A DNA stretch of 64,000 bases from Phormidium tenue FACHB-1050. Its GTDB lineage: Bacteria > Cyanobacteriota > Cyanobacteriia > Pseudanabaenales > Pseudanabaenaceae. How positions within the stretch are numbered: position 1 is the stretch's first letter; each line of letters starts with the position of its first letter. Of this stretch, positions 1 to 64,000 are shown one piece after another. The stretch lies in contig NZ_JACJQY010000005.1 of NCBI RefSeq assembly GCF_014696925.1, positions 62,001-126,000 of the forward strand, written 5' to 3'. The notes beneath the pieces were generated by a model. The model worked only from the letters and a program-made list of their open reading frames with translations, searched no databases and was not told where the DNA came from. The position numbers and the translations under genes are program-made.

Positions 1-709
1 CGCCCAAAATCATATCGTCATAGTCGATCGCCCCTTCCTGTCGCAATAGTCGTTCATAGGTTTCATAGAGTCCTGCCGCGATCGCTAAGATATCGCCACC
101 ATCGGGAGCTTCCGCTTCACGCAATTCTGTAGCGCTCAAGCCTGAACTCTTGGCTGTGGCGATCGCCTCTCTCGCTAAACTGGGCAATACATCGGTGCGT
201 AATACCGTTTGTCGTCGCAAGCGTTCCGTATCTTCTCCGTCAAAGTTTTTCCCTTCCAGCAATAGGTCATACAATTTCGGATTTTCCTTAACCCAGATAT
301 TGGTGGCATTGCGAATTAGCTTCTGCTTGAGAGAGTCCGAAATAATTTTAGTTTCTCCTGCCCCAAATCCTGATAGTTCGCGATGGGTGCTGGCAATGTT
401 ATAAGCCAAACTATGCAAAGTACTAACCGTAAAAGAGCTTTGTGGTAAACGCAGATTTTTGAGATGCTCGGATACTTTTTTGCGAATGTTGCTTACCGCC
501 GATCGCGTAAAGGTGACGATTACTAATTGCTTTTGGCGATGCAAATTAAAATTGGCGATCGCGATCGCGGCGGCTACCGCCATACCCGTTGATTTCCCAG
601 CCCCAGGGACTGCGGAAACGGCAAGCTCACCACCCTGCCAATCTGCCATTGTTTGTTGCCCTTTGCGGAGGGTTGAGCGTAATTGATTGAGAGTTTCAGG
701 GGTGACCAT
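1..709 (-). CDS. UvrD/Rep-type superfamily 1 DNA helicase, N-terminal part
   Basis: This reading frame begins with ATG at 709 and is still open at position 1, so only the first 236 residues are visible. The N-terminus has a Q-motif-like GQQTMADWQGGELA stretch followed by the Walker A loop AVPGAGKS (about residues 29-36). Motif Ia follows (VTFTRSAVSNIRKK, then STLHSLAY), and further on comes GAIDYDDM, which fits the UvrD/PcrA family. Such proteins unwind DNA using ATP in repair or replication restart. An in-frame stop lies eight codons upstream of the ATG. Which UvrD subfamily it belongs to cannot be decided without the C-terminal half. A long hairpin lies just upstream. Confidence 0.85.
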   Translation of the reverse strand, partial: MVTPETLNQLRSTLRKGQQTMADWQGGELAVSAVPGAGKSTGMAVAAAIAIANFNLHRQKQLVIVTFTRSAVSNIRKKVSEHLKNLRLPQSSFTVSTLHSLAYNIASTHRELSGFGAGETKIISDSLKQKLIRNATNIWVKENPKLYDLLLEGKNFDGEDTERLRRQTVLRTDVLPSLAREAIATAKSSGLSATELREAEAPDGGDILAIAAGLYETYERLLRQEGAIDYDDMILG

Positions 710-743
710 GACAACTTTGGCGGATGTACATCACGCATTTTAT

Positions 744-804
744 CGCAAAGCCAAAGAAAAGGAGGGCGGCGCTTTGCGCCGCCCTCCTTTTCTTTGGCTT
801 TGCG
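744..804. terminator. Long perfect hairpin (30-bp class)
   Basis: A near-perfect palindrome whose arms read CGCAAAGCCAAAGAAAAGG and its complement, tipped by GGCGGCGCTTTGCGCCGCC. It lies between the helicase start and the end of the methyltransferase gene on the same strand, so it probably terminates transcription from the trmN6 gene. It belongs to the window-wide group of GC-tipped hairpins. Confidence 0.7.
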
Positions 805-833
805 AGAGTGTGCCACTTCGTGGCACACTCTCG
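802..833. terminator. Second abutting hairpin
   Basis: GCGAGAGTGTGCCA and its complement flank a CTTCG loop. The first bases overlap the end of the preceding hairpin, so the two structures are in tandem or mutually exclusive. It sits 7 bp past the stop codon of the minus-strand methyltransferase gene and probably serves as its terminator. Confidence 0.6.
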
Positions 834-839
834 CAGACT

Positions 840-1559
840 CTATAAATTTAGATAGAAGTCTTTCACTAAAGCAATGTAATCTTGCGTGTACAGGTGTTTT
901 CTCTCTTCGATGGTGATCGTCATTGTTTGAGTGGGATATTTCGTGGGGCTTAATTCCAGTAGCATCCGTTTGACTGGACTTTGAGGAGTTGGCTTAACAT
1001 GAACTTGGCGATCGCAGAATAAATTAAAACTTTGAGCTTTAGCGAGAAAATTATTAGCTAAATCGGTGGGATAAATAACTGCTAAATGTCCATTTGGTTT
1101 TAACAATTGCGATGCGATTTGGAGAATATCAGTTTGAGAAAGGCTGTCACTATGTCTTGCTAAGTTTCGGGAATTTTGTGAAGGTTTAAAAGCATTTTCA
1201 AAAAATGGCGGATTAGAAATAATCAAGTCGTATTGCTGAGAACAAGCGATCGCCCAGTCTTGAATACTGGCATGATCGATATTAATGCGATCGCGCCAAG
1301 GCGAACTCTCGATATTCTCTTTAGCCTGTTGATAAGCATCATGATCAATTTCCACTGCATCAATGAAGGTACTTGATGATTGCGATCGCTGAGCCAACAT
1401 TAAAGCCAGCAAGCCTGTACCTGTGCCAATATCCAGAATTTGAGCATTTTCAGGTAGCCTTGCCCATGCCCCTAACAAAATTCCATCTGTCCCTACTTTC
1501 ATCGCACATTTGTCTTGAGCGATCGCAAATTGTTTAAAGTAAAAACAGGAATTTCGCAT
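840..1559 (-). CDS. trmN6: tRNA1(Val) (adenine(37)-N6)-methyltransferase
   Basis: A 239-residue Rossmann-fold methyltransferase of the YfiC/TrmN6 family, which methylates N6 of adenosine 37 in tRNA-Val. The N-terminus (FKQFAIAQDKCAMKVGTDG) matches the conserved opening of the family. Motif I is DIGTGTGLLALML near residue 42, the acidic end of strand beta2 is AVEIDHDA, and the catalytic amino-methyltransferase motif is SNPPFF near residue 114. Length is normal. It is transcribed toward the helicase gene, with two hairpins in between. TrmN6 versus a related N6-methylase is the only real ambiguity. Confidence 0.85.
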   Translation of the reverse strand: MRNSCFYFKQFAIAQDKCAMKVGTDGILLGAWARLPENAQILDIGTGTGLLALMLAQRSQSSSTFIDAVEIDHDAYQQAKENIESSPWRDRINIDHASIQDWAIACSQQYDLIISNPPFFENAFKPSQNSRNLARHSDSLSQTDILQIASQLLKPNGHLAVIYPTDLANNFLAKAQSFNLFCDRQVHVKPTPQSPVKRMLLELSPTKYPTQTMTITIEERKHLYTQDYIALVKDFYLNL

Positions 1560-1611
1560 TTCTCTATTGCTAACCGCTATGATCTCAGCATAATTAAATA
1601 TAAAATCCCAG

Positions 1612-1646
1612 AATCTTTACCGCCTGCTTTGCGGGCGGTAAAGATT
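1612..1646. terminator. Hairpin upstream of trmN6 / pentapeptide gene
   Basis: ATCTTTACCGCC and GGCGGTAAAGAT flank a TGCTTTGC apex in the gap between two divergent genes. No gene ends here, so it may be a leftover of the hairpin repeat family rather than a functional terminator. Confidence 0.5.
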
Positions 1647-1661
1647 TTGGTTCGATGATAC

Positions 1662-1691
1662 TTACCAATTCAACGCAAGTGTGACAACACT
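1662..1691 (+). repeat. Type 1 element fragment abutting a start codon
   Basis: The sequence TACCAATTCAACGCAAGTGT followed by GACAACACT matches the left end of the roughly 107-bp type 1 elements seen elsewhere in the window. It breaks off exactly where the ATG of the pentapeptide-repeat gene begins, so the remnant forms the immediate leader of that gene. Confidence 0.6.
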
Positions 1692-2750
1692 ATGGATGCA
1701 GCACTTACTTCGCAAGATATTTTGCGCCGCTATGCACAGGGCGATCGCGACTTTAGTGGGCTTAATCTGAATGGCATCAAACTTAGCGGTGCAAACCTGA
1801 GTCGTACCGATTGGCTAGATGTTAACTTATCTAAAGCCTATCTTAATAGTACCGTTTTCACCTTTGCTTGTTTGACCCGTGCAAATATGCGCGGAGCCTT
1901 AATGGTGGGGGTAAATCTCTGTGGTGCAAATCTTAATCAAGCAAGCATGAGTAATGTCAATCTATCCAATGCGGATTTGCATGGAGCTAGTTTGCAAGGA
2001 ACGACTCTATTTGGAGCCAATCTGAGCCTTGCTAATTTAATGGATGCGAACTTAATTGATGCGGATATGCGAACCGTGAACTTGAGCGGGGCGAACCTTG
2101 TCGGTGCTTGTATGAAAGGCGCAAATCTCAGACAAGAAAGAGCGATCGGCGATCAACATGAAATTGATGCTGGTAAAAAGAAGCGCAGTACTGCGAATCT
2201 AACGGGTGCAAATCTATCTGGTGCGGACTTGCGCGGTGCAAATTTATCTGGGGCAGATTTACACAAAGCGGATTTAAGGGGAGCAAATCTCCAAGAAGCA
2301 ACTCTCAGTGGGGCTAATCTGATTGAAGCGAAATTAAATAACGCCAATATGCAAGGGGTCTTTCTTTCGGAGGCTAATCTTAGTTGTGCCACGCTTTCAG
2401 GTGCGATTTTAAATAATGCCAAGCTGGAACGCGCCATCTTAATTGATGCAGATTTTAATGGAGTTTCATTGCGAAGTGCGGTTATGGCAGATATTAAGGC
2501 AAGTCGCGTGCAGATGAAAGGAACTGATCTCACGGATGTTAAATTGACTCGAGCCGATCTCAGTCGCGCTAATCTTCATGGGGCAATTATGGTTCGCACT
2601 AATCTTATTGAAGCTTATCTGGCGCGGACAAATCTCGCTAATGCTGACCTGACCGACGCGATTCTCAATCGTGCTGAATTGAGTAGCGCTAATCTTGTCG
2701 GCGCGATTCTCAAGGGTGCGACCCTTCCTGATGGCAAAGTCCATAAATAA
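1692..2750 (+). CDS. Pentapeptide-repeat protein
   Basis: A 352-residue protein made almost wholly of A(N/D)LXX pentapeptides from about residue 25 to the end (for example GANLSGADLRGANLSGADL). This predicts a right-handed quadrilateral beta-helix. A short break rich in K, E and H (about residues 148-165, ERAIGDQHEIDAGKKKRS) splits the helix into two parts. There is no signal peptide or membrane segment, so it is probably cytoplasmic. Cyanobacteria encode many such proteins and most have no known role, so no specific function is assigned. The ATG directly follows a repeat-element remnant, and no good ribosome binding site is visible. Confidence 0.85.
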   Translation: MDAALTSQDILRRYAQGDRDFSGLNLNGIKLSGANLSRTDWLDVNLSKAYLNSTVFTFACLTRANMRGALMVGVNLCGANLNQASMSNVNLSNADLHGASLQGTTLFGANLSLANLMDANLIDADMRTVNLSGANLVGACMKGANLRQERAIGDQHEIDAGKKKRSTANLTGANLSGADLRGANLSGADLHKADLRGANLQEATLSGANLIEAKLNNANMQGVFLSEANLSCATLSGAILNNAKLERAILIDADFNGVSLRSAVMADIKASRVQMKGTDLTDVKLTRADLSRANLHGAIMVRTNLIEAYLARTNLANADLTDAILNRAELSSANLVGAILKGATLPDGKVHK

Positions 2751-2810
2751 ATAGGACTTACGCAAAAACAAAACAGCCCTCATTAAACCTAGTTAAGTCA
2801 ACAATTAATC

Positions 2811-2891
2811 GCCCCCTAACCCCCAATTCTGGGGGAACAAGATAATAAAATCCTTTCAAAGTCCCCCAGAATTGGGGGATTTAGGGGGCTT
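2811..2891. repeat. Inverted repeat of the CCCCCAATTCTGGGGG type
   Basis: Two inverted arms (GCCCCCTAACCCCCAATTCT and its near complement AGAATTGGGGGATTTAGGGG) are separated by about 30 bp. Each arm also carries a CCCCCAGAATTGGGGG-like palindrome. Repeats of this form are common in cyanobacterial intergenic DNA. The 316-bp gap between the pentapeptide and TPR-CHAT genes holds nothing else recognisable. Confidence 0.7.
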
Positions 2892-3066
2892 AGATACATT
2901 GATACAAAAACGGAGAGGCTTGTGTGTACAAGGTAGATACTGGGAGAGGGACTAGGGATGAGGGTTTCAGGGTTTTATACGTAAATTCTAAATAAATCTA
3001 AAGGGTAAGATTGGATGGGCTTCACCCATCCTAAATATAATTGTTATAAAACTTGAGGATAAGGTC

Positions 3067-5724
3067 ATGACTTCTCGGTTCTATGCGCTGACACTTGTAT
3101 TGGCAACTGGACTTGGTGGAATCGTACTACCACCTGATCAGTCCTTTGTGAACGCTCAAACGCAAACAACTCAAACTCGCAAAGCAGAAGCGGATCGCCT
3201 GTTGGATTTGGGAACTCAGCAATATAAACTCAGCCAGTTTGAACCTGCATTGCAATCATGGCAACAAGCCTTAGTCATCTATCAAGAAATCAAAGATCGC
3301 CAGAAAGAAGGAATATTGCATGGAAATCTAGGCAAAACATACGAATCGCTGGGGCAGTACGAGCAAGCGATCGCTTCTCATCGCCAGAGTTTAGCGATCG
3401 CGAAGGAGCTAGGCGATCGCCGTAGCGAAGGAGAGTCTCTGATCAATCTCGGTGTGGTCTACCGCGCTCTGGGTAACTACTCACAAGCGATCGCCCACCA
3501 TGAGCAAAGCTTAGTGATTACCCGTGAGACTGGCAATCGCCGTGGTGAAGGATCAGCTTTGGGTAATTTGGGAATGAATTACTATGCTCAGGGCGACTAT
3601 GTGAAAGCGATCTCATTTCACGAGCAACGTTTAGCCATTGCCCTCGAAATCAAAGACCGTCAAGGGGAAGGCAATGCCATGGGTAATCTCGGAAATGCCT
3701 ATCGCGCTCAGGGTAACTTTGCTAAAGCCATTGAGTATCAAGAAAAGCGTTTAGCGATTACCCGTGAGATCAAAGAAATACGCGGAGAAGGACAGGCTCT
3801 TGGCTTTTTAGGACTAGTTTATCGCTCTCTTGGGGACTATCCCAAATCGATTAGCTATTACAAGCAGAGCTTAGCGATCGCCATTAAGATCAATGATCGA
3901 CTGAGTAGAGCCAAGTCCCTCGGTTATTTAGGTAATGCTTACTACGATCAGGGTAACTATCAGGAGGCAATTAAATATCACCAGTCGAGTTTGGAGGCGG
4001 CGCGAGAAATTAGCGATCGCCGTGGTGAAGGAAAATCACTGGGATATCTAGGGAATGCTTACGAAGCTCAGGGTAATTATGATGAAGCCATCAAATACTA
4101 TGAGTCAAGTTTAAAAATTGCCCGTGAAGTTAATGATCGCCGTGGTGAAGGGAAAACACTGGGTTCTATGGGAAGTGCCTATTATGCCCTTGGTAACTAT
4201 ACGAAAGCGATCGACTACCATAACGCAGGATTAGAGATCGCCCGTAAGATCAAAAACCGTGATGGTGAAAGAATGGCTCTAAATCAGATCGGCTTGACCC
4301 TTGAAAAACAAAAACAAACGGATTTGTCCATTGTTTTCTACAAGCAATCAGTCAACATCAGTGAAGCGATCCGTCAAGATATTCGTAAACTTGATCGAGA
4401 TTTACAGAATTCCTATTTAAGTAATGTGGAAGGTTCTTACCGTCGCCTTGCCGACCTATTACTCCAACAAGGGCGAGTTATGGAAGCTCTGCAAGTTCTC
4501 GATCTCCTCAAGGTGCAGGAACTAGAGGACTATCTTAAAAACATTAAAGGAAGCGATCGCACTGCTCAAGGGGTAAGAATTTTAGAACCAGAGAAAGCGA
4601 TTAGCGATAAGCTGTTAGCGGTTAGCTTTAAAAATAGTCCTGAAATTAACGACCTACTTGCTAAGCAGATCCAACAGCTTCCCAAATCAGAAATCAACAA
4701 AGTCCCCGACTATCTCCAACAAATCCCACAGGGGACTGTGCTACTTTATCCGCTGATTTTAAGCGATCGCCTTGAAATCATCCTCTTCTCACCCAATACT
4801 CTCCCAATCAGTCGCTCTGTGAAAATCTCTAAGGATAACCTAGAAGCTTTAATTTCTAACTTTAGGGATGGGGTTCGTGATGTTAGTTCCGAAGATGTCA
4901 AAGATCCTGCCACTGCACTCTATACTCTGCTGATTAAACCCATCGAATCGGAACTTGCTCAAGCCAAAGCTCAAACTATCCTCTATGCTCCTGATGGACA
5001 GCTACGCTATGTTCCTCTCGCGGCTCTCTACAATGGCAAGCAATGGCTAGTGGAGAAATATCGAATTAGTAATCTCATCGCCTATAGCCTCTCCGACTTT
5101 TCTCCTCAACCCAAAACTCAACCCAGCATCTTAGCAGGAGCATTTGGCGGAAGAGAAGGAGAGCAAAAATTTGGACAAGTTGCTTTACCTGCAACACTTA
5201 CCGAGGTCAAAACGATTGCTAAAAAATTCCAAAACTCTGTTGCTTTAACTGAAGATAACTTTAGTCGCCAAGCGATCGAATCGAAACTAAAAAATCATAA
5301 TATTATTCACCTTGCCACCCATGCAGAATTCAATACAGGTGCGCCAGATAACTCCTTTATTATTTTTGGTAATGGCGACAAAATCCGTCTTCATGAAATC
5401 ACGGATTGGCAAATCCCCAATGTGGATTTGATCATCTTAAGTGCCTGTCAGACTGGATTAGGTGCTTTTGGTAGTGGTGTAGAAATCTTAGGATTTGGTT
5501 ATCAGGTGCAAAAGGCAGGGGCTAAAAATGCGATCGCTTCTCTTTGGTCGGTTAATGATGTGGGGACAGGTTCGCTGATGACTGCTTTTTATGCGGAATT
5601 GCAAAAAGAGAATGTGGCTATTTCTGAGTCATTAAGGCGATCGCAAATTGCTTTGATCAAGTCTCAAGACTATAACCATCCATACTTTTGGTCAGCATTT
5701 TTTGCGATCGGCAATGGGTTGTAG
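3067..5724 (+). CDS. Secreted TPR-CHAT domain protein (caspase-like fold)
   Basis: An 885-residue protein. Residues 1-31 look like an export signal with a predicted cut near FVNAQ. About ten 40-residue tetratricopeptide repeats of the Kinesin-light-chain/LGN type follow (A-X-NLGNAYYAQGNYxKAI), and then a C-terminal CHAT domain from about residue 600. CHAT domains share the caspase fold. The expected catalytic pair is visible as His in HLATHAEF (about residue 752) and Cys in LSACQTGLG (about residue 794), so it may be an active cysteine peptidase. Its substrate is unknown. A second protein with a similar start (NEADRLLDLG) is cut off at the right edge. Confidence 0.88.
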   Translation: MTSRFYALTLVLATGLGGIVLPPDQSFVNAQTQTTQTRKAEADRLLDLGTQQYKLSQFEPALQSWQQALVIYQEIKDRQKEGILHGNLGKTYESLGQYEQAIASHRQSLAIAKELGDRRSEGESLINLGVVYRALGNYSQAIAHHEQSLVITRETGNRRGEGSALGNLGMNYYAQGDYVKAISFHEQRLAIALEIKDRQGEGNAMGNLGNAYRAQGNFAKAIEYQEKRLAITREIKEIRGEGQALGFLGLVYRSLGDYPKSISYYKQSLAIAIKINDRLSRAKSLGYLGNAYYDQGNYQEAIKYHQSSLEAAREISDRRGEGKSLGYLGNAYEAQGNYDEAIKYYESSLKIAREVNDRRGEGKTLGSMGSAYYALGNYTKAIDYHNAGLEIARKIKNRDGERMALNQIGLTLEKQKQTDLSIVFYKQSVNISEAIRQDIRKLDRDLQNSYLSNVEGSYRRLADLLLQQGRVMEALQVLDLLKVQELEDYLKNIKGSDRTAQGVRILEPEKAISDKLLAVSFKNSPEINDLLAKQIQQLPKSEINKVPDYLQQIPQGTVLLYPLILSDRLEIILFSPNTLPISRSVKISKDNLEALISNFRDGVRDVSSEDVKDPATALYTLLIKPIESELAQAKAQTILYAPDGQLRYVPLAALYNGKQWLVEKYRISNLIAYSLSDFSPQPKTQPSILAGAFGGREGEQKFGQVALPATLTEVKTIAKKFQNSVALTEDNFSRQAIESKLKNHNIIHLATHAEFNTGAPDNSFIIFGNGDKIRLHEITDWQIPNVDLIILSACQTGLGAFGSGVEILGFGYQVQKAGAKNAIASLWSVNDVGTGSLMTAFYAELQKENVAISESLRRSQIALIKSQDYNHPYFWSAFFAIGNGL

Positions 5725-5729
5725 ACATA

Positions 5730-5846
5730 TGGCAAAGCAAGTTTTGCTTAGGAAATAAACCCCAAAAAGCAAGTAGCGGCGCGAAGCGCCGCTACTTGCT
5801 TTTTGGGGTTTGGTTGGTACTAGCTAACTCTTTTTTTGCTATATAT
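5730..5846. mobile_element. Type 2 short element with hairpin core
   Basis: It begins six bases after the TPR-CHAT stop codon and ends in TTGCTATATA, the right end shared with other type 2 copies. The core 5757-5811 is a near-perfect hairpin with arms AAACCCCAAAAAGCAAGTAG and complement, tipped by CGGCGCGAAGCGCCG. It probably also terminates the upstream gene. Confidence 0.65.
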
Positions 5847-5853
5847 TGTTATT

Positions 5854-5996
5854 ACTGATGTTACGTGGAACCCTCATCCCCCAACCCCTTCTCCCGCAGG
5901 AGAAGGGGAGCAAAATCCATATTATTTTCTTGTTCCCCTCTCCTGCGGGAGAGGGGCTAGGGGTGAGGGCTTTACAGACTTCCACGTAACACCAGT
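5854..5996. mobile_element. 143-bp element with 17-bp terminal inverted repeats
   Basis: The left end ACTGATGTTACGTGGAA (5854-5870) is matched, with one mismatch, by the inverted right end TTCCACGTAACACCAGT (5980-5996). Inside are two oppositely oriented copies of the CCCTCACCCCTAGCCCC / CTCCCGCAGGAG repeat. Bases TATT flank both ends and may be a target duplication. It encodes nothing, so it is a MITE-like insertion. Together with the type 2 element it fills the 315-bp gap before the kinase gene. Confidence 0.7.
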
Positions 5997-6039
5997 TATT
6001 ACTTATAGGCTCATTTAAAATATTTTTTTAGCGATCGCA

Positions 6040-9000
6040 ATGACCATTCTTTCTAAATACGAAGAATTAACGCAAATCTATGATGGGGTAAGCTCTCAAG
6101 TTTATAGCGCTCGATATATAGAAAGTGGTCAAGCAGTAATCCTCAAAGTTTTAAAAGCCGCATATCCAACACCAGAAGAAATTCGACGTTATCGACAGGA
6201 ATATCACCTTGCCCATCAACTGCAACTACCCAAGGTGATCAAGGCTTTACAACTAGAAGAATGGCAGAGAACCCTAGTAATTGTTTTTGAAGACTTTGGT
6301 GGGACTTCTCTTTCGCAATTACTCAAACAATATCCGCAGGGTGTACCACTAGACTTATTTTTTACACTCGCTTTCAAACTAGCAAATGCCCTAGGTCAAA
6401 TCCATAGCCAATCAATCATTCATAAAGATATTAACCCAGCCAATATCGCTTTTAACCCCAAAACAAAGGTACTTAAACTGATTGATCTCGGTATCTCCAC
6501 CCAACTCAGTCGAGAGAACCCCATACTGCAAGCTCCTAACACGCTTGAAGGAACCTTACCTTACCTTTCGCCTGAACAGACTGGACGAATGAATCGATCG
6601 CTAGACTATCGCACTGATTTTTATTCATTAGGAGTAACTTTCTATGAATTATTGGCAGGTAGATTGCCTTTTCAAAGTTCCGATTCGATGGAGTTGATCT
6701 ATTGCCATATTGCTAAACAGCCAGATTCTTTACTAGAGATTAAGAAAGGACAAATTCCTGCCATGTTGGTGGAAATAGTCAATAAGCTGATGGCAAAAAA
6801 TGCCGAAGATCGCTATCAAAGTGCATGGGGATTAAAGGCGGATTTAGAGGAAAGTTGGGTACATTGGGAAAGAACAGGGGCGATCGCCAGATTTACACTA
6901 GGAAGATTTGATATCCCCGATCAATTTCAAATTCCTCAAAAACTCTATGGGCGCGATCGGGAAATCAACCAACTCCTATCATCCTTTGAACGGGTTGTGA
7001 CTCCAGCATTAGAAGTAAAGGGGGATAGACACAAGACCGAATTAGTCTTAGTCACGGGTTATTCTGGCATTGGCAAATCGGCAGTTGTGCGATCGCTATA
7101 TCAACCGATTACAGCAAAGCGCGGCTATTTTATTACAGGCAAGTTCGATCAGTTTCAACGTAATATTCCCTACTCAGCATTAGTTAATGCCTTAGCGGAG
7201 CTAGTCAAACAAGTACTAGGGGAATCGGAGGCAGTACTGCAACAATGTCGCGATCGCTTGGTAGTCGCCTTGGGCAGCAACGGCAAAGTGATCACAGATA
7301 TCATTCCTGATTTGGAATTGATTATCGGTGCTCAACCTCCCGTGCCGATGTTAGGCTCGGCTGAAACTAAAAACCGCTTTCATCTAGTATTTCAAAGATT
7401 TATCCAAGTGTTTTGTAGCCCCGAACATCCTTTGGTGCTATTTCTCGATGATATGCAGTGGGCGGATCTTGCCACTTTAGAATTATTAGAAAAGCTGTTA
7501 GGCGATCGCCAAATTCAAAATCTATTGGTAATCGCCGCCTATCGTGATAATGAAGTTACAACAAGTCATCCCCTGACTTTAGTAATTAATCAATTACAGG
7601 ATAAAGGAGTCAATTTAGAACAGATTACGCTAGCACCATTGGCAATTGAGCAAATCGAGCAATTGATTGCCGATACATTGCATCAAACGACGCTCAATAT
7701 CAAAGGTTTAGCCGAATTAGTCATCCGCAAAACTGAAGGCAATCCTTTTTTTATTAATCAGTTTCTCAAAACTCTCTACAATGAGAACTTACTGAGTTTT
7801 AATTATGGTTTTAGGGAATGGGTTTGGGAATTAGACAAAATTGAGCAAATGGGTTTCACCGATAATGTGGTGGAACTGATGGTCGGGCAATTGCAGAAAC
7901 TCCCCAAGTCATTGCAGGAAGTCCTATCAATTGCGGCTTATTTAGGTACAGAGTTTGATCTCAGCACCCTCTCACTAGTGCAAAATCGCCCTGCACAGGA
8001 GATCTTCGAGGATCTCAAACTTGCGATCAAACAGGGATTTGCGATCGCGCGATCGCCCTTTGATGACAACATCCTCATTCAAGATTATCAATTCGGACAT
8101 GCTCGCATTCAGCAAGCCGCCTATGCCCTCATTCCTGAACAGGAGTGCAATCCCACCCACTATCGCATTGGACAGTTATTGCTGCAACATTGGTCAGAGG
8201 CAACCCAATCCGAACAGATTTTTACGCTAGTTAAACATCTCAATGATGGGATTACCTTAATCACTAATCAACCTGAACGCGATCGCTTAGCCCAACTCAA
8301 TCTCTTGGCAAGTCGTAAAGCTAAGTTAGCAAACGCCTATCAATCCGCCTATGAATATGCCGAAATCGGACTAGACTTGCTAGATAGCACCGCTTGGCAA
8401 GAACATTATGCGATGACTTTACAGTTACATGAGCTTGCCGCCGAAACTGCATCCCTATGTAGCAAATTTGAGAGCACGGATTTGTACGTGGGTACGATTA
8501 TTCACCATGCTAAAAGCATCCTTGATCAAGTATCTGCTTACATTATCAAAATTCAATCTTTAACTTTTCAGAATCAATTTGCTGAGGCGATCACCATTTC
8601 TCAAGTGATTCTCCAAAAACTGGGAGTGCAATTTCCTGAAGTGATTACGTCCGAATTAGGACTACAGGCAATTCAACAGATCAAAAATTTAATCGGCGAT
8701 CGCGTAATTGCTGATTTGGGGGATTTGCCTGCGATGCGAGACCCTGAAGCGCTGGCGATGACTCAGATTGCGGCGATGACAATTCCCGCTTGCCATATTC
8801 TCAGCGCACCGATCTATCCCTTGGTGATGACCTTACAGGTGCGGTTATCAGTTCAATATGGAAATAGTCCTAGGTCTGCTTTTAGCTATGCTGCCTATGG
8901 CGTTTTCCTGATTATCAACTTACAAGATATTGATGCTGCGATCAAGTTTAGCCGCCTTGCCTATCATCTCGCTTCTAAACCCGAAGCCAAAGATATTCGT

Positions 9001-11130
9001 GCGGAAACCTTGGTTCCAATTGGGCTATTTCTACACCATCGCCAGTTCCATCTTCACGAAACCTTGCCCATCCTTCAGGAAGGTTATCAAACTGGATTAG
9101 AAACAGGAAAATTTGAACATACGGGCTATTGTGGCTATGGATATTGTGTTAATGCTTTCTGGAGTGGACTCGCTTTTAGAGAGATAGAAACGACGATTAA
9201 TACCTATGGACAACAGTTACATCATCTAAAGCAGATTACTAATGCGAACTATTGCGAAATCATTAAGGCAGCAATATCTGCTTTGCTAGGCAATCCCAAT
9301 AAGGTTGAAGAGCATTTTGCTCAGATTACCCAAACAGAAAAATTAATTACGGAATCTCTAGCCGCAAACAGTTGGCTACGATTATTTCTCTTCTATTTAC
9401 ATCGTGCTTTCTTACGATTTTTAATGGAAGAACTAATTGATGCAAATAACGATATTACCCAAGCCAGATCCTACGTGACCTCGATTGTGGGGATTATTTG
9501 CAAAGCTAACTTCTACTTTTATGACTCTTTAATCTTGTTGACGACGATTGGCAATTCTGAAGTTGGTTTAAAAAGCCAGTATCAACGCATTCAAGATAAT
9601 CAGTCTCAGTTAAAGTTTTGGGCGGATCATGCTCCTATGAACCATTTGCACAAATGGCAACTAGTGGAAGCCGAAATCTGTCGCGTATTAGAGCAGAAAG
9701 AACAGGCGATGGAACTTTACGATCTGGCGATCGCGGGAGCAAGACAAAATCAATACCTGCAAGAGGAAGCTTTAGCCAATGAGCTTGCGGCTAATTTCTA
9801 TCGCAATTGGAATAAGTTAACGATTGCACGAATTTATATATTGGAAGCGCGTCATGCCTATTTGCGTTGGGGGGCGATCGCCAAAGTCAAACTGCTGGAC
9901 AGCCAATATCCTCAGTTATTACATATGCCCGTGAGTAATTCCTCCTCACGCTTCCCCCATACGACCTTGAATACTTTGAATACAGAGGGCGGTAGAAATT
10001 CTGGAGCCGATCTCGATTTGGCGACGGTAATGAAAGCATCGCGAGCGATCGCTAGTGAAATTGTTCTCGAAGACCTCGTTCAAACCTTAATGCGAATTCT
10101 CTTAAAAAATGCAGGAGCGCAAACGGGTTGCTTGCTGTTGCCTATAGAATCCCCTGTAGACCGATCTGATAACTTAGCGATCGCCATTTATATTAGTGGC
10201 GATCAAGCAAACATTTCCCCAAAGCAGGCACTTAATCAGGTCTTACCCGAGTCGGTTTTATATTATGTGACCCGCAGTCAAGAAAGTGTTGTCCTTGACT
10301 ATGCTACCCATATTGGTGACTTCACGCAAGATCCTTATATCCAATCGGTGCAACCCATGTCGATTCTCTGCTATCCCCTGATCAATCAGGGAAATTTAGT
10401 GGGCGTGGTTTACATGGAGAATCAAGTAACAATCGCTGCCTTCAAGAGTAACCATATTGAGTTCTTACAATTAATCAGTGGTCAGGCAGCGATCGCGATT
10501 ACTAATGCTCAACTCTATGCGGAGAAGGTGCAGTATACCTATACCCTAGAGCAGAAGGTCGAGGAACGTACAGCCGAATTGCAATGTGCCAATGAGGAAC
10601 TATATCGCCTAGCCACCTTAGATGGACTCACGCAAGTAGCTAATCGTCGTTACTTCGATCAACAGTTAGATCAAGAATGGCATCGCCTCAAGCGCGAACA
10701 ATTGCCTCTCTCACTGATTTTATTTGATGTGGATTATTTCAAACGTTATAACGATTGCTATGGACATCAGGCGGGAGATGCTTGTCTGATTCAAGTTGCT
10801 CAAGCCGCCAAGGAGGGGAGTAGTCGGTCTGCGGATCTGGTGGCGCGTTACGGTGGTGAGGAGTTTGTGATTATTTTGCCCAATACTGATCACAAGGGAG
10901 CGATCGCGATCGCCGAACGCATTCAAAAGTCCCTAAGTGCTAAAGCCATTCCCCACGAGCGCTCAGAGGTAAGTGAGATTGTTTCGATCAGCTTAGGGAT
11001 TACCTCCGTCATTCCCTCATCAGATCTCTCTCCTGAGATGCTCATCTCCAAAGCAGATGAGGCTTTGTATGTAGCTAAACAACAGGGACGCGATCGCTAC
11101 GTTTTCAATTCTCCAACTTGGGTTAATTGA
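6040..11130 (+). CDS. Ser/Thr kinase-AAA ATPase-GAF-GGDEF signalling protein
   Basis: A 1,696-residue protein. Residues 8-265 form a Hanks-type kinase with catalytic loop HKDINPANIAF and DLG in place of the usual DFG. An AAA-type predicted ATPase follows (Walker A GYSGIGKS near 340, Walker B LFLDDMQWAD), then a helical solenoid of about 600 residues, a GAF domain (about 1330-1490), a short coiled coil (YTLEQKVEERTAELQ), and a C-terminal GGDEF domain (about 1520-1690). The GGEEF active site near 1604 is intact, and RSAD five residues before it is a standard inhibitory site. It therefore probably makes cyclic di-GMP under kinase/ATPase control. This architecture is known from cyanobacterial HstK-like kinases, which usually end in a histidine kinase. 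Confidence 0.9.
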   Translation: MTILSKYEELTQIYDGVSSQVYSARYIESGQAVILKVLKAAYPTPEEIRRYRQEYHLAHQLQLPKVIKALQLEEWQRTLVIVFEDFGGTSLSQLLKQYPQGVPLDLFFTLAFKLANALGQIHSQSIIHKDINPANIAFNPKTKVLKLIDLGISTQLSRENPILQAPNTLEGTLPYLSPEQTGRMNRSLDYRTDFYSLGVTFYELLAGRLPFQSSDSMELIYCHIAKQPDSLLEIKKGQIPAMLVEIVNKLMAKNAEDRYQSAWGLKADLEESWVHWERTGAIARFTLGRFDIPDQFQIPQKLYGRDREINQLLSSFERVVTPALEVKGDRHKTELVLVTGYSGIGKSAVVRSLYQPITAKRGYFITGKFDQFQRNIPYSALVNALAELVKQVLGESEAVLQQCRDRLVVALGSNGKVITDIIPDLELIIGAQPPVPMLGSAETKNRFHLVFQRFIQVFCSPEHPLVLFLDDMQWADLATLELLEKLLGDRQIQNLLVIAAYRDNEVTTSHPLTLVINQLQDKGVNLEQITLAPLAIEQIEQLIADTLHQTTLNIKGLAELVIRKTEGNPFFINQFLKTLYNENLLSFNYGFREWVWELDKIEQMGFTDNVVELMVGQLQKLPKSLQEVLSIAAYLGTEFDLSTLSLVQNRPAQEIFEDLKLAIKQGFAIARSPFDDNILIQDYQFGHARIQQAAYALIPEQECNPTHYRIGQLLLQHWSEATQSEQIFTLVKHLNDGITLITNQPERDRLAQLNLLASRKAKLANAYQSAYEYAEIGLDLLDSTAWQEHYAMTLQLHELAAETASLCSKFESTDLYVGTIIHHAKSILDQVSAYIIKIQSLTFQNQFAEAITISQVILQKLGVQFPEVITSELGLQAIQQIKNLIGDRVIADLGDLPAMRDPEALAMTQIAAMTIPACHILSAPIYPLVMTLQVRLSVQYGNSPRSAFSYAAYGVFLIINLQDIDAAIKFSRLAYHLASKPEAKDIRAETLVPIGLFLHHRQFHLHETLPILQEGYQTGLETGKFEHTGYCGYGYCVNAFWSGLAFREIETTINTYGQQLHHLKQITNANYCEIIKAAISALLGNPNKVEEHFAQITQTEKLITESLAANSWLRLFLFYLHRAFLRFLMEELIDANNDITQARSYVTSIVGIICKANFYFYDSLILLTTIGNSEVGLKSQYQRIQDNQSQLKFWADHAPMNHLHKWQLVEAEICRVLEQKEQAMELYDLAIAGARQNQYLQEEALANELAANFYRNWNKLTIARIYILEARHAYLRWGAIAKVKLLDSQYPQLLHMPVSNSSSRFPHTTLNTLNTEGGRNSGADLDLATVMKASRAIASEIVLEDLVQTLMRILLKNAGAQTGCLLLPIESPVDRSDNLAIAIYISGDQANISPKQALNQVLPESVLYYVTRSQESVVLDYATHIGDFTQDPYIQSVQPMSILCYPLINQGNLVGVVYMENQVTIAAFKSNHIEFLQLISGQAAIAITNAQLYAEKVQYTYTLEQKVEERTAELQCANEELYRLATLDGLTQVANRRYFDQQLDQEWHRLKREQLPLSLILFDVDYFKRYNDCYGHQAGDACLIQVAQAAKEGSSRSADLVARYGGEEFVIILPNTDHKGAIAIAERIQKSLSAKAIPHERSEVSEIVSISLGITSVIPSSDLSPEMLISKADEALYVAKQQGRDRYVFNSPTWVN

Positions 11131-11139
11131 ACATCAGTT

Positions 11140-11176
11140 CGCCATTTGAGTCGTGCGAAGCACGACTCAAATGGCG
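11140..11176. terminator. Hairpin after the kinase gene
   Basis: CGCCATTTGAGTCGTGC and its complement flank GAA, a near-perfect palindrome ten bases past the stop codon. It is a likely terminator for the large kinase gene. Confidence 0.65.
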
Positions 11177-11190
11177 ATATCGAACTCACG

Positions 11191-11297
11191 TTATACCAAT
11201 TCACGAAAGTGTGACAACACTTTTGTGAATTGAAAACCAAACCCAGTAAGGGTTTTAAAAGCACAAAATGGCGTAGCCATTTTGTGCTTTGGTATTA
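11191..11297 (+). mobile_element. Type 1 element, copy A
   Basis: The ends are TATACCAA and TTGGTATTA. Inside are three hairpins in order: AATTCACGAAAGTGT / ACACTTTTGTGAATT, a small AACCC/GGGTT hairpin in a conserved linker, and GCACAAAATGGC / GCCATTTTGTGC around GTA. There is no coding capacity. It lies between the convergent kinase and dnaX genes. Confidence 0.75.
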
Positions 11298-11373
11298 ATT
11301 GGAAAGATGATTAAAGTTAAGAGTTGCTTAGCGACTTGCTAGAGATATCGAGTATATAGCCATAAAAGGTTTG

Positions 11374-13272
11374 CTATGGATCACTAGGCTCCTCATCAAG
11401 ATCCACAATCTGTCCATTAAACAGATCTGCTAAATTTTTGATCACTCTGTCATCCTCTGACATCCCAACATAACCTCTAGGCTGAGGTGGTTGCGGGTTA
11501 TCTGGATGAGGCTTTGCATTTACTGATGGCTCGGTTGATGGAGGTGCAATTGGCTGCTGATTAGGTATAGGAGGCGGACTTGGCTTTTGATAGCTGACAG
11601 GCTGTGGCGCGATCGCAGGACTAACAGGAAGCGGTGCATTAACTTGAACTTGCTCAGCTTGAGGCGGCGTAGTCACAAAGGTAAACATCACTTTAATCGG
11701 ACGCTGCAAATACTTAGCAAAAACTTCTTCTAGTTCTGGACGCTTTTGAACCACGATATTCTTGGTTGTTTCATCACGCTTGCCACCCAATCCAATTTTG
11801 ACGCTATTACTCTCAAGCGTCAGAATATGAGCCTGTATCTGGATAAAAACTGATTTTGTGGGTGTGGGCAACATAGATAAAATGCTTTGCCACATCTGAT
11901 CTAGATCGTACCCAACCGCAGCGAAGTCATCAAGGTCATCAATTCCCGATGAAATCGGAGTTTCGACCATGGGGGGAGTGGGTATCGAAATATTCTCTGG
12001 TTCCGATACCTTGGCAATTGGAATTGGTGGGGTTTCTGGTTTTGGTGTTACTTGAACTTGAGAAACAGGCTGGTTTTTCGGTGCTTGGGGTGGAGATTGG
12101 GGAGTTGCAGGAATATTGCGTGATGGGACAAATGGTTGAGCTTGAGATGGAACAGGAGCTTGTGACTGGGCGATCGCTCCCTGTGCGGATGGCAGTAAAC
12201 CCATGAGCGTAACTTCTAGCCATAGGCGTGGCTGTGTGGAGTTACGGATTTGTAACTCAGCCGATCGCAAATGTTGTTGACCCAACAAAATATTGGGAAT
12301 CGCTAAACTCTGCGCTAGATGAATCAATCTTTCCCATCCAGAACTGGTCATGGCAACAAGATCACTGCGATCGCTAGCGGTTTTGGCAATTAATAAATCA
12401 CGATATACATTTGCCAGATTTTGCAACACAATCAGAGGTTCTCGTCCGCGATCCATAATGCGCCGTACATAATCAATTAATTGTGTGGAATGATCGGCAG
12501 CGATCGCCTCAATCAAAGATAATAAGTCTTGTTCAGGAACGGAACCAACTAAATCCCAAACTGCCTCAACCGTAATCTCTCCATCTAATAAACTCAATTG
12601 ATCGAGCAAAGATTCAGCATCACGCAGTCCTCCCTGTGCAATTTGAGCAACTAAAGTCAATGCTTCGATATGAATGTTAATGTTCTCATTTGCCGCGATT
12701 TTTCCTAAATGCTTGACCATCGCATCAAGGGGAATCCGTCGAAAGTCAAAACGCTGACAACGCGAAATAATCGTAGGTAATACGCGCTGCGGATCAGTAG
12801 TTGCGAGAATAAATGTAACGCGATCGGGTGGTTCTTCTAGGGTTTTGAGAAGTGCGTTAAATGCTGCGGTACTGAGCATATGGCATTCGTCAATAATATA
12901 AACCTTAAATCTTGCCTTAACTGGGGCAAACTGAGCGCGTTCGATTAACTCGCGAATATTATCAACACCCGTATTACTTGCCGCGTCAATTTCGGTAATA
13001 TCGAGGGCGTTACCATTGGCGATGCTATGACATAACTCACACTTGCCACAGGGATGAGGAGTCGGGCTGTCAGAGCTTAGGCAATTGAGCGACTTTGCCA
13101 TGATCCGCGCACTTGATGTCTTGCCTGTACCTCTTGCGCCTGTAAATAGGTATGCAGGTGCGATGCGCTTAGTATTCAAGGCATTGCTAAGGGTATGGGC
13201 GATCGCCTCTTGACCCACTAGATCGTCAAAGATCTGCGGTCGATATTTGTGGTGTAGTGGCTCATAGCCCAT
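11374..13272 (-). CDS. dnaX: DNA polymerase III subunit tau/gamma
   Basis: Clamp-loader ATPase of the replicative polymerase. The N-terminus MGYEPLHHKYRPQIFDDLVG is the standard start of the family. Walker A is GARGTGKTS (about residues 45-53), zinc-binding cysteines follow in CGKCELCHS, Walker B with SRC-type context is IIDECHML, and sensor 1 is FILATTDPQ. The C-terminal third is a proline/glutamine-rich linker with tau-like sequence. The frame can be extended by eight residues to 13296, but MGYEPLHH is the conserved start, so 13272 is preferred. No intein interrupts it, unlike some cyanobacterial dnaX genes. Confidence 0.93.
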   Translation of the reverse strand: MGYEPLHHKYRPQIFDDLVGQEAIAHTLSNALNTKRIAPAYLFTGARGTGKTSSARIMAKSLNCLSSDSPTPHPCGKCELCHSIANGNALDITEIDAASNTGVDNIRELIERAQFAPVKARFKVYIIDECHMLSTAAFNALLKTLEEPPDRVTFILATTDPQRVLPTIISRCQRFDFRRIPLDAMVKHLGKIAANENINIHIEALTLVAQIAQGGLRDAESLLDQLSLLDGEITVEAVWDLVGSVPEQDLLSLIEAIAADHSTQLIDYVRRIMDRGREPLIVLQNLANVYRDLLIAKTASDRSDLVAMTSSGWERLIHLAQSLAIPNILLGQQHLRSAELQIRNSTQPRLWLEVTLMGLLPSAQGAIAQSQAPVPSQAQPFVPSRNIPATPQSPPQAPKNQPVSQVQVTPKPETPPIPIAKVSEPENISIPTPPMVETPISSGIDDLDDFAAVGYDLDQMWQSILSMLPTPTKSVFIQIQAHILTLESNSVKIGLGGKRDETTKNIVVQKRPELEEVFAKYLQRPIKVMFTFVTTPPQAEQVQVNAPLPVSPAIAPQPVSYQKPSPPPIPNQQPIAPPSTEPSVNAKPHPDNPQPPQPRGYVGMSEDDRVIKNLADLFNGQIVDLDEEPSDP

Positions 13273-13333
13273 AGGAACTCGATGATGCTCAAGCACTGCT
13301 GGTCAAATATATCACTCACCAGTATAGCGATGA

Positions 13334-13379
13334 AAAACCTGTAAAGTTGCGCCCCTGCGGACGCAACTTTACGGGTTTT
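13334..13379. terminator. Hairpin between dnaX and clpB
   Basis: AAAACCTGTAAAGTTGCG and its near complement CGCAACTTTACGGGTTTT flank a CCCCTGCGGA apex. It lies between two divergent gene starts, where no terminator is required, so it is probably a member of the hairpin repeat group. Confidence 0.5.
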
Positions 13380-13497
13380 AATACTTTATTTTGCACCAGT
13401 ACTTATAGCGGTTTTCACTAACTTAGCGGACTAGCATTGTAAACTTATCTTAACTACCCTTAGTAATCACACCTGAATCCTGCTGTAACCAAAGCCA

Positions 13498-16173
13498 ATG
13501 CAACCAACCGATCCGAAAAAATTTACTGAAAAAGCATGGGAAGCGATCGTCAAATCGCAAGAGGTCGCGAGACGCGCTCAACATCAGCAACTAGAAGTCG
13601 AGCATTTGCTAATGGCGCTATTGGAGCAGGAAGAGGGCTTGACCACAAATATACTCACGGCGATGTCAGTCCCCATGGCAAGGGCGCGACGACAGGTCGA
13701 AGAATTTTTGCGGAGACAGCCCCGCGTGGCTAGTCCAGAACAATTGTACTTGGGGCGCAACTTAGAAGTATGGCTCGATCGCACCGAAGAGCATCGCAAG
13801 GTTTTTGGTGATGACTTTATTGCCGTTGAGCATATGCTGCTGGGATTAGCCGATGACGATCGCATCGGTAAGCGGCTGTATCGAGATTTAAGTATCGATC
13901 GCAAAAAATTAGAAGAAACGATTAAATCGCTGCGGGGTAGCCAGACTATCACCGATCAAAATCCTGAGGCAAAATATGCCGCATTGGAAAAATATGGTCG
14001 TGATCTTACGGAACAAGCAAAGCAAGGCAAACTTGATCCTGTGATTGGTCGTGATGATGAGATTCGGCGCGTCATGCAAGTACTGTCACGACGCACCAAA
14101 AACAATCCTGTGTTAATTGGTGAACCAGGGGTCGGTAAAACGGCGATCGCTGAGGGATTAGCGCAAAGAATTATTCGTGGTGATGTGCCAGAATCGCTCA
14201 AAGACCGCACGATTATTAGTCTGGATATGGGATCGCTGATTGCGGGGGCAAAATATCGTGGGGAATTTGAGGATCGATTGAAGGCGGTTCTTAAGGAAGT
14301 TCTCAATTCCGATGGCAAGATCGTGCTGTTTATTGATGAATTGCATACTGTGGTTGGGGCTGGAGCAACGCAGCAGGGTGCTATGGATGCGGGGAATATT
14401 CTCAAGCCAATGCTAGCGCGGGGTGAATTGCGCTGCATCGGCGCAACCACTCTCGATGAATATCGCCAATATATTGAGAAAGATGCAGCTCTAGAACGAC
14501 GTTTTCAGCAAGTTGTGGTCGATCAGCCAACTGTGGAAGATACAATCTCGATTTTGCGCGGACTAAAGGAACGCTATGAGGTGCATCATGGCGTAACTAT
14601 TTCTGATTCGGCACTAGTGGCAGCAGCGACCCTTTCTAATCGTTATATTACCGATCGCTTCTTACCAGATAAAGCGATCGATCTCGTTGATGAATCCGCC
14701 GCAAAATTAAAAATGGAGGTTGATTCTCGACCCTTAGAACTAGATGAAATTGATCGCCGTCTGATGCAATTGGAAATGGAAAGATTATCCTTACAAAAAG
14801 AAGGAGGCTTCACCCCTGTTGAACGCACGGAAGCTGAAGGCAAAGTCATCTATAAAACTAAGAGCAGTAAGGCTGTCCAAGATCGGCTCGATCGCCTTGA
14901 CAAAGAAATGAACGAACTACGCGATCGCCAAATTAGCCTCGATGATCGCTGGCAACAGGAAAAAGATACCATTGATAATCTGCGATCGCTCAAAGAACAA
15001 ATCGATCAAACTAAGTTACTGATTGAGCAATCTGAACGTGAATTCAACCTCAATCGTGCTGCTGAATTGAAATATGGCAAGTTGACGGAGCTAGAAAAAA
15101 ATCTTGATGAGGCAGAATTAGAGCTAAATCGGGCTAGAGCCGATGGTTCAATTCTCTTTCGTGAGCAAGTTACTGAAGATGATATTGCCGAAATTGTGGC
15201 GCGTTGGACAGGCATTCCCCTCAAAAAGCTACTATTATCAGAACGTCAAAAATTATTGACCCTAGAGAAACATCTCCACGATCGCGTTATTGGTCAAGAT
15301 GAAGCTGTCACTTCTGTATCTTCAGCAATCCGTCGCGCCCGTGCAGGGATGAATGATCCTAATCGTCCCATTGGTTCATTCCTGTTTTTAGGTCCCACAG
15401 GAGTGGGCAAAACCGAGCTTGCACGTACCCTTGCTGAATTCCTATTTGATTCCGATGCCTCAATGGTACGGATCGACATGTCGGAATATATGGAGAAACA
15501 TTCAGTTTCGCGCTTAATCGGTGCGCCCCCTGGATATGTTGGCTATGAAGAAGGTGGACAGTTTTCCGAAGCAGTGCGTCGCCATCCTTACTCAGTAGTA
15601 CTTTTTGATGAAGTCGAGAAAGCGCATCCTGATGTGTTTAATATTCTTTTGCAAGTTCTTGATGATGGTCGCATTACCGATAGTCAAGGTCGCTTAGTGG
15701 ATTGCAAAAATACGGTCATCATCATGACCAGTAATATCGGTAGCGATCGCATTCTCGAAGTGTCCAAAGATTTATCTAGCGATCTTGATGGGGATGCTCG
15801 CTATGACCAAATGCGCGATAAGGTACTTGAAGTACTTCGCAATCACTTCCGTCCTGAGTTTCTCAATCGGATTGATGAAACGGTAATCTTCCATGCATTA
15901 CGTCGTAATGAAATTCGCTCAATCGCGGAGTTACAAATTAAGCGCATTGAAAATAGGCTGAGCGATCGCAAGATTTCATTAAAATTGAGCGAAGAAGCTA
16001 AAGACTATATCGCTGCTGTTGGTTATGATCCTTCTTACGGTGCGCGTCCTTTAAAACGTGCTATTCAAAGGGAAATCGAAAACCCCATCGCCAACAAAAT
16101 TCTGGAAGGAACTTTTGCAGAAGGGCATCAAATTTCCATCACTGTAGAAGGTGAAACACTAGTTTTTAGCTAA
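13498..16173 (+). CDS. clpB: ATP-dependent chaperone ClpB
   Basis: An 891-residue Hsp100 disaggregase that works with DnaK to resolubilise aggregated proteins. The N-terminal Clp repeat domain starts [17 protein letters not shown], typical of cyanobacterial ClpB. Two AAA+ modules carry Walker A motifs GEPGVGKT (about residue 207) and GPTGVGKT (about 631), with the ClpB middle coiled coil between them (about 410-540). The pore loop KYRGEFE is present. There is no ClpP-binding loop, as expected. No CIRCE operator was seen upstream. Cyanobacteria usually have two ClpB paralogues, and which one this is cannot be decided here. Confidence 0.94.
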
Positions 16174-16202
16174 ACTTAGACAGCCTAAGAAATCATGCGT
16201 AA

Positions 16203-16276
16203 TGTTATTTCTAGATAGTGTGAAGCGGCGCTTCGCGCCGCCTCACACTATCTAGAATGGTGACAGCTATATAATC
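16203..16276. mobile_element. Type 2 short element after clpB
   Basis: The hairpin at 16210-16256 (TCTAGATAGTGTGA arms, CGGCGCTTCGCGCCG tip, one mismatch) is followed by AGAATGGTGACAGCTATATA, which is the type 2 end in reverse orientation. It lies 30 bp past the clpB stop and may terminate it. Confidence 0.6.
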
Positions 16277-16343
16277 ATCATTAATTATTTGGAGAAGCGG
16301 TTAATCAAAGTCCTAATTATTTCTCGATCGCTGATCGAATGGG

Positions 16344-16379
16344 TTACGTGATGGTTATGCTAGAGCCTAGTCACGTTAA
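16344..16379. promoter_or_regulatory. Candidate operator upstream of hsdM
   Basis: The inverted pair TTACGTGA and TCACGTTAA is separated by 19 bp and ends 24 bp before the hsdM start. It is a plausible binding site for a dimeric regulator of the restriction-modification operon, but no regulator gene is visible nearby. Confidence 0.35.
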
Positions 16380-16403
16380 TGTCGGTAAGTTATAGGGTTA
16401 AAT

Positions 16404-18542
16404 ATGGGGCAACTCGAACATATTGAGGCAATTGAAAAGCGCCTGTGGGGTGCTGCTGACACGTTGCGGTCTAACTCCAACTATGCCAGTAATGAGTATT
16501 TCATGCCTGTGATGGGGTTGATCTTCTTGCGTCATGCCTATAGTCGTTATTTGGCAGTTAAGGATGAGATTATTACTAACTTGCCGAAACGGGGTGGTAA
16601 GGTGCGCGAACTCAAGAAAGAAGATTTTTCACAGAGGAGTGCGATCTTTTTAAGACCAGAGGCGCAGTTTGATTATTTAGTGGCGCTAGGGGACGATCGC
16701 GATCGCGCTACTGCGGTGATTGCGGCGATGGAGTCGATTGAGGCGGACTACACCACTTTGAAGGGGGAACTACCTAAGCAGGAATATCAAGAACTGGATA
16801 ATGAGGTTTTGGGGCAGTTGCTCAGAGCACTGAATCCAGAGGAGTTGAAGCAGGTTAAGGGGGATGTGTTTGGGCGAATTTATGAATATTTTTTGACGCA
16901 GTTTGCGGATCTGAAAGCCCATGATAATGGTGAATTTTTTACGCCTGTTTCTTTGGTTGCGTTGATAGCCAATGTCTTAGAACCCGATCGCGGTATTTTG
17001 CTTGACCCTGCCTGTGGTTCTGGGGGGATGTTTGTTCAGAGCGCTCATTTTGTGGAGGATCGACAGGGCAACCCGCACTCGTTGACCTTTAAGGGTTTGG
17101 AGAAAAATCCGACGACGATTCGGCTAGCCAAGATGAATTTGGCGGTGCATGGGTTGGAGGGGGATATGCAAAAGGCGATTACTTACTATGAAGATCCCCA
17201 TGAGTTGTTGGGTAAGGCTGATTTTGTGATGGCGAATCCGCCTTTTAATGTGGATGAGGTAGATGAGGAGAAGGTCAAAAACGATCCGCGTTTGTTGTTT
17301 GGTTTGCCGAGTGTCAACAAAAACAAGAAGATTTCTAATGGCAACTATCTTTGGATTACCTATTTTTATAGCTATTTGACCGATCGCGGCAGAGCAGGAT
17401 TTGTCATGTCGTCTCAGGCTTCGAGTGCGGGCGGTACGGAGGCAACGGTACGCCAGAAGCTGATCGGGACGGGTGACGTAGAAATGATGGTAGCAATTCG
17501 CTCGAATTTTTTCTATACGCGCACTGTGCCTTGTGAGTTGTGGTTTTTTAATCGGGCAAAGTTGCCGCAACATAAGAATTTTGTGTTGATGTTGGATGCT
17601 CGGAATATCTACCGCAAAGTAACGCGCAAAATCTATGATTTTAGTCCTGAGCAGTTACAAAATCTGTTGGCGATCGTGTGGCTATATCGGGGACAGGAAG
17701 ACAAGTTTCTTAAACTGGTGCGGGATTATCTCGATCGCACGTTAAGCGCTGTCAATGGTTGTTTTGAGTCGGTTGATGGATATACGAAGGCGATCGCTTT
17801 ATTTCGAGACAAGATGACTCCTTTTGTAAATGGAATTTCGCAAACGCTAAAAGGTGAAGCCTCACCGATGCAGGAGTTTGAGGAGAGTTTGACGACCTTA
17901 ATCAAGGATGTGGAGGTGTTTAAGACCCTCACCCCTAGCCCCTCTCCCGCAGGAGAGGGGAACAAGACCCTCACCGATGGCGGCACTTCTCCCGCAGGAG
18001 AGGGGAACAAGAATAAGAGTAAGAATGAGATTAGTCTTAATGAGGTGGTGGGGCGGCTTGCACCGCTTGCGGAAACTAGCCGTGACTTGGTGAGGCAAGC
18101 GGATCTCGTTTATAAGTTGGGCTGTCGGGTTATGGACTGGTGCGAGAAGGAAAAGGCGGCGAAGGATAGCGATCGCTGGTCGAGTCGAGATGTCACGAAG
18201 GAACGCAAGGCGGCGGATTTGGCGCGACAGGATGCGGTGGAGCAGTTAAAGCTGGTGCGCTATTTTCATAAACAGGCGGTGTGGCTGACGGAACGTTTTC
18301 CTGATGGTAAGTATCGGGATGTACAGGGTTTGGTGAAGCTGGTCGATCGCGCTGAGTTGGCGGCGAATGATTGGAGTTTGACTCCTGGGCGATATGTGGG
18401 TGTGGCTCCTGAGGAGGTGGATGAGGATTTTGATTTTGAGGAGACTTTGCGGGATATTCACATTGAGCTTGAGGGTTTGAATGCTGAGGCGGTGGATCTG
18501 GCGGCGGCGATCGCGCAAAATTTTAAAGAGTTAGGAATCTAA
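16404..18542 (+). CDS. hsdM: Type I restriction-modification system methylase subunit
   Basis: A 712-residue HsdM N6-adenine methyltransferase. It has the HsdM N-terminal helical domain, the SAM-binding motif LDPACGSGGMF (about residue 201) and the catalytic motif ANPPFN (about 277). It modifies the host site and is needed with HsdS and HsdR for restriction. It is longer than many HsdM proteins. About residues 505-537 are an in-frame insertion of a genomic repeat (TLTPSPSPAGEGNK, then TSPAGEGNK) before a coiled coil. It heads an operon, with xisH starting six bases after its stop. Confidence 0.92.
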   Translation: MGQLEHIEAIEKRLWGAADTLRSNSNYASNEYFMPVMGLIFLRHAYSRYLAVKDEIITNLPKRGGKVRELKKEDFSQRSAIFLRPEAQFDYLVALGDDRDRATAVIAAMESIEADYTTLKGELPKQEYQELDNEVLGQLLRALNPEELKQVKGDVFGRIYEYFLTQFADLKAHDNGEFFTPVSLVALIANVLEPDRGILLDPACGSGGMFVQSAHFVEDRQGNPHSLTFKGLEKNPTTIRLAKMNLAVHGLEGDMQKAITYYEDPHELLGKADFVMANPPFNVDEVDEEKVKNDPRLLFGLPSVNKNKKISNGNYLWITYFYSYLTDRGRAGFVMSSQASSAGGTEATVRQKLIGTGDVEMMVAIRSNFFYTRTVPCELWFFNRAKLPQHKNFVLMLDARNIYRKVTRKIYDFSPEQLQNLLAIVWLYRGQEDKFLKLVRDYLDRTLSAVNGCFESVDGYTKAIALFRDKMTPFVNGISQTLKGEASPMQEFEESLTTLIKDVEVFKTLTPSPSPAGEGNKTLTDGGTSPAGEGNKNKSKNEISLNEVVGRLAPLAETSRDLVRQADLVYKLGCRVMDWCEKEKAAKDSDRWSSRDVTKERKAADLARQDAVEQLKLVRYFHKQAVWLTERFPDGKYRDVQGLVKLVDRAELAANDWSLTPGRYVGVAPEEVDEDFDFEETLRDIHIELEGLNAEAVDLAAAIAQNFKELGI
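17925..18012 (+). repeat. Repeat unit inserted in frame within hsdM
   Basis: It contains CCCTCACCCCTAGCCCC, then CTCCCGCAGGAGAGGGGAACAA, followed by a second, shorter unit with the same CTCCCGCAGGAG palindrome. The same repeat lies in inverted pairs in the 5854-5996 element. The reading frame is kept, and the insertion adds about 30 residues. Confidence 0.8.
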
Positions 18543-18547
18543 AATAT

Positions 18548-18964
18548 ATGGCAAGAGATATTTTTCATAACGTTGTTAGGGTTGCCTTAGAAAAAGAGGG
18601 ATGGAAAATTACGGATGATCCCTATCGCTTGCGCTATGGTATTGCTGATGTGTATATAGATTTGGCTGCGGAAATGGCGATCGCGGCTGAGCGAGAAGGG
18701 CGCAAAATTGCTGTCGAGATCAAGAGTTTTGCTGGTGGTTCCGCAATTTCAGAGTTTCATACAGCTTTAGGGCAGTTTCTGAATTACCGTATTGCTTTAG
18801 AGGTTGCCAATGAGTTAGATCGAGAACTTTATTTAGCTGTTCCGAGTGATGTCCAGAAAGACTTTCTCCGATTTGAACCTGCTAAAATTGTGATTGCTAG
18901 ATACCAAGTAAAGCTAATTATCTACGATATTAAAAAAGAGGTTATTACGCAATGGATCGAGTAA
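18548..18964 (+). CDS. xisH: XisH-family protein
   Basis: A 138-residue protein of the XisH family, named for a gene needed for excision of the fdxN element in heterocyst-forming cyanobacteria. It starts MARDIFHNVVRVALEKEGW and contains DVYIDLAAE followed by KIAVEIKSF, the D...ExK pattern of the PD-(D/E)XK nuclease fold. A nuclease role is inferred and not established. It starts six bases after hsdM, and its last 13 bases overlap xisI. Its position inside a type I R-M operon suggests it travels with, or acts beside, the restriction system rather than in heterocyst excision. Confidence 0.85.
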   Translation: MARDIFHNVVRVALEKEGWKITDDPYRLRYGIADVYIDLAAEMAIAAEREGRKIAVEIKSFAGGSAISEFHTALGQFLNYRIALEVANELDRELYLAVPSDVQKDFLRFEPAKIVIARYQVKLIIYDIKKEVITQWIE

Positions 18965-19269
18965 GTGAGTATCGCCAAATTATTTGTCAGTTTCTAAAAG
19001 ATTTTAGTAAGGATGATCCTGATGCAAGGTTAATCTTTGATAAGGAGCGCGATCGCTATTTGGTGTTGCATTCTGGATGGCGTAATGGTTATCGATTTTA
19101 TGGTTGTGCGATTCATCTGGATTTAATCGATGGGAAGGTATGGATTCAACAAAATAGTACGGAGGTGATGGTGGATCAAGATTTGGAGAAGCTTGGGGTA
19201 AGTCCTAAAGATATTATTCTTGGTTTTCGATCGCCTGAAGTGCGTGAGCGTTTGGCAGCATTGAGATAG
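18952..19269 (+). CDS. xisI: XisI-family protein
   Basis: A 105-residue XisI-family protein. Typical features are the opening MDRVSEYRQIICQFL, the central RDRYLVLHSGW, and the end ILGFRSPEVRE. XisI almost always follows XisH, and here the two frames overlap by 13 bases, so they are probably translated together and act as a pair. Its biochemical role is unknown. The xis genes sit between hsdM and hsdS, and a DUF29 gene starts nine bases after xisI. Confidence 0.85.
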   Translation: MDRVSEYRQIICQFLKDFSKDDPDARLIFDKERDRYLVLHSGWRNGYRFYGCAIHLDLIDGKVWIQQNSTEVMVDQDLEKLGVSPKDIILGFRSPEVRERLAALR

Positions 19270-19278
19270 GAGAAACTG

Positions 19279-19716
19279 ATGACGACAAAACTTTATGATT
19301 TAGATTTTTATGCTTGGACTTTGGAGCAGTCTCGGTTGTTGCAGTCTGGCAATTTACAAGATTTAGATATTGAGAATTTGGTGGAGGAGATTGAGTCTTT
19401 GGGTAAGCAACAACGCCAAGAGTTGAAAAATCGGTTAGGTGTTTTGATTGGGCATCTTTTGAAGTGGCATTATCAACCAGAAAAGCGTACTAAGAGTTGG
19501 CGGTCAACAATTCGAGAGCAACGTAAGGAGGTGTTAGAACTATTAAAAGAAAATCCTAGTTTGAAGTCGTATTTGCCAGAGGCGATCGCTTCGGCGCATG
19601 AGTCAGGCTTGGCGCTAGTTGTGCGTGAGACTCCGCTAGACTATGAGGATTTACCTGTGGAATGTCCTTTTTCGCTTGAGCAAATTTTCGATCTAACTTT
19701 TCCTGAAGGTGTTTAG
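19279..19716 (+). CDS. DUF29 family protein
   Basis: A 145-residue DUF29 protein, a small helical family abundant in cyanobacteria with no established function. Characteristic pieces are YDLDFYAWTLEQ, the acidic helix ENLVEEIESLGK, LGVLIGHLLKW and SWRSTIREQR. It lies in the hsdM-hsdS operon nine bases after xisI, with a GGAGAAAC ribosome binding site. The next gene is its close paralogue, so this is a tandem duplication. Confidence 0.85.
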   Translation: MTTKLYDLDFYAWTLEQSRLLQSGNLQDLDIENLVEEIESLGKQQRQELKNRLGVLIGHLLKWHYQPEKRTKSWRSTIREQRKEVLELLKENPSLKSYLPEAIASAHESGLALVVRETPLDYEDLPVECPFSLEQIFDLTFPEGV

Positions 19717-19743
19717 TGAGTGGTTGCGAGTATGGCTAAAGTT

Positions 19744-20184
19744 ATGACGACAAAACTTTATGATACAGATTTTTATGCTTGGACTTTGGAACAGTCTAGG
19801 TTGTTGCAGTCTGGCGAATTGAAAGGTTTAGATATTGAGAATTTGGTGGAGGAGATTGAGTCTTTGGGTAGGCAGGAAAGGCGCGAGTTAGAAAATCGGT
19901 TGGGTGTTTTGATTGGGCATTTGTTGAAGTGGGTTTATCAGCCAGAAAAGCGTAGTAAGAGTTGGCAAGTAACGATTCGGGTGCAACGTCAACAAATCCA
20001 GCGACATATTAATCAGAATCCTAGCTTGAAGTCTTATCTATCAGAGGCTGTTGCTATTGGTTATGAGTTAGGTTTGGAATTGTTTTTTAGGGAGACTCAA
20101 CTTTTAGATGTCGATCTGCCTGATGTTTGCCCGTTTACTGTTGAGCAGGTTTTTGATGCTGCTTTTCCTGATGGGGTGAAGTGA
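19744..20184 (+). CDS. DUF29 family protein, tandem paralogue
   Basis: This is a near-duplicate of the preceding gene: the first 50 residues (TKLYDTDFYAWTLEQSRLL onward) differ at only a few positions, and the C-terminal third has diverged. The frame can be opened at a GTG at 19720 or an ATG at 19732, but ATG at 19744 gives the same N-terminus as the paralogue and is chosen. The function is unknown. It lies between the first DUF29 gene and hsdS in the R-M operon. Confidence 0.82.
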   Translation: MTTKLYDTDFYAWTLEQSRLLQSGELKGLDIENLVEEIESLGRQERRELENRLGVLIGHLLKWVYQPEKRSKSWQVTIRVQRQQIQRHINQNPSLKSYLSEAVAIGYELGLELFFRETQLLDVDLPDVCPFTVEQVFDAAFPDGVK

Positions 20185-20224
20185 GTAAGGTTAGAGAAAG
20201 ATTGTATTTTAAGAGGTTGAGAAT

Positions 20225-21355
20225 ATGATTTGGGCAAAAACTAAGCTAGGTGAAGTATTAACCCTCAAGAGAGGATACGATCTCCCCGAATCAAAACGAG
20301 AGAGTGGTTCTATTCCAGTAGTTTCATCCTCTGGCATTACTGGTTATCATAATGCTTCAAAAGCTAAAGCCCCAGGTGTTGTAACTGGACGATATGGAAC
20401 TCTTAGTGAAATTTACTTTATTGAAGAAGACTTTTGGCCTCATAATACCGCTTTATATGTTCAAGACTTCAAGGGCAACCATCAGAGATTTATTGCTTAC
20501 TTTTTAAAATACATTCTGTTTAAAACTTCAAGCGATAAAGCCGCAGTTCCAGGTGTAAATCGTAATGACTTACACGCACGAGAAATCTTTTTCCCCTCAC
20601 AGATTGAAACACAGATCAGAATTGCATCTGTACTCTCTGCTTATGATGAACTTATCGAAAATAATCGGCGGCGTATTCAGTTGCTTGAGCGATCGCTACA
20701 TCTGCTCTATAAAGAATGGTTTGTCCATCTCCGCTTCCCCAGTCACGAACACAGCAAAATTGTAGATGGTATCCCTGAAGGATGGGAGAAAGTAACAGCC
20801 TTTGATGTTATGGAAATTCTAAATGGTGGTACGCCTAAAACAGCTATTGCTGATTATTGGGACGGAATCATACCTTTCTTTACACCCAAAGATGCAGCCA
20901 GTGAAATGTACACCTATGAAACAGAAAAATTTGTAACAGAGTACGGTCTCAAAAACTGCAATAGCAAACTATATCCAAAAGACACTATTTTTATCACAGC
21001 ACGAGGAACTGTTGGTAAAATCAGTTTGGCACAAAGAGAAATGGCAATGAATCAATCTTGCTTTGCGCTAGTTGCTAAAGAACCTTTGAATCAATATTTT
21101 CTCTACTTTGCTTTACAAGAGCGTGTCAGTCAATTCCGTAGTCGTGCAGTCGGTGCTGTGTTTGACTCAATTATTCGAGAGACTTTTAAATTTATTCCCT
21201 TTATTGTGCCGCACCCTTTGCTAATAGGCACTTTTACTGATTACATCACTCCAATAGTTCGCCAGATTGACAATTTACTTATCCAGAATCGAAAACTTAA
21301 ACAAGCCCGTGATCTTCTACTTCCTAAACTGATGAGTGGAGCAATCAGCGTATGA
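20225..21355 (+). CDS. hsdS: Type I restriction-modification system specificity subunit
   Basis: A 376-residue HsdS with two target-recognition domains. The first covers about residues 1-140 and the second about 175-345. They are separated by the conserved helix ENNRRRIQLLERSLHLLYKEW and followed by the matching C-terminal helix NLLIQNRKLKQARDLLLPKL. HsdS dictates the bipartite DNA target of the whole complex. The target cannot be read from sequence. The TRDs are the part most likely to differ between strains. It overlaps the next frame by four bases (ATGA). Confidence 0.93.
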   Translation: MIWAKTKLGEVLTLKRGYDLPESKRESGSIPVVSSSGITGYHNASKAKAPGVVTGRYGTLSEIYFIEEDFWPHNTALYVQDFKGNHQRFIAYFLKYILFKTSSDKAAVPGVNRNDLHAREIFFPSQIETQIRIASVLSAYDELIENNRRRIQLLERSLHLLYKEWFVHLRFPSHEHSKIVDGIPEGWEKVTAFDVMEILNGGTPKTAIADYWDGIIPFFTPKDAASEMYTYETEKFVTEYGLKNCNSKLYPKDTIFITARGTVGKISLAQREMAMNQSCFALVAKEPLNQYFLYFALQERVSQFRSRAVGAVFDSIIRETFKFIPFIVPHPLLIGTFTDYITPIVRQIDNLLIQNRKLKQARDLLLPKLMSGAISV

Positions 21356-21669
21356 ATCCATCGTCATATTCAACAGAAACACAATTTTTAGAAAAGAAAT
21401 CCCTAAAAATTGTCACAGGCAAAAATGCAGATTGGGGCGAACTTGCAAAAGACTGTGTTTGCTTAGCCAATGCCAAAGGCGGCATCATTGCGATCGGGAT
21501 TGAAGACAACAGCGCCGAACCACCCAACGATCAAAAAATATTTGTCGATCTATCGATCAAAATTATTAGCCTATCGAACAAGGCGATCGATAGACTGCTC
21601 GATAGCCAAGAATTATTTTCAAGCAAAACCCTTATGCAGTATGCTTTTACGAAATTTGCTGCACGATAA
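21352..21669 (+). pseudogene. AlbA_2/Schlafen-type ATP-binding protein, truncated
   Basis: The first 60 or so residues match the AlbA_2 (divergent AAA/Schlafen-like) domain found in larger cyanobacterial proteins often linked to type I R-M loci. Recognisable pieces are TQFLEKKSLKIVTGK, ADWGELAKDCVCLANAKGG and IIAIGIEDN. After EPPNDQKI the similarity pattern ends, and the frame runs through DNA rich in ATCGAT before stopping at 105 residues. The full family is several hundred residues long. It starts inside the hsdS stop codon (ATGA), so it was once the next gene of the operon. Confidence 0.7.
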
Positions 21670-21840
21670 TCTATCGATCATCATGGATAAATTGCGATCG
21701 ATAGAAATTTTGACAATCGAGCAGTGACTTGATCTAAAACCTTTATTTGATAATGGTTTAGGTGTTATTACTATGCAAAAGTCTATCGATCACAACCGAT
21801 TAAACTTGATCGATATCGCTTGATATTGATCGATAACTTT
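21540..21840. repeat. ATCGAT-rich segment
   Basis: Seven ATCGAT hexamers occur in about 300 bp, mostly as CTATCGATC or GATCGATAG, together with several related TCGATAG and TCGAAC sequences. It spans the broken end of the AlbA-like gene and the gap to the next DUF29 gene. It could be decayed repeat DNA or a cluster of protein-binding sites. Confidence 0.5.
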
Positions 21841-21880
21841 TCAGACACTTCCCCAAAGTCAAATGCGATCGCCGCGATCG

Positions 21881-22339
21881 CTACTCCCAGAAATCAACAT
21901 TCAGCATTGAGTCAATGTCACAGTTAAACTGCCATACATCAGGAAACTTAACCAGCCTATATCCTTTCTCCTTACGAATTTCTTCAAGAGCATCAACAAA
22001 AGCTTCATCAAATATTTCAGTAAAATAATTTTTAAGACTAGGGGACAATTTAAGCACCCGCTTCAGTCGCTTTCTTTGTTCGCGAATTGTATTCTCCCAG
22101 CCATTAAACTCTTGAGGCATATCTACAAACATCCGCTTGAGCAAATGTTCTAAGAGGGTAGCCAAACGGTTATATACCTCGCTCCTTTCAGACCTTCCCA
22201 AGCTCTCGATCTCCTCTATTAAATTCTCTAAATCCACATGGTCAAAATCTTTAGTCTTTAACTTTTCTGTGGTTTCTTGTACCCATTGGTAAAAGTCACG
22301 CTCATACAAGGTTAACGGTGGTGCAATCGTTTGTGTCAT
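21881..22339 (-). CDS. DUF29 family protein (third copy)
   Basis: A 152-residue DUF29 protein on the opposite strand to the R-M genes. The shared features are LYERDFYQWVQE, ENLIEEIESLGRSER, NRLATLLEHLLK and TIREQRKRLKRVL. It is clearly more diverged than the tandem pair at 19279-20184, so it is not a recent copy of them. It lies between the broken AlbA-like gene and hsdR and is divergent from hsdR. The function is unknown. Confidence 0.82.
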   Translation of the reverse strand: MTQTIAPPLTLYERDFYQWVQETTEKLKTKDFDHVDLENLIEEIESLGRSERSEVYNRLATLLEHLLKRMFVDMPQEFNGWENTIREQRKRLKRVLKLSPSLKNYFTEIFDEAFVDALEEIRKEKGYRLVKFPDVWQFNCDIDSMLNVDFWE

Positions 22340-22474
22340 TTTGTTTTAGTTACAGATTCAAAGGGTAATACTTTCTATTGTCTGCTCGATACTCCCATGC
22401 AACCCTCGAAATTGCTAAGATTTTAGTAAAGAATTTCAGAGCTAAATCCATTTTAGCCGAACTGTCAAATTGCC

Positions 22475-25400
22475 ATGACCAAATACAACGAAGACACCCT
22501 TGTACAGCAAACCACCGCCGATTATCTGCGCGATCGCCTTGGTTGGGATGTCGTCTATGCATGGAATACCGAAACCTTTGGCAAAAATGGCACACTTGGC
22601 AGAGACAGCGATCGCGAAGTCATCCTCACCCGTTATTTATACACAAAACTCGTAGAGCTTAACCAAAATCTCCCCGAAACCGCCTACCAAGACGCAATCA
22701 GGCAAATAGTCGAAACCAGCACCGCCCAAACCCTACTCGCCACCAATCGAGACAAATATATACTCCTCAAAGATGGTGTACAGGTTACTTTTACAAATGC
22801 CAAGGGCGATCGGGAAAAACGCCGCCTCAAAATCTTTGACTTTGAGAATCCCCACAACAACCATTTTCTAGCAATCCGCGAACTCTGGATCAAAGGCGAT
22901 CTCTATCGTCGCCGTGCTGATATTGTCGGTTTTGTAAATGGTATTCCATTACTATTTATGGAATTCAAAAACACCGATAAAAACATTCGCGCCGCCTACG
23001 AAGAAAATTTTTCTGACTACAAAGACACAATCCCACACCTATTTCACCACAATGCTTTCATCGTTTTAGCCAATGGCATTGATGCCCGCATCGGTTCCCT
23101 ATCCAGTCGCTTTGAGCATTTTCACGAATGGAAACGCCTAGAAGAAGAAGACAAAGGCATTGTCGATATGGAAACCCTTCTCAAAGGAATCTGCAACAAA
23201 GAAAACTTTCTCGATCTATTTGAGAACTTCATTCTCTTTGACGACTCCTCTGGTAAAACCATCAAAATTGTTGCTCAAAACCATCAATATCTCGGTGTCA
23301 ACAAAGCCGTTCAATCAGTACGCGATCGCCAAGCCAGACAAGGCAAACTTGGCGTATTCTGGCATACCCAAGGCTCAGGCAAAAGCTACTCAATGGTATT
23401 CTTCACCCGCAAGATTCACCGCAAATTAGGCGCAAACTTTACCTTTGTGATCTGTAGCGATCGCGATGATCTCGACTCCCAAATCTACAAAACCTTCGCA
23501 GGATGCGGCGTAGTCAACAACGACAAAGATCCCTGTCGCGTCAGCAGTGGCGAACATCTCCAGCAATTGCTCGGTTTGCAAAAAAGCCATGTGTTCACAC
23601 TCATTCAAAAGTTTAATCAACAAGTCGATAAAGCCTATTCTCTCAGAGACGACATCATCGTAATTTCCGATGAAGCCCACCGTACCCAATATGGTTTGCT
23701 GTCCCGAAATATGCGCGATGCTTTACCAAATGCAAGCTATATCGGATTTACAGGTACACCCCTTTTATCTGACGATCACATTACCCGTCGCGTATTTGGC
23801 GAATATATCTCCACCTATGACTTTCAACGCGCCGTTGATGACAAAGCCACAGTTCCCCTTTACTACGACTCACGCGGCGAAAAGCTCGGCATTGAAACCA
23901 CTGACCTGAATGAACGCATTGCCAAGAAAATCGAAGAATTAGAAATAGACAACGTTGATATTGAGCAACGCCTCCAAAAGGCTCTCAAACGCGATTATCA
24001 CATCATCACCGCCGAAAAACGCCTAGACCAGATCGCCCGTGATTTTGTCCAGCACTACGCCACAGCTTGGGAATCTGGGAAAGCCATGCTCATCTGCATC
24101 GACAAAATCACCTGTATCCGAATGCACCAACTGATTGATAAATACTGGCAAAAGCATATCCACCAGTTAGAAAAAAATTTAAGGACTGCACCTAGCGATC
24201 AAGATGAGAACTATCAAAGGCGACAGATCGAATGGATGAAAGAAACCCAGAGCACTGTCATCATCAGCGAAGAACAGGGCGAAATGGAAAAGTTCCGTAA
24301 ATGGAATTTGGATATCTTGCCCTATCGCAAATTAATCAAAGACGGATTTGAGTTAGCCGATGGTCAACGCCTCGATGTGGAATCCGCCTTTAAAAAGCCC
24401 GATCATCCTTTCCGTATCGCCATTGTCTGTGCCATGTGGCTCACAGGGTTTGATGTACCGAGCCTCTCGATCCTCTATCTCGACAAACCATTAAAAGCAC
24501 ATACCCTCATGCAAGCGATCGCTAGGGCAAATCGTGTCTACGAAGGCAAAACCAACGGCTTAATTGTGGACTATTGCGGCATCCTCAAAAACCTTCGGGC
24601 TGCCCTCAAAGACTATGTACAGGGGCAAGAGGGACAGGATAATAAAGAAAATATCGACCCCACCAAACCAGAATCAGAACTATTAGAAAATCTTGTTGCC
24701 GCCATTGATGCGGTGCGAATTTTTTTAGGCGATCACCAAGCCTCCCTATCAGACATCATCGAGAATACAGATTTAGCCCTTAATGCCGCGATCGCCGCCG
24801 CCAAAGAAGCCGCCAATCAAAGCGATCGCACCCGCATACAATTAGAAATTCTCTGCCGCGATGTATTCAACAAATTTCAAGCCTGTATCAATAACCCCGA
24901 AGTAAGTCAATATCGCAATTCCTACAACGCCATCAAGCTGCTCTACAAACTCCTGCAAAAAGACCGCGAACAAGCCGACATCAGCGACATTCTGCGACAA
25001 CTCCAAGAGATCGTCAATGAATCGATTACAGTCCAAGCCAATCGAGCCAGCGAACTAACTCCAATCTATGACATTAGCCAAATTGATTTCGATCGCCTCC
25101 GTGCTGAATTTAAGCGTAGTCCCACCAAAAACACCACAGTCCAGAATCTCAAACAATCCATTGAAAACCGTCTCAATCGCTTACTAACTCAAAATCCCAT
25201 GCGTACCGACTTGCAAAAGCAGTACGAAGAAATCGTTGCAGAATATAACAGTGAAAAAGATCGAGTCGCGATCGAGGTCACGTTTGCCGCTTTACTCGAC
25301 TTCACGCAAACCCTCAATGCCGAACAAACCCGTGCCATGCGTGAAGGACTAGACGAGGAATCCCTCGCGATCTATGATTTGCTCCTCAAGCCCGATCTAA

Positions 25401-25675
25401 GTCCTAACGAAATTAAGCGCATTAAGCAAATCTCTATTGAACTGTTAGCAACCCTCAAAGCGCAAGATCTCCAAGTCGATCGCTGGTGCGACAAAGAATC
25501 AACCCGCGATCGCGTCAAAAATAAGATCCATGACTTTCTCTACAGTGATGATTCAGGATTGCCCGTAGACAGTTACGAACCCAACGATGTAGAAGAAAAA
25601 GCCAATGCTGTCTACCATCATGTACGTACAGCCTATCCCAAGCTACCATCGCCAATATATGCCTATGCAGCCTAA
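22475..25675 (+). CDS. hsdR: Type I restriction enzyme endonuclease/translocase subunit
   Basis: A 1,066-residue HsdR. The N-terminal nuclease domain has the PD-(D/E)XK signature, with FMEFKN near residue 164. A superfamily 2 translocase motor follows (Walker A TQGSGKS near 298, DEAH box SDEAHRT near 398, SFTGTP-like GFTGTPLL, motif VI MQAIARANR). The long C-terminal helical region binds the methylase core. Length is normal and no break is seen. Its start is 136 bp upstream-divergent from a DUF29 gene, so it has its own promoter and is not co-transcribed with hsdMS. Confidence 0.94.
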   Translation: MTKYNEDTLVQQTTADYLRDRLGWDVVYAWNTETFGKNGTLGRDSDREVILTRYLYTKLVELNQNLPETAYQDAIRQIVETSTAQTLLATNRDKYILLKDGVQVTFTNAKGDREKRRLKIFDFENPHNNHFLAIRELWIKGDLYRRRADIVGFVNGIPLLFMEFKNTDKNIRAAYEENFSDYKDTIPHLFHHNAFIVLANGIDARIGSLSSRFEHFHEWKRLEEEDKGIVDMETLLKGICNKENFLDLFENFILFDDSSGKTIKIVAQNHQYLGVNKAVQSVRDRQARQGKLGVFWHTQGSGKSYSMVFFTRKIHRKLGANFTFVICSDRDDLDSQIYKTFAGCGVVNNDKDPCRVSSGEHLQQLLGLQKSHVFTLIQKFNQQVDKAYSLRDDIIVISDEAHRTQYGLLSRNMRDALPNASYIGFTGTPLLSDDHITRRVFGEYISTYDFQRAVDDKATVPLYYDSRGEKLGIETTDLNERIAKKIEELEIDNVDIEQRLQKALKRDYHIITAEKRLDQIARDFVQHYATAWESGKAMLICIDKITCIRMHQLIDKYWQKHIHQLEKNLRTAPSDQDENYQRRQIEWMKETQSTVIISEEQGEMEKFRKWNLDILPYRKLIKDGFELADGQRLDVESAFKKPDHPFRIAIVCAMWLTGFDVPSLSILYLDKPLKAHTLMQAIARANRVYEGKTNGLIVDYCGILKNLRAALKDYVQGQEGQDNKENIDPTKPESELLENLVAAIDAVRIFLGDHQASLSDIIENTDLALNAAIAAAKEAANQSDRTRIQLEILCRDVFNKFQACINNPEVSQYRNSYNAIKLLYKLLQKDREQADISDILRQLQEIVNESITVQANRASELTPIYDISQIDFDRLRAEFKRSPTKNTTVQNLKQSIENRLNRLLTQNPMRTDLQKQYEEIVAEYNSEKDRVAIEVTFAALLDFTQTLNAEQTRAMREGLDEESLAIYDLLLKPDLSPNEIKRIKQISIELLATLKAQDLQVDRWCDKESTRDRVKNKIHDFLYSDDSGLPVDSYEPNDVEEKANAVYHHVRTAYPKLPSPIYAYAA

Positions 25676-25721
25676 AAGCCAGAGACTATAACCTGTTTAG
25701 CGGACAACAATCTCTGGCTTT
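25675..25721. terminator. Stem-loop after hsdR
   Basis: AAAGCCAGAGA and TCTCTGGCTTT are separated by about 25 bp and start at the last base of the hsdR stop codon. It is a probable terminator for hsdR, and for the tRNA read from the other strand. Confidence 0.6.
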
Positions 25722-25727
25722 GACTAA

Positions 25728-25799
25728 TCCAAGGTGTCGGAATCGAACCGACATATCAACGATTATGAGTCGTTTGCTTTACCAGTCAGCCAACCTTGG
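25728..25799 (-). tRNA. tRNA with anticodon CAU, probably tRNA-Ile2
   Basis: The 72-nt cloverleaf has acceptor stem CCAAGGT/ACCTTGG, anticodon stem ACGA/TCGT with loop CTCATAA, and T-arm GTCGGTTCGATTCCGAC. The anticodon CAU fits Met, or Ile(CAU), in which C34 becomes lysidine. The D-arm TGGCTGACTGGTAAAGC resembles plastid trnI-CAU more than elongator tRNA-Met, so Ile is favoured. The CCA end is not encoded. Its 3' end faces the R-M locus. Confidence 0.8.
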
Positions 25800-25892
25800 G
25801 CATATTGTGATTATAGACGTAAGTATTATATGCTATCAAGCAAGCTACCTTGCAGGTTGCCTAATAGCAATTATTAGCTAAAAAAGTTTGTG

Positions 25893-26657
25893 ATGGCAAC
25901 ACCCCAACCCCAAAAGCGTCTCCGCAAGAAAAAAAAGCCACCTAAAAAATTTAGGCTAAGTTATAGTCTGGTGCTGCTATTTGCCATGATTGTTGTCGGT
26001 TCTGTCGCTGGGCTAGTAGCTTATAGCTTTGGTAAACAAGCACTGGAGGGCGTTAACCCTTCACCTGCGGGCATAAAATTACCTAAGCCAAGCCCAGTCT
26101 CCAAGCCCAAAGAGGCTCCCAAAGCTTCCCCCCAAAGTCAAACTGATGGTAAAGCTTCTTTCTTCTTGGATGAGGCTGAGATTATTGCGGATATGCAAGC
26201 CCGATCGCAGCAGGAGTTAGGAGGACTGACAAGACCAGCTTTTGTAGCTAAGGCAAATATTAGCGATCGCAAAAGGATATACAACAAAGTTGACCGCGCC
26301 TATAACTCCATGCGTGATCCTCTAGCGGTTTCTGGGGATGCTGATTCGCGGATCGCGGCAAGAATCGCGGCTTTACGTCAGAGGGTTTATACCAGCAGTC
26401 GCAGCACCTATGACAATTTTGATCGTCCTGTTGCGAATAATGCGAATAATGCTAATAGTCCATCTCCATCTTTATTGTCTACGCCAGTCGAACTAACACC
26501 TATCCGCGATCGCTGGGAAGATCGGGACGCAGCTTTAGGAGGCAACCCTAGACAAGTTACTGTCGAGATTATTGAGGTTGCGCCAGAGCCGCCATCTGGC
26601 AGCTTGTTTATACCCCGTCAAACAACACCTAACGACGTTGAACTTAATCGACGCTGA
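25893..26657 (+). CDS. Single-pass membrane protein of unknown function
   Basis: A protein of about 254 residues. A very basic N-terminus (RLRKKKKPPKKFR) is followed by one membrane segment, SLVLLFAMIVVGSVAGLVAY (about residues 24-46). A proline/serine/lysine linker comes next and then a helical region without a known motif. This suggests the body is outside the cytoplasm, or that the basic tail anchors at the inner face. A GTG at 25890 could add one residue, but ATG at 25893 is preferred. I do not recognise the family. Confidence 0.7.
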   Translation: MATPQPQKRLRKKKKPPKKFRLSYSLVLLFAMIVVGSVAGLVAYSFGKQALEGVNPSPAGIKLPKPSPVSKPKEAPKASPQSQTDGKASFFLDEAEIIADMQARSQQELGGLTRPAFVAKANISDRKRIYNKVDRAYNSMRDPLAVSGDADSRIAARIAALRQRVYTSSRSTYDNFDRPVANNANNANSPSPSLLSTPVELTPIRDRWEDRDAALGGNPRQVTVEIIEVAPEPPSGSLFIPRQTTPNDVELNRR

Positions 26658-26685
26658 CATGGGCTTTCTGCACTTTTCTTCTCAA

Positions 26686-26781
26686 TATAGTTGTATAAAA
26701 CCCAAAGAGTGTGAGGCGGCGCTTCGCGCCGCCTCACACTCTTTGGGTTTTATGTCCTAACAAGAATGGCGACAGCAATAA
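26686..26781. mobile_element. Type 2 short element
   Basis: It begins TATAGTTGTATAAAACCC and ends ATGTCCTAACAAGAATGGC followed by GACAGCAATA. The core hairpin 26697-26751 has arms AAAACCCAAAGAGTGTGAGG and complement with a CGGCGCTTCGCGCCG tip. It lies between convergent genes and could terminate both. Confidence 0.65.
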
Positions 26782-26807
26782 ATGGCTTGCTAAGCAAGCT
26801 ATTTATT

Positions 26808-27962
26808 TTATGTAAATCTTACTTGGCGGTTAGATCGAAATGAAAATCTCTGGGGAGAAAGATTATTAGTCGCGATCGCTTGTCTTGCTAGTTCGGCTCG
26901 TTCGCGAGATTTAGTCATAGCGCTTGCGCCGCCAAAGGTTTCGCGCAGAGTTAAGTAATTTTGAATAATCAGGGCCTCATTATCGATAGAGCCTTGAGCC
27001 ACTTGAGCAGGTGTTAAACGCGATCGCGCGATCGCATCGGCAACACAGGGAATCACATGGCTAGGACGATTGACATGGTGATCAAGCAGCAGCGCCACTG
27101 CAAATTCTGAGCTTAATAGCTGCGAAAGGGTAAAGCCTTGCAAAGTTTGGGTAGGCGTAAAATAAAAGCGATCAAGTCGTGAAATCGCGTGCAGTACCTG
27201 TACCGATTGCACTAGTGCATCCATACCTGCGATCGCAAACCGTAACGCCCAAAGTGGTTGTCGCATCAGGTTTTTATCGGCGGCATTAACTAGACGATTG
27301 CCATTGAGGGACATCCAACCCGTGATGCCATCTAGAGAAGTAACATCCAAGCCAAATTGTCCAAAATAATATTGAAACTCTGACGGATAACGCCTTTTTA
27401 AATTATTGAGTAATGCAGGTAATTCGCCCTGTTGTCCTGCGCTACCTAATGTCCATTGAAATATCCCAAAACTGAGATATTGACTATCCCAAGTATTAAT
27501 CGCATCAAGGCTACCTTCATTAGCCGAAGTTACCAACATTACCTTAATTTCTGATGGACTCATTTGCACCTGTTGCAGCAACCCTGAGCCATAGGCAATA
27601 AAATCGCGCAGCTTAAAAATACCTAGGCGATATAACCCCAGATCCCTAGTCTTGGCAAAGGGTTCTTGTTGTCCTGTATTTAGCAGCTTAGCAATCACAT
27701 CACTGCCAACGGTGGTAAAGGAAATTGCAGTTTTATTGGGCGGATACACTCCCTGCAATGTGTTCCTGACCATAGCAACTTCAGGATTTTGGGTGATCGG
27801 CGGAGTTGCAACGGGAATCAGCAGTTTTTGACCAATTCGTAAACTTGCAGGATTGGTAATGTTATTAATACGAGCAATCTCGCGCCAATCACCATTAGCC
27901 CCCAAAAAGCGTCTCGCGATCGCTGATAGCGTATCTCCAGCTCTAACAATATATTCCTGCAT
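26808..27962 (-). CDS. LysM-domain protein with lysozyme-like C-terminal region
   Basis: A protein of about 384 residues opening with a LysM module (MQEYIVRAGDTLSAIARRF ... NITNPASLRIGQKLLIP), which binds peptidoglycan or chitin-type glycans. The remaining 300 residues include TSANEGSLDAINTWDSQYL and FGIFQWTLGS. The Glu and Trp context recalls lysozyme-like muramidases, but this is not certain. The frame extends to 27989, overlapping the upstream gene by 20 bases. ATG at 27962 starts exactly at the LysM module and leaves a short gap, so it is preferred. There is no classical signal peptide. Confidence 0.72.
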   Translation of the reverse strand: MQEYIVRAGDTLSAIARRFLGANGDWREIARINNITNPASLRIGQKLLIPVATPPITQNPEVAMVRNTLQGVYPPNKTAISFTTVGSDVIAKLLNTGQQEPFAKTRDLGLYRLGIFKLRDFIAYGSGLLQQVQMSPSEIKVMLVTSANEGSLDAINTWDSQYLSFGIFQWTLGSAGQQGELPALLNNLKRRYPSEFQYYFGQFGLDVTSLDGITGWMSLNGNRLVNAADKNLMRQPLWALRFAIAGMDALVQSVQVLHAISRLDRFYFTPTQTLQGFTLSQLLSSEFAVALLLDHHVNRPSHVIPCVADAIARSRLTPAQVAQGSIDNEALIIQNYLTLRETFGGASAMTKSRERAELARQAIATNNLSPQRFSFRSNRQVRFT

Positions 27963-27969
27963 AGCTGTC

Positions 27970-28644
27970 TCACAAATCGAACGTTTCAAACTCTACAGGT
28001 TTAAACAGCATATTCCGATCAATTGCTGAAAAAACTTTATTATTTGCCCTATCAGAAGTTACGCAACCACAAACTAACTTGGCGACATCAGCTCGATGGA
28101 TAATTCCCGCAACCGTAGGATCTTCCGTCAGCACAGCGTTACCTGTCGCAACTTCGGACTTCAATCCCCCTGGGCGAATAATTGTGTAGGTTAAGCCACT
28201 AGCAACTAGGTGCTGTTCAGCTTTTTCTTTTTCCTTGAGAATTGCACCCAATGTTAGCAACACCTGCGGCGCGATCGCGACTACGCTACTACCACTGCCA
28301 ATCGAAGAAACCAGAATAAATTTCTTGACTCCAGATTTAATAGCGGCCTCAATCAGATTTTTATTGCCTTCACAGTCGGCACGTTCACCGCGATCGCTGG
28401 GCAACCCACCCATAGTCGTAATTACCACATCGATTGCACGACCATGTAGAGCAGCTTCGATGTCAGCAGAATTTAAGGCATCACCAAGGGTAACCTTTGC
28501 GCCTAGAGCTTCTAGCTCAACTGCAAAGGTAGGGTTGCGAAGCAATACGGTGAGATTTACAGATGGCGGCTCATTTTCTAGTAACAGCTTGGCAACTTCG
28601 CGCCCCACGCCACGACTAGAACCAGCTAGGAAAATATTTTGCAT
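27970..28644 (-). CDS. NAD(P)-binding SDR-family protein (NmrA/atypical type)
   Basis: A 224-residue protein with a Rossmann fold. The dinucleotide motif is FLAGSSRGVGREV at the N-terminus. VLLRNP, GDALNSADI and KKFILVSSIGSGSS follow, as in atypical short-chain dehydrogenases of the NmrA-like group. The usual YxxxK pair is replaced by KEKEKAEQHL, typical for atypical members that may bind NAD(P) without clear dehydrogenase activity. No substrate can be assigned. Transcribed after map and before the LysM gene on the same strand. Confidence 0.78.
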   Translation of the reverse strand: MQNIFLAGSSRGVGREVAKLLLENEPPSVNLTVLLRNPTFAVELEALGAKVTLGDALNSADIEAALHGRAIDVVITTMGGLPSDRGERADCEGNKNLIEAAIKSGVKKFILVSSIGSGSSVVAIAPQVLLTLGAILKEKEKAEQHLVASGLTYTIIRPGGLKSEVATGNAVLTEDPTVAGIIHRADVAKLVCGCVTSDRANNKVFSAIDRNMLFKPVEFETFDL

Positions 28645-28663
28645 AGGTTACTTTATCTATTTC

Positions 28664-28696
28664 ATCAAAAAACTTTGCACAACAAAGTTTTTTGAT
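28664..28696. terminator. Terminator hairpin after map
   Basis: ATCAAAAAACTTTG and its complement flank CACAA, six bases past the map stop codon on the minus strand. It has the A/T-rich arms of a bidirectional intrinsic terminator. Confidence 0.7.
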
Positions 28697-28701
28697 ACTG
28701 C

Positions 28702-29547
28702 TTAGACTTTAGAGCGATCGGTAAAAATTTCATAACCAGTCTCAGTTACCAGAACTGTATGCTCAAATTGTGCTGAAAGCTGATTGTCTACCGTTACTGC
28801 TGTCCACTTATCCGCCAAAATCCTGACGCGCTTTGAACCAGCATTTAAAATTGGCTCGATCGCTAAAGTCATTCCTGGACGAAAGCGTACATTTGGCAAC
28901 TGATGCGTCCGAAAGTTAAATACCGAGGGTTCCTCATGTAGATTCCGCCCCACCCCATGACCTGTAAAATCTTCAACAATCGCAAAACCATTAGCCTTAA
29001 CATGATCCTCGATCGCCCCAGCCAAATCGAGCATACAATTACCTGGCTTCACTTGCTCAATCCCCTTAAAAAGGGCTTCTTCAGCTACACGCATTAACTT
29101 AGCAGCCTTCTCACTAACATTGCCGACTGCTAAGGTAATGCAAGAATCCCCATGAAACCCATTTTTAAATGCGCCAGTATCAACCTTGACGAGATCGCCG
29201 AGCTTAATCACTTTTCTCGCATTGGGTATGCCATGCACAACTTCGTTATTAATGCTAGTGCAAAGACTTGCAGGAAAACCGCAATAACCCTTAAAGCTAG
29301 GTACAGCACCCATCTCACGAATCCGCTTTTCAGCATGGGCATCTAGATCCATGGTTGTCATTCCTGGGGCAATGATCTCCGAAATTTCTTTGAGTACCGT
29401 TGCCACAATGCGAGATGATTCACGCATATAGTCCAACTCACGTTGAGACTTAATTTCAATACCTTTGGTTTGTTTAGGAGTTGATTGCTTAGCAGGTTTT
29501 TTGCTTTCTGCGCTCGGTTTAGATCGCAGGGCACTGAGAATATTCAT
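28702..29547 (-). CDS. map: Methionine aminopeptidase, type I
   Basis: A 281-residue enzyme that removes the initiator methionine from nascent proteins. The metal ligands are visible in order: the two Asp in [13 protein letters not shown], His in [13 protein letters not shown], Glu in LAIEPIL and Glu in QFEHTVLV. The first 33 residues ([15 protein letters not shown] and neighbours) are a basic, low-complexity extension absent from the shortest MetAPs. Cyanobacteria often carry several map paralogues, and this is one with an N-terminal extension. It is divergent from pilT. Confidence 0.92.
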
Positions 29548-29701
29548 TAATTATTTGAGGATAGTATTTACAAGGGCTAATATATTTTTAGCCTATTAAG
29601 TAACAGGATTGGTTATTTTTAGGTCAAATAGCAGAATTTGAATAGCAAAAAGCTCCTCATCAAACCTGATCTCCAACTACAGCACTTTTCGAGGTTCAAC
29701 T

Positions 29702-31138
29702 ATGACGCAATCTGGGATGCCTCCCGTACCGCCACCTTCTTCAGGTGGTGGTGTGCCACAGCCACGTACAAACCCCGCCGCACCCGCCCAGCAGCGTGTC
29801 GCACCTCCCACCAATCCTCAAGCGCCTCCTAACCCTCAAGCGCAGGCTGCCCAGCAAGCTCGTGCGGGACTAACTCCTGCCCAACAGCAACAAGCAATAG
29901 CTGCCCAACAAGCCCGTGCTGCTGCTGCTGCTCGCCAAGCTCAGATGTCGATTCCCACAGACACTCAAGTTACGAGTGTGCCACCACCACCAAATCCCCG
30001 TCCGCCAATTCGTCCAGGTCCACCACCAAACTTACCAGGACTAGGTGTACCCGCGATTTTGCAACGTAGTACAGGGCAACCTACCCTTGCCCAGATCGTC
30101 AAAGATGCCCATGAACAAAACTGTTCTGATATCCATGCTGGTGTGAATGAACCAGTCCGATTTCGGAGTCGAGGCTTAATGGTGACACAGGATCAATATC
30201 CAGTCCCAGATAAGCAGACCTTTGATACTTGGTTGACGGAAATTATGGATGATAAGCAAATCCAGCAATTTCGGGACACCCTAGAGTTTGACGGTGCAAC
30301 TCAGTACGAATTTGCCCGTTGTCGGATCAATGTTTTTGATTCGTTACGTGGCTCAGCGATGGTATTACGACTGATCCCCCTCAAGATTTTGTCGATTGAT
30401 CAGCTTGGTTTGCCAGAGGTATTCCGTGAGCTTTGCTATACGCATAAAGGTTTGATTCTGGTAACTGGCCCTACGGGTTCAGGTAAATCAACTACCTTGG
30501 CGGCGATGGTGGACTTCATCAATACAGAGATGCAGAAGCATCTAATTTCCATTGAAGATCCGATTGAATTCGTGCATCAAAGTAAAAAAGCGCTGATTAA
30601 ACAACGGGAAGTTGGTATCCATACCCTCAAGTTTGACAATGCACTAAAGGCTGCTTTGCGTGAAGATCCTGACATCATTCTGATTGGGGAAATGCGTGAC
30701 AAAGAAACTGTCAACACAGCGCTCAAGGCTGCTCAAACAGGACACTTAGTATTTGGAACTTTGCACACCAATAGCGCCGTGAAAACGATTGAGCGGATTC
30801 TTAACCTTTACGAACCTGAACAGCAAGGTCCAATGCGGATTCAAGTCTCTGAATCTTTGGTGGGAGTTATTGCTCAATCATTGGTGCGTACCACCGATGG
30901 GAAGCGAGCCGCCGTTCATGAAATTATGATCAATACTGACGCGGTACGTGACTACATCAAGCGAGGTGAAGTGGATGAGATTGAGGCGCTAATTCCTAAA
31001 TGTACCTATGAAGGAATGGTCAACATGAACCAGTCACTCTATAAGCTCTACGAAGATGGTCGGATTACCGAAGAAACTGCGGTAGAAAATTCGCCAAAAC
31101 CAAATGAAATGGCACAAATGCTACGCGGTCGCATGTAA
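29702..31138 (+). CDS. pilT: Type IV pilus retraction ATPase PilT
   Basis: A 478-residue hexameric ATPase that powers pilus retraction and twitching. The core begins near residue 125 (PTLAQIVKDAHEQNCSDIH). Walker A is GPTGSGKSTT (about 255), the Asp box is SIEDPIEF, Walker B is IILIGEMRD, the His box is FGTLHTNSA, and the retraction motif is near the end (AVHEIMINT, AIRDLI replaced by AVRDYI). Residues 1-120 are a Pro/Gln/Ala-rich extension not found in E. coli-type PilT. It ends in a hairpin terminator. Confidence 0.93.
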   Translation: MTQSGMPPVPPPSSGGGVPQPRTNPAAPAQQRVAPPTNPQAPPNPQAQAAQQARAGLTPAQQQQAIAAQQARAAAAARQAQMSIPTDTQVTSVPPPPNPRPPIRPGPPPNLPGLGVPAILQRSTGQPTLAQIVKDAHEQNCSDIHAGVNEPVRFRSRGLMVTQDQYPVPDKQTFDTWLTEIMDDKQIQQFRDTLEFDGATQYEFARCRINVFDSLRGSAMVLRLIPLKILSIDQLGLPEVFRELCYTHKGLILVTGPTGSGKSTTLAAMVDFINTEMQKHLISIEDPIEFVHQSKKALIKQREVGIHTLKFDNALKAALREDPDIILIGEMRDKETVNTALKAAQTGHLVFGTLHTNSAVKTIERILNLYEPEQQGPMRIQVSESLVGVIAQSLVRTTDGKRAAVHEIMINTDAVRDYIKRGEVDEIEALIPKCTYEGMVNMNQSLYKLYEDGRITEETAVENSPKPNEMAQMLRGRM

Positions 31139-31168
31139 TAGTAAATGCCCCTAAGGGGCATTTACTAT
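31137..31168. terminator. Terminator hairpin after pilT
   Basis: AATAGTAAATGCCCCT and its complement form a near loopless stem that overlaps the TAA stop of pilT. A GCATTTACTATTTTA tail repeats part of the arm. It also serves the end of the minus-strand gene at 31178. Confidence 0.7.
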
Positions 31169-31177
31169 TTGCATTTA

Positions 31178-32857
31178 CTATTTTAGGATGATCACTTCGC
31201 CACGATCGCTTGCAGCTTTAAACTCTTCACCAAAATTACAATGGGCTAGCTCACCGAGTTGAATATTGTGTTCAAAGTCTGGTAATGATGCATTGATTTC
31301 AAGCGATCGCAGACAGAGTGAGAGACGAGTTATTTCAATGGACTCCTCGACAACATCACAACCAAAAAGATTGTGTTGCAGGATATGTGTTATTACTTCT
31401 GTTGGTGTTTGGTATGCGATCGCTTCTACATTATCTGAATTATCTGAGAACTTAGTTAGTAGATAATGAATGCGCTCATGTTCAGAAAGCAAAAACTCTA
31501 GAGCCGTTGAGAGAAATACACCTGCACCACATTTAGGATGGATAATTTTAATTTTCAATAAACGTTTTTGATATTCTTGACAATATGCCAAAGTGTCTTG
31601 CGTAAATTGTTGATCTTCATTGTGATGATTCTTCGCGCTAGAAAGATGCTGCTGCAAAGCTCGAATTACTGATTCACTATGTAAAATTGCTTTGCAAGGT
31701 AGTTTAGGAGTCCGACGTTTACTGAGATTACTTAAATCTTTACGATACTGGGATAGCTCTTTAATTGATTCATCAAACAGACAGGTCAGAATATGGCGCG
31801 TGATATCTTCGTTAAAGTCAAAGCGGGCAATTTCTTTAATCTGACGACATAGCTCATCGCCGACAAACAGAGCTTGATCTAAAATGCGATCGCTCACAAA
31901 CAGGCTAAATGGATAAGCGTTAATGGGGATGTGATAATTCGCATTACCATTTTGCACCCAATTAAATATGGCTTTATAGTTTTCCCAAATCGGTTGCACA
32001 ATGTAAGGGTTTTTAAACTCGTAAGCATCCTTAATTAAATTTTCAGGTAATAGCTGTCGATCCTCGCAATAAGCTACAAACAAGATGCGATTCAAAAGCT
32101 TTTGGGCTTGATAAATGGCGATCGAGATCGCATCTTCGGCTTTGATTTGGAGAGAATTTTCGGCATCTTCAACGGGATGGGCTAAGAGTTGGAGCCGATA
32201 GCGGAAATCTTTGATCAGTTGACTACGAATTTTGTAATAGTGACTGTAGAAATTTTTGAGAACTTCAGATTCAAGTTGATGAGATTCTTCTAGTAAATGG
32301 GTGGTACGTGATCGCTCTTCACTATTGGCAATTCCTCTCAGAAGAGTCCGTCTCGACAATAAAAAATAAAAGGATTTGAGTTGTTCCAGATCTGCCAACG
32401 ATTCCCAAGCAAATCTCTGACAAAACAAACTTGATACATCTCGATGATAAAGACATATTTCTCGATAATCCAAGACGATTAGCCATTCAGTTGCTTCATG
32501 CTCTGGATCGGGCTTAACGATCGCACCTTCTTCGGCAGCATTAACTCGGATTTCGGCAATTACATTTACTGAGGTTTCCGTAAAAAAACCGAGGGCAGGA
32601 TGGGGATGCAGTTCTAATTCCCATGCGCCTCCATTGTTTTCAAAGGGAGACTTATATCCCAAAATATCAACAAAAATGTCATGGAGAAACTGCGCCTCGG
32701 CAAGCAGATTGGACGGCTCACCATCCTTAGCAAAACATAGCCATTTTTGGATTATTTGAAAGCGATCGCCCAAATCTCTTGGGAAGCCAAAGGAACTAAT
32801 CCGCTTGGCAAGTGGCTTAGGATGAAATAGAGAATAGTAAGGCGATCGCTGATTCAT
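31178..32857 (-). CDS. Type IIG/Eco57I-like DNA methylase-related protein, C-terminally short
   Basis: A 559-residue protein related to the N-terminal and SAM-binding parts of large type IIG restriction-methylase proteins. The long helical region includes QAQKLLNRILFVAYCEDR. The expected SAM motif DPACGSG is altered to HPKCGAGVFL near residue 455. FGCDVVEESIEITRLSLCLRSL, typical of the next strand, follows. The protein stops shortly after, before any NPPY catalytic motif, so it should not be an active methylase. Its ATG overlaps the DUF3007 stop (ATGA), so the two are translationally coupled. Either it is a degenerate remnant or a repurposed short family. Confidence 0.68.
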   Translation of the reverse strand: MNQRSPYYSLFHPKPLAKRISSFGFPRDLGDRFQIIQKWLCFAKDGEPSNLLAEAQFLHDIFVDILGYKSPFENNGGAWELELHPHPALGFFTETSVNVIAEIRVNAAEEGAIVKPDPEHEATEWLIVLDYREICLYHRDVSSLFCQRFAWESLADLEQLKSFYFLLSRRTLLRGIANSEERSRTTHLLEESHQLESEVLKNFYSHYYKIRSQLIKDFRYRLQLLAHPVEDAENSLQIKAEDAISIAIYQAQKLLNRILFVAYCEDRQLLPENLIKDAYEFKNPYIVQPIWENYKAIFNWVQNGNANYHIPINAYPFSLFVSDRILDQALFVGDELCRQIKEIARFDFNEDITRHILTCLFDESIKELSQYRKDLSNLSKRRTPKLPCKAILHSESVIRALQQHLSSAKNHHNEDQQFTQDTLAYCQEYQKRLLKIKIIHPKCGAGVFLSTALEFLLSEHERIHYLLTKFSDNSDNVEAIAYQTPTEVITHILQHNLFGCDVVEESIEITRLSLCLRSLEINASLPDFEHNIQLGELAHCNFGEEFKAASDRGEVIILK

Positions 32858-33183
32858 TCATCTTTGACGGCATTTTGAGCTAATAGATTTTCGGCAGCTA
32901 CTTCTGCAAGTAAAGTCTCTCGCTCTTCAGGAGACATTTCCTCTAACTTCTTGGTGAGCACTGCTTTTTTGTACTCATCTAGCTGCTGATTGTAAGTCAT
33001 CGTCTTTGTGACCGCCCGAAACACATAGGTGGAAATCCAAGCGATTAATACACCAACTAAAACCACTTGACTCCAAACACCCGCATTAGTCGCATCCAAT
33101 CCAGAGGAGCGAAACAGCCAAAAGGCAACTCCACCAAATCCAAAAAAAGCAAGGGTAATTGCTAGGGCATCAATGCGGCGCAT
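32854..33183 (-). CDS. DUF3007 family membrane protein
   Basis: A 109-residue protein conserved in cyanobacteria and plastid-bearing plants. It has two predicted membrane segments (ALAITLAFFGFGGVAFWLF and WSQVVLVGVLIAWISTYVF), then a charged C-terminal helix, KKLEEMSPEERETLLAEV. DUF3007 genes commonly follow ndhL in cyanobacteria, as here. A link to the thylakoid NDH-1 complex or photosynthetic membrane is plausible but unproven. The last four bases overlap the downstream methylase-like gene. Confidence 0.85.
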   Translation of the reverse strand: MRRIDALAITLAFFGFGGVAFWLFRSSGLDATNAGVWSQVVLVGVLIAWISTYVFRAVTKTMTYNQQLDEYKKAVLTKKLEEMSPEERETLLAEVAAENLLAQNAVKDE

Positions 33184-33245
33184 ATTTTTAATCTCTGAAA
33201 TATTTTTCGTTAAACTGAGCAGGAATCGCTCAGTTTAATTCAGGC

Positions 33246-33476
33246 TCAAATTTGCCGTGCTGTGGGTCGAAAGTTAAAGAAGGGAGAAAGTAGTAACAGT
33301 CCTGGAAAGAAGAAAAAGGCAAGAAAGCATAGAAATACTCTTTCTACAGATCCTGTTTTGTACCAACGCGCCTTGAAATAAAACAACACGATTAAGGGGA
33401 TCACCAGTAAATATGTACCTGCGATCACGGCATAGACAATTGCAGCCAATATGGGGGCAGAAAGAAGCAAAGACAT
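33246..33476 (-). CDS. ndhL: NAD(P)H-quinone oxidoreductase subunit L
   Basis: A 76-residue NdhL, a small membrane subunit specific to the cyanobacterial and plastid NDH-1 complex in cyclic electron flow and inorganic carbon uptake. The family hallmarks are GTYLLVIPLIVLFYFKARW, SVERVF, FFFPGLLLLSPF and the basic end NFRPTARQI. Two or three membrane helices are predicted. It is the first gene of an apparent ndhL-DUF3007-methylase-like operon. Confidence 0.9.
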   Translation of the reverse strand: MSLLLSAPILAAIVYAVIAGTYLLVIPLIVLFYFKARWYKTGSVERVFLCFLAFFFFPGLLLLSPFFNFRPTARQI

Positions 33477-33552
33477 ATTTCTAGCTAGATAAAATTGTGT
33501 GGATGTATCTATCTAGCAATTGTAACAGGATAGTAATCGACAAATCGAATAT

Positions 33553-33608
33553 GAAACTGATTTTGGTGTTTCCCGCGCCAAAGGCACGGGAAACACCAAA
33601 ATCAGTTT
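33553..33608. terminator. Long hairpin upstream of rpsJ and ndhL
   Basis: AAACTGATTTTGGTGTTTCC and its complement flank a CGCCAAAGGCA apex. The same TTGGTGTTTC arm element recurs in the hairpin at 60317-60365. It lies between divergent genes, so it need not act as a terminator. Confidence 0.6.
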
Positions 33609-33750
33609 TTTGAAATCCCATCTACGGCGGGCTTTCAAAAAAACGATCCTTAAATAATGAGAATCGCCGATCAAATTATTTGATTTTAGGTTGTTGCGGT
33701 GGTAATATAAGAAACGCTGAAAATTTTACCCGAATAAATCCCTAAGAACT

Positions 33751-34065
33751 GTGGCACCTCAACAACAAAAGATTCGGATTCGTCTAAAAGCTTTCGATCA
33801 TCGCCTGCTAGATTCATCCTGCGAAAAAATCGTCGAAACTGCTAATCGTACAAACGCTGCGGCTGTTGGTCCTATTCCTCTGCCAACCCGTCGTCGTATC
33901 TATTGCGTTCTCAGATCTCCTCACGTAGACAAAGACTCCCGTGAGCATTTTGAAACCCGTACCCATAGTCGGATTATTGATATTTACCAACCATCGGCAA
34001 AAACTATTGATGCATTGATGAAGCTTGATTTAGCGGCTGGTGTGGACATCGAAGTTAAGCTCTAG
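33751..34065 (+). CDS. rpsJ: 30S ribosomal protein S10
   Basis: A 104-residue S10, part of the small-subunit head; in bacteria it can also bind NusB in antitermination. The diagnostic sequence includes [34 protein letters not shown] and [15 protein letters not shown]. Translation starts with GTG at 33751; no upstream ATG in frame gives a better N-terminus. In many cyanobacteria rpsJ follows tufA, but here it stands alone between ndhL (divergent) and an MBL hydrolase. Confidence 0.95.
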
Positions 34066-34102
34066 AGTTCAACTTTCAAGTTCAACACAAGCAAAATTTC
34101 AG

Positions 34103-34182
34103 AAAAGCCCAGACTTATGAAAGTGGCTAATTGGTGACGAAAGTGTTACTGAGTTTAATGCTTTCATAACTCTGGGCTTTTT
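34103..34182 (+). terminator. rpsJ terminator with long-arm stem
   Basis: AAAAGCCCAGACTTATGAAAG and CTTTCATAACTCTGGGCTTTTT can pair over about 20 bp with an internal bulge. The loop between them is about 35 bp. A T-run follows, as in an intrinsic terminator. Confidence 0.7.
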
Positions 34183-34188
34183 AGTTTT

Positions 34189-34223
34189 AAAGGGAATGGG
34201 GCGCGAAGCGCCCCATTCCCTTT
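34189..34223. terminator. GC-tipped hairpin after rpsJ
   Basis: AAAGGGAATGGGGCGC and its complement around GAA form a near-perfect palindrome of the GGCGCGAAGCGCC-tipped group, close behind the rpsJ terminator. Confidence 0.65.
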
Positions 34224-34288
34224 TTAGGTTTTGGATTTGGTTTACACTAGTTTTGAAGCTGCTAAGCTTCAAAATCTAGCTCTAAGGA

Positions 34289-35308
34289 ATGAAGATGCTG
34301 AAAAAGCTAAAGATTAAATACCTTTTGGCATTTTTGTTGGCGGCGATCGCCACAGTAATGTCAATAACACTCGGACATAGGTGGAGCCCTGCTAATGCTC
34401 AAAGTCAGCCACAAGTTCAGGCTCAAAACCCATCTGCCGAAACAAGTATTAAGACTGTAAGCCTACAAAATGCAGGCTTGCAACTACAAGAGATTGCTCA
34501 AGGAATTTATGCCCTAGTTGCCAGTACTGATTTTCCGCCTGCGAGTCCTGCGGTAGCGATCGCTAATGGCGGCATTGTGATTGGTAGTGATGGGGTGTTG
34601 GTGATTGATCCATTCCAAACCCCTGAACTAGGTGAGATGATGATCTCCACCGTCAAATCATTGACAGATAAGCCAATCAAGTATGTTTTGAATACGCATT
34701 ATCACTCTGATCACACAGGTGCAAACTCAGTTTTCGTGAAGCGAGAGATCCCTGTGCTTGGGCGCGGCGTAATTCGTGAATATATTCAAAGTGGCAAAAA
34801 TAATACTGGTGGTATTACGCCGCCAACGGTGATTATTAATAGCCAAACAGATCTTTGGCTAGGCGATCGCCAAGTTAGGATTGAGCGCGTAGACGGACAT
34901 TCGGCAGGAACGGATCTAGTAGCTTACGTACCCGATGCCAAGGTTCTGTTTACAGGGGATATGGTATTTAATAAGCGCATTCCTTACACTGCTGATAGTG
35001 ATATTCGTCAATGGCAAGGAAGTCTGTATCGCTTAATTGCTACTTATCCTGATGCTAAGGTTGTCCCCGGACATGGTGATGTTACCAATGTAACGGGTTT
35101 ACAGGCTCAACAGGCTTATTTCAGTTGGTTAGAGCGCATGGCTTTGGAATGGAAAGGTCAAATTTTGTCTAAGGAGCAAGTGTTAGAAAAATTTGCCAAA
35201 ATTCCTGATGCTTACAAAGATTACAAATTTAAGGCGATATATCCTCTTAACTTAGATTCAGCCTATGAGCAATTCACTCGTAGTGCCACGATTCCTTTGA
35301 TTCCTTAA
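34289..35308 (+). CDS. Exported MBL-fold metallo-hydrolase
   Basis: A 339-residue protein with an N-terminal export segment (YLLAFLLAAIATVMSITL) and a metallo-beta-lactamase fold. The zinc site HXHXDH is NTHYHSDHTGAN near residue 139. A further ligand lies in FTGDMVF, and the last His in VPGHGDV. The fold class covers many hydrolases, and no antibiotic or substrate role can be inferred. The ATG is followed by a normal signal and no better start is seen. Location is probably periplasmic. Confidence 0.85.
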   Translation: MKMLKKLKIKYLLAFLLAAIATVMSITLGHRWSPANAQSQPQVQAQNPSAETSIKTVSLQNAGLQLQEIAQGIYALVASTDFPPASPAVAIANGGIVIGSDGVLVIDPFQTPELGEMMISTVKSLTDKPIKYVLNTHYHSDHTGANSVFVKREIPVLGRGVIREYIQSGKNNTGGITPPTVIINSQTDLWLGDRQVRIERVDGHSAGTDLVAYVPDAKVLFTGDMVFNKRIPYTADSDIRQWQGSLYRLIATYPDAKVVPGHGDVTNVTGLQAQQAYFSWLERMALEWKGQILSKEQVLEKFAKIPDAYKDYKFKAIYPLNLDSAYEQFTRSATIPLIP

Positions 35309-35312
35309 AAAC

Positions 35313-35343
35313 AAGAAGCGTTGTGCTTAGTACAACGCTTCTT
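35313..35343. terminator. Terminator hairpin after the MBL gene
   Basis: AAGAAGCGTTGT and ACAACGCTTCTT flank GCTTAGT five bases past the stop codon. Because the GTG inside it opens the next frame at 35321, the hairpin argues against that start and for ATG at 35369. Confidence 0.7.
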
Positions 35344-35368
35344 TAAGTTCTTTACCCCTGTTATTGCT

Positions 35369-36262
35369 ATGGTTGCTTATCCCCCGAAATTCCATCTCAA
35401 ATTACCACTGCTAATTGGTCTAAGTTTACTATCGGCGATCGCCTCTGTAATCTTCACTGTATCTCGTGCCGATGCATTGCAATCAATGCTTAAACCCAAT
35501 GCACCCAGACTTGGCGATACGGTATCAGTTTGGATTGCTACCGATAAACCTGCAAGCACGCCGCCAACAGTATCGGTAAATAACCAACAATATCCCGCCT
35601 TCCCCATGACTCAAAATCGTTGGCGAGCATTTATTCCCACGACTCCATTGGATAAGGCTGGTCTAAGACAAGTGATAGTCAAGGCTGATGGTTTACAACA
35701 AACCTTGCCAATGCAGTTAGGCGATCGCAAATTTCCGACTCAAAGTATTTGGATTAATGATTCGGGTGGTGGATCAGAACCTACAGATTATGAATGGGAC
35801 AAGGTTTCAGCTTTTAAAAAATTAGTGACACCTCAGAAATTTTGGAATGGTGCATTCCTAAGACCAAATGAAGGTGAAATCACGACGGGCTTTGGGATTC
35901 AGCGTTATTACAATGGGGTATTCGCTGATGACTATTATCATCGTGGTGTTGACTATGCGGGAGGCACTGGTTCCCCTGTAATTGCACCAGCATCTGGATA
36001 TATCCGTTTAGTAGGGACTGTATCTCAGGGTTTTCTTTTGCATGGCAATACGATCGGGTTAGATCACGGTCAGGGCGTGGCAAGTATCTTTCTGCATCTC
36101 AGTAAAATCTATGTGAAAGAAGGAGATTTTGTGAAGGCTGGTCAAGTAATTGGCGCAGTCGGGGCGACAGGTGCAGTGACGGGACCACATTTACATTGGG
36201 GATTATATGTGAATGGGGCAGCGATCGATCCTGTTGCTTGGCGATATGAAGGTGTCGAATAG
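35369..36262 (+). CDS. M23-family metallopeptidase (LytM-type)
   Basis: A protein of about 297 residues with one N-terminal membrane or signal segment (LPLLIGLSLLSAIASVIF), a middle beta domain, and a C-terminal LytM/M23 domain. The zinc and catalytic motifs are HRGVDY (HxxxD) and HLHWG (HxH), both intact. Such enzymes cut peptidoglycan cross-bridges. A longer frame begins at a GTG in the preceding terminator (35321), so ATG at 35369 is chosen. Confidence 0.87.
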   Translation: MVAYPPKFHLKLPLLIGLSLLSAIASVIFTVSRADALQSMLKPNAPRLGDTVSVWIATDKPASTPPTVSVNNQQYPAFPMTQNRWRAFIPTTPLDKAGLRQVIVKADGLQQTLPMQLGDRKFPTQSIWINDSGGGSEPTDYEWDKVSAFKKLVTPQKFWNGAFLRPNEGEITTGFGIQRYYNGVFADDYYHRGVDYAGGTGSPVIAPASGYIRLVGTVSQGFLLHGNTIGLDHGQGVASIFLHLSKIYVKEGDFVKAGQVIGAVGATGAVTGPHLHWGLYVNGAAIDPVAWRYEGVE

Positions 36263-36274
36263 CTGTCCTGATAA

Positions 36275-36313
36275 GCTTATAAAAGAAAGTGCTTTGCACT
36301 TTCTTTTATAAGC
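36275..36313. terminator. Terminator hairpin after the M23 gene
   Basis: GCTTATAAAAGAAAGTG and its complement flank CTTTG. It contains the GTG that opens a longer pmbA frame, so the downstream ATG at 36325 is preferred. Confidence 0.7.
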
Positions 36314-36324
36314 CAGAGATCGCT

Positions 36325-37623
36325 ATGACACTTAACCCTGAACAATTATTAGAACTTGCGCTCAAATCGGGAACTGAAGCAGCCGAGGTATATGCTTCAA
36401 GCTCAGTTTCTCGACCCGTATTTTTTGAGGCAAATCGGTTGAAACAGCTAGAGAGTATTGACTCAGAGGGGGTGGGGTTAAGGATTTGGAAAGATGGCAA
36501 AGTGGGCTTAGCGATCGCCTATGGAGCCGTAGAGCCTGAAGATTTGGTTCAGCAGGCGATCGCCTTAAGTGCTTTGAATGAACCTGAAGAGATCTTATTG
36601 CGCGAATCAACTGTTGCTGACTATCCGAAACTATATGGACAGGAAGTTACTGTTGAGCAGATGGTTGATTGGGGAAAACAGGCGATCGCGCAGGTGATCG
36701 ATCATTATCCTGAGGCTGTGTGTGGTGCAGATTGGGATTGTGGTCGTGAAACGGTACGCATCCTCAATAGTAAAGGTTTGGACTGTGGCTATACCGATAT
36801 TACGGTAGATGGCTCTCTGAGTGCGGAGTTAACGCGGGGAGATGACTTTCTCAATGTTTGGTATGGTCAATCGGAACGGGGTAATTTACCACCTGATGCG
36901 ATCGCCAAAAAAGTTTTGCAATATCTCGATTGGGCGAAGAAAAATGCTCCTGCTCCATCGGCAAAATCGCCTGTGATCTTTACGGGCAAGGCGGCGGATT
37001 TGTTATGGGGTGTGGTGGCGATCGCTATGAGTGGGAGACAGGTGCAGCAAAAAGCGACACCTTGGCTAGACAAAACTGGACAGCCTGTAATTTCTGATAT
37101 TTTCACGGTTACCCAACATCCTAATTTTGGCGTTTATAGTTCTCCTTTTGATGATGAAGGTACACCGACACAGGAAGTTACTTGGATTGCTCGCGGAATT
37201 TTGAAAGGTTTTTATGGTGATATGCGTACTTGTAAAGAGTTGGGAATTAAGGCGACAGGCAATGGCTTTCGCGGAGATTTAGGAAATTATCCTAGTCCTG
37301 GATTATTTAATTTGGCGATCGCGGCTAGTCAAACGATCCAAGGTGATATTTTGGAACTCGCGGCAACTTTAAAAAATGGCTTAATCGTCGATCAGGTCTT
37401 AGGTGATGATCTGGATCTGTCAGGAGATTTTTCGATCAATGTGGATTTGGGCTACCGTGTCAAAAATGGCAAAATTATCGGACGGGTCAAGGATACGATG
37501 CTATCGGGAAATGTCTATACTGCGCTCAATCATGTTGTGGCGGTAGGCAGCGATCGGCAATGGCACGGCTCGCTATATGTACCTGCAATGATCGTTGAAG
37601 GGCTATCAATTACATCTCGATAA
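36325..37623 (+). CDS. pmbA: TldD/PmbA-family protein
   Basis: A protein of about 432 residues. The PmbA/TldE half of the TldDE protease pair lacks the metal-binding HExxxH of TldD and works as the partner subunit. Supporting pieces are GLRIWKDGKVGLAIAY, SPVIFTGKAADLLWG, QHPNFGVYSSPFDDEG and the C-terminal VDQVLGDDLDLSGDFS. No HExxxH motif is visible. A TldD gene is not in the window. A GTG at 36289 is inside a hairpin, so ATG at 36325 is the likely start. It is followed by a GC-tipped hairpin. Confidence 0.85.
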   Translation: MTLNPEQLLELALKSGTEAAEVYASSSVSRPVFFEANRLKQLESIDSEGVGLRIWKDGKVGLAIAYGAVEPEDLVQQAIALSALNEPEEILLRESTVADYPKLYGQEVTVEQMVDWGKQAIAQVIDHYPEAVCGADWDCGRETVRILNSKGLDCGYTDITVDGSLSAELTRGDDFLNVWYGQSERGNLPPDAIAKKVLQYLDWAKKNAPAPSAKSPVIFTGKAADLLWGVVAIAMSGRQVQQKATPWLDKTGQPVISDIFTVTQHPNFGVYSSPFDDEGTPTQEVTWIARGILKGFYGDMRTCKELGIKATGNGFRGDLGNYPSPGLFNLAIAASQTIQGDILELAATLKNGLIVDQVLGDDLDLSGDFSINVDLGYRVKNGKIIGRVKDTMLSGNVYTALNHVVAVGSDRQWHGSLYVPAMIVEGLSITSR

Positions 37624-37627
37624 GTCA

Positions 37628-37670
37628 CAAAACAAAAGTGGCGACGCGAAGCGTCGCTACTTTTGTTTTG
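37628..37670. terminator. GC-tipped hairpin after pmbA
   Basis: CAAAACAAAAGTGGCGACGC and its near complement (one mismatch) around GAA lie five bases after the stop codon. It is a probable terminator with the GCGCGAAGCGC-class apex (here ACGCGAAGCGT). Confidence 0.7.
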
Positions 37671-37698
37671 TCATTAGACAATTTGAGGCGATCGCTTC

Positions 37699-37805
37699 TA
37701 ATACCAATTCACTAAAGTGTGGCAACAATTTTGTGAGTTAAAAACTAAACCCTGTAAGGGTTTTAAAGACACAAAATGGCGTAGCCATTTTGTGTCTTGG
37801 TATAA
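37699..37805 (+). mobile_element. Type 1 element, copy B
   Basis: It runs from TAATACCAATTCACTAAAGTG to TCTTGGTATAA. The second stem reads GACACAAAATGGC/GCCATTTTGTGTC, where copy A has GCACAAAATGGC, so both arms changed together. It lies between pmbA and tRNA-Arg. Confidence 0.75.
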
Positions 37806-37868
37806 TTCACGAGCAATTGCTATAATGTCTGAGTCACTTTTGTGAATATATTTGTGATTTGATCAAGA

Positions 37869-37942
37869 GAGACTGTAGCTCAGTTGGATAGAGCGAGCGC
37901 CTCCTAAGCGCTAGGCCATCGGTTCGATCCCGATCAGTCTCG
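37869..37942 (+). tRNA. tRNA-Arg (anticodon CCU)
   Basis: The 74-nt cloverleaf has acceptor GAGACTG/CAGTCTC, D-arm AGCTCAGTTGGATAGAGC, anticodon arm AGCGC-CTCCTAA-GCGCT, and T-arm ATCGGTTCGATCCCGAT. The anticodon CCU reads AGG arginine codons. The discriminator base is G and the CCA end is not encoded. Confidence 0.95.
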
Positions 37943-37970
37943 TTACGTACAGCGCTTTGCGCTTAAACTC

Positions 37971-38005
37971 AAATAAAGTGCTGCGCGAAGCGCGGCACTT
38001 TATTT
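37971..38005. terminator. GC-tipped hairpin between tRNA-Arg and trhO
   Basis: AAATAAAGTGCTGCGC and its near complement around GAA. It probably terminates the convergent trhO gene, whose last codons lie in its right arm. Confidence 0.65.
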
Positions 38006-38786
38006 AAACTCGATCAATGCTGATGCGATCGTCAAAGACAAAACATTCACCTTCCCAAACACTTTCTTCCTTTGGCACTTCTTCTATATATTTGAGAATG
38101 CCACCTTTAAGATGATACACCTCGCTAAAACCTTGAGAGAGCATATAGGCACTAGCCTTCTCACATCGAATTCCGCCTGTGCAGAACATAGCAACTTTTT
38201 GATGTTTCTCAGGACTTAGTTGTGCTTTTACATAGTCAGGAAACTCACCAAAAGTTTCTAAATTAGGATTGATCGCCCCTTTAAATGTGCCAAATTCCAC
38301 TTCATAGTTATTGCGCGTATCAATCACAATCACATCAGGATCGGCAATTAATGTATTCCAATCTTTAGGTGCAACATAAGTACCAACTCGATATCTAGGA
38401 TCAATATCTGGTACACCCAGAGTCACAATTTCCTTTTTAAGCCTTACTTTCATCTTTTGAAATGGAATTCCGTCACAATAGGATTCCTTATGCTCTAAGT
38501 TGTGAAGACGAGGATCGTTACGCAAACGGGCTAGTAAAGCATCGATCGCTTCGCGACTACCTGCGATCGTGGAGTTAATTCCTTCCTTAGCTAATAGGAT
38601 CGTCCCTTTAAGTTTGAGAGCATTACAAAACTCCTTGAGTGGAGTTCGCATGGTTTCATAATCTGATAATTCTGTAAAATGATAAAACGCAGCCACCACA
38701 AAAGGTTCTATCGGCTCTTGCTGATTGGCTTGAATTGCTTGACTAATTTGTGATTGCAGGCGATTTACTTGTTTGATCCTAGTCAT
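38004..38786 (-). CDS. trhO: tRNA uridine(34) hydroxylase, rhodanese family
   Basis: A 260-residue protein of the YceA/TrhO family, which hydroxylates uridine 34 of certain tRNAs with oxygen. The N-terminal acylphosphatase-like region contains [14 protein letters not shown]. The rhodanese domain follows, with the active-site loop [11 protein letters not shown] near residue 200. The first 25 residues are polar and may be partly untranslated. A later ATG is not obvious, so the long form is kept. It converges on tRNA-Arg. Confidence 0.88.
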
Positions 38787-38962
38787 TTGCCCAGAAATTT
38801 GCTTACAGACGGATTACTTTCTCTATAAACTAATATAGCGCTTTACGTTATCCATAGGAAAACCCTATACCTATCTATGGAACAAGGTGCTTAAACTACT
38901 TGTCTTGCTATATTATTGGATCAGCGATCGCATTTTGTTTGCAACTATAGGCTTTTCTCTAT

Positions 38963-39826
38963 ATGTCTAGTGTCATCATTCAAGGAGCCAAACACAGCTA
39001 CAGCCTCACTTCTCCTGCTCAGTCGAAGCATAAAGCTCCCACAATTGCTTTTTTGCATGGTTGGATGCTAAGTAAAGCTTATTGGCAACCATTGATTGCT
39101 CAGTTAAAACCTGATTTCCAATGTTTAGCTTATGATCTACGGGGGTTTGGACTTTCTGAAATTGGCGATCGCGATGAATACTCGCTAATTAGCTATGCGA
39201 GGGATTTAGAAGAATTGCTTGATCGTTTAGAGATTTCTCAAGTTTGGTTGGTGGGGCATTCACTCGGTGGTGCAATTGCTTTATGGGCTGCTAATTTATT
39301 AAGCGATCGGGTTTTGGGTGTGGTTTGCTTGAATGCAGGTGGCGGCATTTATATCAAAGAAGAGTTTGAGAAATTTCGTACCGCAGGTAAAATTCTTTTA
39401 AGATTGCGTCCCCAATGGCTGAAGAATCTTCCCTTAGTTCATGCCCAATTTGCTAAAGATAGTGTTTACAGCACCTTAGATCGTGATTGGGGGAGACAAA
39501 GAGCGATCGATTTTGTGTCTGCTAAGTATCCATCTGCGAGAGGAACTTTGCTGGGTTCTACTAGTGAAGTAGAAGTTCACAAATTGCCGCAGATCGTATC
39601 GAAGTTGAGACAACCAGTTTATTTTGTTGCTGGGGCAAATGACAAAATTATGGAACCAAAGTATGTAAGCCATCTTGCTAGTTTTCATCATTCTTTTAAT
39701 GGCTATGGTGAGAATGTATTTGAACTCCCTAACTGTGGACATATGGCAATGCTGGAGCAGACCAATTTATTGCATAGGCTGTTATTAGATTTATTAGCCA
39801 AACCCGTTACTTCAAATTGTCTCTAG
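38963..39826 (+). CDS. Alpha/beta-fold hydrolase
   Basis: A 287-residue alpha/beta hydrolase. The oxyanion region is FLHGWMLSKAYW, the nucleophile elbow is VGHSLGGA near residue 101, the acid is AGANDKIMEP and the base is NCGHMAML. All three catalytic residues are in place. No signal peptide is present. The fold covers many esterases and related enzymes, so the substrate is not assigned. It is followed by a GC-tipped hairpin shared with the convergent antiporter gene. Confidence 0.83.
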   Translation: MSSVIIQGAKHSYSLTSPAQSKHKAPTIAFLHGWMLSKAYWQPLIAQLKPDFQCLAYDLRGFGLSEIGDRDEYSLISYARDLEELLDRLEISQVWLVGHSLGGAIALWAANLLSDRVLGVVCLNAGGGIYIKEEFEKFRTAGKILLRLRPQWLKNLPLVHAQFAKDSVYSTLDRDWGRQRAIDFVSAKYPSARGTLLGSTSEVEVHKLPQIVSKLRQPVYFVAGANDKIMEPKYVSHLASFHHSFNGYGENVFELPNCGHMAMLEQTNLLHRLLLDLLAKPVTSNCL

Positions 39827-39850
39827 TGGATAGGCAGCGCGAAGTGCCGC

Positions 39851-39907
39851 CTAGACCCAAAAGAAAAGTGGCGGCGCGAAGCGCCGCCACTTTTCTTTTG
39901 GGTCTAG
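39851..39907. terminator. Bidirectional hairpin between hydrolase and antiporter genes
   Basis: CTAGACCCAAAAGAAAAGTG and its complement around GGCGGCGCGAAGCGCCGCC form a near-perfect 57-bp palindrome. It extends into the antiporter stop codon region (39904) and lies 25 bp past the hydrolase stop, so both convergent genes may use it. A second partial GGCAGCGCGAAGTGCCGCC palindrome precedes it. Confidence 0.75.
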
Positions 39908-41517
39908 CTATAAATAGATTGCTCAGAACTTGATTCTACTAGAATCACAGGGATAAAACTCGTTTCTAAAACTGCTTGAGAAACAGAACCCACTAGCACC
40001 TGTTCCCAAGGTTGATGTCCTCGTTTGCCGATTACAATATCCGTTACTTTGCGAGATTCAGCCACCCGAAGAATCTCTTCGGGAACTGTACCTGACAGGC
40101 TTAAAAACTCATAGCGAATATCTGATAAGAGCTTTTGAGATTTTCCTTGCAAAAGCGCGATCGCCTGTTGATCGCCAAGATTATCTACATACAAAACAAT
40201 CACCTCGCCATCACTACGCCTTGCTAAGTCTGCGGCTTTAACTAAAACATCTGTTGCTAGGACAGAGTCATCTATGGCAGCAAGGAAAACTGGACAACCC
40301 GAAATCGCTACTTTTGTGGGATCGACTTCGCCGCGTTCTAGAAGTTTGGGAGCAAAGGTAGGAATCGCCCATGCACCCAAAGGCGCAGTGACTAAAATCG
40401 AAAGCGCGGCGATCGCTAAAATTGTCTCACCACCAGTAATCCCCTGCGCCAAAGGAATTGCCCCAATAGCCGCCTGTACTGTCGCCTTAGCGGAGTTGGC
40501 TGGCAATAGAAATAACTGCTCCTTCCATGTCCAATTACTACCCACAGTAGACAGATACCAACCTAGCGATCGCCCAATCAAAGTTCCAATTCCTAATATC
40601 AATAGCCCTACTAGCAGATTGTTTCCTAAAACATTCAGTTGAATACTTGCTCCTAGTAACACAAACAAAATAATTTCGGCGATCGTCCATAAACTATCAA
40701 AGCCGCCTCGTAGTCTGCGAGCTAGAGGTGCATCTAGTTCTATTAAGAAAAATCCCATCGCCATCACCGCCATATAGCCAGAGAAAACAGGAAGATGGTC
40801 GGCTAGCACTACCAGCCAGAGAGCGATACTTGCGGAAACTAAAGAATCCTGAACGGCATTTTGAGTCCAATTCTGCTTGATTAACAGTGATACTAGCATT
40901 CGAGCCGAGACCCATCCCATTATTACACCTAATGTAATTTGGATGATGATTTGAAATGGAAGTAATTGCCAAGTTATACCTGTTGCTGGGCTTTGGGATA
41001 GAAATGGGAGCAGTAGGCTAAACACCATCAGAAGCAATACATTTGACAAAGCACTACCTGTAAGAATGGCATCAGTAATCCCTTTGGTTACTCCCCATCC
41101 TAAGCTTTTCAGTCGTAGCATCGCGGGTACGATGACAGCAGGAGATTCTGCGCCAATAATGCAGCCTAGTAATAGTCCCGTTAAAAAATCAAACTGAAGT
41201 AACCACATCGACGCAATGGCGATCGCGATCGCTTCACAAGCCGCAGGTAAAAATCCTAATCTTAAGGCGACAGTTCCCTGTTGTGTGAGTTTTTCGCGAT
41301 CAAGCCCCAACCCTGCTTTCATCAAAATCACCATCACAGCGATCGTGCGGAAGGACTTAGCCGCACCTAGCACTTCGGAACTAATTACATTGCCTACCTG
41401 CGCTCCTAAAAGAACGCCCACCAGTATCATGCCAACAAGAGCAGGGATTTGCAGCCGTCGAGCGATCTGCCCGACAAAGAAACCCATCACCAAAATCCAA
41501 ATAATACTTTCTAACAT
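39904..41517 (-). CDS. Cation:proton antiporter with C-terminal universal stress domain
   Basis: A 537-residue CPA2-like Na+(K+)/H+ exchanger with about 12 membrane segments over residues 1-390 (first WILVMGFFVGQIA). After the membrane part comes a universal-stress-protein domain (about 405-538, starting PVFLAAIDDS) with the nucleotide-binding pattern GKRGHQPWEQVLVGS (G-2X-G-9X-GS). The ATG at 41517 follows an in-frame GTG at 41520. Its leader contains a fluoride riboswitch, and some fluoride riboswitches are known upstream of Na+/H+ antiporters. A fluoride-linked role is therefore inferred, but the ion is not shown by sequence. Confidence 0.85.
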   Translation of the reverse strand: MLESIIWILVMGFFVGQIARRLQIPALVGMILVGVLLGAQVGNVISSEVLGAAKSFRTIAVMVILMKAGLGLDREKLTQQGTVALRLGFLPAACEAIAIAIASMWLLQFDFLTGLLLGCIIGAESPAVIVPAMLRLKSLGWGVTKGITDAILTGSALSNVLLLMVFSLLLPFLSQSPATGITWQLLPFQIIIQITLGVIMGWVSARMLVSLLIKQNWTQNAVQDSLVSASIALWLVVLADHLPVFSGYMAVMAMGFFLIELDAPLARRLRGGFDSLWTIAEIILFVLLGASIQLNVLGNNLLVGLLILGIGTLIGRSLGWYLSTVGSNWTWKEQLFLLPANSAKATVQAAIGAIPLAQGITGGETILAIAALSILVTAPLGAWAIPTFAPKLLERGEVDPTKVAISGCPVFLAAIDDSVLATDVLVKAADLARRSDGEVIVLYVDNLGDQQAIALLQGKSQKLLSDIRYEFLSLSGTVPEEILRVAESRKVTDIVIGKRGHQPWEQVLVGSVSQAVLETSFIPVILVESSSEQSIYS

Positions 41518-41520
41518 CAC

Positions 41521-41551
41521 GTCACGTTGATCTTGAAATGTTGAGCGTGAC
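41521..41551 (-). promoter_or_regulatory. Leader stem next to the antiporter start
   Basis: GTCACG and CGTGAC (6 bp, 19-nt loop) end directly at the GTG/ATG start. It could block ribosome access and be part of the riboswitch output. Confidence 0.45.
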
Positions 41552-41587
41552 TTGTAGAGGAAAAATTGATCTAGGCATCCGCGCAGT

Positions 41588-41621
41588 CCTACTCTTCCGC
41601 CACAAGTCGGAATAAGTAGGA
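41588..41621 (-). promoter_or_regulatory. Alternative stem overlapping the riboswitch
   Basis: On the minus strand TCCTACTTATTCCGAC can pair with GGCGGAAGAGTAGGA over about 12 bp. The TCC at its start is also the 3' half of the aptamer helix P1 (AGCTCC), so this hairpin and the bound aptamer compete. It is the likely expression platform. No T-run follows directly, so its output is unclear. Confidence 0.6.
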
Positions 41622-41690
41622 GCTATCAGCCTTTTAAACGTTACAAAAACAATCGATAACGCAAGGCGGTTTCGGCAAGCTCCATTGCCA
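41614..41690 (-). ncRNA. Fluoride riboswitch (crcB motif) aptamer
   Basis: On the minus strand, three helices fit the crcB/fluoride aptamer. GGCA and TGCC pair as the pseudoknot (GGCAATGGAGCTTGCC), GGAGCT pairs with AGCTCC (P1), and GCCTT pairs with AAGGC (P3) after the typical GAAACC linker; CTGATAGCTCCTAC follows. The same order occurs in the crystallised T. petrophila aptamer (from memory). The P3 arm is lengthened by a CGTTA/TAACG stem. It lies 97 bp upstream of the antiporter-USP gene and in the correct orientation. Confidence 0.92.
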
Positions 41691-41718
41691 TCCTTACTTT
41701 TATACCATTGAGGGAGAC

Positions 41719-41761
41719 AAAAAATGTAGAGGCAATTTATGAATTGTCTCTACATTTTTTA
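41719..41761. repeat. GTAGAGGCAATT-type palindrome
   Basis: AAAAAATGTAGAGGCAATT and its near complement around TATG. Palindromes of this sort are common in cyanobacterial intergenic DNA. It lies upstream of the fluoride riboswitch and may overlap its promoter. Confidence 0.6.
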
Positions 41762-41817
41762 AAAGGAACCTAAATAAACGCCAAGAGTCCTGCTTTTTTC
41801 TAAATTTGCAAATAGTC

Positions 41818-41926
41818 TTTACACCAAGCCACAAAATAGCTACGCCATTTTGTGGCTTTAAAACCCTTACTGGGTTTGGTTTTTAATTCACAAAAGTGTA
41901 GCAACACTTTCGTGAATTGGTATTAT
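41818..41926 (-). mobile_element. Type 1 element, copy C
   Basis: Reverse orientation, from TTACACCAAG to AATTGGTATTA. The stem is GCCACAAAATAGC/GCCATTTTGTGGC. Its end is fused through TA to the start of the type 2 element that follows, the same arrangement as at 53076. Confidence 0.75.
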
Positions 41927-42039
41927 AGCCGTCGCCATTCTTGTTAAGACATAAAACCCAAATAGTGTGAGGCGGCGCGAAGCGCCGCCTCACACTATTT
42001 GGGTTTTGATTTGTCCTAATACACTTGACTACAGCTATA
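41924..42039. mobile_element. Type 2 short element
   Basis: It runs from TATAGCCGTCGCCATTCTTG to TACAGCTATA. The hairpin 41953-42007 has arms AAAACCCAAATAGTGTGAGG and complement with the CGGCGCGAAGCGCCG tip, the same arms as at 45835-45889. The 600-bp gap between the antiporter and bestrophin genes is thus wholly taken up by the riboswitch leader and three repeat elements. Confidence 0.7.
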
Positions 42040-42119
42040 CTTGCTCAGACAAAGGCAGGGATCTTAACCTATAATTTCAGAGCTTTCTTGCATGTAGCAA
42101 TCCTAATTCGCGATCTCTA

Positions 42120-42998
42120 ATGAAAAAAAAGGATAGTTGGTTTCATATTGCACTACGTTGGAAAGGCTCAGTAGTTCCAGAAGTCTTGCCGCGATCGCTA
42201 TTATGTGGATTGTTTGGGGTTGTAATTTATATTCTTCATCTCTTAAATATCAAAGTTTCTCTACCAATTTTAGGTAGCATTATTCCTAATATCGTACTAG
42301 GTTTATTGCTCGTATTCCGTACCAATACAGCCTATGAACGCTTTTGGGAAGGACGCAAAGCATGGGGAACTCTCGTTAATACAGTACGAAACCTATCGCG
42401 ACAAATTTTAGTAGCTATTTCAGAGCAACAACCAAGAGATCGCCAAGCTAAAGTTGCGGCAGTTAAGCTATTAACAGCCTTTGCGATCGCCTTAAAACTA
42501 CATTTGCGATCGGAACCAGTGAACGCTGAACTCGAAGCCAACCTCTCTTCTGAACAATTTCATCGCCTTAAAACGATGAATCATCCACCTCTTGAAATTG
42601 CCTTTTGGATTAGTAGCTATCTTCAAGAACAAGCTCAACAAGACAAGCTTGATCGCTATCAGCTTAGTGACATGGTTCAACTTTTAAACTACATGATTGA
42701 TGTTGCAGGCATTTGTGAACGTATTCTTAGAACCCCAATTCCTCTTGCTTATTCTATCCATTTAAAGCAATTATTAATGATTTACTCTTTGTCACTTCCC
42801 TTCCAAATGGTCGATCAACTAGAATGGATGACTGGACCAATCGTCGCTCTGATTAGTTTTACTCTCTTAGGAATTGAAGAAATTGGTATTCAAATTGAAG
42901 ATCCCTTTGGTCATGATGCCAACGATTTACCACTAGATAATATCTGTAATAGCATGATGCGAAATATTGAAGATTTACTGTTGGTTAGTAGTGAGTGA
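42120..42998 (+). CDS. Bestrophin-family ion channel
   Basis: A 292-residue bestrophin-like (UPF0187) membrane protein. Characteristic parts are RWKGSVVPEVLPRSLLCG at the N-terminus, NTAYERFWEGRKAWGTLVN in the second helix region, PLAYSIHLKQLLMIYSLSLPF and the C-terminal GIEEIGIQIEDPFGHDANDLPLD. Bacterial homologues form pentameric anion or cation channels. Cyanobacterial members are related to thylakoid bestrophins, but location is not shown here. Length is normal. Confidence 0.9.
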   Translation: MKKKDSWFHIALRWKGSVVPEVLPRSLLCGLFGVVIYILHLLNIKVSLPILGSIIPNIVLGLLLVFRTNTAYERFWEGRKAWGTLVNTVRNLSRQILVAISEQQPRDRQAKVAAVKLLTAFAIALKLHLRSEPVNAELEANLSSEQFHRLKTMNHPPLEIAFWISSYLQEQAQQDKLDRYQLSDMVQLLNYMIDVAGICERILRTPIPLAYSIHLKQLLMIYSLSLPFQMVDQLEWMTGPIVALISFTLLGIEEIGIQIEDPFGHDANDLPLDNICNSMMRNIEDLLLVSSE

Positions 42999-43080
42999 CA
43001 AAAGATGAGGGGCGGCGCGAAGCGCCGCCCCTCACTTCTTGGGTTTTATGTCCTAAGCAAAACTTGCTTTGCTATATACA
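42998..43080. mobile_element. Type 2 short element, left end eroded
   Basis: The hairpin 43007-43033 (GAGGGGCGGCGC and complement around GAA) and the right end ATGTCCTAAGCAAAACTTGC followed by TTTGCTATATA are present. The left arm is diverged (AAAAGATGAGG against CTCACTTCTTGGG). It starts in the bestrophin stop codon. Confidence 0.6.
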
Positions 43081-43087
43081 CTCAAAT

Positions 43088-43990
43088 CTATGCGTTTATC
43101 ATCCTTAGCAAAATGCCATTAATTACCTCTGGCACTTCATCCTGCGGACAATGCCCCGCATTGGGAATGTCAATAAATTCCTTAACACAATCAAATCTTG
43201 TAAAAGACTTACGTCCCAATTCTATCGGCTCCCAAGGATCACGCTCGCCCCACAGCACGATCGCCTCACAAGGTAAAATCGCCAGCAAATCTTCAGGTCT
43301 TGGTCCCTGTGAATAACGCACAAAAGCCATAAACACATCAACAGCATTAGGATTTTGAGCAGGCTTGATTAAGATTTCAATTAACTCATCGGTAATAGCA
43401 CTACGATCTATATAGGCTTGTGACAAAATTTGTTTTACCGATCGCGGTTGACGGACTTGATCAAAAAACAACTTGGCGATCGCCCGATTACCCAAGATGT
43501 TTTGAACAGTCTTTACGCCTAAGCGCTTCAACCAAGGCATAGATAATTGATTTTGTTCTTGTAATAGCCGTAATGAACAATTAATTAATACCGTTCTGGT
43601 AATCAGTTCAGGGGCATAGATCGCCGCTTGCATAGCAACTACTGCGCCGATCGAATTACCTACCAACATGGCGCGATCGCCCACCACCTCACGCACAAAA
43701 TCAGCAACCTGATGCCCCCAAGTCTCGAAGGTATAGGGCAACTCACTCGGTTTTGGCTGAGCCGAAGATCCAAACCCTATTAAATCGATCGCATAAACTC
43801 TAAATTTTTGTGCCAAAACTGGCACATTTTTGCGCCAATGTCCCACCGACGCGCCAAACCCATGAATCAGGACAATTGCAGGCTTATCTTTTGCTAATCC
43901 TTGATCATCTAATCCCTCAGCACAATAACCAATCCTATAGCCGCGCCATGTCCAAAAGCGATCGGCAAACTTACGATAATCAAAAATCAT
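43088..43990 (-). CDS. Alpha/beta-fold hydrolase
   Basis: A 300-residue alpha/beta hydrolase. The opening TWRGYRIGYCAEG, oxyanion HGFGASVGHWRKN, nucleophile VGNSIGAV near residue 116, acid WGERDPWEP and base NAGHCPQDE match the group of cyanobacterial/plastid hydrolases related to pheophytinase-like and epoxide-hydrolase-like proteins. The catalytic triad is intact. The substrate is not assigned. No signal peptide. Confidence 0.83.
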   Translation of the reverse strand: MIFDYRKFADRFWTWRGYRIGYCAEGLDDQGLAKDKPAIVLIHGFGASVGHWRKNVPVLAQKFRVYAIDLIGFGSSAQPKPSELPYTFETWGHQVADFVREVVGDRAMLVGNSIGAVVAMQAAIYAPELITRTVLINCSLRLLQEQNQLSMPWLKRLGVKTVQNILGNRAIAKLFFDQVRQPRSVKQILSQAYIDRSAITDELIEILIKPAQNPNAVDVFMAFVRYSQGPRPEDLLAILPCEAIVLWGERDPWEPIELGRKSFTRFDCVKEFIDIPNAGHCPQDEVPEVINGILLRMINA

Positions 43991-44216
43991 GACAGCAACT
44001 TAATTTATGGGCTAGGAAGGGGTAATACAAGGTTTCAGCTGCTTTCTGAAAAGTAAACTTATGTGAAGCAATTAGAACTAGCTAATTTCGCCTATCCTAT
44101 CATTGACTAGAGATTAGCCTCTCGTAATTATATTTAGCTTATTTAGCCCCAAACTCATTGTATGTTTGGGAATAGGTATTTTTATAACTTTTCGATAACA
44201 TTTTGGAGATTTAAAC

Positions 44217-44966
44217 GTGGCTCTTCCTTTGTTGAATTACGCTCCAGCATCGCAAAATTCTCGCGTCGCTGGTTTTACAGTCGGTAGTGACAGCACACCT
44301 CGTATTTATAACACTGCAAACCTGCTTTCTAGTGGTGATCTAGGTGAACTGATTGAAGCTGCCTATCGTCAAATTTTCTTCCATGCTTTTGCAACCGATC
44401 GCGAAGTTACTCTAGAATCGCAATTGCGTTCTGGCAATATCTCGGTCAGACAGTTTGTGCGTGGACTAGTACTCTCAAAAACTTATAGAAGCAGTTTTTA
44501 TGACAAAAACAGCAACTATCGTTTTGTAGAGCAAACTGTACAGCGTGTTCTTGGTCGTGATGTTTATAGCGAAAAAGAAAAAATTGCTTGGTCAATCGTA
44601 GTTGCGACCAAAGGTATTGAAGGCTTTATTGATGCATTGCTCGACAGTGATGAATATCTTGAAGCTTTTGGCGATGATATCTTGCCTTACCAACGCCGTC
44701 GCGTTCTACCTAGCCAAAGAATTGGCGAAGTGCCTTTCAACCTCAAGTCTCCTCGCTACGATGCTTACCATCGTGCACAGTTGGGCTTCCCTCAACTTAT
44801 CTGGCAAAATACTGTCCGCAGCTATGTGGTTACCGACAGAGCGCCAAAAACAGGCGATCCAGCTTTGTTCTTGAATATGGCTCGTAGCATCGCGACTGCT
44901 CCTGCTACATCAACCCCTGTATCTGCTCAAAATCTTGACTACGAACGTCTAGTTCCTCGTCGCTAA
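44217..44966 (+). CDS. cpcG: Phycobilisome rod-core linker polypeptide CpcG
   Basis: A 249-residue CpcG that joins phycocyanin rods to the allophycocyanin core of the phycobilisome. The start [20 protein letters not shown] is the family hallmark. The PBS-linker domain (about 20-170) includes [32 protein letters not shown] and [19 protein letters not shown]. The start is GTG, with GGAG eleven bases upstream. The C-terminal region is rich in Thr/Ala with no clear membrane helix, so it resembles CpcG1 (rod-core) and not the membrane type. A cpcS-type lyase follows. Confidence 0.94.
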
Positions 44967-44974
44967 TCTCAACC

Positions 44975-45083
44975 TATACCAAATTAAGAAATGGCGTAGC
45001 CATTTCTTAATTTGAAAACCCTTACTGGGTTTGGTTTTTAATTCACAACAGTGTTGTTGTCACACTTTTGTGAATTGGTATTA
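44975..45083 (-). mobile_element. Type 1 element, copy D
   Basis: Reverse orientation, eight bases past the cpcG stop codon. The stem is AATTAAGAAATGGC/GCCATTTCTTAATT, quite different from copies A-C (CACAAAATGGC) but fully paired. It separates cpcG from the cpcS-type gene. Confidence 0.75.
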
Positions 45084-45122
45084 GAGGGCAAGGTGTAAAA
45101 CTCCTTACTCTTTAACACCCCG

Positions 45123-45157
45123 AAAGCAAAGGGGGCGCTTAGCGCCCCCTTTGCTTT
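45123..45157. terminator. GC-tipped hairpin before the cpcS-type gene
   Basis: AAAGCAAAGGGGGCGC and complement around TTA. The frame-opening codon at 45151 lies in its right arm, which supports ATG at 45226 as the real start of the lyase. Confidence 0.65.
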
Positions 45158-45225
45158 GTCTGCAAATTACTATAAAATTTGTTGGTTTCCCTAAGTCTTG
45201 TCTTTATTTTTCACTATCTTCACTA

Positions 45226-45747
45226 ATGGATATTCATCAATTTCTTGAACTCTTTGTCGGTCGTTGGCGATCGCAACGCAGCGATCATCAATTTAGTCAG
45301 GGAAATGGTAGTGACACTCGCTCTGTAATTGAGATTACTGCCTTAAATATTGATGATCCAGATTTGATGGCAATTTGCCAGAAGTATGACATTGATCCAA
45401 ATACTGTCATGCATCCGATGAAGATGTCATGGGAAGAAGAATCTCTAAGCAGTAATAAGCCCAAAGGTAATGCTTTAATCGTGCCTGTCCCTAATGATCT
45501 CGCTTCACCACAAAAAGGCTTGATTTTGACCAGCCAAGGTAAGGGTGTCTATGAGCTTGGTGCAGATGAATCTCTCACAATTCATACAGTGACTGCTCAA
45601 AATGTGATCGAGGAGCGCATTTGGTATGGAAATCCTAACTTAAGATTTCGCGTGGCAACTTTGGTAAAAGGTGAGCTTGCTAGCGATCGCCGAGTCCAAT
45701 CTTCTAAGTTTTATTCGGAAATTCGCAGTATTCCACCGAAGGCGTAA
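45226..45747 (+). CDS. Phycobiliprotein chromophore lyase, CpcS/CpeS family
   Basis: A 173-residue lyase that attaches bilins to conserved cysteines of phycobiliproteins. The start MDIHQFLELFVGRWRSQRS is typical of the CpcS/CpeS family; WGRW-type Trp and EERIWYGNPNLRFRVAT follow. An upstream extension to 45151 passes through a hairpin, and ATG at 45226 gives the conserved N-terminus. Which family branch (CpcS, CpcU or CpeS) cannot be settled. The stop codon TAA is also the first bases of a type 1 element. Confidence 0.85.
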   Translation: MDIHQFLELFVGRWRSQRSDHQFSQGNGSDTRSVIEITALNIDDPDLMAICQKYDIDPNTVMHPMKMSWEEESLSSNKPKGNALIVPVPNDLASPQKGLILTSQGKGVYELGADESLTIHTVTAQNVIEERIWYGNPNLRFRVATLVKGELASDRRVQSSKFYSEIRSIPPKA

Positions 45748-45945
45748 TACCAAAACACAAAATGGCTACGCCATTTTGTGTTTTTAAAACCCTTACTGGG
45801 TTTTGTTTCTATAGCTGTCGCCATTCTTGGACATAAAACCCAAATAGTGTGAGGCGGCGCGAAGCGCCGCCTCACACTATTTGGGTTTTGATTTGCCCTC
45901 ATACAGGTGGCTATAGCTATAATTCACGAAAGTGTAACTACACTC
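45745..45945 (-). mobile_element. Type 1 element copy E, interrupted by a type 2 element
   Basis: The left part 45745-45809 (TAATACCAAAACACAAAATGG to TTACTGGGTTTTGTTT) and right part 45921-45943 (AATTCACGAAAGTGTAACTAC) belong to one type 1 copy. The far right end is missing, replaced by a hairpin at 45946. Confidence 0.75.
45810..45920. mobile_element. Type 2 element nested in type 1 copy E
   Basis: It runs from CTATAGCTGTCGCCATTCTTG to GTGGCTATAGCTATA. The core hairpin 45835-45889 has the same arms as the copy at 41953-42007. The insertion point is a TA in the TTTTTAATTCAC segment of the type 1 consensus. Confidence 0.75.
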
Positions 45946-46002
45946 GCCAAACCCAAAATAGAGTTGTGGTGCTTTGCACCACAACTCTATTTTGGGTTTG
46001 GC
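45946..46002. repeat. 57-bp near-perfect palindrome
   Basis: GCCAAACCCAAAATAGAGTTG and its complement around GTGCTTTGCAC. It abuts the broken end of type 1 copy E, so it may have arrived by, or caused, the truncation. Confidence 0.65.
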
Positions 46003-46033
46003 TGTAAATGCGGCTTTTAGAGACGTATTTACT

Positions 46034-46138
46034 TTACGTCTTTAAGAGATGTGATACTAATGTCCAAACTTCTAAGCCGATAAAACCTGCTAAAAAGATA
46101 AAAATCACAATATTTAAACCAGCTTTAATTTTTTCCAT
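46034..46138 (-). CDS. Candidate 34-residue single-span membrane peptide
   Basis: The minus strand encodes a 34-residue peptide, MEKIKAGLNIVIFIFLAGF continuing with IGLEVWTLVSHLLKT, and then TAA. It has a basic N-terminus, one hydrophobic span of about 20 residues and a short polar tail. This is the size and shape of small photosystem, cytochrome b6f or NDH-1 subunits, but I cannot match it to PsaM, PetL, PetM, PetN, PsbT or PsbM. It lies alone between repeats and a divergent gene. Confidence 0.5.
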   Translation of the reverse strand: MEKIKAGLNIVIFIFLAGFIGLEVWTLVSHLLKT

Positions 46139-46299
46139 ATGCTTACTTTAATTAGACTCTGTAAATAGATTTAGTAAAGATGTAGAACGAACATTGCTTA
46201 GCCCGCCTATCCTCCAGCACTCAACTCCAAACTAAGATGTTTTGGGAAAGTGTTGCGAACCATCCCCAAACCAAAATGTCTTGAGGTCTGTTTGATTGA

Positions 46300-46391
46300 T
46301 ATAGCAATCCTAGATGGTTTGAGAGAGTGCGCCCCGAAGGGGCGCACTCTCTCAAACCATTTAATCTCACAAATAAAATAAGATTGTTATA
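46300..46391. mobile_element. Type 2-like element with TATAGCAATC ends
   Basis: It starts TATAGCAATCC and ends GATTGTTATA, an inverted pair. The hairpin 46314-46360 has arms ATGGTTTGAGAGAGTGCG and complement with a CCCCGAAGGGG tip, nearly the same as the hairpin at 54272. The rest of the 46139-46547 gap holds only a decayed inverted repeat (TGTTTTGG / CCAAAATG near 46233-46283). Confidence 0.6.
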
Positions 46392-46547
46392 TCTGTACAG
46401 ATAATTGTTGTTATCTACTCCAGCCTGTCATATTTTGATGAATTAAGTGCTTAAATAAACCAAATAATTTTGGCTAGAAAAATCATCACTTTATCTAGTT
46501 GAGTTAAACTTAACCGTTATTACATTCAAGTGTGAGGATGTACTGCT

Positions 46548-47636
46548 GTGAATTGGGTCAAAAGGTTTAGTATTCTCGGCTCTGTGGCGATCGCATCTTT
46601 GACGATCACCCAAGCCGCCTCGGCACGTTTTGTGATTTTTGTTGCAGGTAATGATGCTGCAACATTACAACGAGTTCGCACTGTCTCCCCAACTGCTTTT
46701 GCAACCAAGATCAACGATCAACCTGTAGTTCAAGCAGGTACGTTTAATTCTGAAATTAGTGCTGATAGCCTCGCGATCGCTTTGCAACAATCGGGACTGT
46801 CTGCTCAAAAGTATTTTAGATCTTCAGGGGGCAAGGAAAGTAATGTTCAAGTTCCTTTCCCAGAAACCTCATCCTCCTCAGTAGTCTCTTTGCCTAGCCC
46901 CCAACAAGTTGTAATTCAACCAAGTTCTACTGTTCAATCAGTAAGCTTTCAGTCTGACTCTCAGCCACAAGTTTTTAACTCCGTACCTCAACAAGCGATC
47001 GCTTATAACCAAAACCAATATCAGCAGATCACAACCAATACTGTCGTTCCTCAAGTACAGACACAGCAAGTGCTTGTCCCCCGTTGGCAGCAAGTACTAG
47101 TCCCAGAGACTCGCCAAGTTGTGACTCAGACAGTTGTCCCGCAAACCCAAATTGTGCAATCAGGGTATGTTCAACCAACTACTTACACACAATCAGCAGT
47201 AACCTCTTATGTGCAACCAAGTTTGCAAGCGACAGGTTATAGCCAAACCACTGGTTATGTGCCGCCACAGACAGGATTTATTCCTGCGGCATCTGCAACA
47301 ACAGTAGTGCCAATGACCTATGACAACTCTATTGTTGCAGCTAATAACTTTACAGTGCAGCCTCAGACAGTCTCTACCTATACGGGTACTACCGAGACTC
47401 AGATCCCTCAAGCTGCTCAAAATTCGGCTTTCCGCTATGTGGCGGCTGTACCTGCAACAGCAAGCAATCAGTTTTTGCTGTCACGAGTGCGTCAATATGT
47501 TCCTAACGCCTTTTTCTCTAACTCTGGGCGCGGTACTTATATCCATGCAGGTGCTTACCAAAGTCGCGATTCAGCAGAAGCAGTATCTCGCTATCTGCGA
47601 TCGCAAGGTGTTGACTCACGAGTTCTTTACTTCTAA
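46548..47636 (+). CDS. Exported protein with SPOR-like ends
   Basis: A 362-residue protein with a signal-like N-terminus (FSILGSVAIASLTITQAASA) starting with GTG. The segments after the signal (RFVIFVAGNDAATL...) and at the C-terminus (GTYIHAGAYQSRDSAEAVSRYLRSQG) look like SPOR-type domains, which bind denuded peptidoglycan. The middle 200 residues are Q/V/P/T-rich with repeats such as QVLVP and QTVVPQTQ. Probably periplasmic or outer-envelope. It stops two bases before potB, so the three genes may form an operon. Confidence 0.72.
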   Translation: MNWVKRFSILGSVAIASLTITQAASARFVIFVAGNDAATLQRVRTVSPTAFATKINDQPVVQAGTFNSEISADSLAIALQQSGLSAQKYFRSSGGKESNVQVPFPETSSSSVVSLPSPQQVVIQPSSTVQSVSFQSDSQPQVFNSVPQQAIAYNQNQYQQITTNTVVPQVQTQQVLVPRWQQVLVPETRQVVTQTVVPQTQIVQSGYVQPTTYTQSAVTSYVQPSLQATGYSQTTGYVPPQTGFIPAASATTVVPMTYDNSIVAANNFTVQPQTVSTYTGTTETQIPQAAQNSAFRYVAAVPATASNQFLLSRVRQYVPNAFFSNSGRGTYIHAGAYQSRDSAEAVSRYLRSQGVDSRVLYF

Positions 47637-47638
47637 AC

Positions 47639-48544
47639 ATGCCTGTGAATAGCACTTCAGACATTACCCCTGATCCTAACCAGAAATCAGTACGTCGCCT
47701 CAAATGGCTTGAGCCTGTCGCCTTGCTTTTTCCCAGTGGCTTTTGGTTGATCGCATTTTTGATTATTCCAACAGCTTTTATTTTAATTCAGAGCCTTGTC
47801 CCTTTAGGTAAAACTGAGTTTGGGCTAGACAACTACCAAAGAGTATTTGAGTTCGTTGGTGGCAACTTTATCTATCTAGTCGTCGTATGGCGATCGTTGC
47901 TTTATGCAATGATCACGACGGGATTTTGTCTGGTTTTAGGTTTCCCTGTCGCTTACTGGCTGGCGGTGATTGCTCCTAAGCGCTGGCGCAATATTTTGCT
48001 ACTACTATTTGTCTTGCCTCTCTGGACTTCATCCCTATTGAGATCCTATGCATGGATTACAATTTTGCGCCCGACAGGAGTTTTAAATACCTTTCTTAAC
48101 TTCATTGGGCTATCAGGTATCAATGTTTTAAACAAGGCTGAAGGGGTGATTATTGGCATGATTTACACCTATCTGCCCTATATGGTTTTAGTGCTCTATA
48201 CTTCGCTAGAACGTCTAGATTTACGCCTACTTGAGGCGGCGGCTGACCTTGGGGCTAATGCCAAACAAACTTTCTGGCAAGTTACAGTTCCACAGGTTTC
48301 ATCAGGGATTATCGCGGGATCAGCGCTGGTATCAATTACTAGTTTTAGCGATTACATTAACCCACAGCTATTAGGTGGACCTGGTAGTCGCACGATCGCC
48401 TCAATTATTGAGTTGCAATTTCTAGGTGCAAGTAGCAACCGAGGGTTTGGCTCGGCTCTCAGTATGGTGCTAATTCTTGCTGTAACAATTGTGATTGCTT
48501 TGCTGATTAAATATGGCGATCGCAGGGTGGTAAGTGATGGCTAA
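47639..48544 (+). CDS. potB: ABC transporter permease, PotB family
   Basis: A 301-residue inner-membrane permease of the spermidine/putrescine-type (also opine/phosphonate-type) importers. Six membrane spans are visible (first PSGFWLIAFLIIPTAFILI). The conserved cytoplasmic EAA loop is LLEAAADLGANAKQTFWQVTVPQ near residue 200. Substrate is predicted from the family only. Neither ATPase nor binding protein lies next to it. It overlaps the next permease by eight bases. Confidence 0.88.
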   Translation: MPVNSTSDITPDPNQKSVRRLKWLEPVALLFPSGFWLIAFLIIPTAFILIQSLVPLGKTEFGLDNYQRVFEFVGGNFIYLVVVWRSLLYAMITTGFCLVLGFPVAYWLAVIAPKRWRNILLLLFVLPLWTSSLLRSYAWITILRPTGVLNTFLNFIGLSGINVLNKAEGVIIGMIYTYLPYMVLVLYTSLERLDLRLLEAAADLGANAKQTFWQVTVPQVSSGIIAGSALVSITSFSDYINPQLLGGPGSRTIASIIELQFLGASSNRGFGSALSMVLILAVTIVIALLIKYGDRRVVSDG

Positions 48545-49337
48545 TCAAATCAATGTCCCGACCGTTAAGCGTTGGCAAACTTGGTATACAGTCCTTGCCT
48601 TCTTTTACATGTACTTGCCGATCGCTGTCCTTACAATCTTTAGCTTTAATCAATCCCCTTCACCATCGAAATGGACTGGGTTTACTTGGGCTTGGTATGC
48701 CAAGTTCCTCCAAAATCCAACTCTGCTTGCAGCCTTAAAAAATAGTCTTAGTGTGGCGCTAACTGCGGTATCGATCTCCGCCGTATTAGGTACGCTGACG
48801 GCTGTTGGTTTAGCCCGCTATTATTTTCCAGGCAAGAGTCTATATCGTGGTGTTACTTATTTGCCATTGATCATTCCTGACATTGCGATCGCCGTAGCAA
48901 CTCTCGTATTTTTTGCAGCAATTAAGTTACCACTTAGCCTAGTCACGATTGTAATTGCCCATATTGTTTTTTGCCTAGCCTATGTTGCCGTAGTGGTTTC
49001 CAGTCGTCTTGCCACGATCGATCCCAAACTTGAAGAAGCGGCTCTTGATTTAGGCGCTACCCCTGTTCAAGCTTTTTTGCGAGTATTGCTGCCACAGCTT
49101 TTACCAGGGATTGTGTCAGGCTGTCTGCTCGCGTTTATTCTCAGTATGGATGACTTTGTAATTGCTTATTTCACCGCAGGCGTTGGCTCGACTACACTAC
49201 CGATCGCCATTTTCTCGTCACTACGGAGTGGGGGTGTTACGCCCGAATTAAATGCCCTCAGCGTATTACTAATTATTGCGTCAGGATCAATGGCGGCGAT
49301 CGCTGAAGCAATCAGAAGTTGGGGCAATCATGATTAG
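48537..49337 (+). CDS. potC: ABC transporter permease, PotC family
   Basis: The second permease half, about 266 residues. EAA loop: EEAALDLGATPVQAFLRVL near residue 160. The MDDFVIAYFTAG segment typical of PotC follows. A GTG at 48534 adds one residue, but ATG at 48537 is the natural start, within the end of potB. Partners PotA (ATPase) and PotD (binding protein) must be encoded elsewhere. A GC-tipped hairpin ends the operon. Confidence 0.88.
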   Translation: MANQINVPTVKRWQTWYTVLAFFYMYLPIAVLTIFSFNQSPSPSKWTGFTWAWYAKFLQNPTLLAALKNSLSVALTAVSISAVLGTLTAVGLARYYFPGKSLYRGVTYLPLIIPDIAIAVATLVFFAAIKLPLSLVTIVIAHIVFCLAYVAVVVSSRLATIDPKLEEAALDLGATPVQAFLRVLLPQLLPGIVSGCLLAFILSMDDFVIAYFTAGVGSTTLPIAIFSSLRSGGVTPELNALSVLLIIASGSMAAIAEAIRSWGNHD

Positions 49338-49348
49338 GCGTTGATCTT

Positions 49349-49401
49349 ACCCAAGAATTTAGTGTTGCGGCGCGAAGCGCCGCAACACTAAATTCTTGGG
49401 T
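49349..49401. terminator. GC-tipped hairpin after potC
   Basis: ACCCAAGAATTTAGTGTTGC and its complement around GGCGCGAAGCGCC form a near-perfect 53-bp palindrome 12 bases past the stop. The remaining gap to 49576 holds no recognisable gene. Confidence 0.7.
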
Positions 49402-49576
49402 TTTAATATCTAGTTGTAGACTGGTAAGGAGTAAGAAAATTGATATCAAAAACTTGGAAATTATGATACTTTTTTGAAAAGCTTTATCAAAAATTAACTG
49501 GTTTTGCAAACATAGGTTAAAAACGTGTGGTATATTACATCTGGCAAAGCTAATCAAAGCTACAGAATGACTCCCC

Positions 49577-50020
49577 ATGAGTGAGAAGCCTTTAAAGCTG
49601 CGAATCTCAATTCCACCCGTTGAGGGAATCGAGGACATTCCCATCGCAGCAGTCGAAGTACTCGCTACAAAAATGGGGTTTGATCCTGATGCTGTGCAAG
49701 ATATCGTACAAGCTCTTACGGAAGCTTTGGTTAATGCGGTTCTTTACAGTACATCTGATCTTGACGTAGAAGTTGTAGTTTTCGCGGCAAATACCAGCCT
49801 AATTGTAGAAGTCCATGATCGTGGATCGGGTTTTGATATCGATAGTGTACCTCCGCCAGATTTTGATTTGATATCCGAGATTGGTGTCAAAAATGGTGGT
49901 TTTGGTATACATATGATCAAAGCGCTGGTTGATAAGGTCGAGATCGAATCTACCAATCAAGGTACAACAGTCCGTATGAGTAAGTTCCTGTCTATCCCCA
50001 AACCCATTCTCCAATCATGA
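49577..50020 (+). CDS. Anti-sigma-factor kinase-like protein (RsbW/HATPase)
   Basis: A 147-residue GHKL ATPase of the RsbW/SpoIIAB type. The N-box is VQALTEALVNAVLYS, the G1 box DRGSGFDID and the G2 box NGGFGIHMIKAL. Such proteins phosphorylate a STAS antagonist and bind or release a sigma factor. It overlaps the downstream STAS gene by four bases (ATGA), so they form a partner-switching pair. No sigma factor or phosphatase gene is adjacent, and cyanobacterial pairs may control processes other than sigma factors. Confidence 0.85.
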   Translation: MSEKPLKLRISIPPVEGIEDIPIAAVEVLATKMGFDPDAVQDIVQALTEALVNAVLYSTSDLDVEVVVFAANTSLIVEVHDRGSGFDIDSVPPPDFDLISEIGVKNGGFGIHMIKALVDKVEIESTNQGTTVRMSKFLSIPKPILQS

Positions 50021-50367
50021 CTCATTCCTCATTTTTACAAGATGAACTCAAGATCGTCGAACAAATTGATGGCGATCAAGTTATTCTCAAACTGAATGGT
50101 GCTTTGAGTGTAACCACGGTTCCCTATTTTAGACAAGCCGTGCAACCATTTATTGACCGCAAATTATCAGCGATCGTTTTGGATTTTGAAGGAGTGACCA
50201 AGATCGTCAGTAGAGGCGTAGGCGCAGCGATCGATATGGCAGTGCAAGCTAAGAAGCAAGGCGGCAAACTACGCTTAGAGAACGTTGGTAAATATGGTCG
50301 CTCACTATATATCCAAGGTGTACATCTAGTAGCTGAAGTACCTGAATTAGAAGGTTTTGAACCATAA
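50017..50367 (+). CDS. STAS-domain anti-sigma antagonist-like protein (RsbV type)
   Basis: A 116-residue STAS protein. The likely phosphorylation loop is TKIVSRGVGAAID, where the usual DSSG/DSTG becomes VSRG: the serine is kept and the preceding Asp is lost. FDFEGV-like strand AIVLDFEGV precedes it. It is translationally coupled to the kinase-like gene and is followed by a long hairpin that overlaps its stop codon. Partner switching is inferred from the pairing. Confidence 0.83.
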   Translation: MTHSSFLQDELKIVEQIDGDQVILKLNGALSVTTVPYFRQAVQPFIDRKLSAIVLDFEGVTKIVSRGVGAAIDMAVQAKKQGGKLRLENVGKYGRSLYIQGVHLVAEVPELEGFEP

Positions 50368-50422
50368 GAACCAATAAATTATAAGCGTTGCCCTGCAACG
50401 CTTATAATTTATTGGTTCTTAT
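50364..50422. terminator. Long hairpin between the STAS gene and dnaE-C
   Basis: ATAAGAACCAATAAATTATA and complement with an AAGCGTTGCCCTGCAACGCTT apex form a 59-bp near-perfect palindrome that includes the STAS stop codon. It insulates dnaE-C from the upstream pair. Confidence 0.75.
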
Positions 50423-50436
50423 TTTAGGAAGTAAAT

Positions 50437-51813
50437 ATGAAAATCGTTAGCCGTAAATCGTTGGGCATACAATGTGTTTTCGATATTGGCTTAGAACAAG
50501 ATCACAATTTTTTATTAAATAACGGCTATATTGCCTCAAACTGTTTTAATAAATCCCATAGCGTCGCCTATGGATATGTAACCTATCAAACTGCTTATCT
50601 TAAAGCAAACTATCCCGTTGAATACATGGCGGCTTTGTTGTCTTCGGTCAGTGGCGACCAAGACAAAGTACAGCGATATATTGCTAACTGTCGCAGTATG
50701 GGGATTCCTGTTGTCCCACCTGATGTAAATAGTTCAGGTGAAGACTTTACTCCCCATGGACATCAGATTCTATTTGGCTTAGCGGCTATTAAAAATCTTG
50801 GGGCAGGACCGATCGCTTCAATTTTACAGGCGCGTCAAGATGGGGCTTTTACATCTTTGGCGGATTTATGTAGTCGCCTCGATTCGCGATCGCTAAACAA
50901 AAAAGCCTTAGAAGCTTTAATTCAAACTGGCGCGTTAGATTTACTAGAGCCAAATCGCCATCAGTTGATGAATGATCTCGACATCACCATGGAATGGGCT
51001 TCACGCCGTGCCAAAGAGCTAGCATCAGGTCAGGGCAACCTTTTTGATTTCTTTGGTGAAAGTAGTAATACCAAAACCTTTGATACTGCTCCTACGACTA
51101 CCCGTGTTCAGGACTATTCATCTCAAGAAAAGCTGAGGATGGAAAAGGAATTATTAGGTTTCTATATTTCCGATCACCCCCTCAGTGTGGTCAGCCGTTC
51201 CGCAAAATTAATGGCTCCGATTAATCTTTGTGATATTCCTGATTCATCAGAAACCAAAATTGTGACAGCGATCGCTTTAATTCTGGATATCAAAGAAGTG
51301 GTCACCAAAAAAGGCGATCGCATGGCTATTTTGCAGCTAGAAGATCTGACTGGCAGCACTGAAGCTGTGGTTTTCCCAAAAACCTTTGACAAAGTAAAGC
51401 ATCTTCTCGAAAAAGATAAACGTTTGATGGTGTGGGGAAAGATTGATCGCCGCGATGAGCAGACACAATTAATCATCGACAATATGCAGCCAATTGAGTC
51501 CGTGAGGATGGTGCGGGTCGAACTCACTCGCGAACAGGCAAGCGATCGGCAAGTCTTACAACAACTTAAAACCGCCTTAAATCCTAATCCTAATTATAGT
51601 AATTCCAATCAAGGCAATTCTGGTTATGGCAATTCTAGCTATGGCAGAAACGAACCTGATAACTCTGGCAAAATCCCTGTAATTGCGGCGATCGAATATA
51701 TGCCAAAGTTAGTGCGCCTAGGTAATCAGTTTTGGGTCGAAGATGAAGAAACTGCTGTTAAAGCTCTACAACAAGCAGGATTCAAAGCCACCTACGACGC
51801 ACTAGTTACTTAA
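50437..51813 (+). CDS. dnaE: DNA polymerase III alpha subunit, C-terminal half with DnaE-C split intein
   Basis: A 458-residue protein. Residues 1-35 are the C-terminal intein fragment, with block [15 protein letters not shown] ending at Asn35 and Cys36 as the first extein residue ([15 protein letters not shown]). The rest is the C-terminal part of DnaE: the helix-hairpin-helix region, the OB fold (about 260-350, [18 protein letters not shown]), and a tail with an Asn/Gly/Tyr-rich linker. After trans-splicing with the N-half (gene elsewhere) it makes the replicative polymerase. The ATG has AGGAAG just upstream. Confidence 0.96.
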
Positions 51814-51840
51814 AACTTATAACGCTTTGCGCTCAAACCC

Positions 51841-51898
51841 AAACTAAGAGATTTTTTGAAAGTGTTGTTTCGCAACACTTTCAAAAAATCTCTTAGTT
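51841..51898. terminator. Long hairpin after dnaE-C
   Basis: AAACTAAGAGATTTTTTGAA and complement, tipped by AGTGTTGTTTCGCAACACT, form a 58-bp palindrome. A second small hairpin, AAAAGAAGAGGGGC/GCCCCTCTTCTTTT, lies at about 51918-51952. The trmL gene converges here. Confidence 0.7.
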
Positions 51899-51948
51899 TA
51901 CTTAATCGGTAGTTGCTGTAAAAGAAGAGGGGCATTGCCCCTCTTCTT

Positions 51949-52395
51949 TTACATTCCTAATTGTCGTCTGGCTTCAAATAAGCCTAGGGCCGCACTCACA
52001 GAGAGATTAAGACTACGAACCTTAGGATGTTCCATAGGGATATAAACCGCAGGATTATTAGCAAGTACTTCTGGAGGTAAGCCACTGGATTCACTGCCAA
52101 ATAATAGCCAGTCACCATCTTGGTATTGAAATTCTCGAAAATGTTTTGCTCCACGTGCACTAAAGCAAATCCACCTTGCTCCATTGGATGCTTCGCGTAA
52201 GGATTCAATATTGGGATGCACAGTTACATTTACATATTCCCAATAGTCTATGCCTGCCCGCTTGAGTTGTCGATCGCTAATTTCAAAGCCCAGAGGCTCA
52301 ACTAGATGCAAATGTGTATTTGTAGCAGCACAGGTGCGGGCAATATTGCCAGTATTAGGCGGAATTTCGGGATAGATGAGAGCGACTTGCAGCAT
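51949..52395 (-). CDS. trmL: tRNA (cytidine(34)-2'-O)-methyltransferase
   Basis: A 148-residue SPOUT methyltransferase, the minimal SpoU-type length. It methylates the ribose at position 34 of leucine tRNAs. The knot motifs are NTGNIARTCAAT at the N-terminus, LLFGSESSGLP, and the C-terminal SLNLSVSAALGLFEARRQ. The start at 52395 is standard for the family (MLQVALIYPEIPPNTGNI). It is followed on its own strand by hairpins shared with dnaE-C. Confidence 0.92.
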   Translation of the reverse strand: MLQVALIYPEIPPNTGNIARTCAATNTHLHLVEPLGFEISDRQLKRAGIDYWEYVNVTVHPNIESLREASNGARWICFSARGAKHFREFQYQDGDWLLFGSESSGLPPEVLANNPAVYIPMEHPKVRSLNLSVSAALGLFEARRQLGM

Positions 52396-52405
52396 TGACT
52401 ATAAA

Positions 52406-52445
52406 TATATTTAAAGACTGTGTTGTTTACACAGTCTTTAAATAT
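52406..52445. terminator. Hairpin upstream of trmL
   Basis: TATATTTAAAGACTGTGT and complement around TGTTT. It lies ten bases before the trmL start on the minus strand and after the end of the 52483 gene, whose transcript it probably ends. Confidence 0.65.
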
Positions 52446-52480
52446 AAAAGAATTACGGCACGAAGTGCCGTAATTCTTTT
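52446..52480. terminator. GC-tipped hairpin in tandem
   Basis: AAAAGAATTACGGCAC and complement around GAA, directly following the previous hairpin. It ends two bases before the stop codon of the minus-strand gene at 52483. Confidence 0.65.
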
Positions 52481-52482
52481 TA

Positions 52483-52878
52483 TTAGCGTGGAGTGCGTTC
52501 TTCGATATCTTCTAGGGTTTGTAAGACTAGACGTTTAGCTTGGAGTTTCCATCCCCATTTTTGTAAAGCGATCGCTGCTCCAGTGCCAATAACAGTTGCA
52601 ATAAAATCTAAAGGCTGTTCCATTGATATACCTAGCAACAAACCTAGCCCTGCAATACCCCAAAAAGGCAGAGATACGGATTGACGATTTTTTTCTACAA
52701 TTTTGCTAATGTCGTCGGTGGGCATGACTGCGAGTAACTCAGCTTTTGCCTGTTTTTGTTCCGCTCTATTGAGGGATAAGCCGATTTTTTGGCGTAGTTT
52801 TTCGATTTTGCGGGCGTTTGTGCTGTATTGCACTAACTCATCTTCCGCCAGCATAATTAAACGCTCTAGTTTTGCCAT
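52483..52878 (-). CDS. Cyanobacterial membrane protein of unknown function
   Basis: A 131-residue protein. The N-terminal half is a charged helix, KIEKLRQKIGLSLNRAEQKQAKAELL, likely a coiled coil. Two hydrophobic spans follow (LPFWGIAGLGLLLGISM and LDFIATVIGTGAAIALQKW), and then a basic tail. No motif or family is recognised. Spacing to trmL and the two hairpins between suggest separate transcripts. Confidence 0.7.
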   Translation of the reverse strand: MAKLERLIMLAEDELVQYSTNARKIEKLRQKIGLSLNRAEQKQAKAELLAVMPTDDISKIVEKNRQSVSLPFWGIAGLGLLLGISMEQPLDFIATVIGTGAAIALQKWGWKLQAKRLVLQTLEDIEERTPR

Positions 52879-52972
52879 TGGTAAAAATTTATTAGATTAA
52901 TTAAATTAGGGATTAGTTCGCACAGTTTCTCAATCTAAACATCATAGCGATCGCGATCGCAATTACCTAAAG

Positions 52973-53079
52973 TAATACCAAGTTAAGAAATGGCGTAGCC
53001 ATTTCTTAACTTGAAAACCATTACTGGATTTAGTTTTTAATCCACAAAAGTGTTTATCACACTTTCGCAAATTGGTATA
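52973..53079 (-). mobile_element. Type 1 element, copy F
   Basis: Reverse orientation, TAATACCAAGTTAAGAAATGG to AAATTGGTATA. Its stem AAGTTAAGAAATGGC/GCCATTTCTTAACTT is like copy D. The last TA is shared with the start of the next type 2 element. With that element it fills the 390-bp gap between the 52483 gene and tRNA-Leu. Confidence 0.75.
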
Positions 53080-53193
53080 GCAATGCAAGAGATAGATAGG
53101 ACGGCTCAAAACCCAAAAGATGAGTAGCAGCGCTTCGCGCCGCCACTCATCTTTTGGGTTTTATGTCCTGAGCAAAACTTACATTGCTATATA
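53076..53193. mobile_element. Type 2 short element
   Basis: It starts TATAGCAATGCAAG and ends CATTGCTATATA, an inverted pair. The hairpin 53108-53162 has arms AAAACCCAAAAGATGAGT and complement, with mismatches near the tip (AGCAGCGCTTCGCGCCGCC). Confidence 0.7.
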
Positions 53194-53272
53194 AGGCGAT
53201 CGCCACAAAAAGCGTCAAAAAATATTTGACAAGATGCACCATTCTTGTTGTATGATATAAATCTTGAAAAAA

Positions 53273-53354
53273 GGGCGAATGGCGGAATTGGTAGACGCAT
53301 CAGACTCAAAATCTGACGACTTCGGTCATGAGAGTTCGATTCTCTCTTTGCCCA
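53273..53354 (+). tRNA. tRNA-Leu (anticodon CAA)
   Basis: A class II tRNA of 82 nt. Acceptor GGGCGAA/TTTGCCC has one G-U pair, the anticodon arm is TCAGA-CTCAAAA-TCTGA, the variable arm is CGACTTCGGTC, and the T-arm GAGAGTTCGATTCTCTC. Anticodon CAA reads UUG. The discriminator is A and the CCA end is not encoded. Confidence 0.95.
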
Positions 53355-53355
53355 T

Positions 53356-53389
53356 AAAAAAGCAGTTCACTATTTGAACTGCTTTTTTT
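53356..53389. terminator. Terminator shared by tRNA-Leu and Uma2 gene
   Basis: AAAAAAGCAGTTCA and TGAACTGCTTTTTT around CTATT, with A- and T-runs on both sides. It serves the tRNA on the plus strand and the Uma2 gene on the minus strand. Confidence 0.85.
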
Positions 53390-53394
53390 ATTTT

Positions 53395-54201
53395 TTATAA
53401 AGATAAATCTGGATCAATACCTAAAGAAATAAGGCGATCTCGTAATTGTTTTATTTGCAATTCCGCAGCATTAGCACGTTGGCTTTCTTGTTCGGCACGT
53501 TGGCTTTCTTGTTCGGCACGTTGGCTTTCTTGAATAGTAAGGTGCTTTTGATTTTGTAGTGCAAATAGTAGCTCAACAGGCATTAATAATTTTTCACCTG
53601 TGTCTAACTGATAAAAATTAATTAGATGTTCTTCGACCTCTAGGCGCAAGCCCAAAACTTGACTACATCCATCCGTAATTGGGTAGTAGATATTGTCATC
53701 ATCGCGTTCCCTGTAATCGAGTCGATAGCCACGCAGCTTTTCAGTTATCCACTCACCCTTAGGATCAAAAAGCCAATACTCTTGTACCCCTATATCCTCA
53801 TACAGATTTCTTTTAAATTCTTTATCTTTTGCCTGAGTTTTAGGAGAGGTAATCTCAAAAATAATGCTGGGAACCTTACCTGTTTCCCAAATTTTATAAT
53901 TGTCGTATGGTACTTGTGGAATCTCGAAGATCACCATTACATCAGGCGACACTCTCAGCTTGGGAAAGCCTTGGGCATAGTAAAGAAATTGGTCAGCAAG
54001 GACAACAGGCGATCGCTCCTGAAAAGCGATTGCTAAATAATTTCGTAATACATCAACAGTGGCAATAATCGCATCAGCATGAATAGAAGTTTCTGCCAAG
54101 GGTTCACCATCCTCGGAAGGGTAAAAGATTTCGGGTGTGGGATTGCTTTCTGGTGTTTTATTCTCAGTGGTTGCAATATTAGAAACAGTGGCTGGAGTCA
54201 T
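53395..54201 (-). CDS. Uma2-family (DUF820) putative endonuclease
   Basis: A protein of about 268 residues. Uma2 proteins have a PD-(D/E)XK nuclease-like fold. The conserved acidic and core segments are SPDVMVIFEIP, SIIFEITSPKTQAKDK, NLYEDIGVQEYWLFDPKGEW. The C-terminal tail contains three copies of AEQESQR from 21-bp tandem repeats. The frame extends to 54324 through a hairpin and ATG at 54201 precedes the conserved start, so it is chosen. Biological role unknown. Confidence 0.82.
   Translation of the reverse strand: MTPATVSNIATTENKTPESNPTPEIFYPSEDGEPLAETSIHADAIIATVDVLRNYLAIAFQERSPVVLADQFLYYAQGFPKLRVSPDVMVIFEIPQVPYDNYKIWETGKVPSIIFEITSPKTQAKDKEFKRNLYEDIGVQEYWLFDPKGEWITEKLRGYRLDYRERDDDNIYYPITDGCSQVLGLRLEVEEHLINFYQLDTGEKLLMPVELLFALQNQKHLTIQESQRAEQESQRAEQESQRANAAELQIKQLRDRLISLGIDPDLSL
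53478..53532. repeat. 21-bp tandem repeat in the Uma2 gene
   Basis: Two perfect copies of a 21-bp unit beginning GTTGGCTTTCTTGTTC and a 13-bp third copy encode repeated QESQRAE heptads near the C-terminus. Because the unit is a multiple of three, copy number can change without breaking the frame. Confidence 0.85.
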
Positions 54202-54271
54202 GACACAAGCAGTGCTATCTGCACAAGCGGCAATGTATCTAGGTAATTGGCAATTGTTATTAAAATTATAG

Positions 54272-54340
54272 AGTAATCCTAAATGATTTGAGAGAGTGCG
54301 CCCCGTCGGGGCGCACTCTCTCAAATCATTTAGGATTACT
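54272..54340. terminator. 69-bp near-perfect hairpin after the HdrB-like gene
   Basis: AGTAATCCTAAATGATTTGA and complement with a GAGAGTGCGCCCCGTCGGGGC apex. The stop codon of the HdrB-like gene lies in its right arm. The apex is almost the same as in 46314-46360, while the outer arms differ. Confidence 0.7.
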
Positions 54341-55235
54341 GCAAAGCAAGTTTTTGTAAGACAGAACTTGTGGAAACGATATGACGATCTAAGCCCAGGA
54401 CTTTCGGATCAATACCGATCGCTAGTCCGATCAATTGAGGTAAATGCAAAATCGGAATCCCTAATTTATGCCCAATCACCTTTTCGACTTCAGGTTGACG
54501 TGAATCGAGATTGAGATGACAAAGAGGACATGGCGTAACAATACAATCTGCGCCTGCGGCGATCGCCGCAGTTAGATGTCGTCCTGCCATTGAGAAAGAT
54601 TCTTTGGGGGCATAGCTGGAAATTGGCCATCCACAACATTGCACACGTCCTTCGTAATACACAGGAGTTGCACCAACTGTACGAAAAATATTTTCTAGAG
54701 ATTCAGGTTTGAAGGGATCGTCAAAACGAGTGACTGTTTGCGATCGCAATAAGTAGCAACCATAAAAGGAAGCACATTTAAGATTAGCTAAAGAACGAGT
54801 TACTTTAGCGGCGATATTTTCTAAGCCATAGTCGCGGATCAGAATCCAGAGTAAATGCAAAACTTCCGTAGAACCTTGGAAATTATGTCCTTGAGTATTT
54901 AGCAGCGCATTTACTTCGTCTTTGCGCGTGGAATCTGAGCTTTTAAGTTTATCGTTGACACGACCAAGTACCCCCTGACAGGTACTACATTGCGTCATTA
55001 CTGTGAGATTTAATTCTTCGGCAAGAGAAATATTGCGGGCATTGATCACGTCCTCCATCAGTTCGTCAGTTTCCTTGAATGTGCCAGAACCACAACAGGT
55101 TGCTTTAGTCAATTCCACCAGTTCAATTCCTAAGGCTTGTGCGATCGCATTTGTCGATGCATGTAGCTCTTTGCAAGCACCCTTAGCAACACATCCTGAG
55201 TAATAAGCGTATTTCAATGCTTTAGTTTCTGTCAT
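54336..55235 (-). CDS. HdrB-like protein with two CCG domains
   Basis: A 299-residue protein related to heterodisulfide reductase subunit B. Two cysteine-rich CCG domains are visible: CCGSGTFKE near residue 47 with earlier YYSGCVAKG, and CCGWPISSY near residue 200 with FYGCYLLR before and CPLCHLNLD after. In methanogens these hold unusual iron-sulfur clusters. In cyanobacteria the partner and reaction are unclear, and no HdrA/HdrC gene is adjacent. Cytoplasmic, no signal. The first residues MTETKALKYAYY match the family. Confidence 0.85.
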   Translation of the reverse strand: MTETKALKYAYYSGCVAKGACKELHASTNAIAQALGIELVELTKATCCGSGTFKETDELMEDVINARNISLAEELNLTVMTQCSTCQGVLGRVNDKLKSSDSTRKDEVNALLNTQGHNFQGSTEVLHLLWILIRDYGLENIAAKVTRSLANLKCASFYGCYLLRSQTVTRFDDPFKPESLENIFRTVGATPVYYEGRVQCCGWPISSYAPKESFSMAGRHLTAAIAAGADCIVTPCPLCHLNLDSRQPEVEKVIGHKLGIPILHLPQLIGLAIGIDPKVLGLDRHIVSTSSVLQKLALQ

Positions 55236-55280
55236 TTCTCTGATCGCAACATCTTTCCCTTTCGCTTCTAAATTACCACC

Positions 55281-55319
55281 AAAAAAGAGAGGCGGCGCAT
55301 TGCGCCGCCTCTCTTTTTT
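55281..55319. terminator. GC-tipped hairpin after rpe
   Basis: AAAAAAGAGAGGCGGCGC and complement around AT lie seven bases past the rpe stop on the minus strand, a good terminator with a T-run. Confidence 0.75.
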
Positions 55320-55325
55320 GATTAA

Positions 55326-56015
55326 TTAGGCTGTGACAAGCTCAGGACGCTTGCTGTTACGAATACCCTTGATCGCTTCAGCATAGTCAGGAGCGTTAAA
55401 TACTGCGGAACCCGCAACGATCGCATTAGCACCAGCTTCTAAAACTTGCCAAGTGTTGTTAGCCTTGAGACCGCCATCAACTTCAATCCAAGGATCAAGT
55501 CCGCGATCGTCACACATTTGACGCAACTTAGCGATTTTAGGAATCACGTTAGGAATAAAGCTCTGACCACCAAAGCCGGGGTTCACACTCATGATCAAAA
55601 CCAAGTCGCATAGATCGAGAACATACTCAATAAAGCTCAAAGGGGTTGAAGGATTGAGGGAGACACCAGCGAGTTTACCAAGTTCCTTGATTTGGCAAAG
55701 ATTGCGATGTAGGTGAGGGCAAGCGGTATGTTCAGCATGAACGGTGATGATATCTGCGCCAGCCTTAGCGAAGTCAGGTACATATCTTTCTGGCTCAGCA
55801 ATCATCAAATGCACATCTAAAATCTTTGTAGTAACAGGACGAATAGCCGAAACTACCAATGGTCCAATGGTAATGTTTGGCACGAAGCGTCCATCCATCA
55901 CATCAACGTGAATCCAATCTGCACCCGCCGCATCAACTGCACGAATGTCGTCACCTAAACGGCTAAAGTCAGCAGACAAGATTGAAGGGGAAATAACTGT
56001 GGACTTTTTAGGCAT
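55326..56015 (-). CDS. rpe: Ribulose-phosphate 3-epimerase
   Basis: A 229-residue TIM-barrel enzyme that interconverts ribulose 5-phosphate and xylulose 5-phosphate in the Calvin cycle and pentose phosphate pathway. The motifs are [30 protein letters not shown] (metal ligands His and Asp), [20 protein letters not shown] and [10 protein letters not shown]. Length and start are normal. It probably has its own promoter in the 160-bp gap before the PiT gene. Confidence 0.95.
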
Positions 56016-56176
56016 ATGATTTACGGGGGCTTAGCTTTACAAAGATCTAAAAAACAGCAGATAAAGGTAGTTTTAACTACAGTCCTGTATTAATTATTAA
56101 TTAAATTTAGCAGTTTTGATCAATTAAAGGCTAAAAAATGGGAAGTATGCTTAGTACCCTTTCTATTTTTTAGCCT

Positions 56177-57649
56177 TTAACTCAAACCGAGAAACTGTTG
56201 ATGAACTGCAAATAGACTAATAGTATATGTTCCAAATCCAAGCAGAATACAAACTGGTAATGTTAAAAACCAAGCTAGTAGCAAGTTTTTCAAAGTATTA
56301 CTCTGAACACCAACCCGATTTGCAACCATCGAGCCAGCGATGCCCGATGAAAGTATATGGGTAGTGCTAACGGGTAATCCGAAATAATCGGCTGTACCAA
56401 TCGTGGTCATGGTCACTAGCTCAGCGATCGCCCCTTGAGCGTAGTTAAGCGGCTCTTTACCAATTTTTTCACCGACAGTAACAACAACTCGTTTCCATCC
56501 AATCATTGTTCCTGCTCCGAGTGCAAGAGCAATGGTAATCTTTACCCAATAGGGAATGAAGTGGGTGATTTTATCTAATTGATTTCTATAGGCAATTAAT
56601 AAATGTTTTTGATCAAGGTTAGCTAATTTTTGTTGATTGTCTAATTTAGTAATTGCACTAGCAACAAGATAAATATCATTTCTAATTTGAGGGCGATCGC
56701 TCTCTGGCAAATCTACAAAATTACTACTGAGCGACAAACTATTGCTAATTAATTGACTTTCAGAAGCTAGCGATCGCCAAGTATTTTCATTTAGTTGACC
56801 TTGTGGTTTTAAGAAGTTTGTAAGTTCTATTTGACTATTCTCAAAAATCAAATTATGAACTGAAGGTTTGGATATCTGTGATGTAAATATAGGAATAACT
56901 GCTTTTGATGTAGTAACTAATTGGGCGATCGCTTGAGAGCTAGTATCCATATTTAAAGAGAAGCTACTTGGCAATAAAATTACTAAAATCAGCATCATTA
57001 GCCCCATTCCTTTTTGTCCATCATTAGAGCCATGGGCAAAACTGACTCCTGCACAGGTCAAAATTAGCAACGACCTAATCCCTAGTGATGGAGTATCCTC
57101 TGCTGCTGGTGATGTATAGAGATTTTCTTGTTTAATCAGGGCTTTAGCGATTAGGAATAATAATGCAGCTCCACAAAATCCGAGCAATGGTGAAATAATA
57201 AGGGAAAGAAAAACTTCCTGCATTTTTAGCCAATTTATGCCATCCCACCAGTTTTGCCCTGTAGATAAAACTGAATTAGCTAAACCAATTCCCAGAATTA
57301 CACCAATTAATGTATGTGTACTAGATACAGGTAATCCCAAATACCAAGTTCCCAAATTCCAAATAATTGCGGAAATAAGTAAAGCCGCAACCATAATCAA
57401 GCTTTTACTTGAATCAGCTTTAACTAATAGTTCCACAGGCAATAAAGCCACGATAGAAAAGGCTACTGCGCCGCTAGATGTTATCACACCTAATAAATTG
57501 CAAATTCCTGACCAAATAACTGCGTATGTTGGCTTGAGTGTATTTGTATAAATCACAGTCGCTACAGCATTAGCTGTGTCATGAAATCCATTCACGAACT
57601 CAAAACCGATCACCAAAGCGATCGCTAAGCCTAAAAATAGATATTCCAT
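56177..57649 (-). CDS. PiT-family inorganic phosphate transporter
   Basis: A protein of about 490 residues with two copies of the PiT signature: VNGFHDTANAVATVIYTN at the N-terminus and GTADYFGLPVSTTHILSS at the C-terminus. The first half also has LGLPVSSTHTLIGV. About ten membrane spans are predicted, with a hydrophilic central loop (about 235-370). The frame extends to 57697, but ATG at 57649 (MEYLFLGLAIAL) starts at the first helix and is preferred. Low-affinity phosphate/cation symport is inferred from the family. Confidence 0.88.
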   Translation of the reverse strand: MEYLFLGLAIALVIGFEFVNGFHDTANAVATVIYTNTLKPTYAVIWSGICNLLGVITSSGAVAFSIVALLPVELLVKADSSKSLIMVAALLISAIIWNLGTWYLGLPVSSTHTLIGVILGIGLANSVLSTGQNWWDGINWLKMQEVFLSLIISPLLGFCGAALLFLIAKALIKQENLYTSPAAEDTPSLGIRSLLILTCAGVSFAHGSNDGQKGMGLMMLILVILLPSSFSLNMDTSSQAIAQLVTTSKAVIPIFTSQISKPSVHNLIFENSQIELTNFLKPQGQLNENTWRSLASESQLISNSLSLSSNFVDLPESDRPQIRNDIYLVASAITKLDNQQKLANLDQKHLLIAYRNQLDKITHFIPYWVKITIALALGAGTMIGWKRVVVTVGEKIGKEPLNYAQGAIAELVTMTTIGTADYFGLPVSTTHILSSGIAGSMVANRVGVQSNTLKNLLLAWFLTLPVCILLGFGTYTISLFAVHQQFLGLS

Positions 57650-57682
57650 AGATATTCCATTTTTACTCCACGATACTTGTGT

Positions 57683-57775
57683 TATAGCTATTGCCAAGTG
57701 TAATAGGACAAATCAAAACGCAAGTCTTGATTGGCGGCGCTTTGCGATGCCAATCCTTACCTATTTAGAACTTCT
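57683..57775. repeat. Degenerate type 2 element
   Basis: The pieces TATAGCTATTGCCAAG, TAATAGGACAAATCAAAACG and GATTGGCGGCGCTTTGCGATGCCAATC resemble the ends and hairpin of type 2 elements, but the arms have decayed. Confidence 0.5.
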
Positions 57776-57785
57776 CAAGGTGCTG

Positions 57786-57855
57786 CCAAATTAATCTTCT
57801 TGCTTTTCGAGCGATCGCCACCAAATTAATCTTCTTGCTTTTCGAGCGATCGCCA
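57786..57855. repeat. 35-bp tandem duplication over the mreD stop codon
   Basis: Two perfect 35-bp copies of a unit starting CCAAATTAATCTTCTTGC. The upstream-strand copy contains the last codons and stop of mreD, and the second lies just past the stop as non-coding DNA. Confidence 0.85.
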
Positions 57856-58371
57856 CCAACGACTGAGAGGGAAGTAAATAGCAGGTGACCATAAACTACT
57901 CAAAATTGCTGAACTAAGGGCAATCCGTTGTTGTAGAGTCCAAACATTATCCATGTCGGCTCCCATAGTAGTTAGTTGCACTGCGTGCATGGTCTCCACA
58001 ATTACCGCCATGCCAAACACAATTAATGCGATCGAAATAAAGTCCTCTTGCATGTATCGCTGTTTCTGCAAAAGTGAGGTTAGTCCACCAGTAATCGCTA
58101 GTCCCAAAGCATGAGTTGGTGAAACATGCATGTCCACAAAGGTCATACCGTCCTGTATAAATCCTATGGCAACCCCTGCCATTACTGACAAAAATACAGG
58201 ACGGTTGACACTCCAAGTTACTAGCCAGATCAGTAGCCAGTTAGGAGCAATTCCCATCAAGGTCATACCTGGAAATCTGGTATACATCGCTAAGATACAA
58301 ATTAGCAGTGAACCAATGGTCACAGCCCAGTTTAAAAATTTTTTAGGTAGGGAAACTTTGCGATCGAGCAT
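57826..58371 (-). CDS. mreD: Rod shape-determining protein MreD
   Basis: A 181-residue inner-membrane protein of the elongasome with five or so hydrophobic spans (for example WAVTIGSLLICILAMYT and NWLLIWLVTWSV). It is the third gene of the mreB-mreC-mreD operon, 17 bases after mreC. Sequence conservation of MreD is low, and context carries much of the assignment. Its last codons lie in a 35-bp duplication. Confidence 0.88.
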   Translation of the reverse strand: MLDRKVSLPKKFLNWAVTIGSLLICILAMYTRFPGMTLMGIAPNWLLIWLVTWSVNRPVFLSVMAGVAIGFIQDGMTFVDMHVSPTHALGLAITGGLTSLLQKQRYMQEDFISIALIVFGMAVIVETMHAVQLTTMGADMDNVWTLQQRIALSSAILSSLWSPAIYFPLSRWWRSLEKQED

Positions 58372-58388
58372 TATTTCTGATGACTGGG

Positions 58389-59135
58389 TTATAGCTTCTC
58401 TTGGAAAGGATATACCTCTACATAATCTAGTAATCCTAAAGGAGTCGAAAACTCGACGATCGCTTCAGGTGCTGGTTGCTTATCAAGATTTATGGATTTA
58501 ATCCGACCAACAGGCACATTTTCAGGAAATAGAGTACTAAATTGTGAAGTATGCACAATATCTCCAACTTTTACATCAGGATCGCGCTCAAAAAAGTCTA
58601 GGGTCGCTGTATTTTGGCTTTGTCCTTTGAGCATTCCACTAAAACGACTGCGACTAACAACCACACCAACCTGACTATTTGGATCACTGATTAGCAAAAT
58701 CTGACTACTGTTGGGGGAAACATGGGTAACACGACCAACTAAACCTCCAGGTGCTACCACTACAGCACCTGATTTAATCCCATCATTGCTACCTTTGCCA
58801 ATTAAGATTTGATTCCACCAAGAGTCAGCCCCACGACCGATAACCGTTGCCCAAATACCGACATCTCTTGGGGTTACTCTTACCTTCAAAAGCTCTTTCA
58901 TTCTCTGATTTTGGGACTCTAACTCAGTCAAGCGATAGCGAAGTTCGCGTACTTGAGCATCTTGCAATAATTCTTGCTTAGATACACTTGATTGAAAAGG
59001 GCGGCTGAGAAACTGATAGGTTTCCATAATCGCTACACCTTGAGTTTGGCGGATAAACCACGCCAGCCCAATTCCAGCAGTAACCACAACAGTTTGAAAG
59101 CTATAACGCTCCCACCAACTACGGATTGAATCCAT
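58389..59135 (-). CDS. mreC: Rod shape-determining protein MreC
   Basis: A 248-residue periplasmic protein anchored by one N-terminal membrane span (TVVVTAGIGLAWFI). A coiled coil (VRELRYRLTELESQNQRMKELL) and a double beta-barrel follow, with typical segments SWWNQILIGKGSNDGIKSG, PGGLVGRV and VGDIVHTSQFSTLFPENVPVG. It organises the cell-wall elongation machinery with MreB and MreD. It starts 11 bases after mreB. Confidence 0.93.
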   Translation of the reverse strand: MDSIRSWWERYSFQTVVVTAGIGLAWFIRQTQGVAIMETYQFLSRPFQSSVSKQELLQDAQVRELRYRLTELESQNQRMKELLKVRVTPRDVGIWATVIGRGADSWWNQILIGKGSNDGIKSGAVVVAPGGLVGRVTHVSPNSSQILLISDPNSQVGVVVSRSRFSGMLKGQSQNTATLDFFERDPDVKVGDIVHTSQFSTLFPENVPVGRIKSINLDKQPAPEAIVEFSTPLGLLDYVEVYPFQEKL

Positions 59136-59146
59136 GAAAAATTTAC

Positions 59147-60178
59147 CTATAAACTTTTCAAGCGACTGGTTAATACACGACCAAGATTTTTATAATCTTC
59201 TAAAACGCGCCCAGCACCAATTACCACACAGTCCAAAGGGGCTGGGGCAATATGAGTGATAATTCCAGTCTCATGACTAATCAGGGTGTCAATACCATTC
59301 AGCATGGCTCCACCACCAGCTAACATAATACCGCGATCGATAATATCAGCGGCTAGTTCAGGAGGTGTACGCTCTAGTGTTCGCTTCACTGCTTCAATAA
59401 TCACAGAGAGTGGTTCACTCATGCTTTCGCGAATTTCCGAAGACTTTACAGTGACGGTACGGGGTAATCCTGATAGCAGGTGCAACCCTCTTACCTCCAT
59501 CGAAGTTTCCTCTTTAATGGGATAAGCTGAACCAATTTTAATTTTAATTTCTTCTGAAGTCCGTTCCCCAACGACGAGGTTATGTACAGTCTTCATGTAC
59601 TTCATGATGGCTTCGCTGAGTTCGTCACCTGCAACACGCACGGATTCACTCAATACAATTCCCTGCAAACTCATGACGGCAACTTCGGTAGTACCACCAC
59701 CAATGTCAATGATCATGTTCCCCGTAGCTTCGGTTACAGGTAGTCCTGCCCCGATCGCCGCCGCGATCGGCTCATCAATTGGGTAAACTTCACTTGCTCC
59801 AGCACGACGGGCGGCATCCATGACAGCACGCCATTCCACGCCTGTTACACCACTAGGAATGCCGATCGCAATACGTGGATTAAAAACACCTTTCTTAACT
59901 TTCTGAATGAATGAGCGCAGCATCAACTCAGCGGAGTCAAAGTCGGCAATTACGCCATCTTTGAGGGGGCGCACTGCAATGATGTCACCGGGGGTGCGAC
60001 CGATCATTTTATTGGCTTCATTTCCGACTGCATAGGCAGTCTTATCGCGTTGATCGATCGCGACAACGGATGGCTCTTGCAGAACGATACCTTCGCCAGA
60101 CACATAAATAAGTGTGTTGGCAGTACCAAGGTCAATGCCGATGTCTTTCGTAAAATGGCGTAATAAACCCACAGTCAA
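59147..60178 (-). CDS. mreB: Rod shape-determining protein MreB
   Basis: A 343-residue bacterial actin homologue. The phosphate loops are DIGLDGTANTLIYV-like IDLGTANTLIYV at the N-terminus and IDIGGGTTEVAVMSL near residue 162. AGGGAMLNGID near residue 290 is the adenosine motif. Filaments direct side-wall peptidoglycan synthesis. First gene of the mreBCD operon, with a promoter expected in the 250-bp gap upstream. Confidence 0.96.
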   Translation of the reverse strand: MTVGLLRHFTKDIGIDLGTANTLIYVSGEGIVLQEPSVVAIDQRDKTAYAVGNEANKMIGRTPGDIIAVRPLKDGVIADFDSAELMLRSFIQKVKKGVFNPRIAIGIPSGVTGVEWRAVMDAARRAGASEVYPIDEPIAAAIGAGLPVTEATGNMIIDIGGGTTEVAVMSLQGIVLSESVRVAGDELSEAIMKYMKTVHNLVVGERTSEEIKIKIGSAYPIKEETSMEVRGLHLLSGLPRTVTVKSSEIRESMSEPLSVIIEAVKRTLERTPPELAADIIDRGIMLAGGGAMLNGIDTLISHETGIITHIAPAPLDCVVIGAGRVLEDYKNLGRVLTSRLKSL

Positions 60179-60316
60179 CTCTTCCAGTGGTCAAACTAGC
60201 TATACATTCTTAACATTTTATTACGATTGTTGTCACTTAGTCTAGTCTTCTTAACTATTCCGAAAGTCTTGTATTTGTAAACAAAGGTGAAAAGTATCGT
60301 AAAGCAATACTTTATA

Positions 60317-60365
60317 GAAAAGCATTTTGGTGTTTCTAGGCGCGAGAAACACCAAAACGCTTTTC
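60317..60365. terminator. Hairpin between mreB and the SRPBCC gene
   Basis: GAAAAGCATTTTGGTGTTTCT and its near complement around AGGCGCG. It lies between divergent genes, so it is more likely a repeat than a terminator. It shares TTTTGGTGTTTC with the hairpin at 33553-33608. The rest of the gap shows nothing else. Confidence 0.55.
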
Positions 60366-60429
60366 ACTTTCGTTTATTGAGATTGCTTTGTTATTATGAT
60401 GAGTGTAAGTAAAAATTAACGATTATCCA

Positions 60430-60876
60430 ATGAGTGATTGGCTAGAACATACCGTCCAAACTGAAGTGGCTATTCCCGTGGAATATGCGTGGTCGTTGTG
60501 GTCAGATTTGCAAGCTATGCCCCGTTGGATGAAGTGGATTGACTCTGTGGTAGTCACTGCCGATCCTGAAATATCTGCTTGGAAACTCGGCACAAATGGC
60601 TTAACCTTTACTTGGAAATCTCGAATTCTGAAGCAAATTCCCAATCAAATTATTCAGTGGGAGTCGATTGGCGGTCTGCCAAATCGTGGTGCTGTAAGGT
60701 TTTATGGTCGTCCTAATAACATGACGATTGTGAAGTTAAGCATTGCCTATGCAATTCCTGCGATCGGGCAGCTTATGGATAATTTGTTTCTGGGACAGGT
60801 TGTTGAATCCACTTTGCAAGCGGATTTAGACAGATTCAAAATTTATGCACAGGAAGATTTTGCTAAAACCATTTAA
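60430..60876 (+). CDS. SRPBCC-domain protein (polyketide cyclase/START-like)
   Basis: A 148-residue helix-grip protein. Indicative parts are EVAIPVEYAWSLWSDLQAMPRWMKWIDSV at the N-terminus (broken here only by family variation), then WKSRILKQIPNQIIQWES. A C-terminal amphipathic helix (LQADLDRFKIYAQEDF) follows. The fold binds hydrophobic ligands such as lipids or quinones. No specific ligand can be named. It converges on the Fur-family gene through a shared hairpin. Confidence 0.8.
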   Translation: MSDWLEHTVQTEVAIPVEYAWSLWSDLQAMPRWMKWIDSVVVTADPEISAWKLGTNGLTFTWKSRILKQIPNQIIQWESIGGLPNRGAVRFYGRPNNMTIVKLSIAYAIPAIGQLMDNLFLGQVVESTLQADLDRFKIYAQEDFAKTI

Positions 60877-60917
60877 ACCAAGAGGGTGCTTTGCGCCCTC
60901 TTGGTTTAAATGGTTTT
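60865..60917. terminator. Hairpin built from the ends of two convergent genes
   Basis: AAAACCATTTAAACCAAGAGG and its complement around GTGCTTTGC. The left arm is the last codons and stop of the SRPBCC gene, and the right arm reaches the stop of the Fur-family gene. It is a likely bidirectional terminator. Confidence 0.75.
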
Positions 60918-61377
60918 AAAAGATTGATCGCTGTCCTTCAGGACTAACACCAATAATTGTGAGTTGGCAATCTAGGACAGAGAAGCCATACTTGTCAGCA
61001 ACTTTTTTACTAATTGTAAGAATTTGATCATTTTTAAACTCAATCACCCGATTGGTTTTGACGCAGACTAAATGGTGATGATGGTGAGGCTTGGGCTGAT
61101 TAATTTCATAATGCTTATGGTCTTCAGTGAGTTCGAGTTCACGCAAAATCCCCATCCGCGCCATCATTTTTACAGTGCGGTAAATTGTCGAAAGACTAAT
61201 ATTCTCACCTTGTGCTTTTAGGCGTTCGTAGAGATCCTCAGCACTAAGATGTTGTCCTTCTGGTAAGGTTTGAAATGTACTTAAAATCACCTCGCGCTGC
61301 GGTGTCATGCGACAACCTTTTGAGTTGAGTTCAGCCTTTAGGGATTCAGGTGAATAGGTAGTCTCCGCAGAAGTCAT
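60916..61377 (-). CDS. Fur-family transcriptional regulator
   Basis: A 153-residue regulator. The N-terminal winged helix includes GCRMTPQREVILSTF and SLSTIYRTVKMMARMGIL. The metal site HHHHHLVC and EF are typical. The usual CxxC pairs are incomplete: CVKTN replaces the first, and VSPEG replaces the C-terminal one, so the structural zinc site seems lost. The sequence is nearest to the PerR/FurC-type of cyanobacteria, which senses peroxide, but the subclass is inferred. It may regulate itself, or the neighbouring genes. Confidence 0.85.
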   Translation of the reverse strand: MTSAETTYSPESLKAELNSKGCRMTPQREVILSTFQTLPEGQHLSAEDLYERLKAQGENISLSTIYRTVKMMARMGILRELELTEDHKHYEINQPKPHHHHHLVCVKTNRVIEFKNDQILTISKKVADKYGFSVLDCQLTIIGVSPEGQRSIF

Positions 61378-61440
61378 AGCATTATCAATAACGATAGCTT
61401 CTTGAGAATAACATAAATGTCATTAGCGGACAGCAATTCT

Positions 61441-61505
61441 CATCAAAACCAATGTTAGTGTTTTTAGCGCCTGCGGCACTGAAAACACTAACATTGGTTT
61501 TGATG
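61441..61505. terminator. 65-bp hairpin upstream of the Fur-family and RlmI-like genes
   Basis: CATCAAAACCAATGTTAGTG and its complement around a TAGCGCCTGCGGCACTG apex. It is in a divergent intergenic region, so a repeat origin is likelier than a terminator function. Confidence 0.55.
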
Positions 61506-61580
61506 GAAAGTAGAGTGGGGCTTGCCCACCCTACTCATTTCTATGTTATGTTTAGCAACCCTACTTAAAAGTTATTAGCC

Positions 61581-62780
61581 ATGTTACCGTTGCCCCGTGC
61601 GATTATTTATCGTAAAAAAGTCGATGCGGTTCAGCGTTTTCACCCTTGGATCTTTTCGGGTGCGATCGCCAAAATGCAAGGACAAGTCAATGATGGTGAC
61701 TTGGTAGAAGCCTATAGCGAAGATGGCAAGTTTTTAGCAATTGGCTTGTGGGGTATGGGTAGCATTGCGATTAAGGTGCTATCGTTTCAGCCTGTGGAGT
61801 CGATGCAAAGTTTATTGCGCGATCGCCTCCAGCAAGCATTTATTCTGAGAAAGCAATTAGGATTAATCGATAATCCAGAGACAAATTGCTATCGCTTGAT
61901 TAATTCTGAAGGTGACGGGTTAGCAGGATTAATTATTGATGTTTATGGTGAGACAGCGGTTTTGCAGTGCCATTCACTGGGAACATATGGATATCGGCAG
62001 GAAATTGCAGAAATATTAAAGGAAATTTATGGCGATCGCTTGCAAGCTGTTTATGACAAAAGCTCGGCGACTCTTTCGCGCAAATCACAAACTCAGTCTC
62101 AGGATGGTTTATTAATTGGTAAAAAATCCACTGATAGTGCTGAAGTTTTAGAATATGGACATCGCTTTATTGTTGATTGGGAAAGGGGACAAAAGACAGG
62201 CTTTTTCTTAGATCAACGCGAAAATCGGCGCTTGTTTGGTAAATATGCGACAGGCAAAAAAGTTTTAAATACCTTCTGCTATTCGGGTGGATTCTCTGTT
62301 TATGCAGTGGCGGCGGGGGCGCGAGAAGTACATTCGATTGATAGCTCAGTCAAGGCGATGGAATGGACAGATCGGAATATTGCTGCAAATTTTGATGCTG
62401 AGCGTCAGGCGACCCATACTTCTTTTACAGGCGATGTCTTTGATTTTCTGAAGCAATGCGATCGCGATTATGATGCGATCGTGCTTGACCCACCTGCTTT
62501 TGCTAAAAGTTTGTCGGCGCGACATTCAGCAATGCAAGCCTATCGACGGTTGAATTTGCAAGCCATGTCTAAATTAAAAAGTGGTGGTTTGCTATTCACC
62601 TTTTCTTGCTCTCAAGTAGTGAATGTGGAGAATTTTACGGGTGCGGTGACGGCGGCGGCGATCGAGTCAGGTCGTACAATCAAGGTTTTACATCATTTAA
62701 CCCATCCTGCCGATCATCCTACGAGTATTTTTCATCCTGAAGGAGCGTATCTGAAGGGCTTAGTTTTGAGCATTATCTAA
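61581..62780 (+). CDS. PUA-domain class I rRNA methyltransferase (RlmI-like)
   Basis: A 399-residue 23S rRNA cytosine-C5 methyltransferase-type protein. The N-terminal PUA domain has RFHPWIFSGAI and GDLVEAYSEDGKFLAIGLW. The methyltransferase domain has QKTGFFLDQRENR, motif I LNTFCYSGGFSVYA, motif IV AIVLDPPAFAKS and FTFSCSQVV with the catalytic Cys region. Length fits RlmI (396 residues in E. coli). Which cytosine is modified is not shown. Its last four bases overlap the convergent Uma2 gene. Confidence 0.88.
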   Translation: MLPLPRAIIYRKKVDAVQRFHPWIFSGAIAKMQGQVNDGDLVEAYSEDGKFLAIGLWGMGSIAIKVLSFQPVESMQSLLRDRLQQAFILRKQLGLIDNPETNCYRLINSEGDGLAGLIIDVYGETAVLQCHSLGTYGYRQEIAEILKEIYGDRLQAVYDKSSATLSRKSQTQSQDGLLIGKKSTDSAEVLEYGHRFIVDWERGQKTGFFLDQRENRRLFGKYATGKKVLNTFCYSGGFSVYAVAAGAREVHSIDSSVKAMEWTDRNIAANFDAERQATHTSFTGDVFDFLKQCDRDYDAIVLDPPAFAKSLSARHSAMQAYRRLNLQAMSKLKSGGLLFTFSCSQVVNVENFTGAVTAAAIESGRTIKVLHHLTHPADHPTSIFHPEGAYLKGLVLSII

Positions 62781-63427
62781 GCAGCCATAATTTGCTCAAC
62801 AGTGAGATTTAATTCTGGAAAAGTTGGCGAAACTATGCGATCGCTGTTTTGAAATATTGTCATTTGATATTTGCCTTCTGTGTCTAAAGTGAATATCAGC
62901 ACAGAAGGGAGCTTCGGATCGCCTAAATAGTCGCGAGAACCGATTGCTAAATAATCAACAATCCAATACTCAGGAATTCCTAAACGTTCGTATTCTTCGA
63001 GTTTATCAATATAATCATCTTCCCAATTTGTAGATACTACTTCGACAGCAAGTTGAATTGGTTTGCGGATGCCCCGATGGTTTAGGCGATCGCTCCGCCA
63101 AACATCTCGATTTATGACACTGACATCTGGATGTCTACCCTGTTCTTTACCTTTTTTATTTGTGGTTAAAACTGCTGCCACATCATTGACCACATAGTTT
63201 AACTGGAGGCGCTTAATCTCATCCTTAATCGCATCCATGATTAATCCAGCGACATCGTAATGAATTCTTGTTGCTAATTTTTTTACCATTTTGCCATCTA
63301 CTAGTTCATAGCGACCATCTTCAGGACATTGCTCTAAAAACTGGTCAAAATTTAGCTCTAGTTTTTGCTCTTGCTCCAGTTCTGAAACAGACTTTGCTTG
63401 AGTGAGTGTAATCATAGATTTCCTCAA
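62777..63427 (-). CDS. Uma2-family (DUF820) putative endonuclease
   Basis: A 216-residue Uma2 protein. Key segments are YELVDGKMVKK, GRHPDVSVINRDVW, LAVEVVSTNWEDDYIDKLEEY and EYWIVDY, the acidic residues of the PD-(D/E)XK-like core. An ATG at codon 5 (63415) is an alternative start. It converges on the RlmI-like gene with a four-base overlap of the stop regions. It is distinct from the Uma2 gene at 53395. Function unknown. Confidence 0.82.
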   Translation of the reverse strand: MRKSMITLTQAKSVSELEQEQKLELNFDQFLEQCPEDGRYELVDGKMVKKLATRIHYDVAGLIMDAIKDEIKRLQLNYVVNDVAAVLTTNKKGKEQGRHPDVSVINRDVWRSDRLNHRGIRKPIQLAVEVVSTNWEDDYIDKLEEYERLGIPEYWIVDYLAIGSRDYLGDPKLPSVLIFTLDTEGKYQMTIFQNSDRIVSPTFPELNLTVEQIMAA

Positions 63428-63617
63428 AATGCGTAGCCTAAATTATATCAAAGCCATATTTATAGAGTTGTGGTGCTTTTGAAGTAGTCCAGAGAAGTTT
63501 TTGAAAGCTTTGCAAAGCGCGGCATGAAAAAATGTCAGAAAAAGTCAGAAAACTTCTATAAAAAATTGCTTTTATGTCGCTACAATATGTCCACCTTATT
63601 GGTGAGGATGTAGGGAT

Positions 63618-64000
63618 ATGTATAGAAAGCATCAGAAAATGTCGGTTGCTAATATCGGCGCGACGATTTTAGCGGCATTTGTGGGGGCGATTATTGTGCC
63701 GATGCCGACACAGGCGCAGAACACAACTGTTAACCCCGCAAATCGGGCTGTTCGCAATGAAGCCGATCGCTTGCTTGATCTTGGCTATGTACAACTCAAA
63801 GATGGTAAACCGCGCGAAGCCATTAAAACTTGGCTCTATGCGATCGGCTATTACCGCCGCATTAATGACCAACCTGCGATCGCCTACACTCTGGCAAGGG
63901 TGAGTGATGCCTATGAAATGATGGGAGCAGCGAACGCCGCTCAAGATACAACTCGCCAAAGAATCCGTTATGCCAATACTTTGCAAGACAATGGCGCAAA
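63618..64000 (+). CDS. Exported TPR protein, N-terminal part
   Basis: Only about 127 residues are visible. Start MYRKHQKMSVANIG, followed by an export-like segment (ATILAAFVGAIIVPMPTQA). The mature part NEADRLLDLGYVQLKDGKP and REAIKTWLYAIGYYR resembles the first TPR of the protein at 3067. The frame remains open at 64000. A C-terminal CHAT domain, as in that protein, is likely but not visible. An earlier ATG at 63608 is followed directly by a stop, so 63618 is the start. Confidence 0.82.
   Translation, partial: MYRKHQKMSVANIGATILAAFVGAIIVPMPTQAQNTTVNPANRAVRNEADRLLDLGYVQLKDGKPREAIKTWLYAIGYYRRINDQPAIAYTLARVSDAYEMMGAANAAQDTTRQRIRYANTLQDNGA

Follow-up and report, generated by a model that had tools for sequence, protein, structure and literature searches.

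The window, by which we mean the whole 64-kb stretch of DNA analysed here, carries on its minus strand a fluoride riboswitch and, directly downstream of it, a gene for a transporter fused to a universal-stress-protein (USP) domain. The gene (39904..41517, with its ATG at 41517-41515) is an intact open reading frame of 537 aa. The riboswitch aptamer (41610..41698, minus strand) was matched by the Rfam model RF01734 over the full model (1-64), with a score of 47.1 bits, where the gathering threshold is 34, and an E value of 6.3e-10 for the whole 64-kb window, and this was the single match in the whole genome (5.6-Mb assembly, 99.98% completeness). The covariance check thus upheld the first-pass annotation, which had read a crcB aptamer on this strand. 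What the locus has in common with the known RF01734 switches is the full-length match, the shared strand and the position directly before a transporter gene. The two stems named in the annotation, GGCA/TGCC and GGAGCT/AGCTCC, were both present, but the labels pseudoknot and P1 had been exchanged. GGCA/TGCC (41686-41689 with 41674-41677, hairpin 41674..41689) is the helix marked <<<< >>>> in the Rfam consensus structure line, which we take to be P1 after the published aptamer structure. Its loop carries GGAGCT (41678-41683), the 5' strand of the loop-to-3'-end pseudoknot, whose 3' strand AGCTCC lies at 41619..41624. The extended P3, GCCTT/AAGGC, was found in the sequence as claimed, with a loop of 27 nt compared to 3 nt in the Rfam model. 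Immediately 5' of the aptamer a possible -10 element, TATAAA (41699..41704, minus strand), was picked out by eye; TATAA is common to five aligned sequences of the genus, and a promoter scan of 41400-42150 reported no minus-strand promoter.

A divergent gene of the bestrophin family (42120..42998, plus strand, profile match to PF25539) marks this locus in a relative, G412, where the riboswitch stands before a gene for the fluoride/proton antiporter CLC-F (see below). The interval from the riboswitch to the bestrophin gene contains a perfect 20-bp inverted repeat (41957-42003) that is followed on both strands by T-rich sequence and resembles a bidirectional terminator or a mobile repeat.

Expression platform of the riboswitch

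The DNA between aptamer and gene holds a cascade of three hairpins, H1, H2 and H3, all on the minus strand. H1 (41588..41620, CCUAC..UUCCG/CGGAA..GUAGG) is an anti-aptamer hairpin. From the pseudoknot strand it captures the final two bases, together with the conserved UAC behind them, and it sequesters the 5' strand of H2 in its loop. The platforms were compared in two sets, 35 of the window type and 18 of a Nostoc type; L006 and L012 (spacing 145) and other platform types were excluded from both. In the 35 window-type platforms, which were chosen by eye like the 18 others (among 25 + 48 platforms) so that all paired-cell percentages are favourable, H1 was paired in 93.8% of cells compared to 43-60% when slid by 1-3 columns, with little covariation. 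A stem overlapping an aptamer helix had been claimed at 41588-41621, and it is real. H2 joins GACUUGU (41602..41608) with ACAAGUC (41549..41555), whose GUC is shared with H3. It was paired in 98.4% of cells with 17 double-change cells, and it was recovered by RNAalifold unprompted. Its covariation score was matched by 0 of 500 shuffles, although two of five measures, double-change pairs and further pair types, were not above shuffles (454/500 and 462/500), and kinship among sequences can beat shuffles in this tool even without structure. H3 (41521..41551; GUCACG/CGUGAC, 41546-41551 with 41521-41526) lies just 5' of the start codon. It was paired in 78.6% of cells and covaried weakly (24/500 shuffles), and in constrained folding of the window with H1 enforced it was about 3% formed. 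The stem that had been said to block the start codon is therefore present but weak, and we rejected H3 as a firm masking stem. In the 18 Nostoc-type platforms the place of H3 is taken by a strand that can pair with the Shine-Dalgarno region. It was paired in 96.0% of cells, with 6 double-change cells; 2 of 500 shuffles reached this double-change count and 8 of 500 the covariation score.

No terminator-like site was found on the minus strand between the aptamer and the start codon, and transcription termination was rejected as the platform of the window. In this the platform differs from the published motif, which is described as often overlapping terminators (PMC2864571). Given the conservation of H1 and H2, the Shine-Dalgarno pairing of the Nostoc type and the absence of a terminator-like site, translational control is the most likely reading of the switch. 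When fluoride is absent, H1 would form as soon as it is transcribed, invade the aptamer on its 3' side and lock the 5' strand of H2. Masking near the start codon would follow, by H3 in the window type and by the anti-Shine-Dalgarno strand in the Nostoc type. When fluoride is present, the aptamer would retain its 3' strand, H1 would be blocked, H2 would form and the start codon would be released. In folding without ligand, in which the pseudoknot helix was imposed as a normal stem, the ON-like fold was favoured over the H1 state by 5 kcal/mol; H1 would thus have to win through being made first.

The transporter-USP protein

The protein consists of a Na_H_Exchanger domain (PF00999, residues 14-381, 40375..41478, minus strand; E 5e-29, 101.7 bits against 26.2) and a USP domain (PF00582, residues 412-527, 39937..40284, minus strand; E 1.4e-16) with a nucleotide-binding pattern, GxxG(9x)GS. 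The earlier description, a CPA2-like antiporter joined to a universal-stress domain, was right in the fusion of both domains on one strand, but its label 'cation/proton antiporter' is doubtful in view of the residues found at the ion site. The protein gave no match at E<=0.001 to the families of the two known exporters, which are unrelated to it: the small CrcB/Fluc channel (PF02537) and CLC-F (PF00654). Among solved structures, the best match by sequence was NHA2/SLC9B2, a CPA2 member (E 1.7e-30; profile 2.5e-47), and the positions of Glu95 and Arg316 are conserved with it. The family differs from NHA2 in having Ser-Asp/Asn for Asp-Asp, an invariant Glu for Val in the crossing segment, and the USP tail. 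In both HMMER alignments SFDDIL of NHA2 stands opposite ALS(N/D)VL of the transporter family, with Ser158-Asn159 (41041..41046, minus strand) facing the Asp-Asp cation site. All of 59 full-length orthologues had Ser at residue 158; at residue 159, 57 had Asp and the other two Asn. Glu124 (41146..41148, minus strand), which lies in AESP of the unwound crossing segment where NHA2 has Val, was invariant (59/59), as were Glu95, Arg316 and Lys344. In a second set (80 loci and the window) all 80 readable rows had Glu124 and Ser158, and four, the window included, had Asn159. Positions with polar or charged residues kept in at least 57 of the 59 rows were in their majority in the membrane domain.

In terms of the CPA motif, 94% of the superfamily have Asp at position 7, a residue repeatedly found essential, while position 6 is variable (PMC6181914). 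The window has Asn159 at position 7, where 57 of the 59 orthologues have Asp, and with Ser158 at position 6 it lacks the NHA2-type Asp-Asp pair; position 8, which is Arg or Lys in the motif, is Arg316 in all 59. In KefC, the corresponding change from Asp to Asn is reported to abolish ion density (PMC11150392), and in NHA2 substitution of both Asp kills activity (PMC8850199). KefC and other Q-D CPA2 members likewise have a residue other than Asp at position 6 (PMC11150392). However, KefC keeps the second Asp and has an RCK added domain, whereas the transporter of the window lacks the second Asp and its added domain is a USP.

The AlphaFold model of the protein had its best fold matches in MjNhaP1 and NHA2. 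Its mean pLDDT was 76.4 but fell to 43-66 at residues 121-180, round the ion site; thus the placement of Glu124 and Ser158-Asn159 was not taken from the model. A quick tree of 134 rows required four changes to Asn159, of which three are forced by starred branches (riboswitch-less rows uncounted). All five Asn159 carriers on the tree were riboswitch-linked, the labels being by Rfam for 13 loci and by sequence pattern for the remaining ones of L125-L204. L124 (internal deletion) was dropped from the 59-orthologue set and from the tree, and L179 and L183 (broken or partial) and L182, L188 and L189 (repeat genomes) were dropped from the tree. Within the genus, Asn159 was common only to the window and G401, a 97% relative, while G397 (94%) has Asp159. 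Among the matches listed, the closest named relative was the protein of Pseudanabaena sp. SR411 (97% identity). Purifying selection acts on the gene: the two genes of the genus that have Asn159 gave a dN/dS of 0.26, at a small dS, and the other four pairs compared gave 0.08-0.11.

Distribution of the transporter, the riboswitch and known exporters

The cyanobacterial genomes were searched for the aptamer-antiporter-USP arrangement, as the first-pass annotation had proposed. Among 386 genomes of the phylum, RF01734 was found at E<=0.001 in 50 and above the cut-off in 43; 50 of the 55 places were retrieved, the other five being sub-threshold. An orthologue of the transporter, full-length in each case, followed 25 of the 44 above-cut-off riboswitches in 25 genomes, with a gap of 80-145 nt. 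This makes it the commonest gene behind such riboswitches in the survey. Thus, the USP-fused form under fluoride control, which had been held unusual, is ordinary for cyanobacteria and not an oddity of the window. Broken pieces of the orthologue were seen at four further places of the 50 (L007, L010, L016 and L047). At L047, where the riboswitch is just below the cut-off and the genome gave no CrcB or CLC-F match, residues 1-117 and 365-529 remain in one frame. Other genes recognized behind the riboswitches were those for CLC-F, CrcB and, in further lineages of the phylum, a different CPA without USP (L017, L036 and L037). This different CPA was rejected as a relative, as it scarcely matches the profile of the transporter-USP family; inspection by eye showed in it a Thr-Asp pair (ITDLG) at the place of the antiporter Asp-Asp. 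In total, the orthologue occurred in 60 of the 386 genomes in one copy each, with 57-100% identity (E<=1e-60). Thirty-four of the 60 were without riboswitch, and a search at E 0.5 found no degenerate RF01734 before them.

The family reaches beyond cyanobacteria. One genome each from 84,980 species gave 259 relatives, and among the best 80 of these, which were retained, four were from methanotrophs: Methylotuvimicrobium buryatense 5G, two Methylobacter and one Methylomicrobium, three of them metagenome bins. The riboswitch was present at three of the four loci (L153, L142 and L163). On the quick tree the four genes formed one clade (SH-aLRT 100) within a cyanobacterial group (82-92), and from this nesting the riboswitch and the gene were probably acquired by the methanotrophs together as a unit. 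Furthermore, the gene was found on seven plasmids of the plasmid collection, from Picosynechococcus, [Synechococcus] sp. NIES-970 and Leptolyngbya. For example, on pAQ7 of Picosynechococcus sp. PCC 7002 (L226) a riboswitch of 47.5 bits (Rfam) lies about 100 nt before WP_012305550.1, which is annotated as 'cation:proton antiporter'. On five of the seven plasmids an alpha/beta hydrolase gene extends into the match.

No CrcB was detected in the genome of the window (PF02537), nor a close CLC-F (query riboswitch-linked CLC-F, E<=1e-50); the two CLCs that it does encode show 24-29% identity to riboswitch-linked CLC-F, a branch with identities of at least 64% among its members. Lacking an exporter is nothing unusual, since in 88 of the 386 genomes the antiporter, CrcB and CLC-F were all missing. 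In the 26 genomes of the genus, the antiporter occurred in 7, CrcB in 14, both in none and neither in 5 (Fisher p 0.0012), genomes being counted singly rather than as independent swaps on a species tree. The riboswitch was present in five of the seven antiporter genomes and absent from G395 and G404. G393, G400 and G282 of the genus gave no match to the antiporter, CrcB or the fluoride riboswitch. Of the 38 genomes of the wider family, two (G388 and G389) had both genes, the CrcB match of G389 being weak with an internal stop, and the antiporter of G419 was split.

Two sister genomes of the genus with neither antiporter nor CrcB, G403 and G412, have the fluoride riboswitch directly before CLC-F (435 and 433 aa, respectively). 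The DNA from aptamer to start in both aligns throughout with that of the window, with the three stems recognizable by eye, and divergence begins past the ATG. G412 also has the bestrophin gene as its divergent neighbour (87% identity over 112 aa), so the swap there is at the same locus as in the window. A genome-wide search for CLC-F covered four of the 26 genus genomes (G000, G193, G282 and G346), and no CLC-F was found beside the antiporter in the retrieved loci of the other six antiporter genomes of the genus.

Across the phylum, CrcB occurred in 18 of the 60 genomes with the antiporter compared to 232 of the 326 without (p 2.6e-9, kinship uncorrected). Once the CrcB carriers of two CrcB-rich, antiporter-free families were excluded, CrcB remained in 80 of at most 174 genomes without the antiporter, and the contrast with the 18 of 60 weakened to p 0.034; the CrcB of the remainder is understated in this count because carriers only were removed. 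Phylum-wide exclusion of CrcB was therefore discarded as strong evidence. While CrcB was never found alongside the antiporter in the genus, at least three antiporters elsewhere lie <=170 nt before CrcB and a fourth lies 621 nt before it. CLC-F was found in 8 of the 60 antiporter genomes, in six of them on the strand of the antiporter and <=410 nt downstream of it. Moreover, remnants of the antiporter lie between riboswitch and CLC-F at three of ten CLC-F loci (L007, L010 and L016), and no antiporter pieces were found at the remaining seven. It seems that a two-gene operon has repeatedly lost one or the other member. Among the 25 genomes with riboswitch and intact antiporter (G289, internally deleted, excluded), 13 had neither CrcB nor CLC-F, 6 had CrcB and 6 had CLC-F.

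Possible function of the transporter

Two families of bacterial fluoride exporters are established. The paper on the crcB motif names K+ and Cl- transport genes among those associated with it (PMC2864571), and a 2024 review lists Na+/H+ antiporters as the next most common fluoride-riboswitch genes after the exporters and explains them by pH homeostasis (PMC11139923). In the listed titles and abstract openings of the open-licence literature, we found neither the transporter-USP family as a fluoride transporter nor its changed motif.

Our preferred reading, to which we give a probability of roughly one half (about 0.48), is that a fluoride-ON, probably translational switch drives an NHA2-fold transporter-USP protein that replaces the known exporters and may itself export fluoride. 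A riboswitch, the absence of a known pump from the matches in the genome and mutual replacement in relatives together suggest that the transporter may be a new kind of fluoride pump. It would stand in for CrcB and CLC-F, and Glu124, rather than the lost Asp pair, could be the residue that couples the proton. Held a little less firmly, as a tentative proposal, is the wider claim that the family constitutes a third class of fluoride exporters on the NHA/CPA fold, in which the Asp pair was lost, an invariant Glu gained in the crossing segment could couple proton and fluoride, and CrcB and CLC-F are replaced in many cyanobacteria and in the methanotrophs that acquired the riboswitch-gene unit.

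The main rival, nearly as credible as this wider claim though on balance doubtful, is the role already published for such genes: an Na+/H+ or K+/H+ antiporter that would bring pH and proton-motive force back to normal as HF enters, while fluoride leaves by another way. NHA2 is the closest solved relative by sequence and the model folds like MjNhaP1 and NHA2, and Arg316, Glu95 and Lys344 are invariant. Asp159 in 57 of the 59 orthologues makes a proton or cation role possible in most members, yet position 6 is Ser in all of them and position 7 changed to Asn four times on the quick tree, in five carriers that are riboswitch-linked, a change with which KefC loses ion density (PMC11150392). The six operons with CLC-F and the positions before CrcB suit a helper as well as an exporter. 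However, a helper would be expected to go with an exporter, and the antiporter is alone in 13 of the 25 riboswitch genomes and swaps with CLC-F behind one riboswitch. That a mere helper should not persist alone is the main reason why we place the exporter function slightly above pH homeostasis.

The Asn159 of the window may also be read as an early inactivating change, with the riboswitch driving a dying gene. Its restriction within the genus to the window and G401, with Asp159 retained in G397, the dN/dS of 0.26 in this pair against 0.08-0.11 in four others, and the antiporter decay seen in other genomes agree with such a loss. We consider it improbable, given that the 537-aa frame, the riboswitch and the platform are intact, dN/dS is well below 1 and Asn159 recurs in full-length, riboswitch-linked copies of other lineages. 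Still less likely, and in our opinion very improbable, is that the fluoride-related part is the USP domain, acting as a nucleotide sensor or stress regulator on a membrane part that is a gated cation channel or an anchor. Such a role would fit the GxxG(9x)GS pattern, the two stretches kept in one frame at L047 and a uspA reported within a fluoride-riboswitch operon of Enterobacter cloacae FRM (PMC5533749), but most of the conserved polar and charged positions sit in the membrane domain, and the CLC-F proteins that replace the transporter in G403 and G412 (435 and 433 aa) were judged by their length too short to hold an extra USP. Against the switched exporter itself stand the 34 of 60 orthologues without riboswitch, the sharing of only two pseudoknot bases by H1, the weakness of H3 and the dN/dS of 0.26 of the Asn159 genes.

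Picosynechococcus sp. PCC 7002 is a tractable strain. With the gene, SYNPCC7002_RS15580, on its plasmid pAQ7, the changed cation site and the swap with CLC-F behind one riboswitch, a direct test of fluoride export is possible. The family therefore lets the question be put directly whether some of the riboswitch-linked Na+/H+ antiporters move fluoride. If they do, an anion-exporting branch would be added to the CPA antiporters, and the fluoride tolerance of cyanobacteria without known exporters would be explained.
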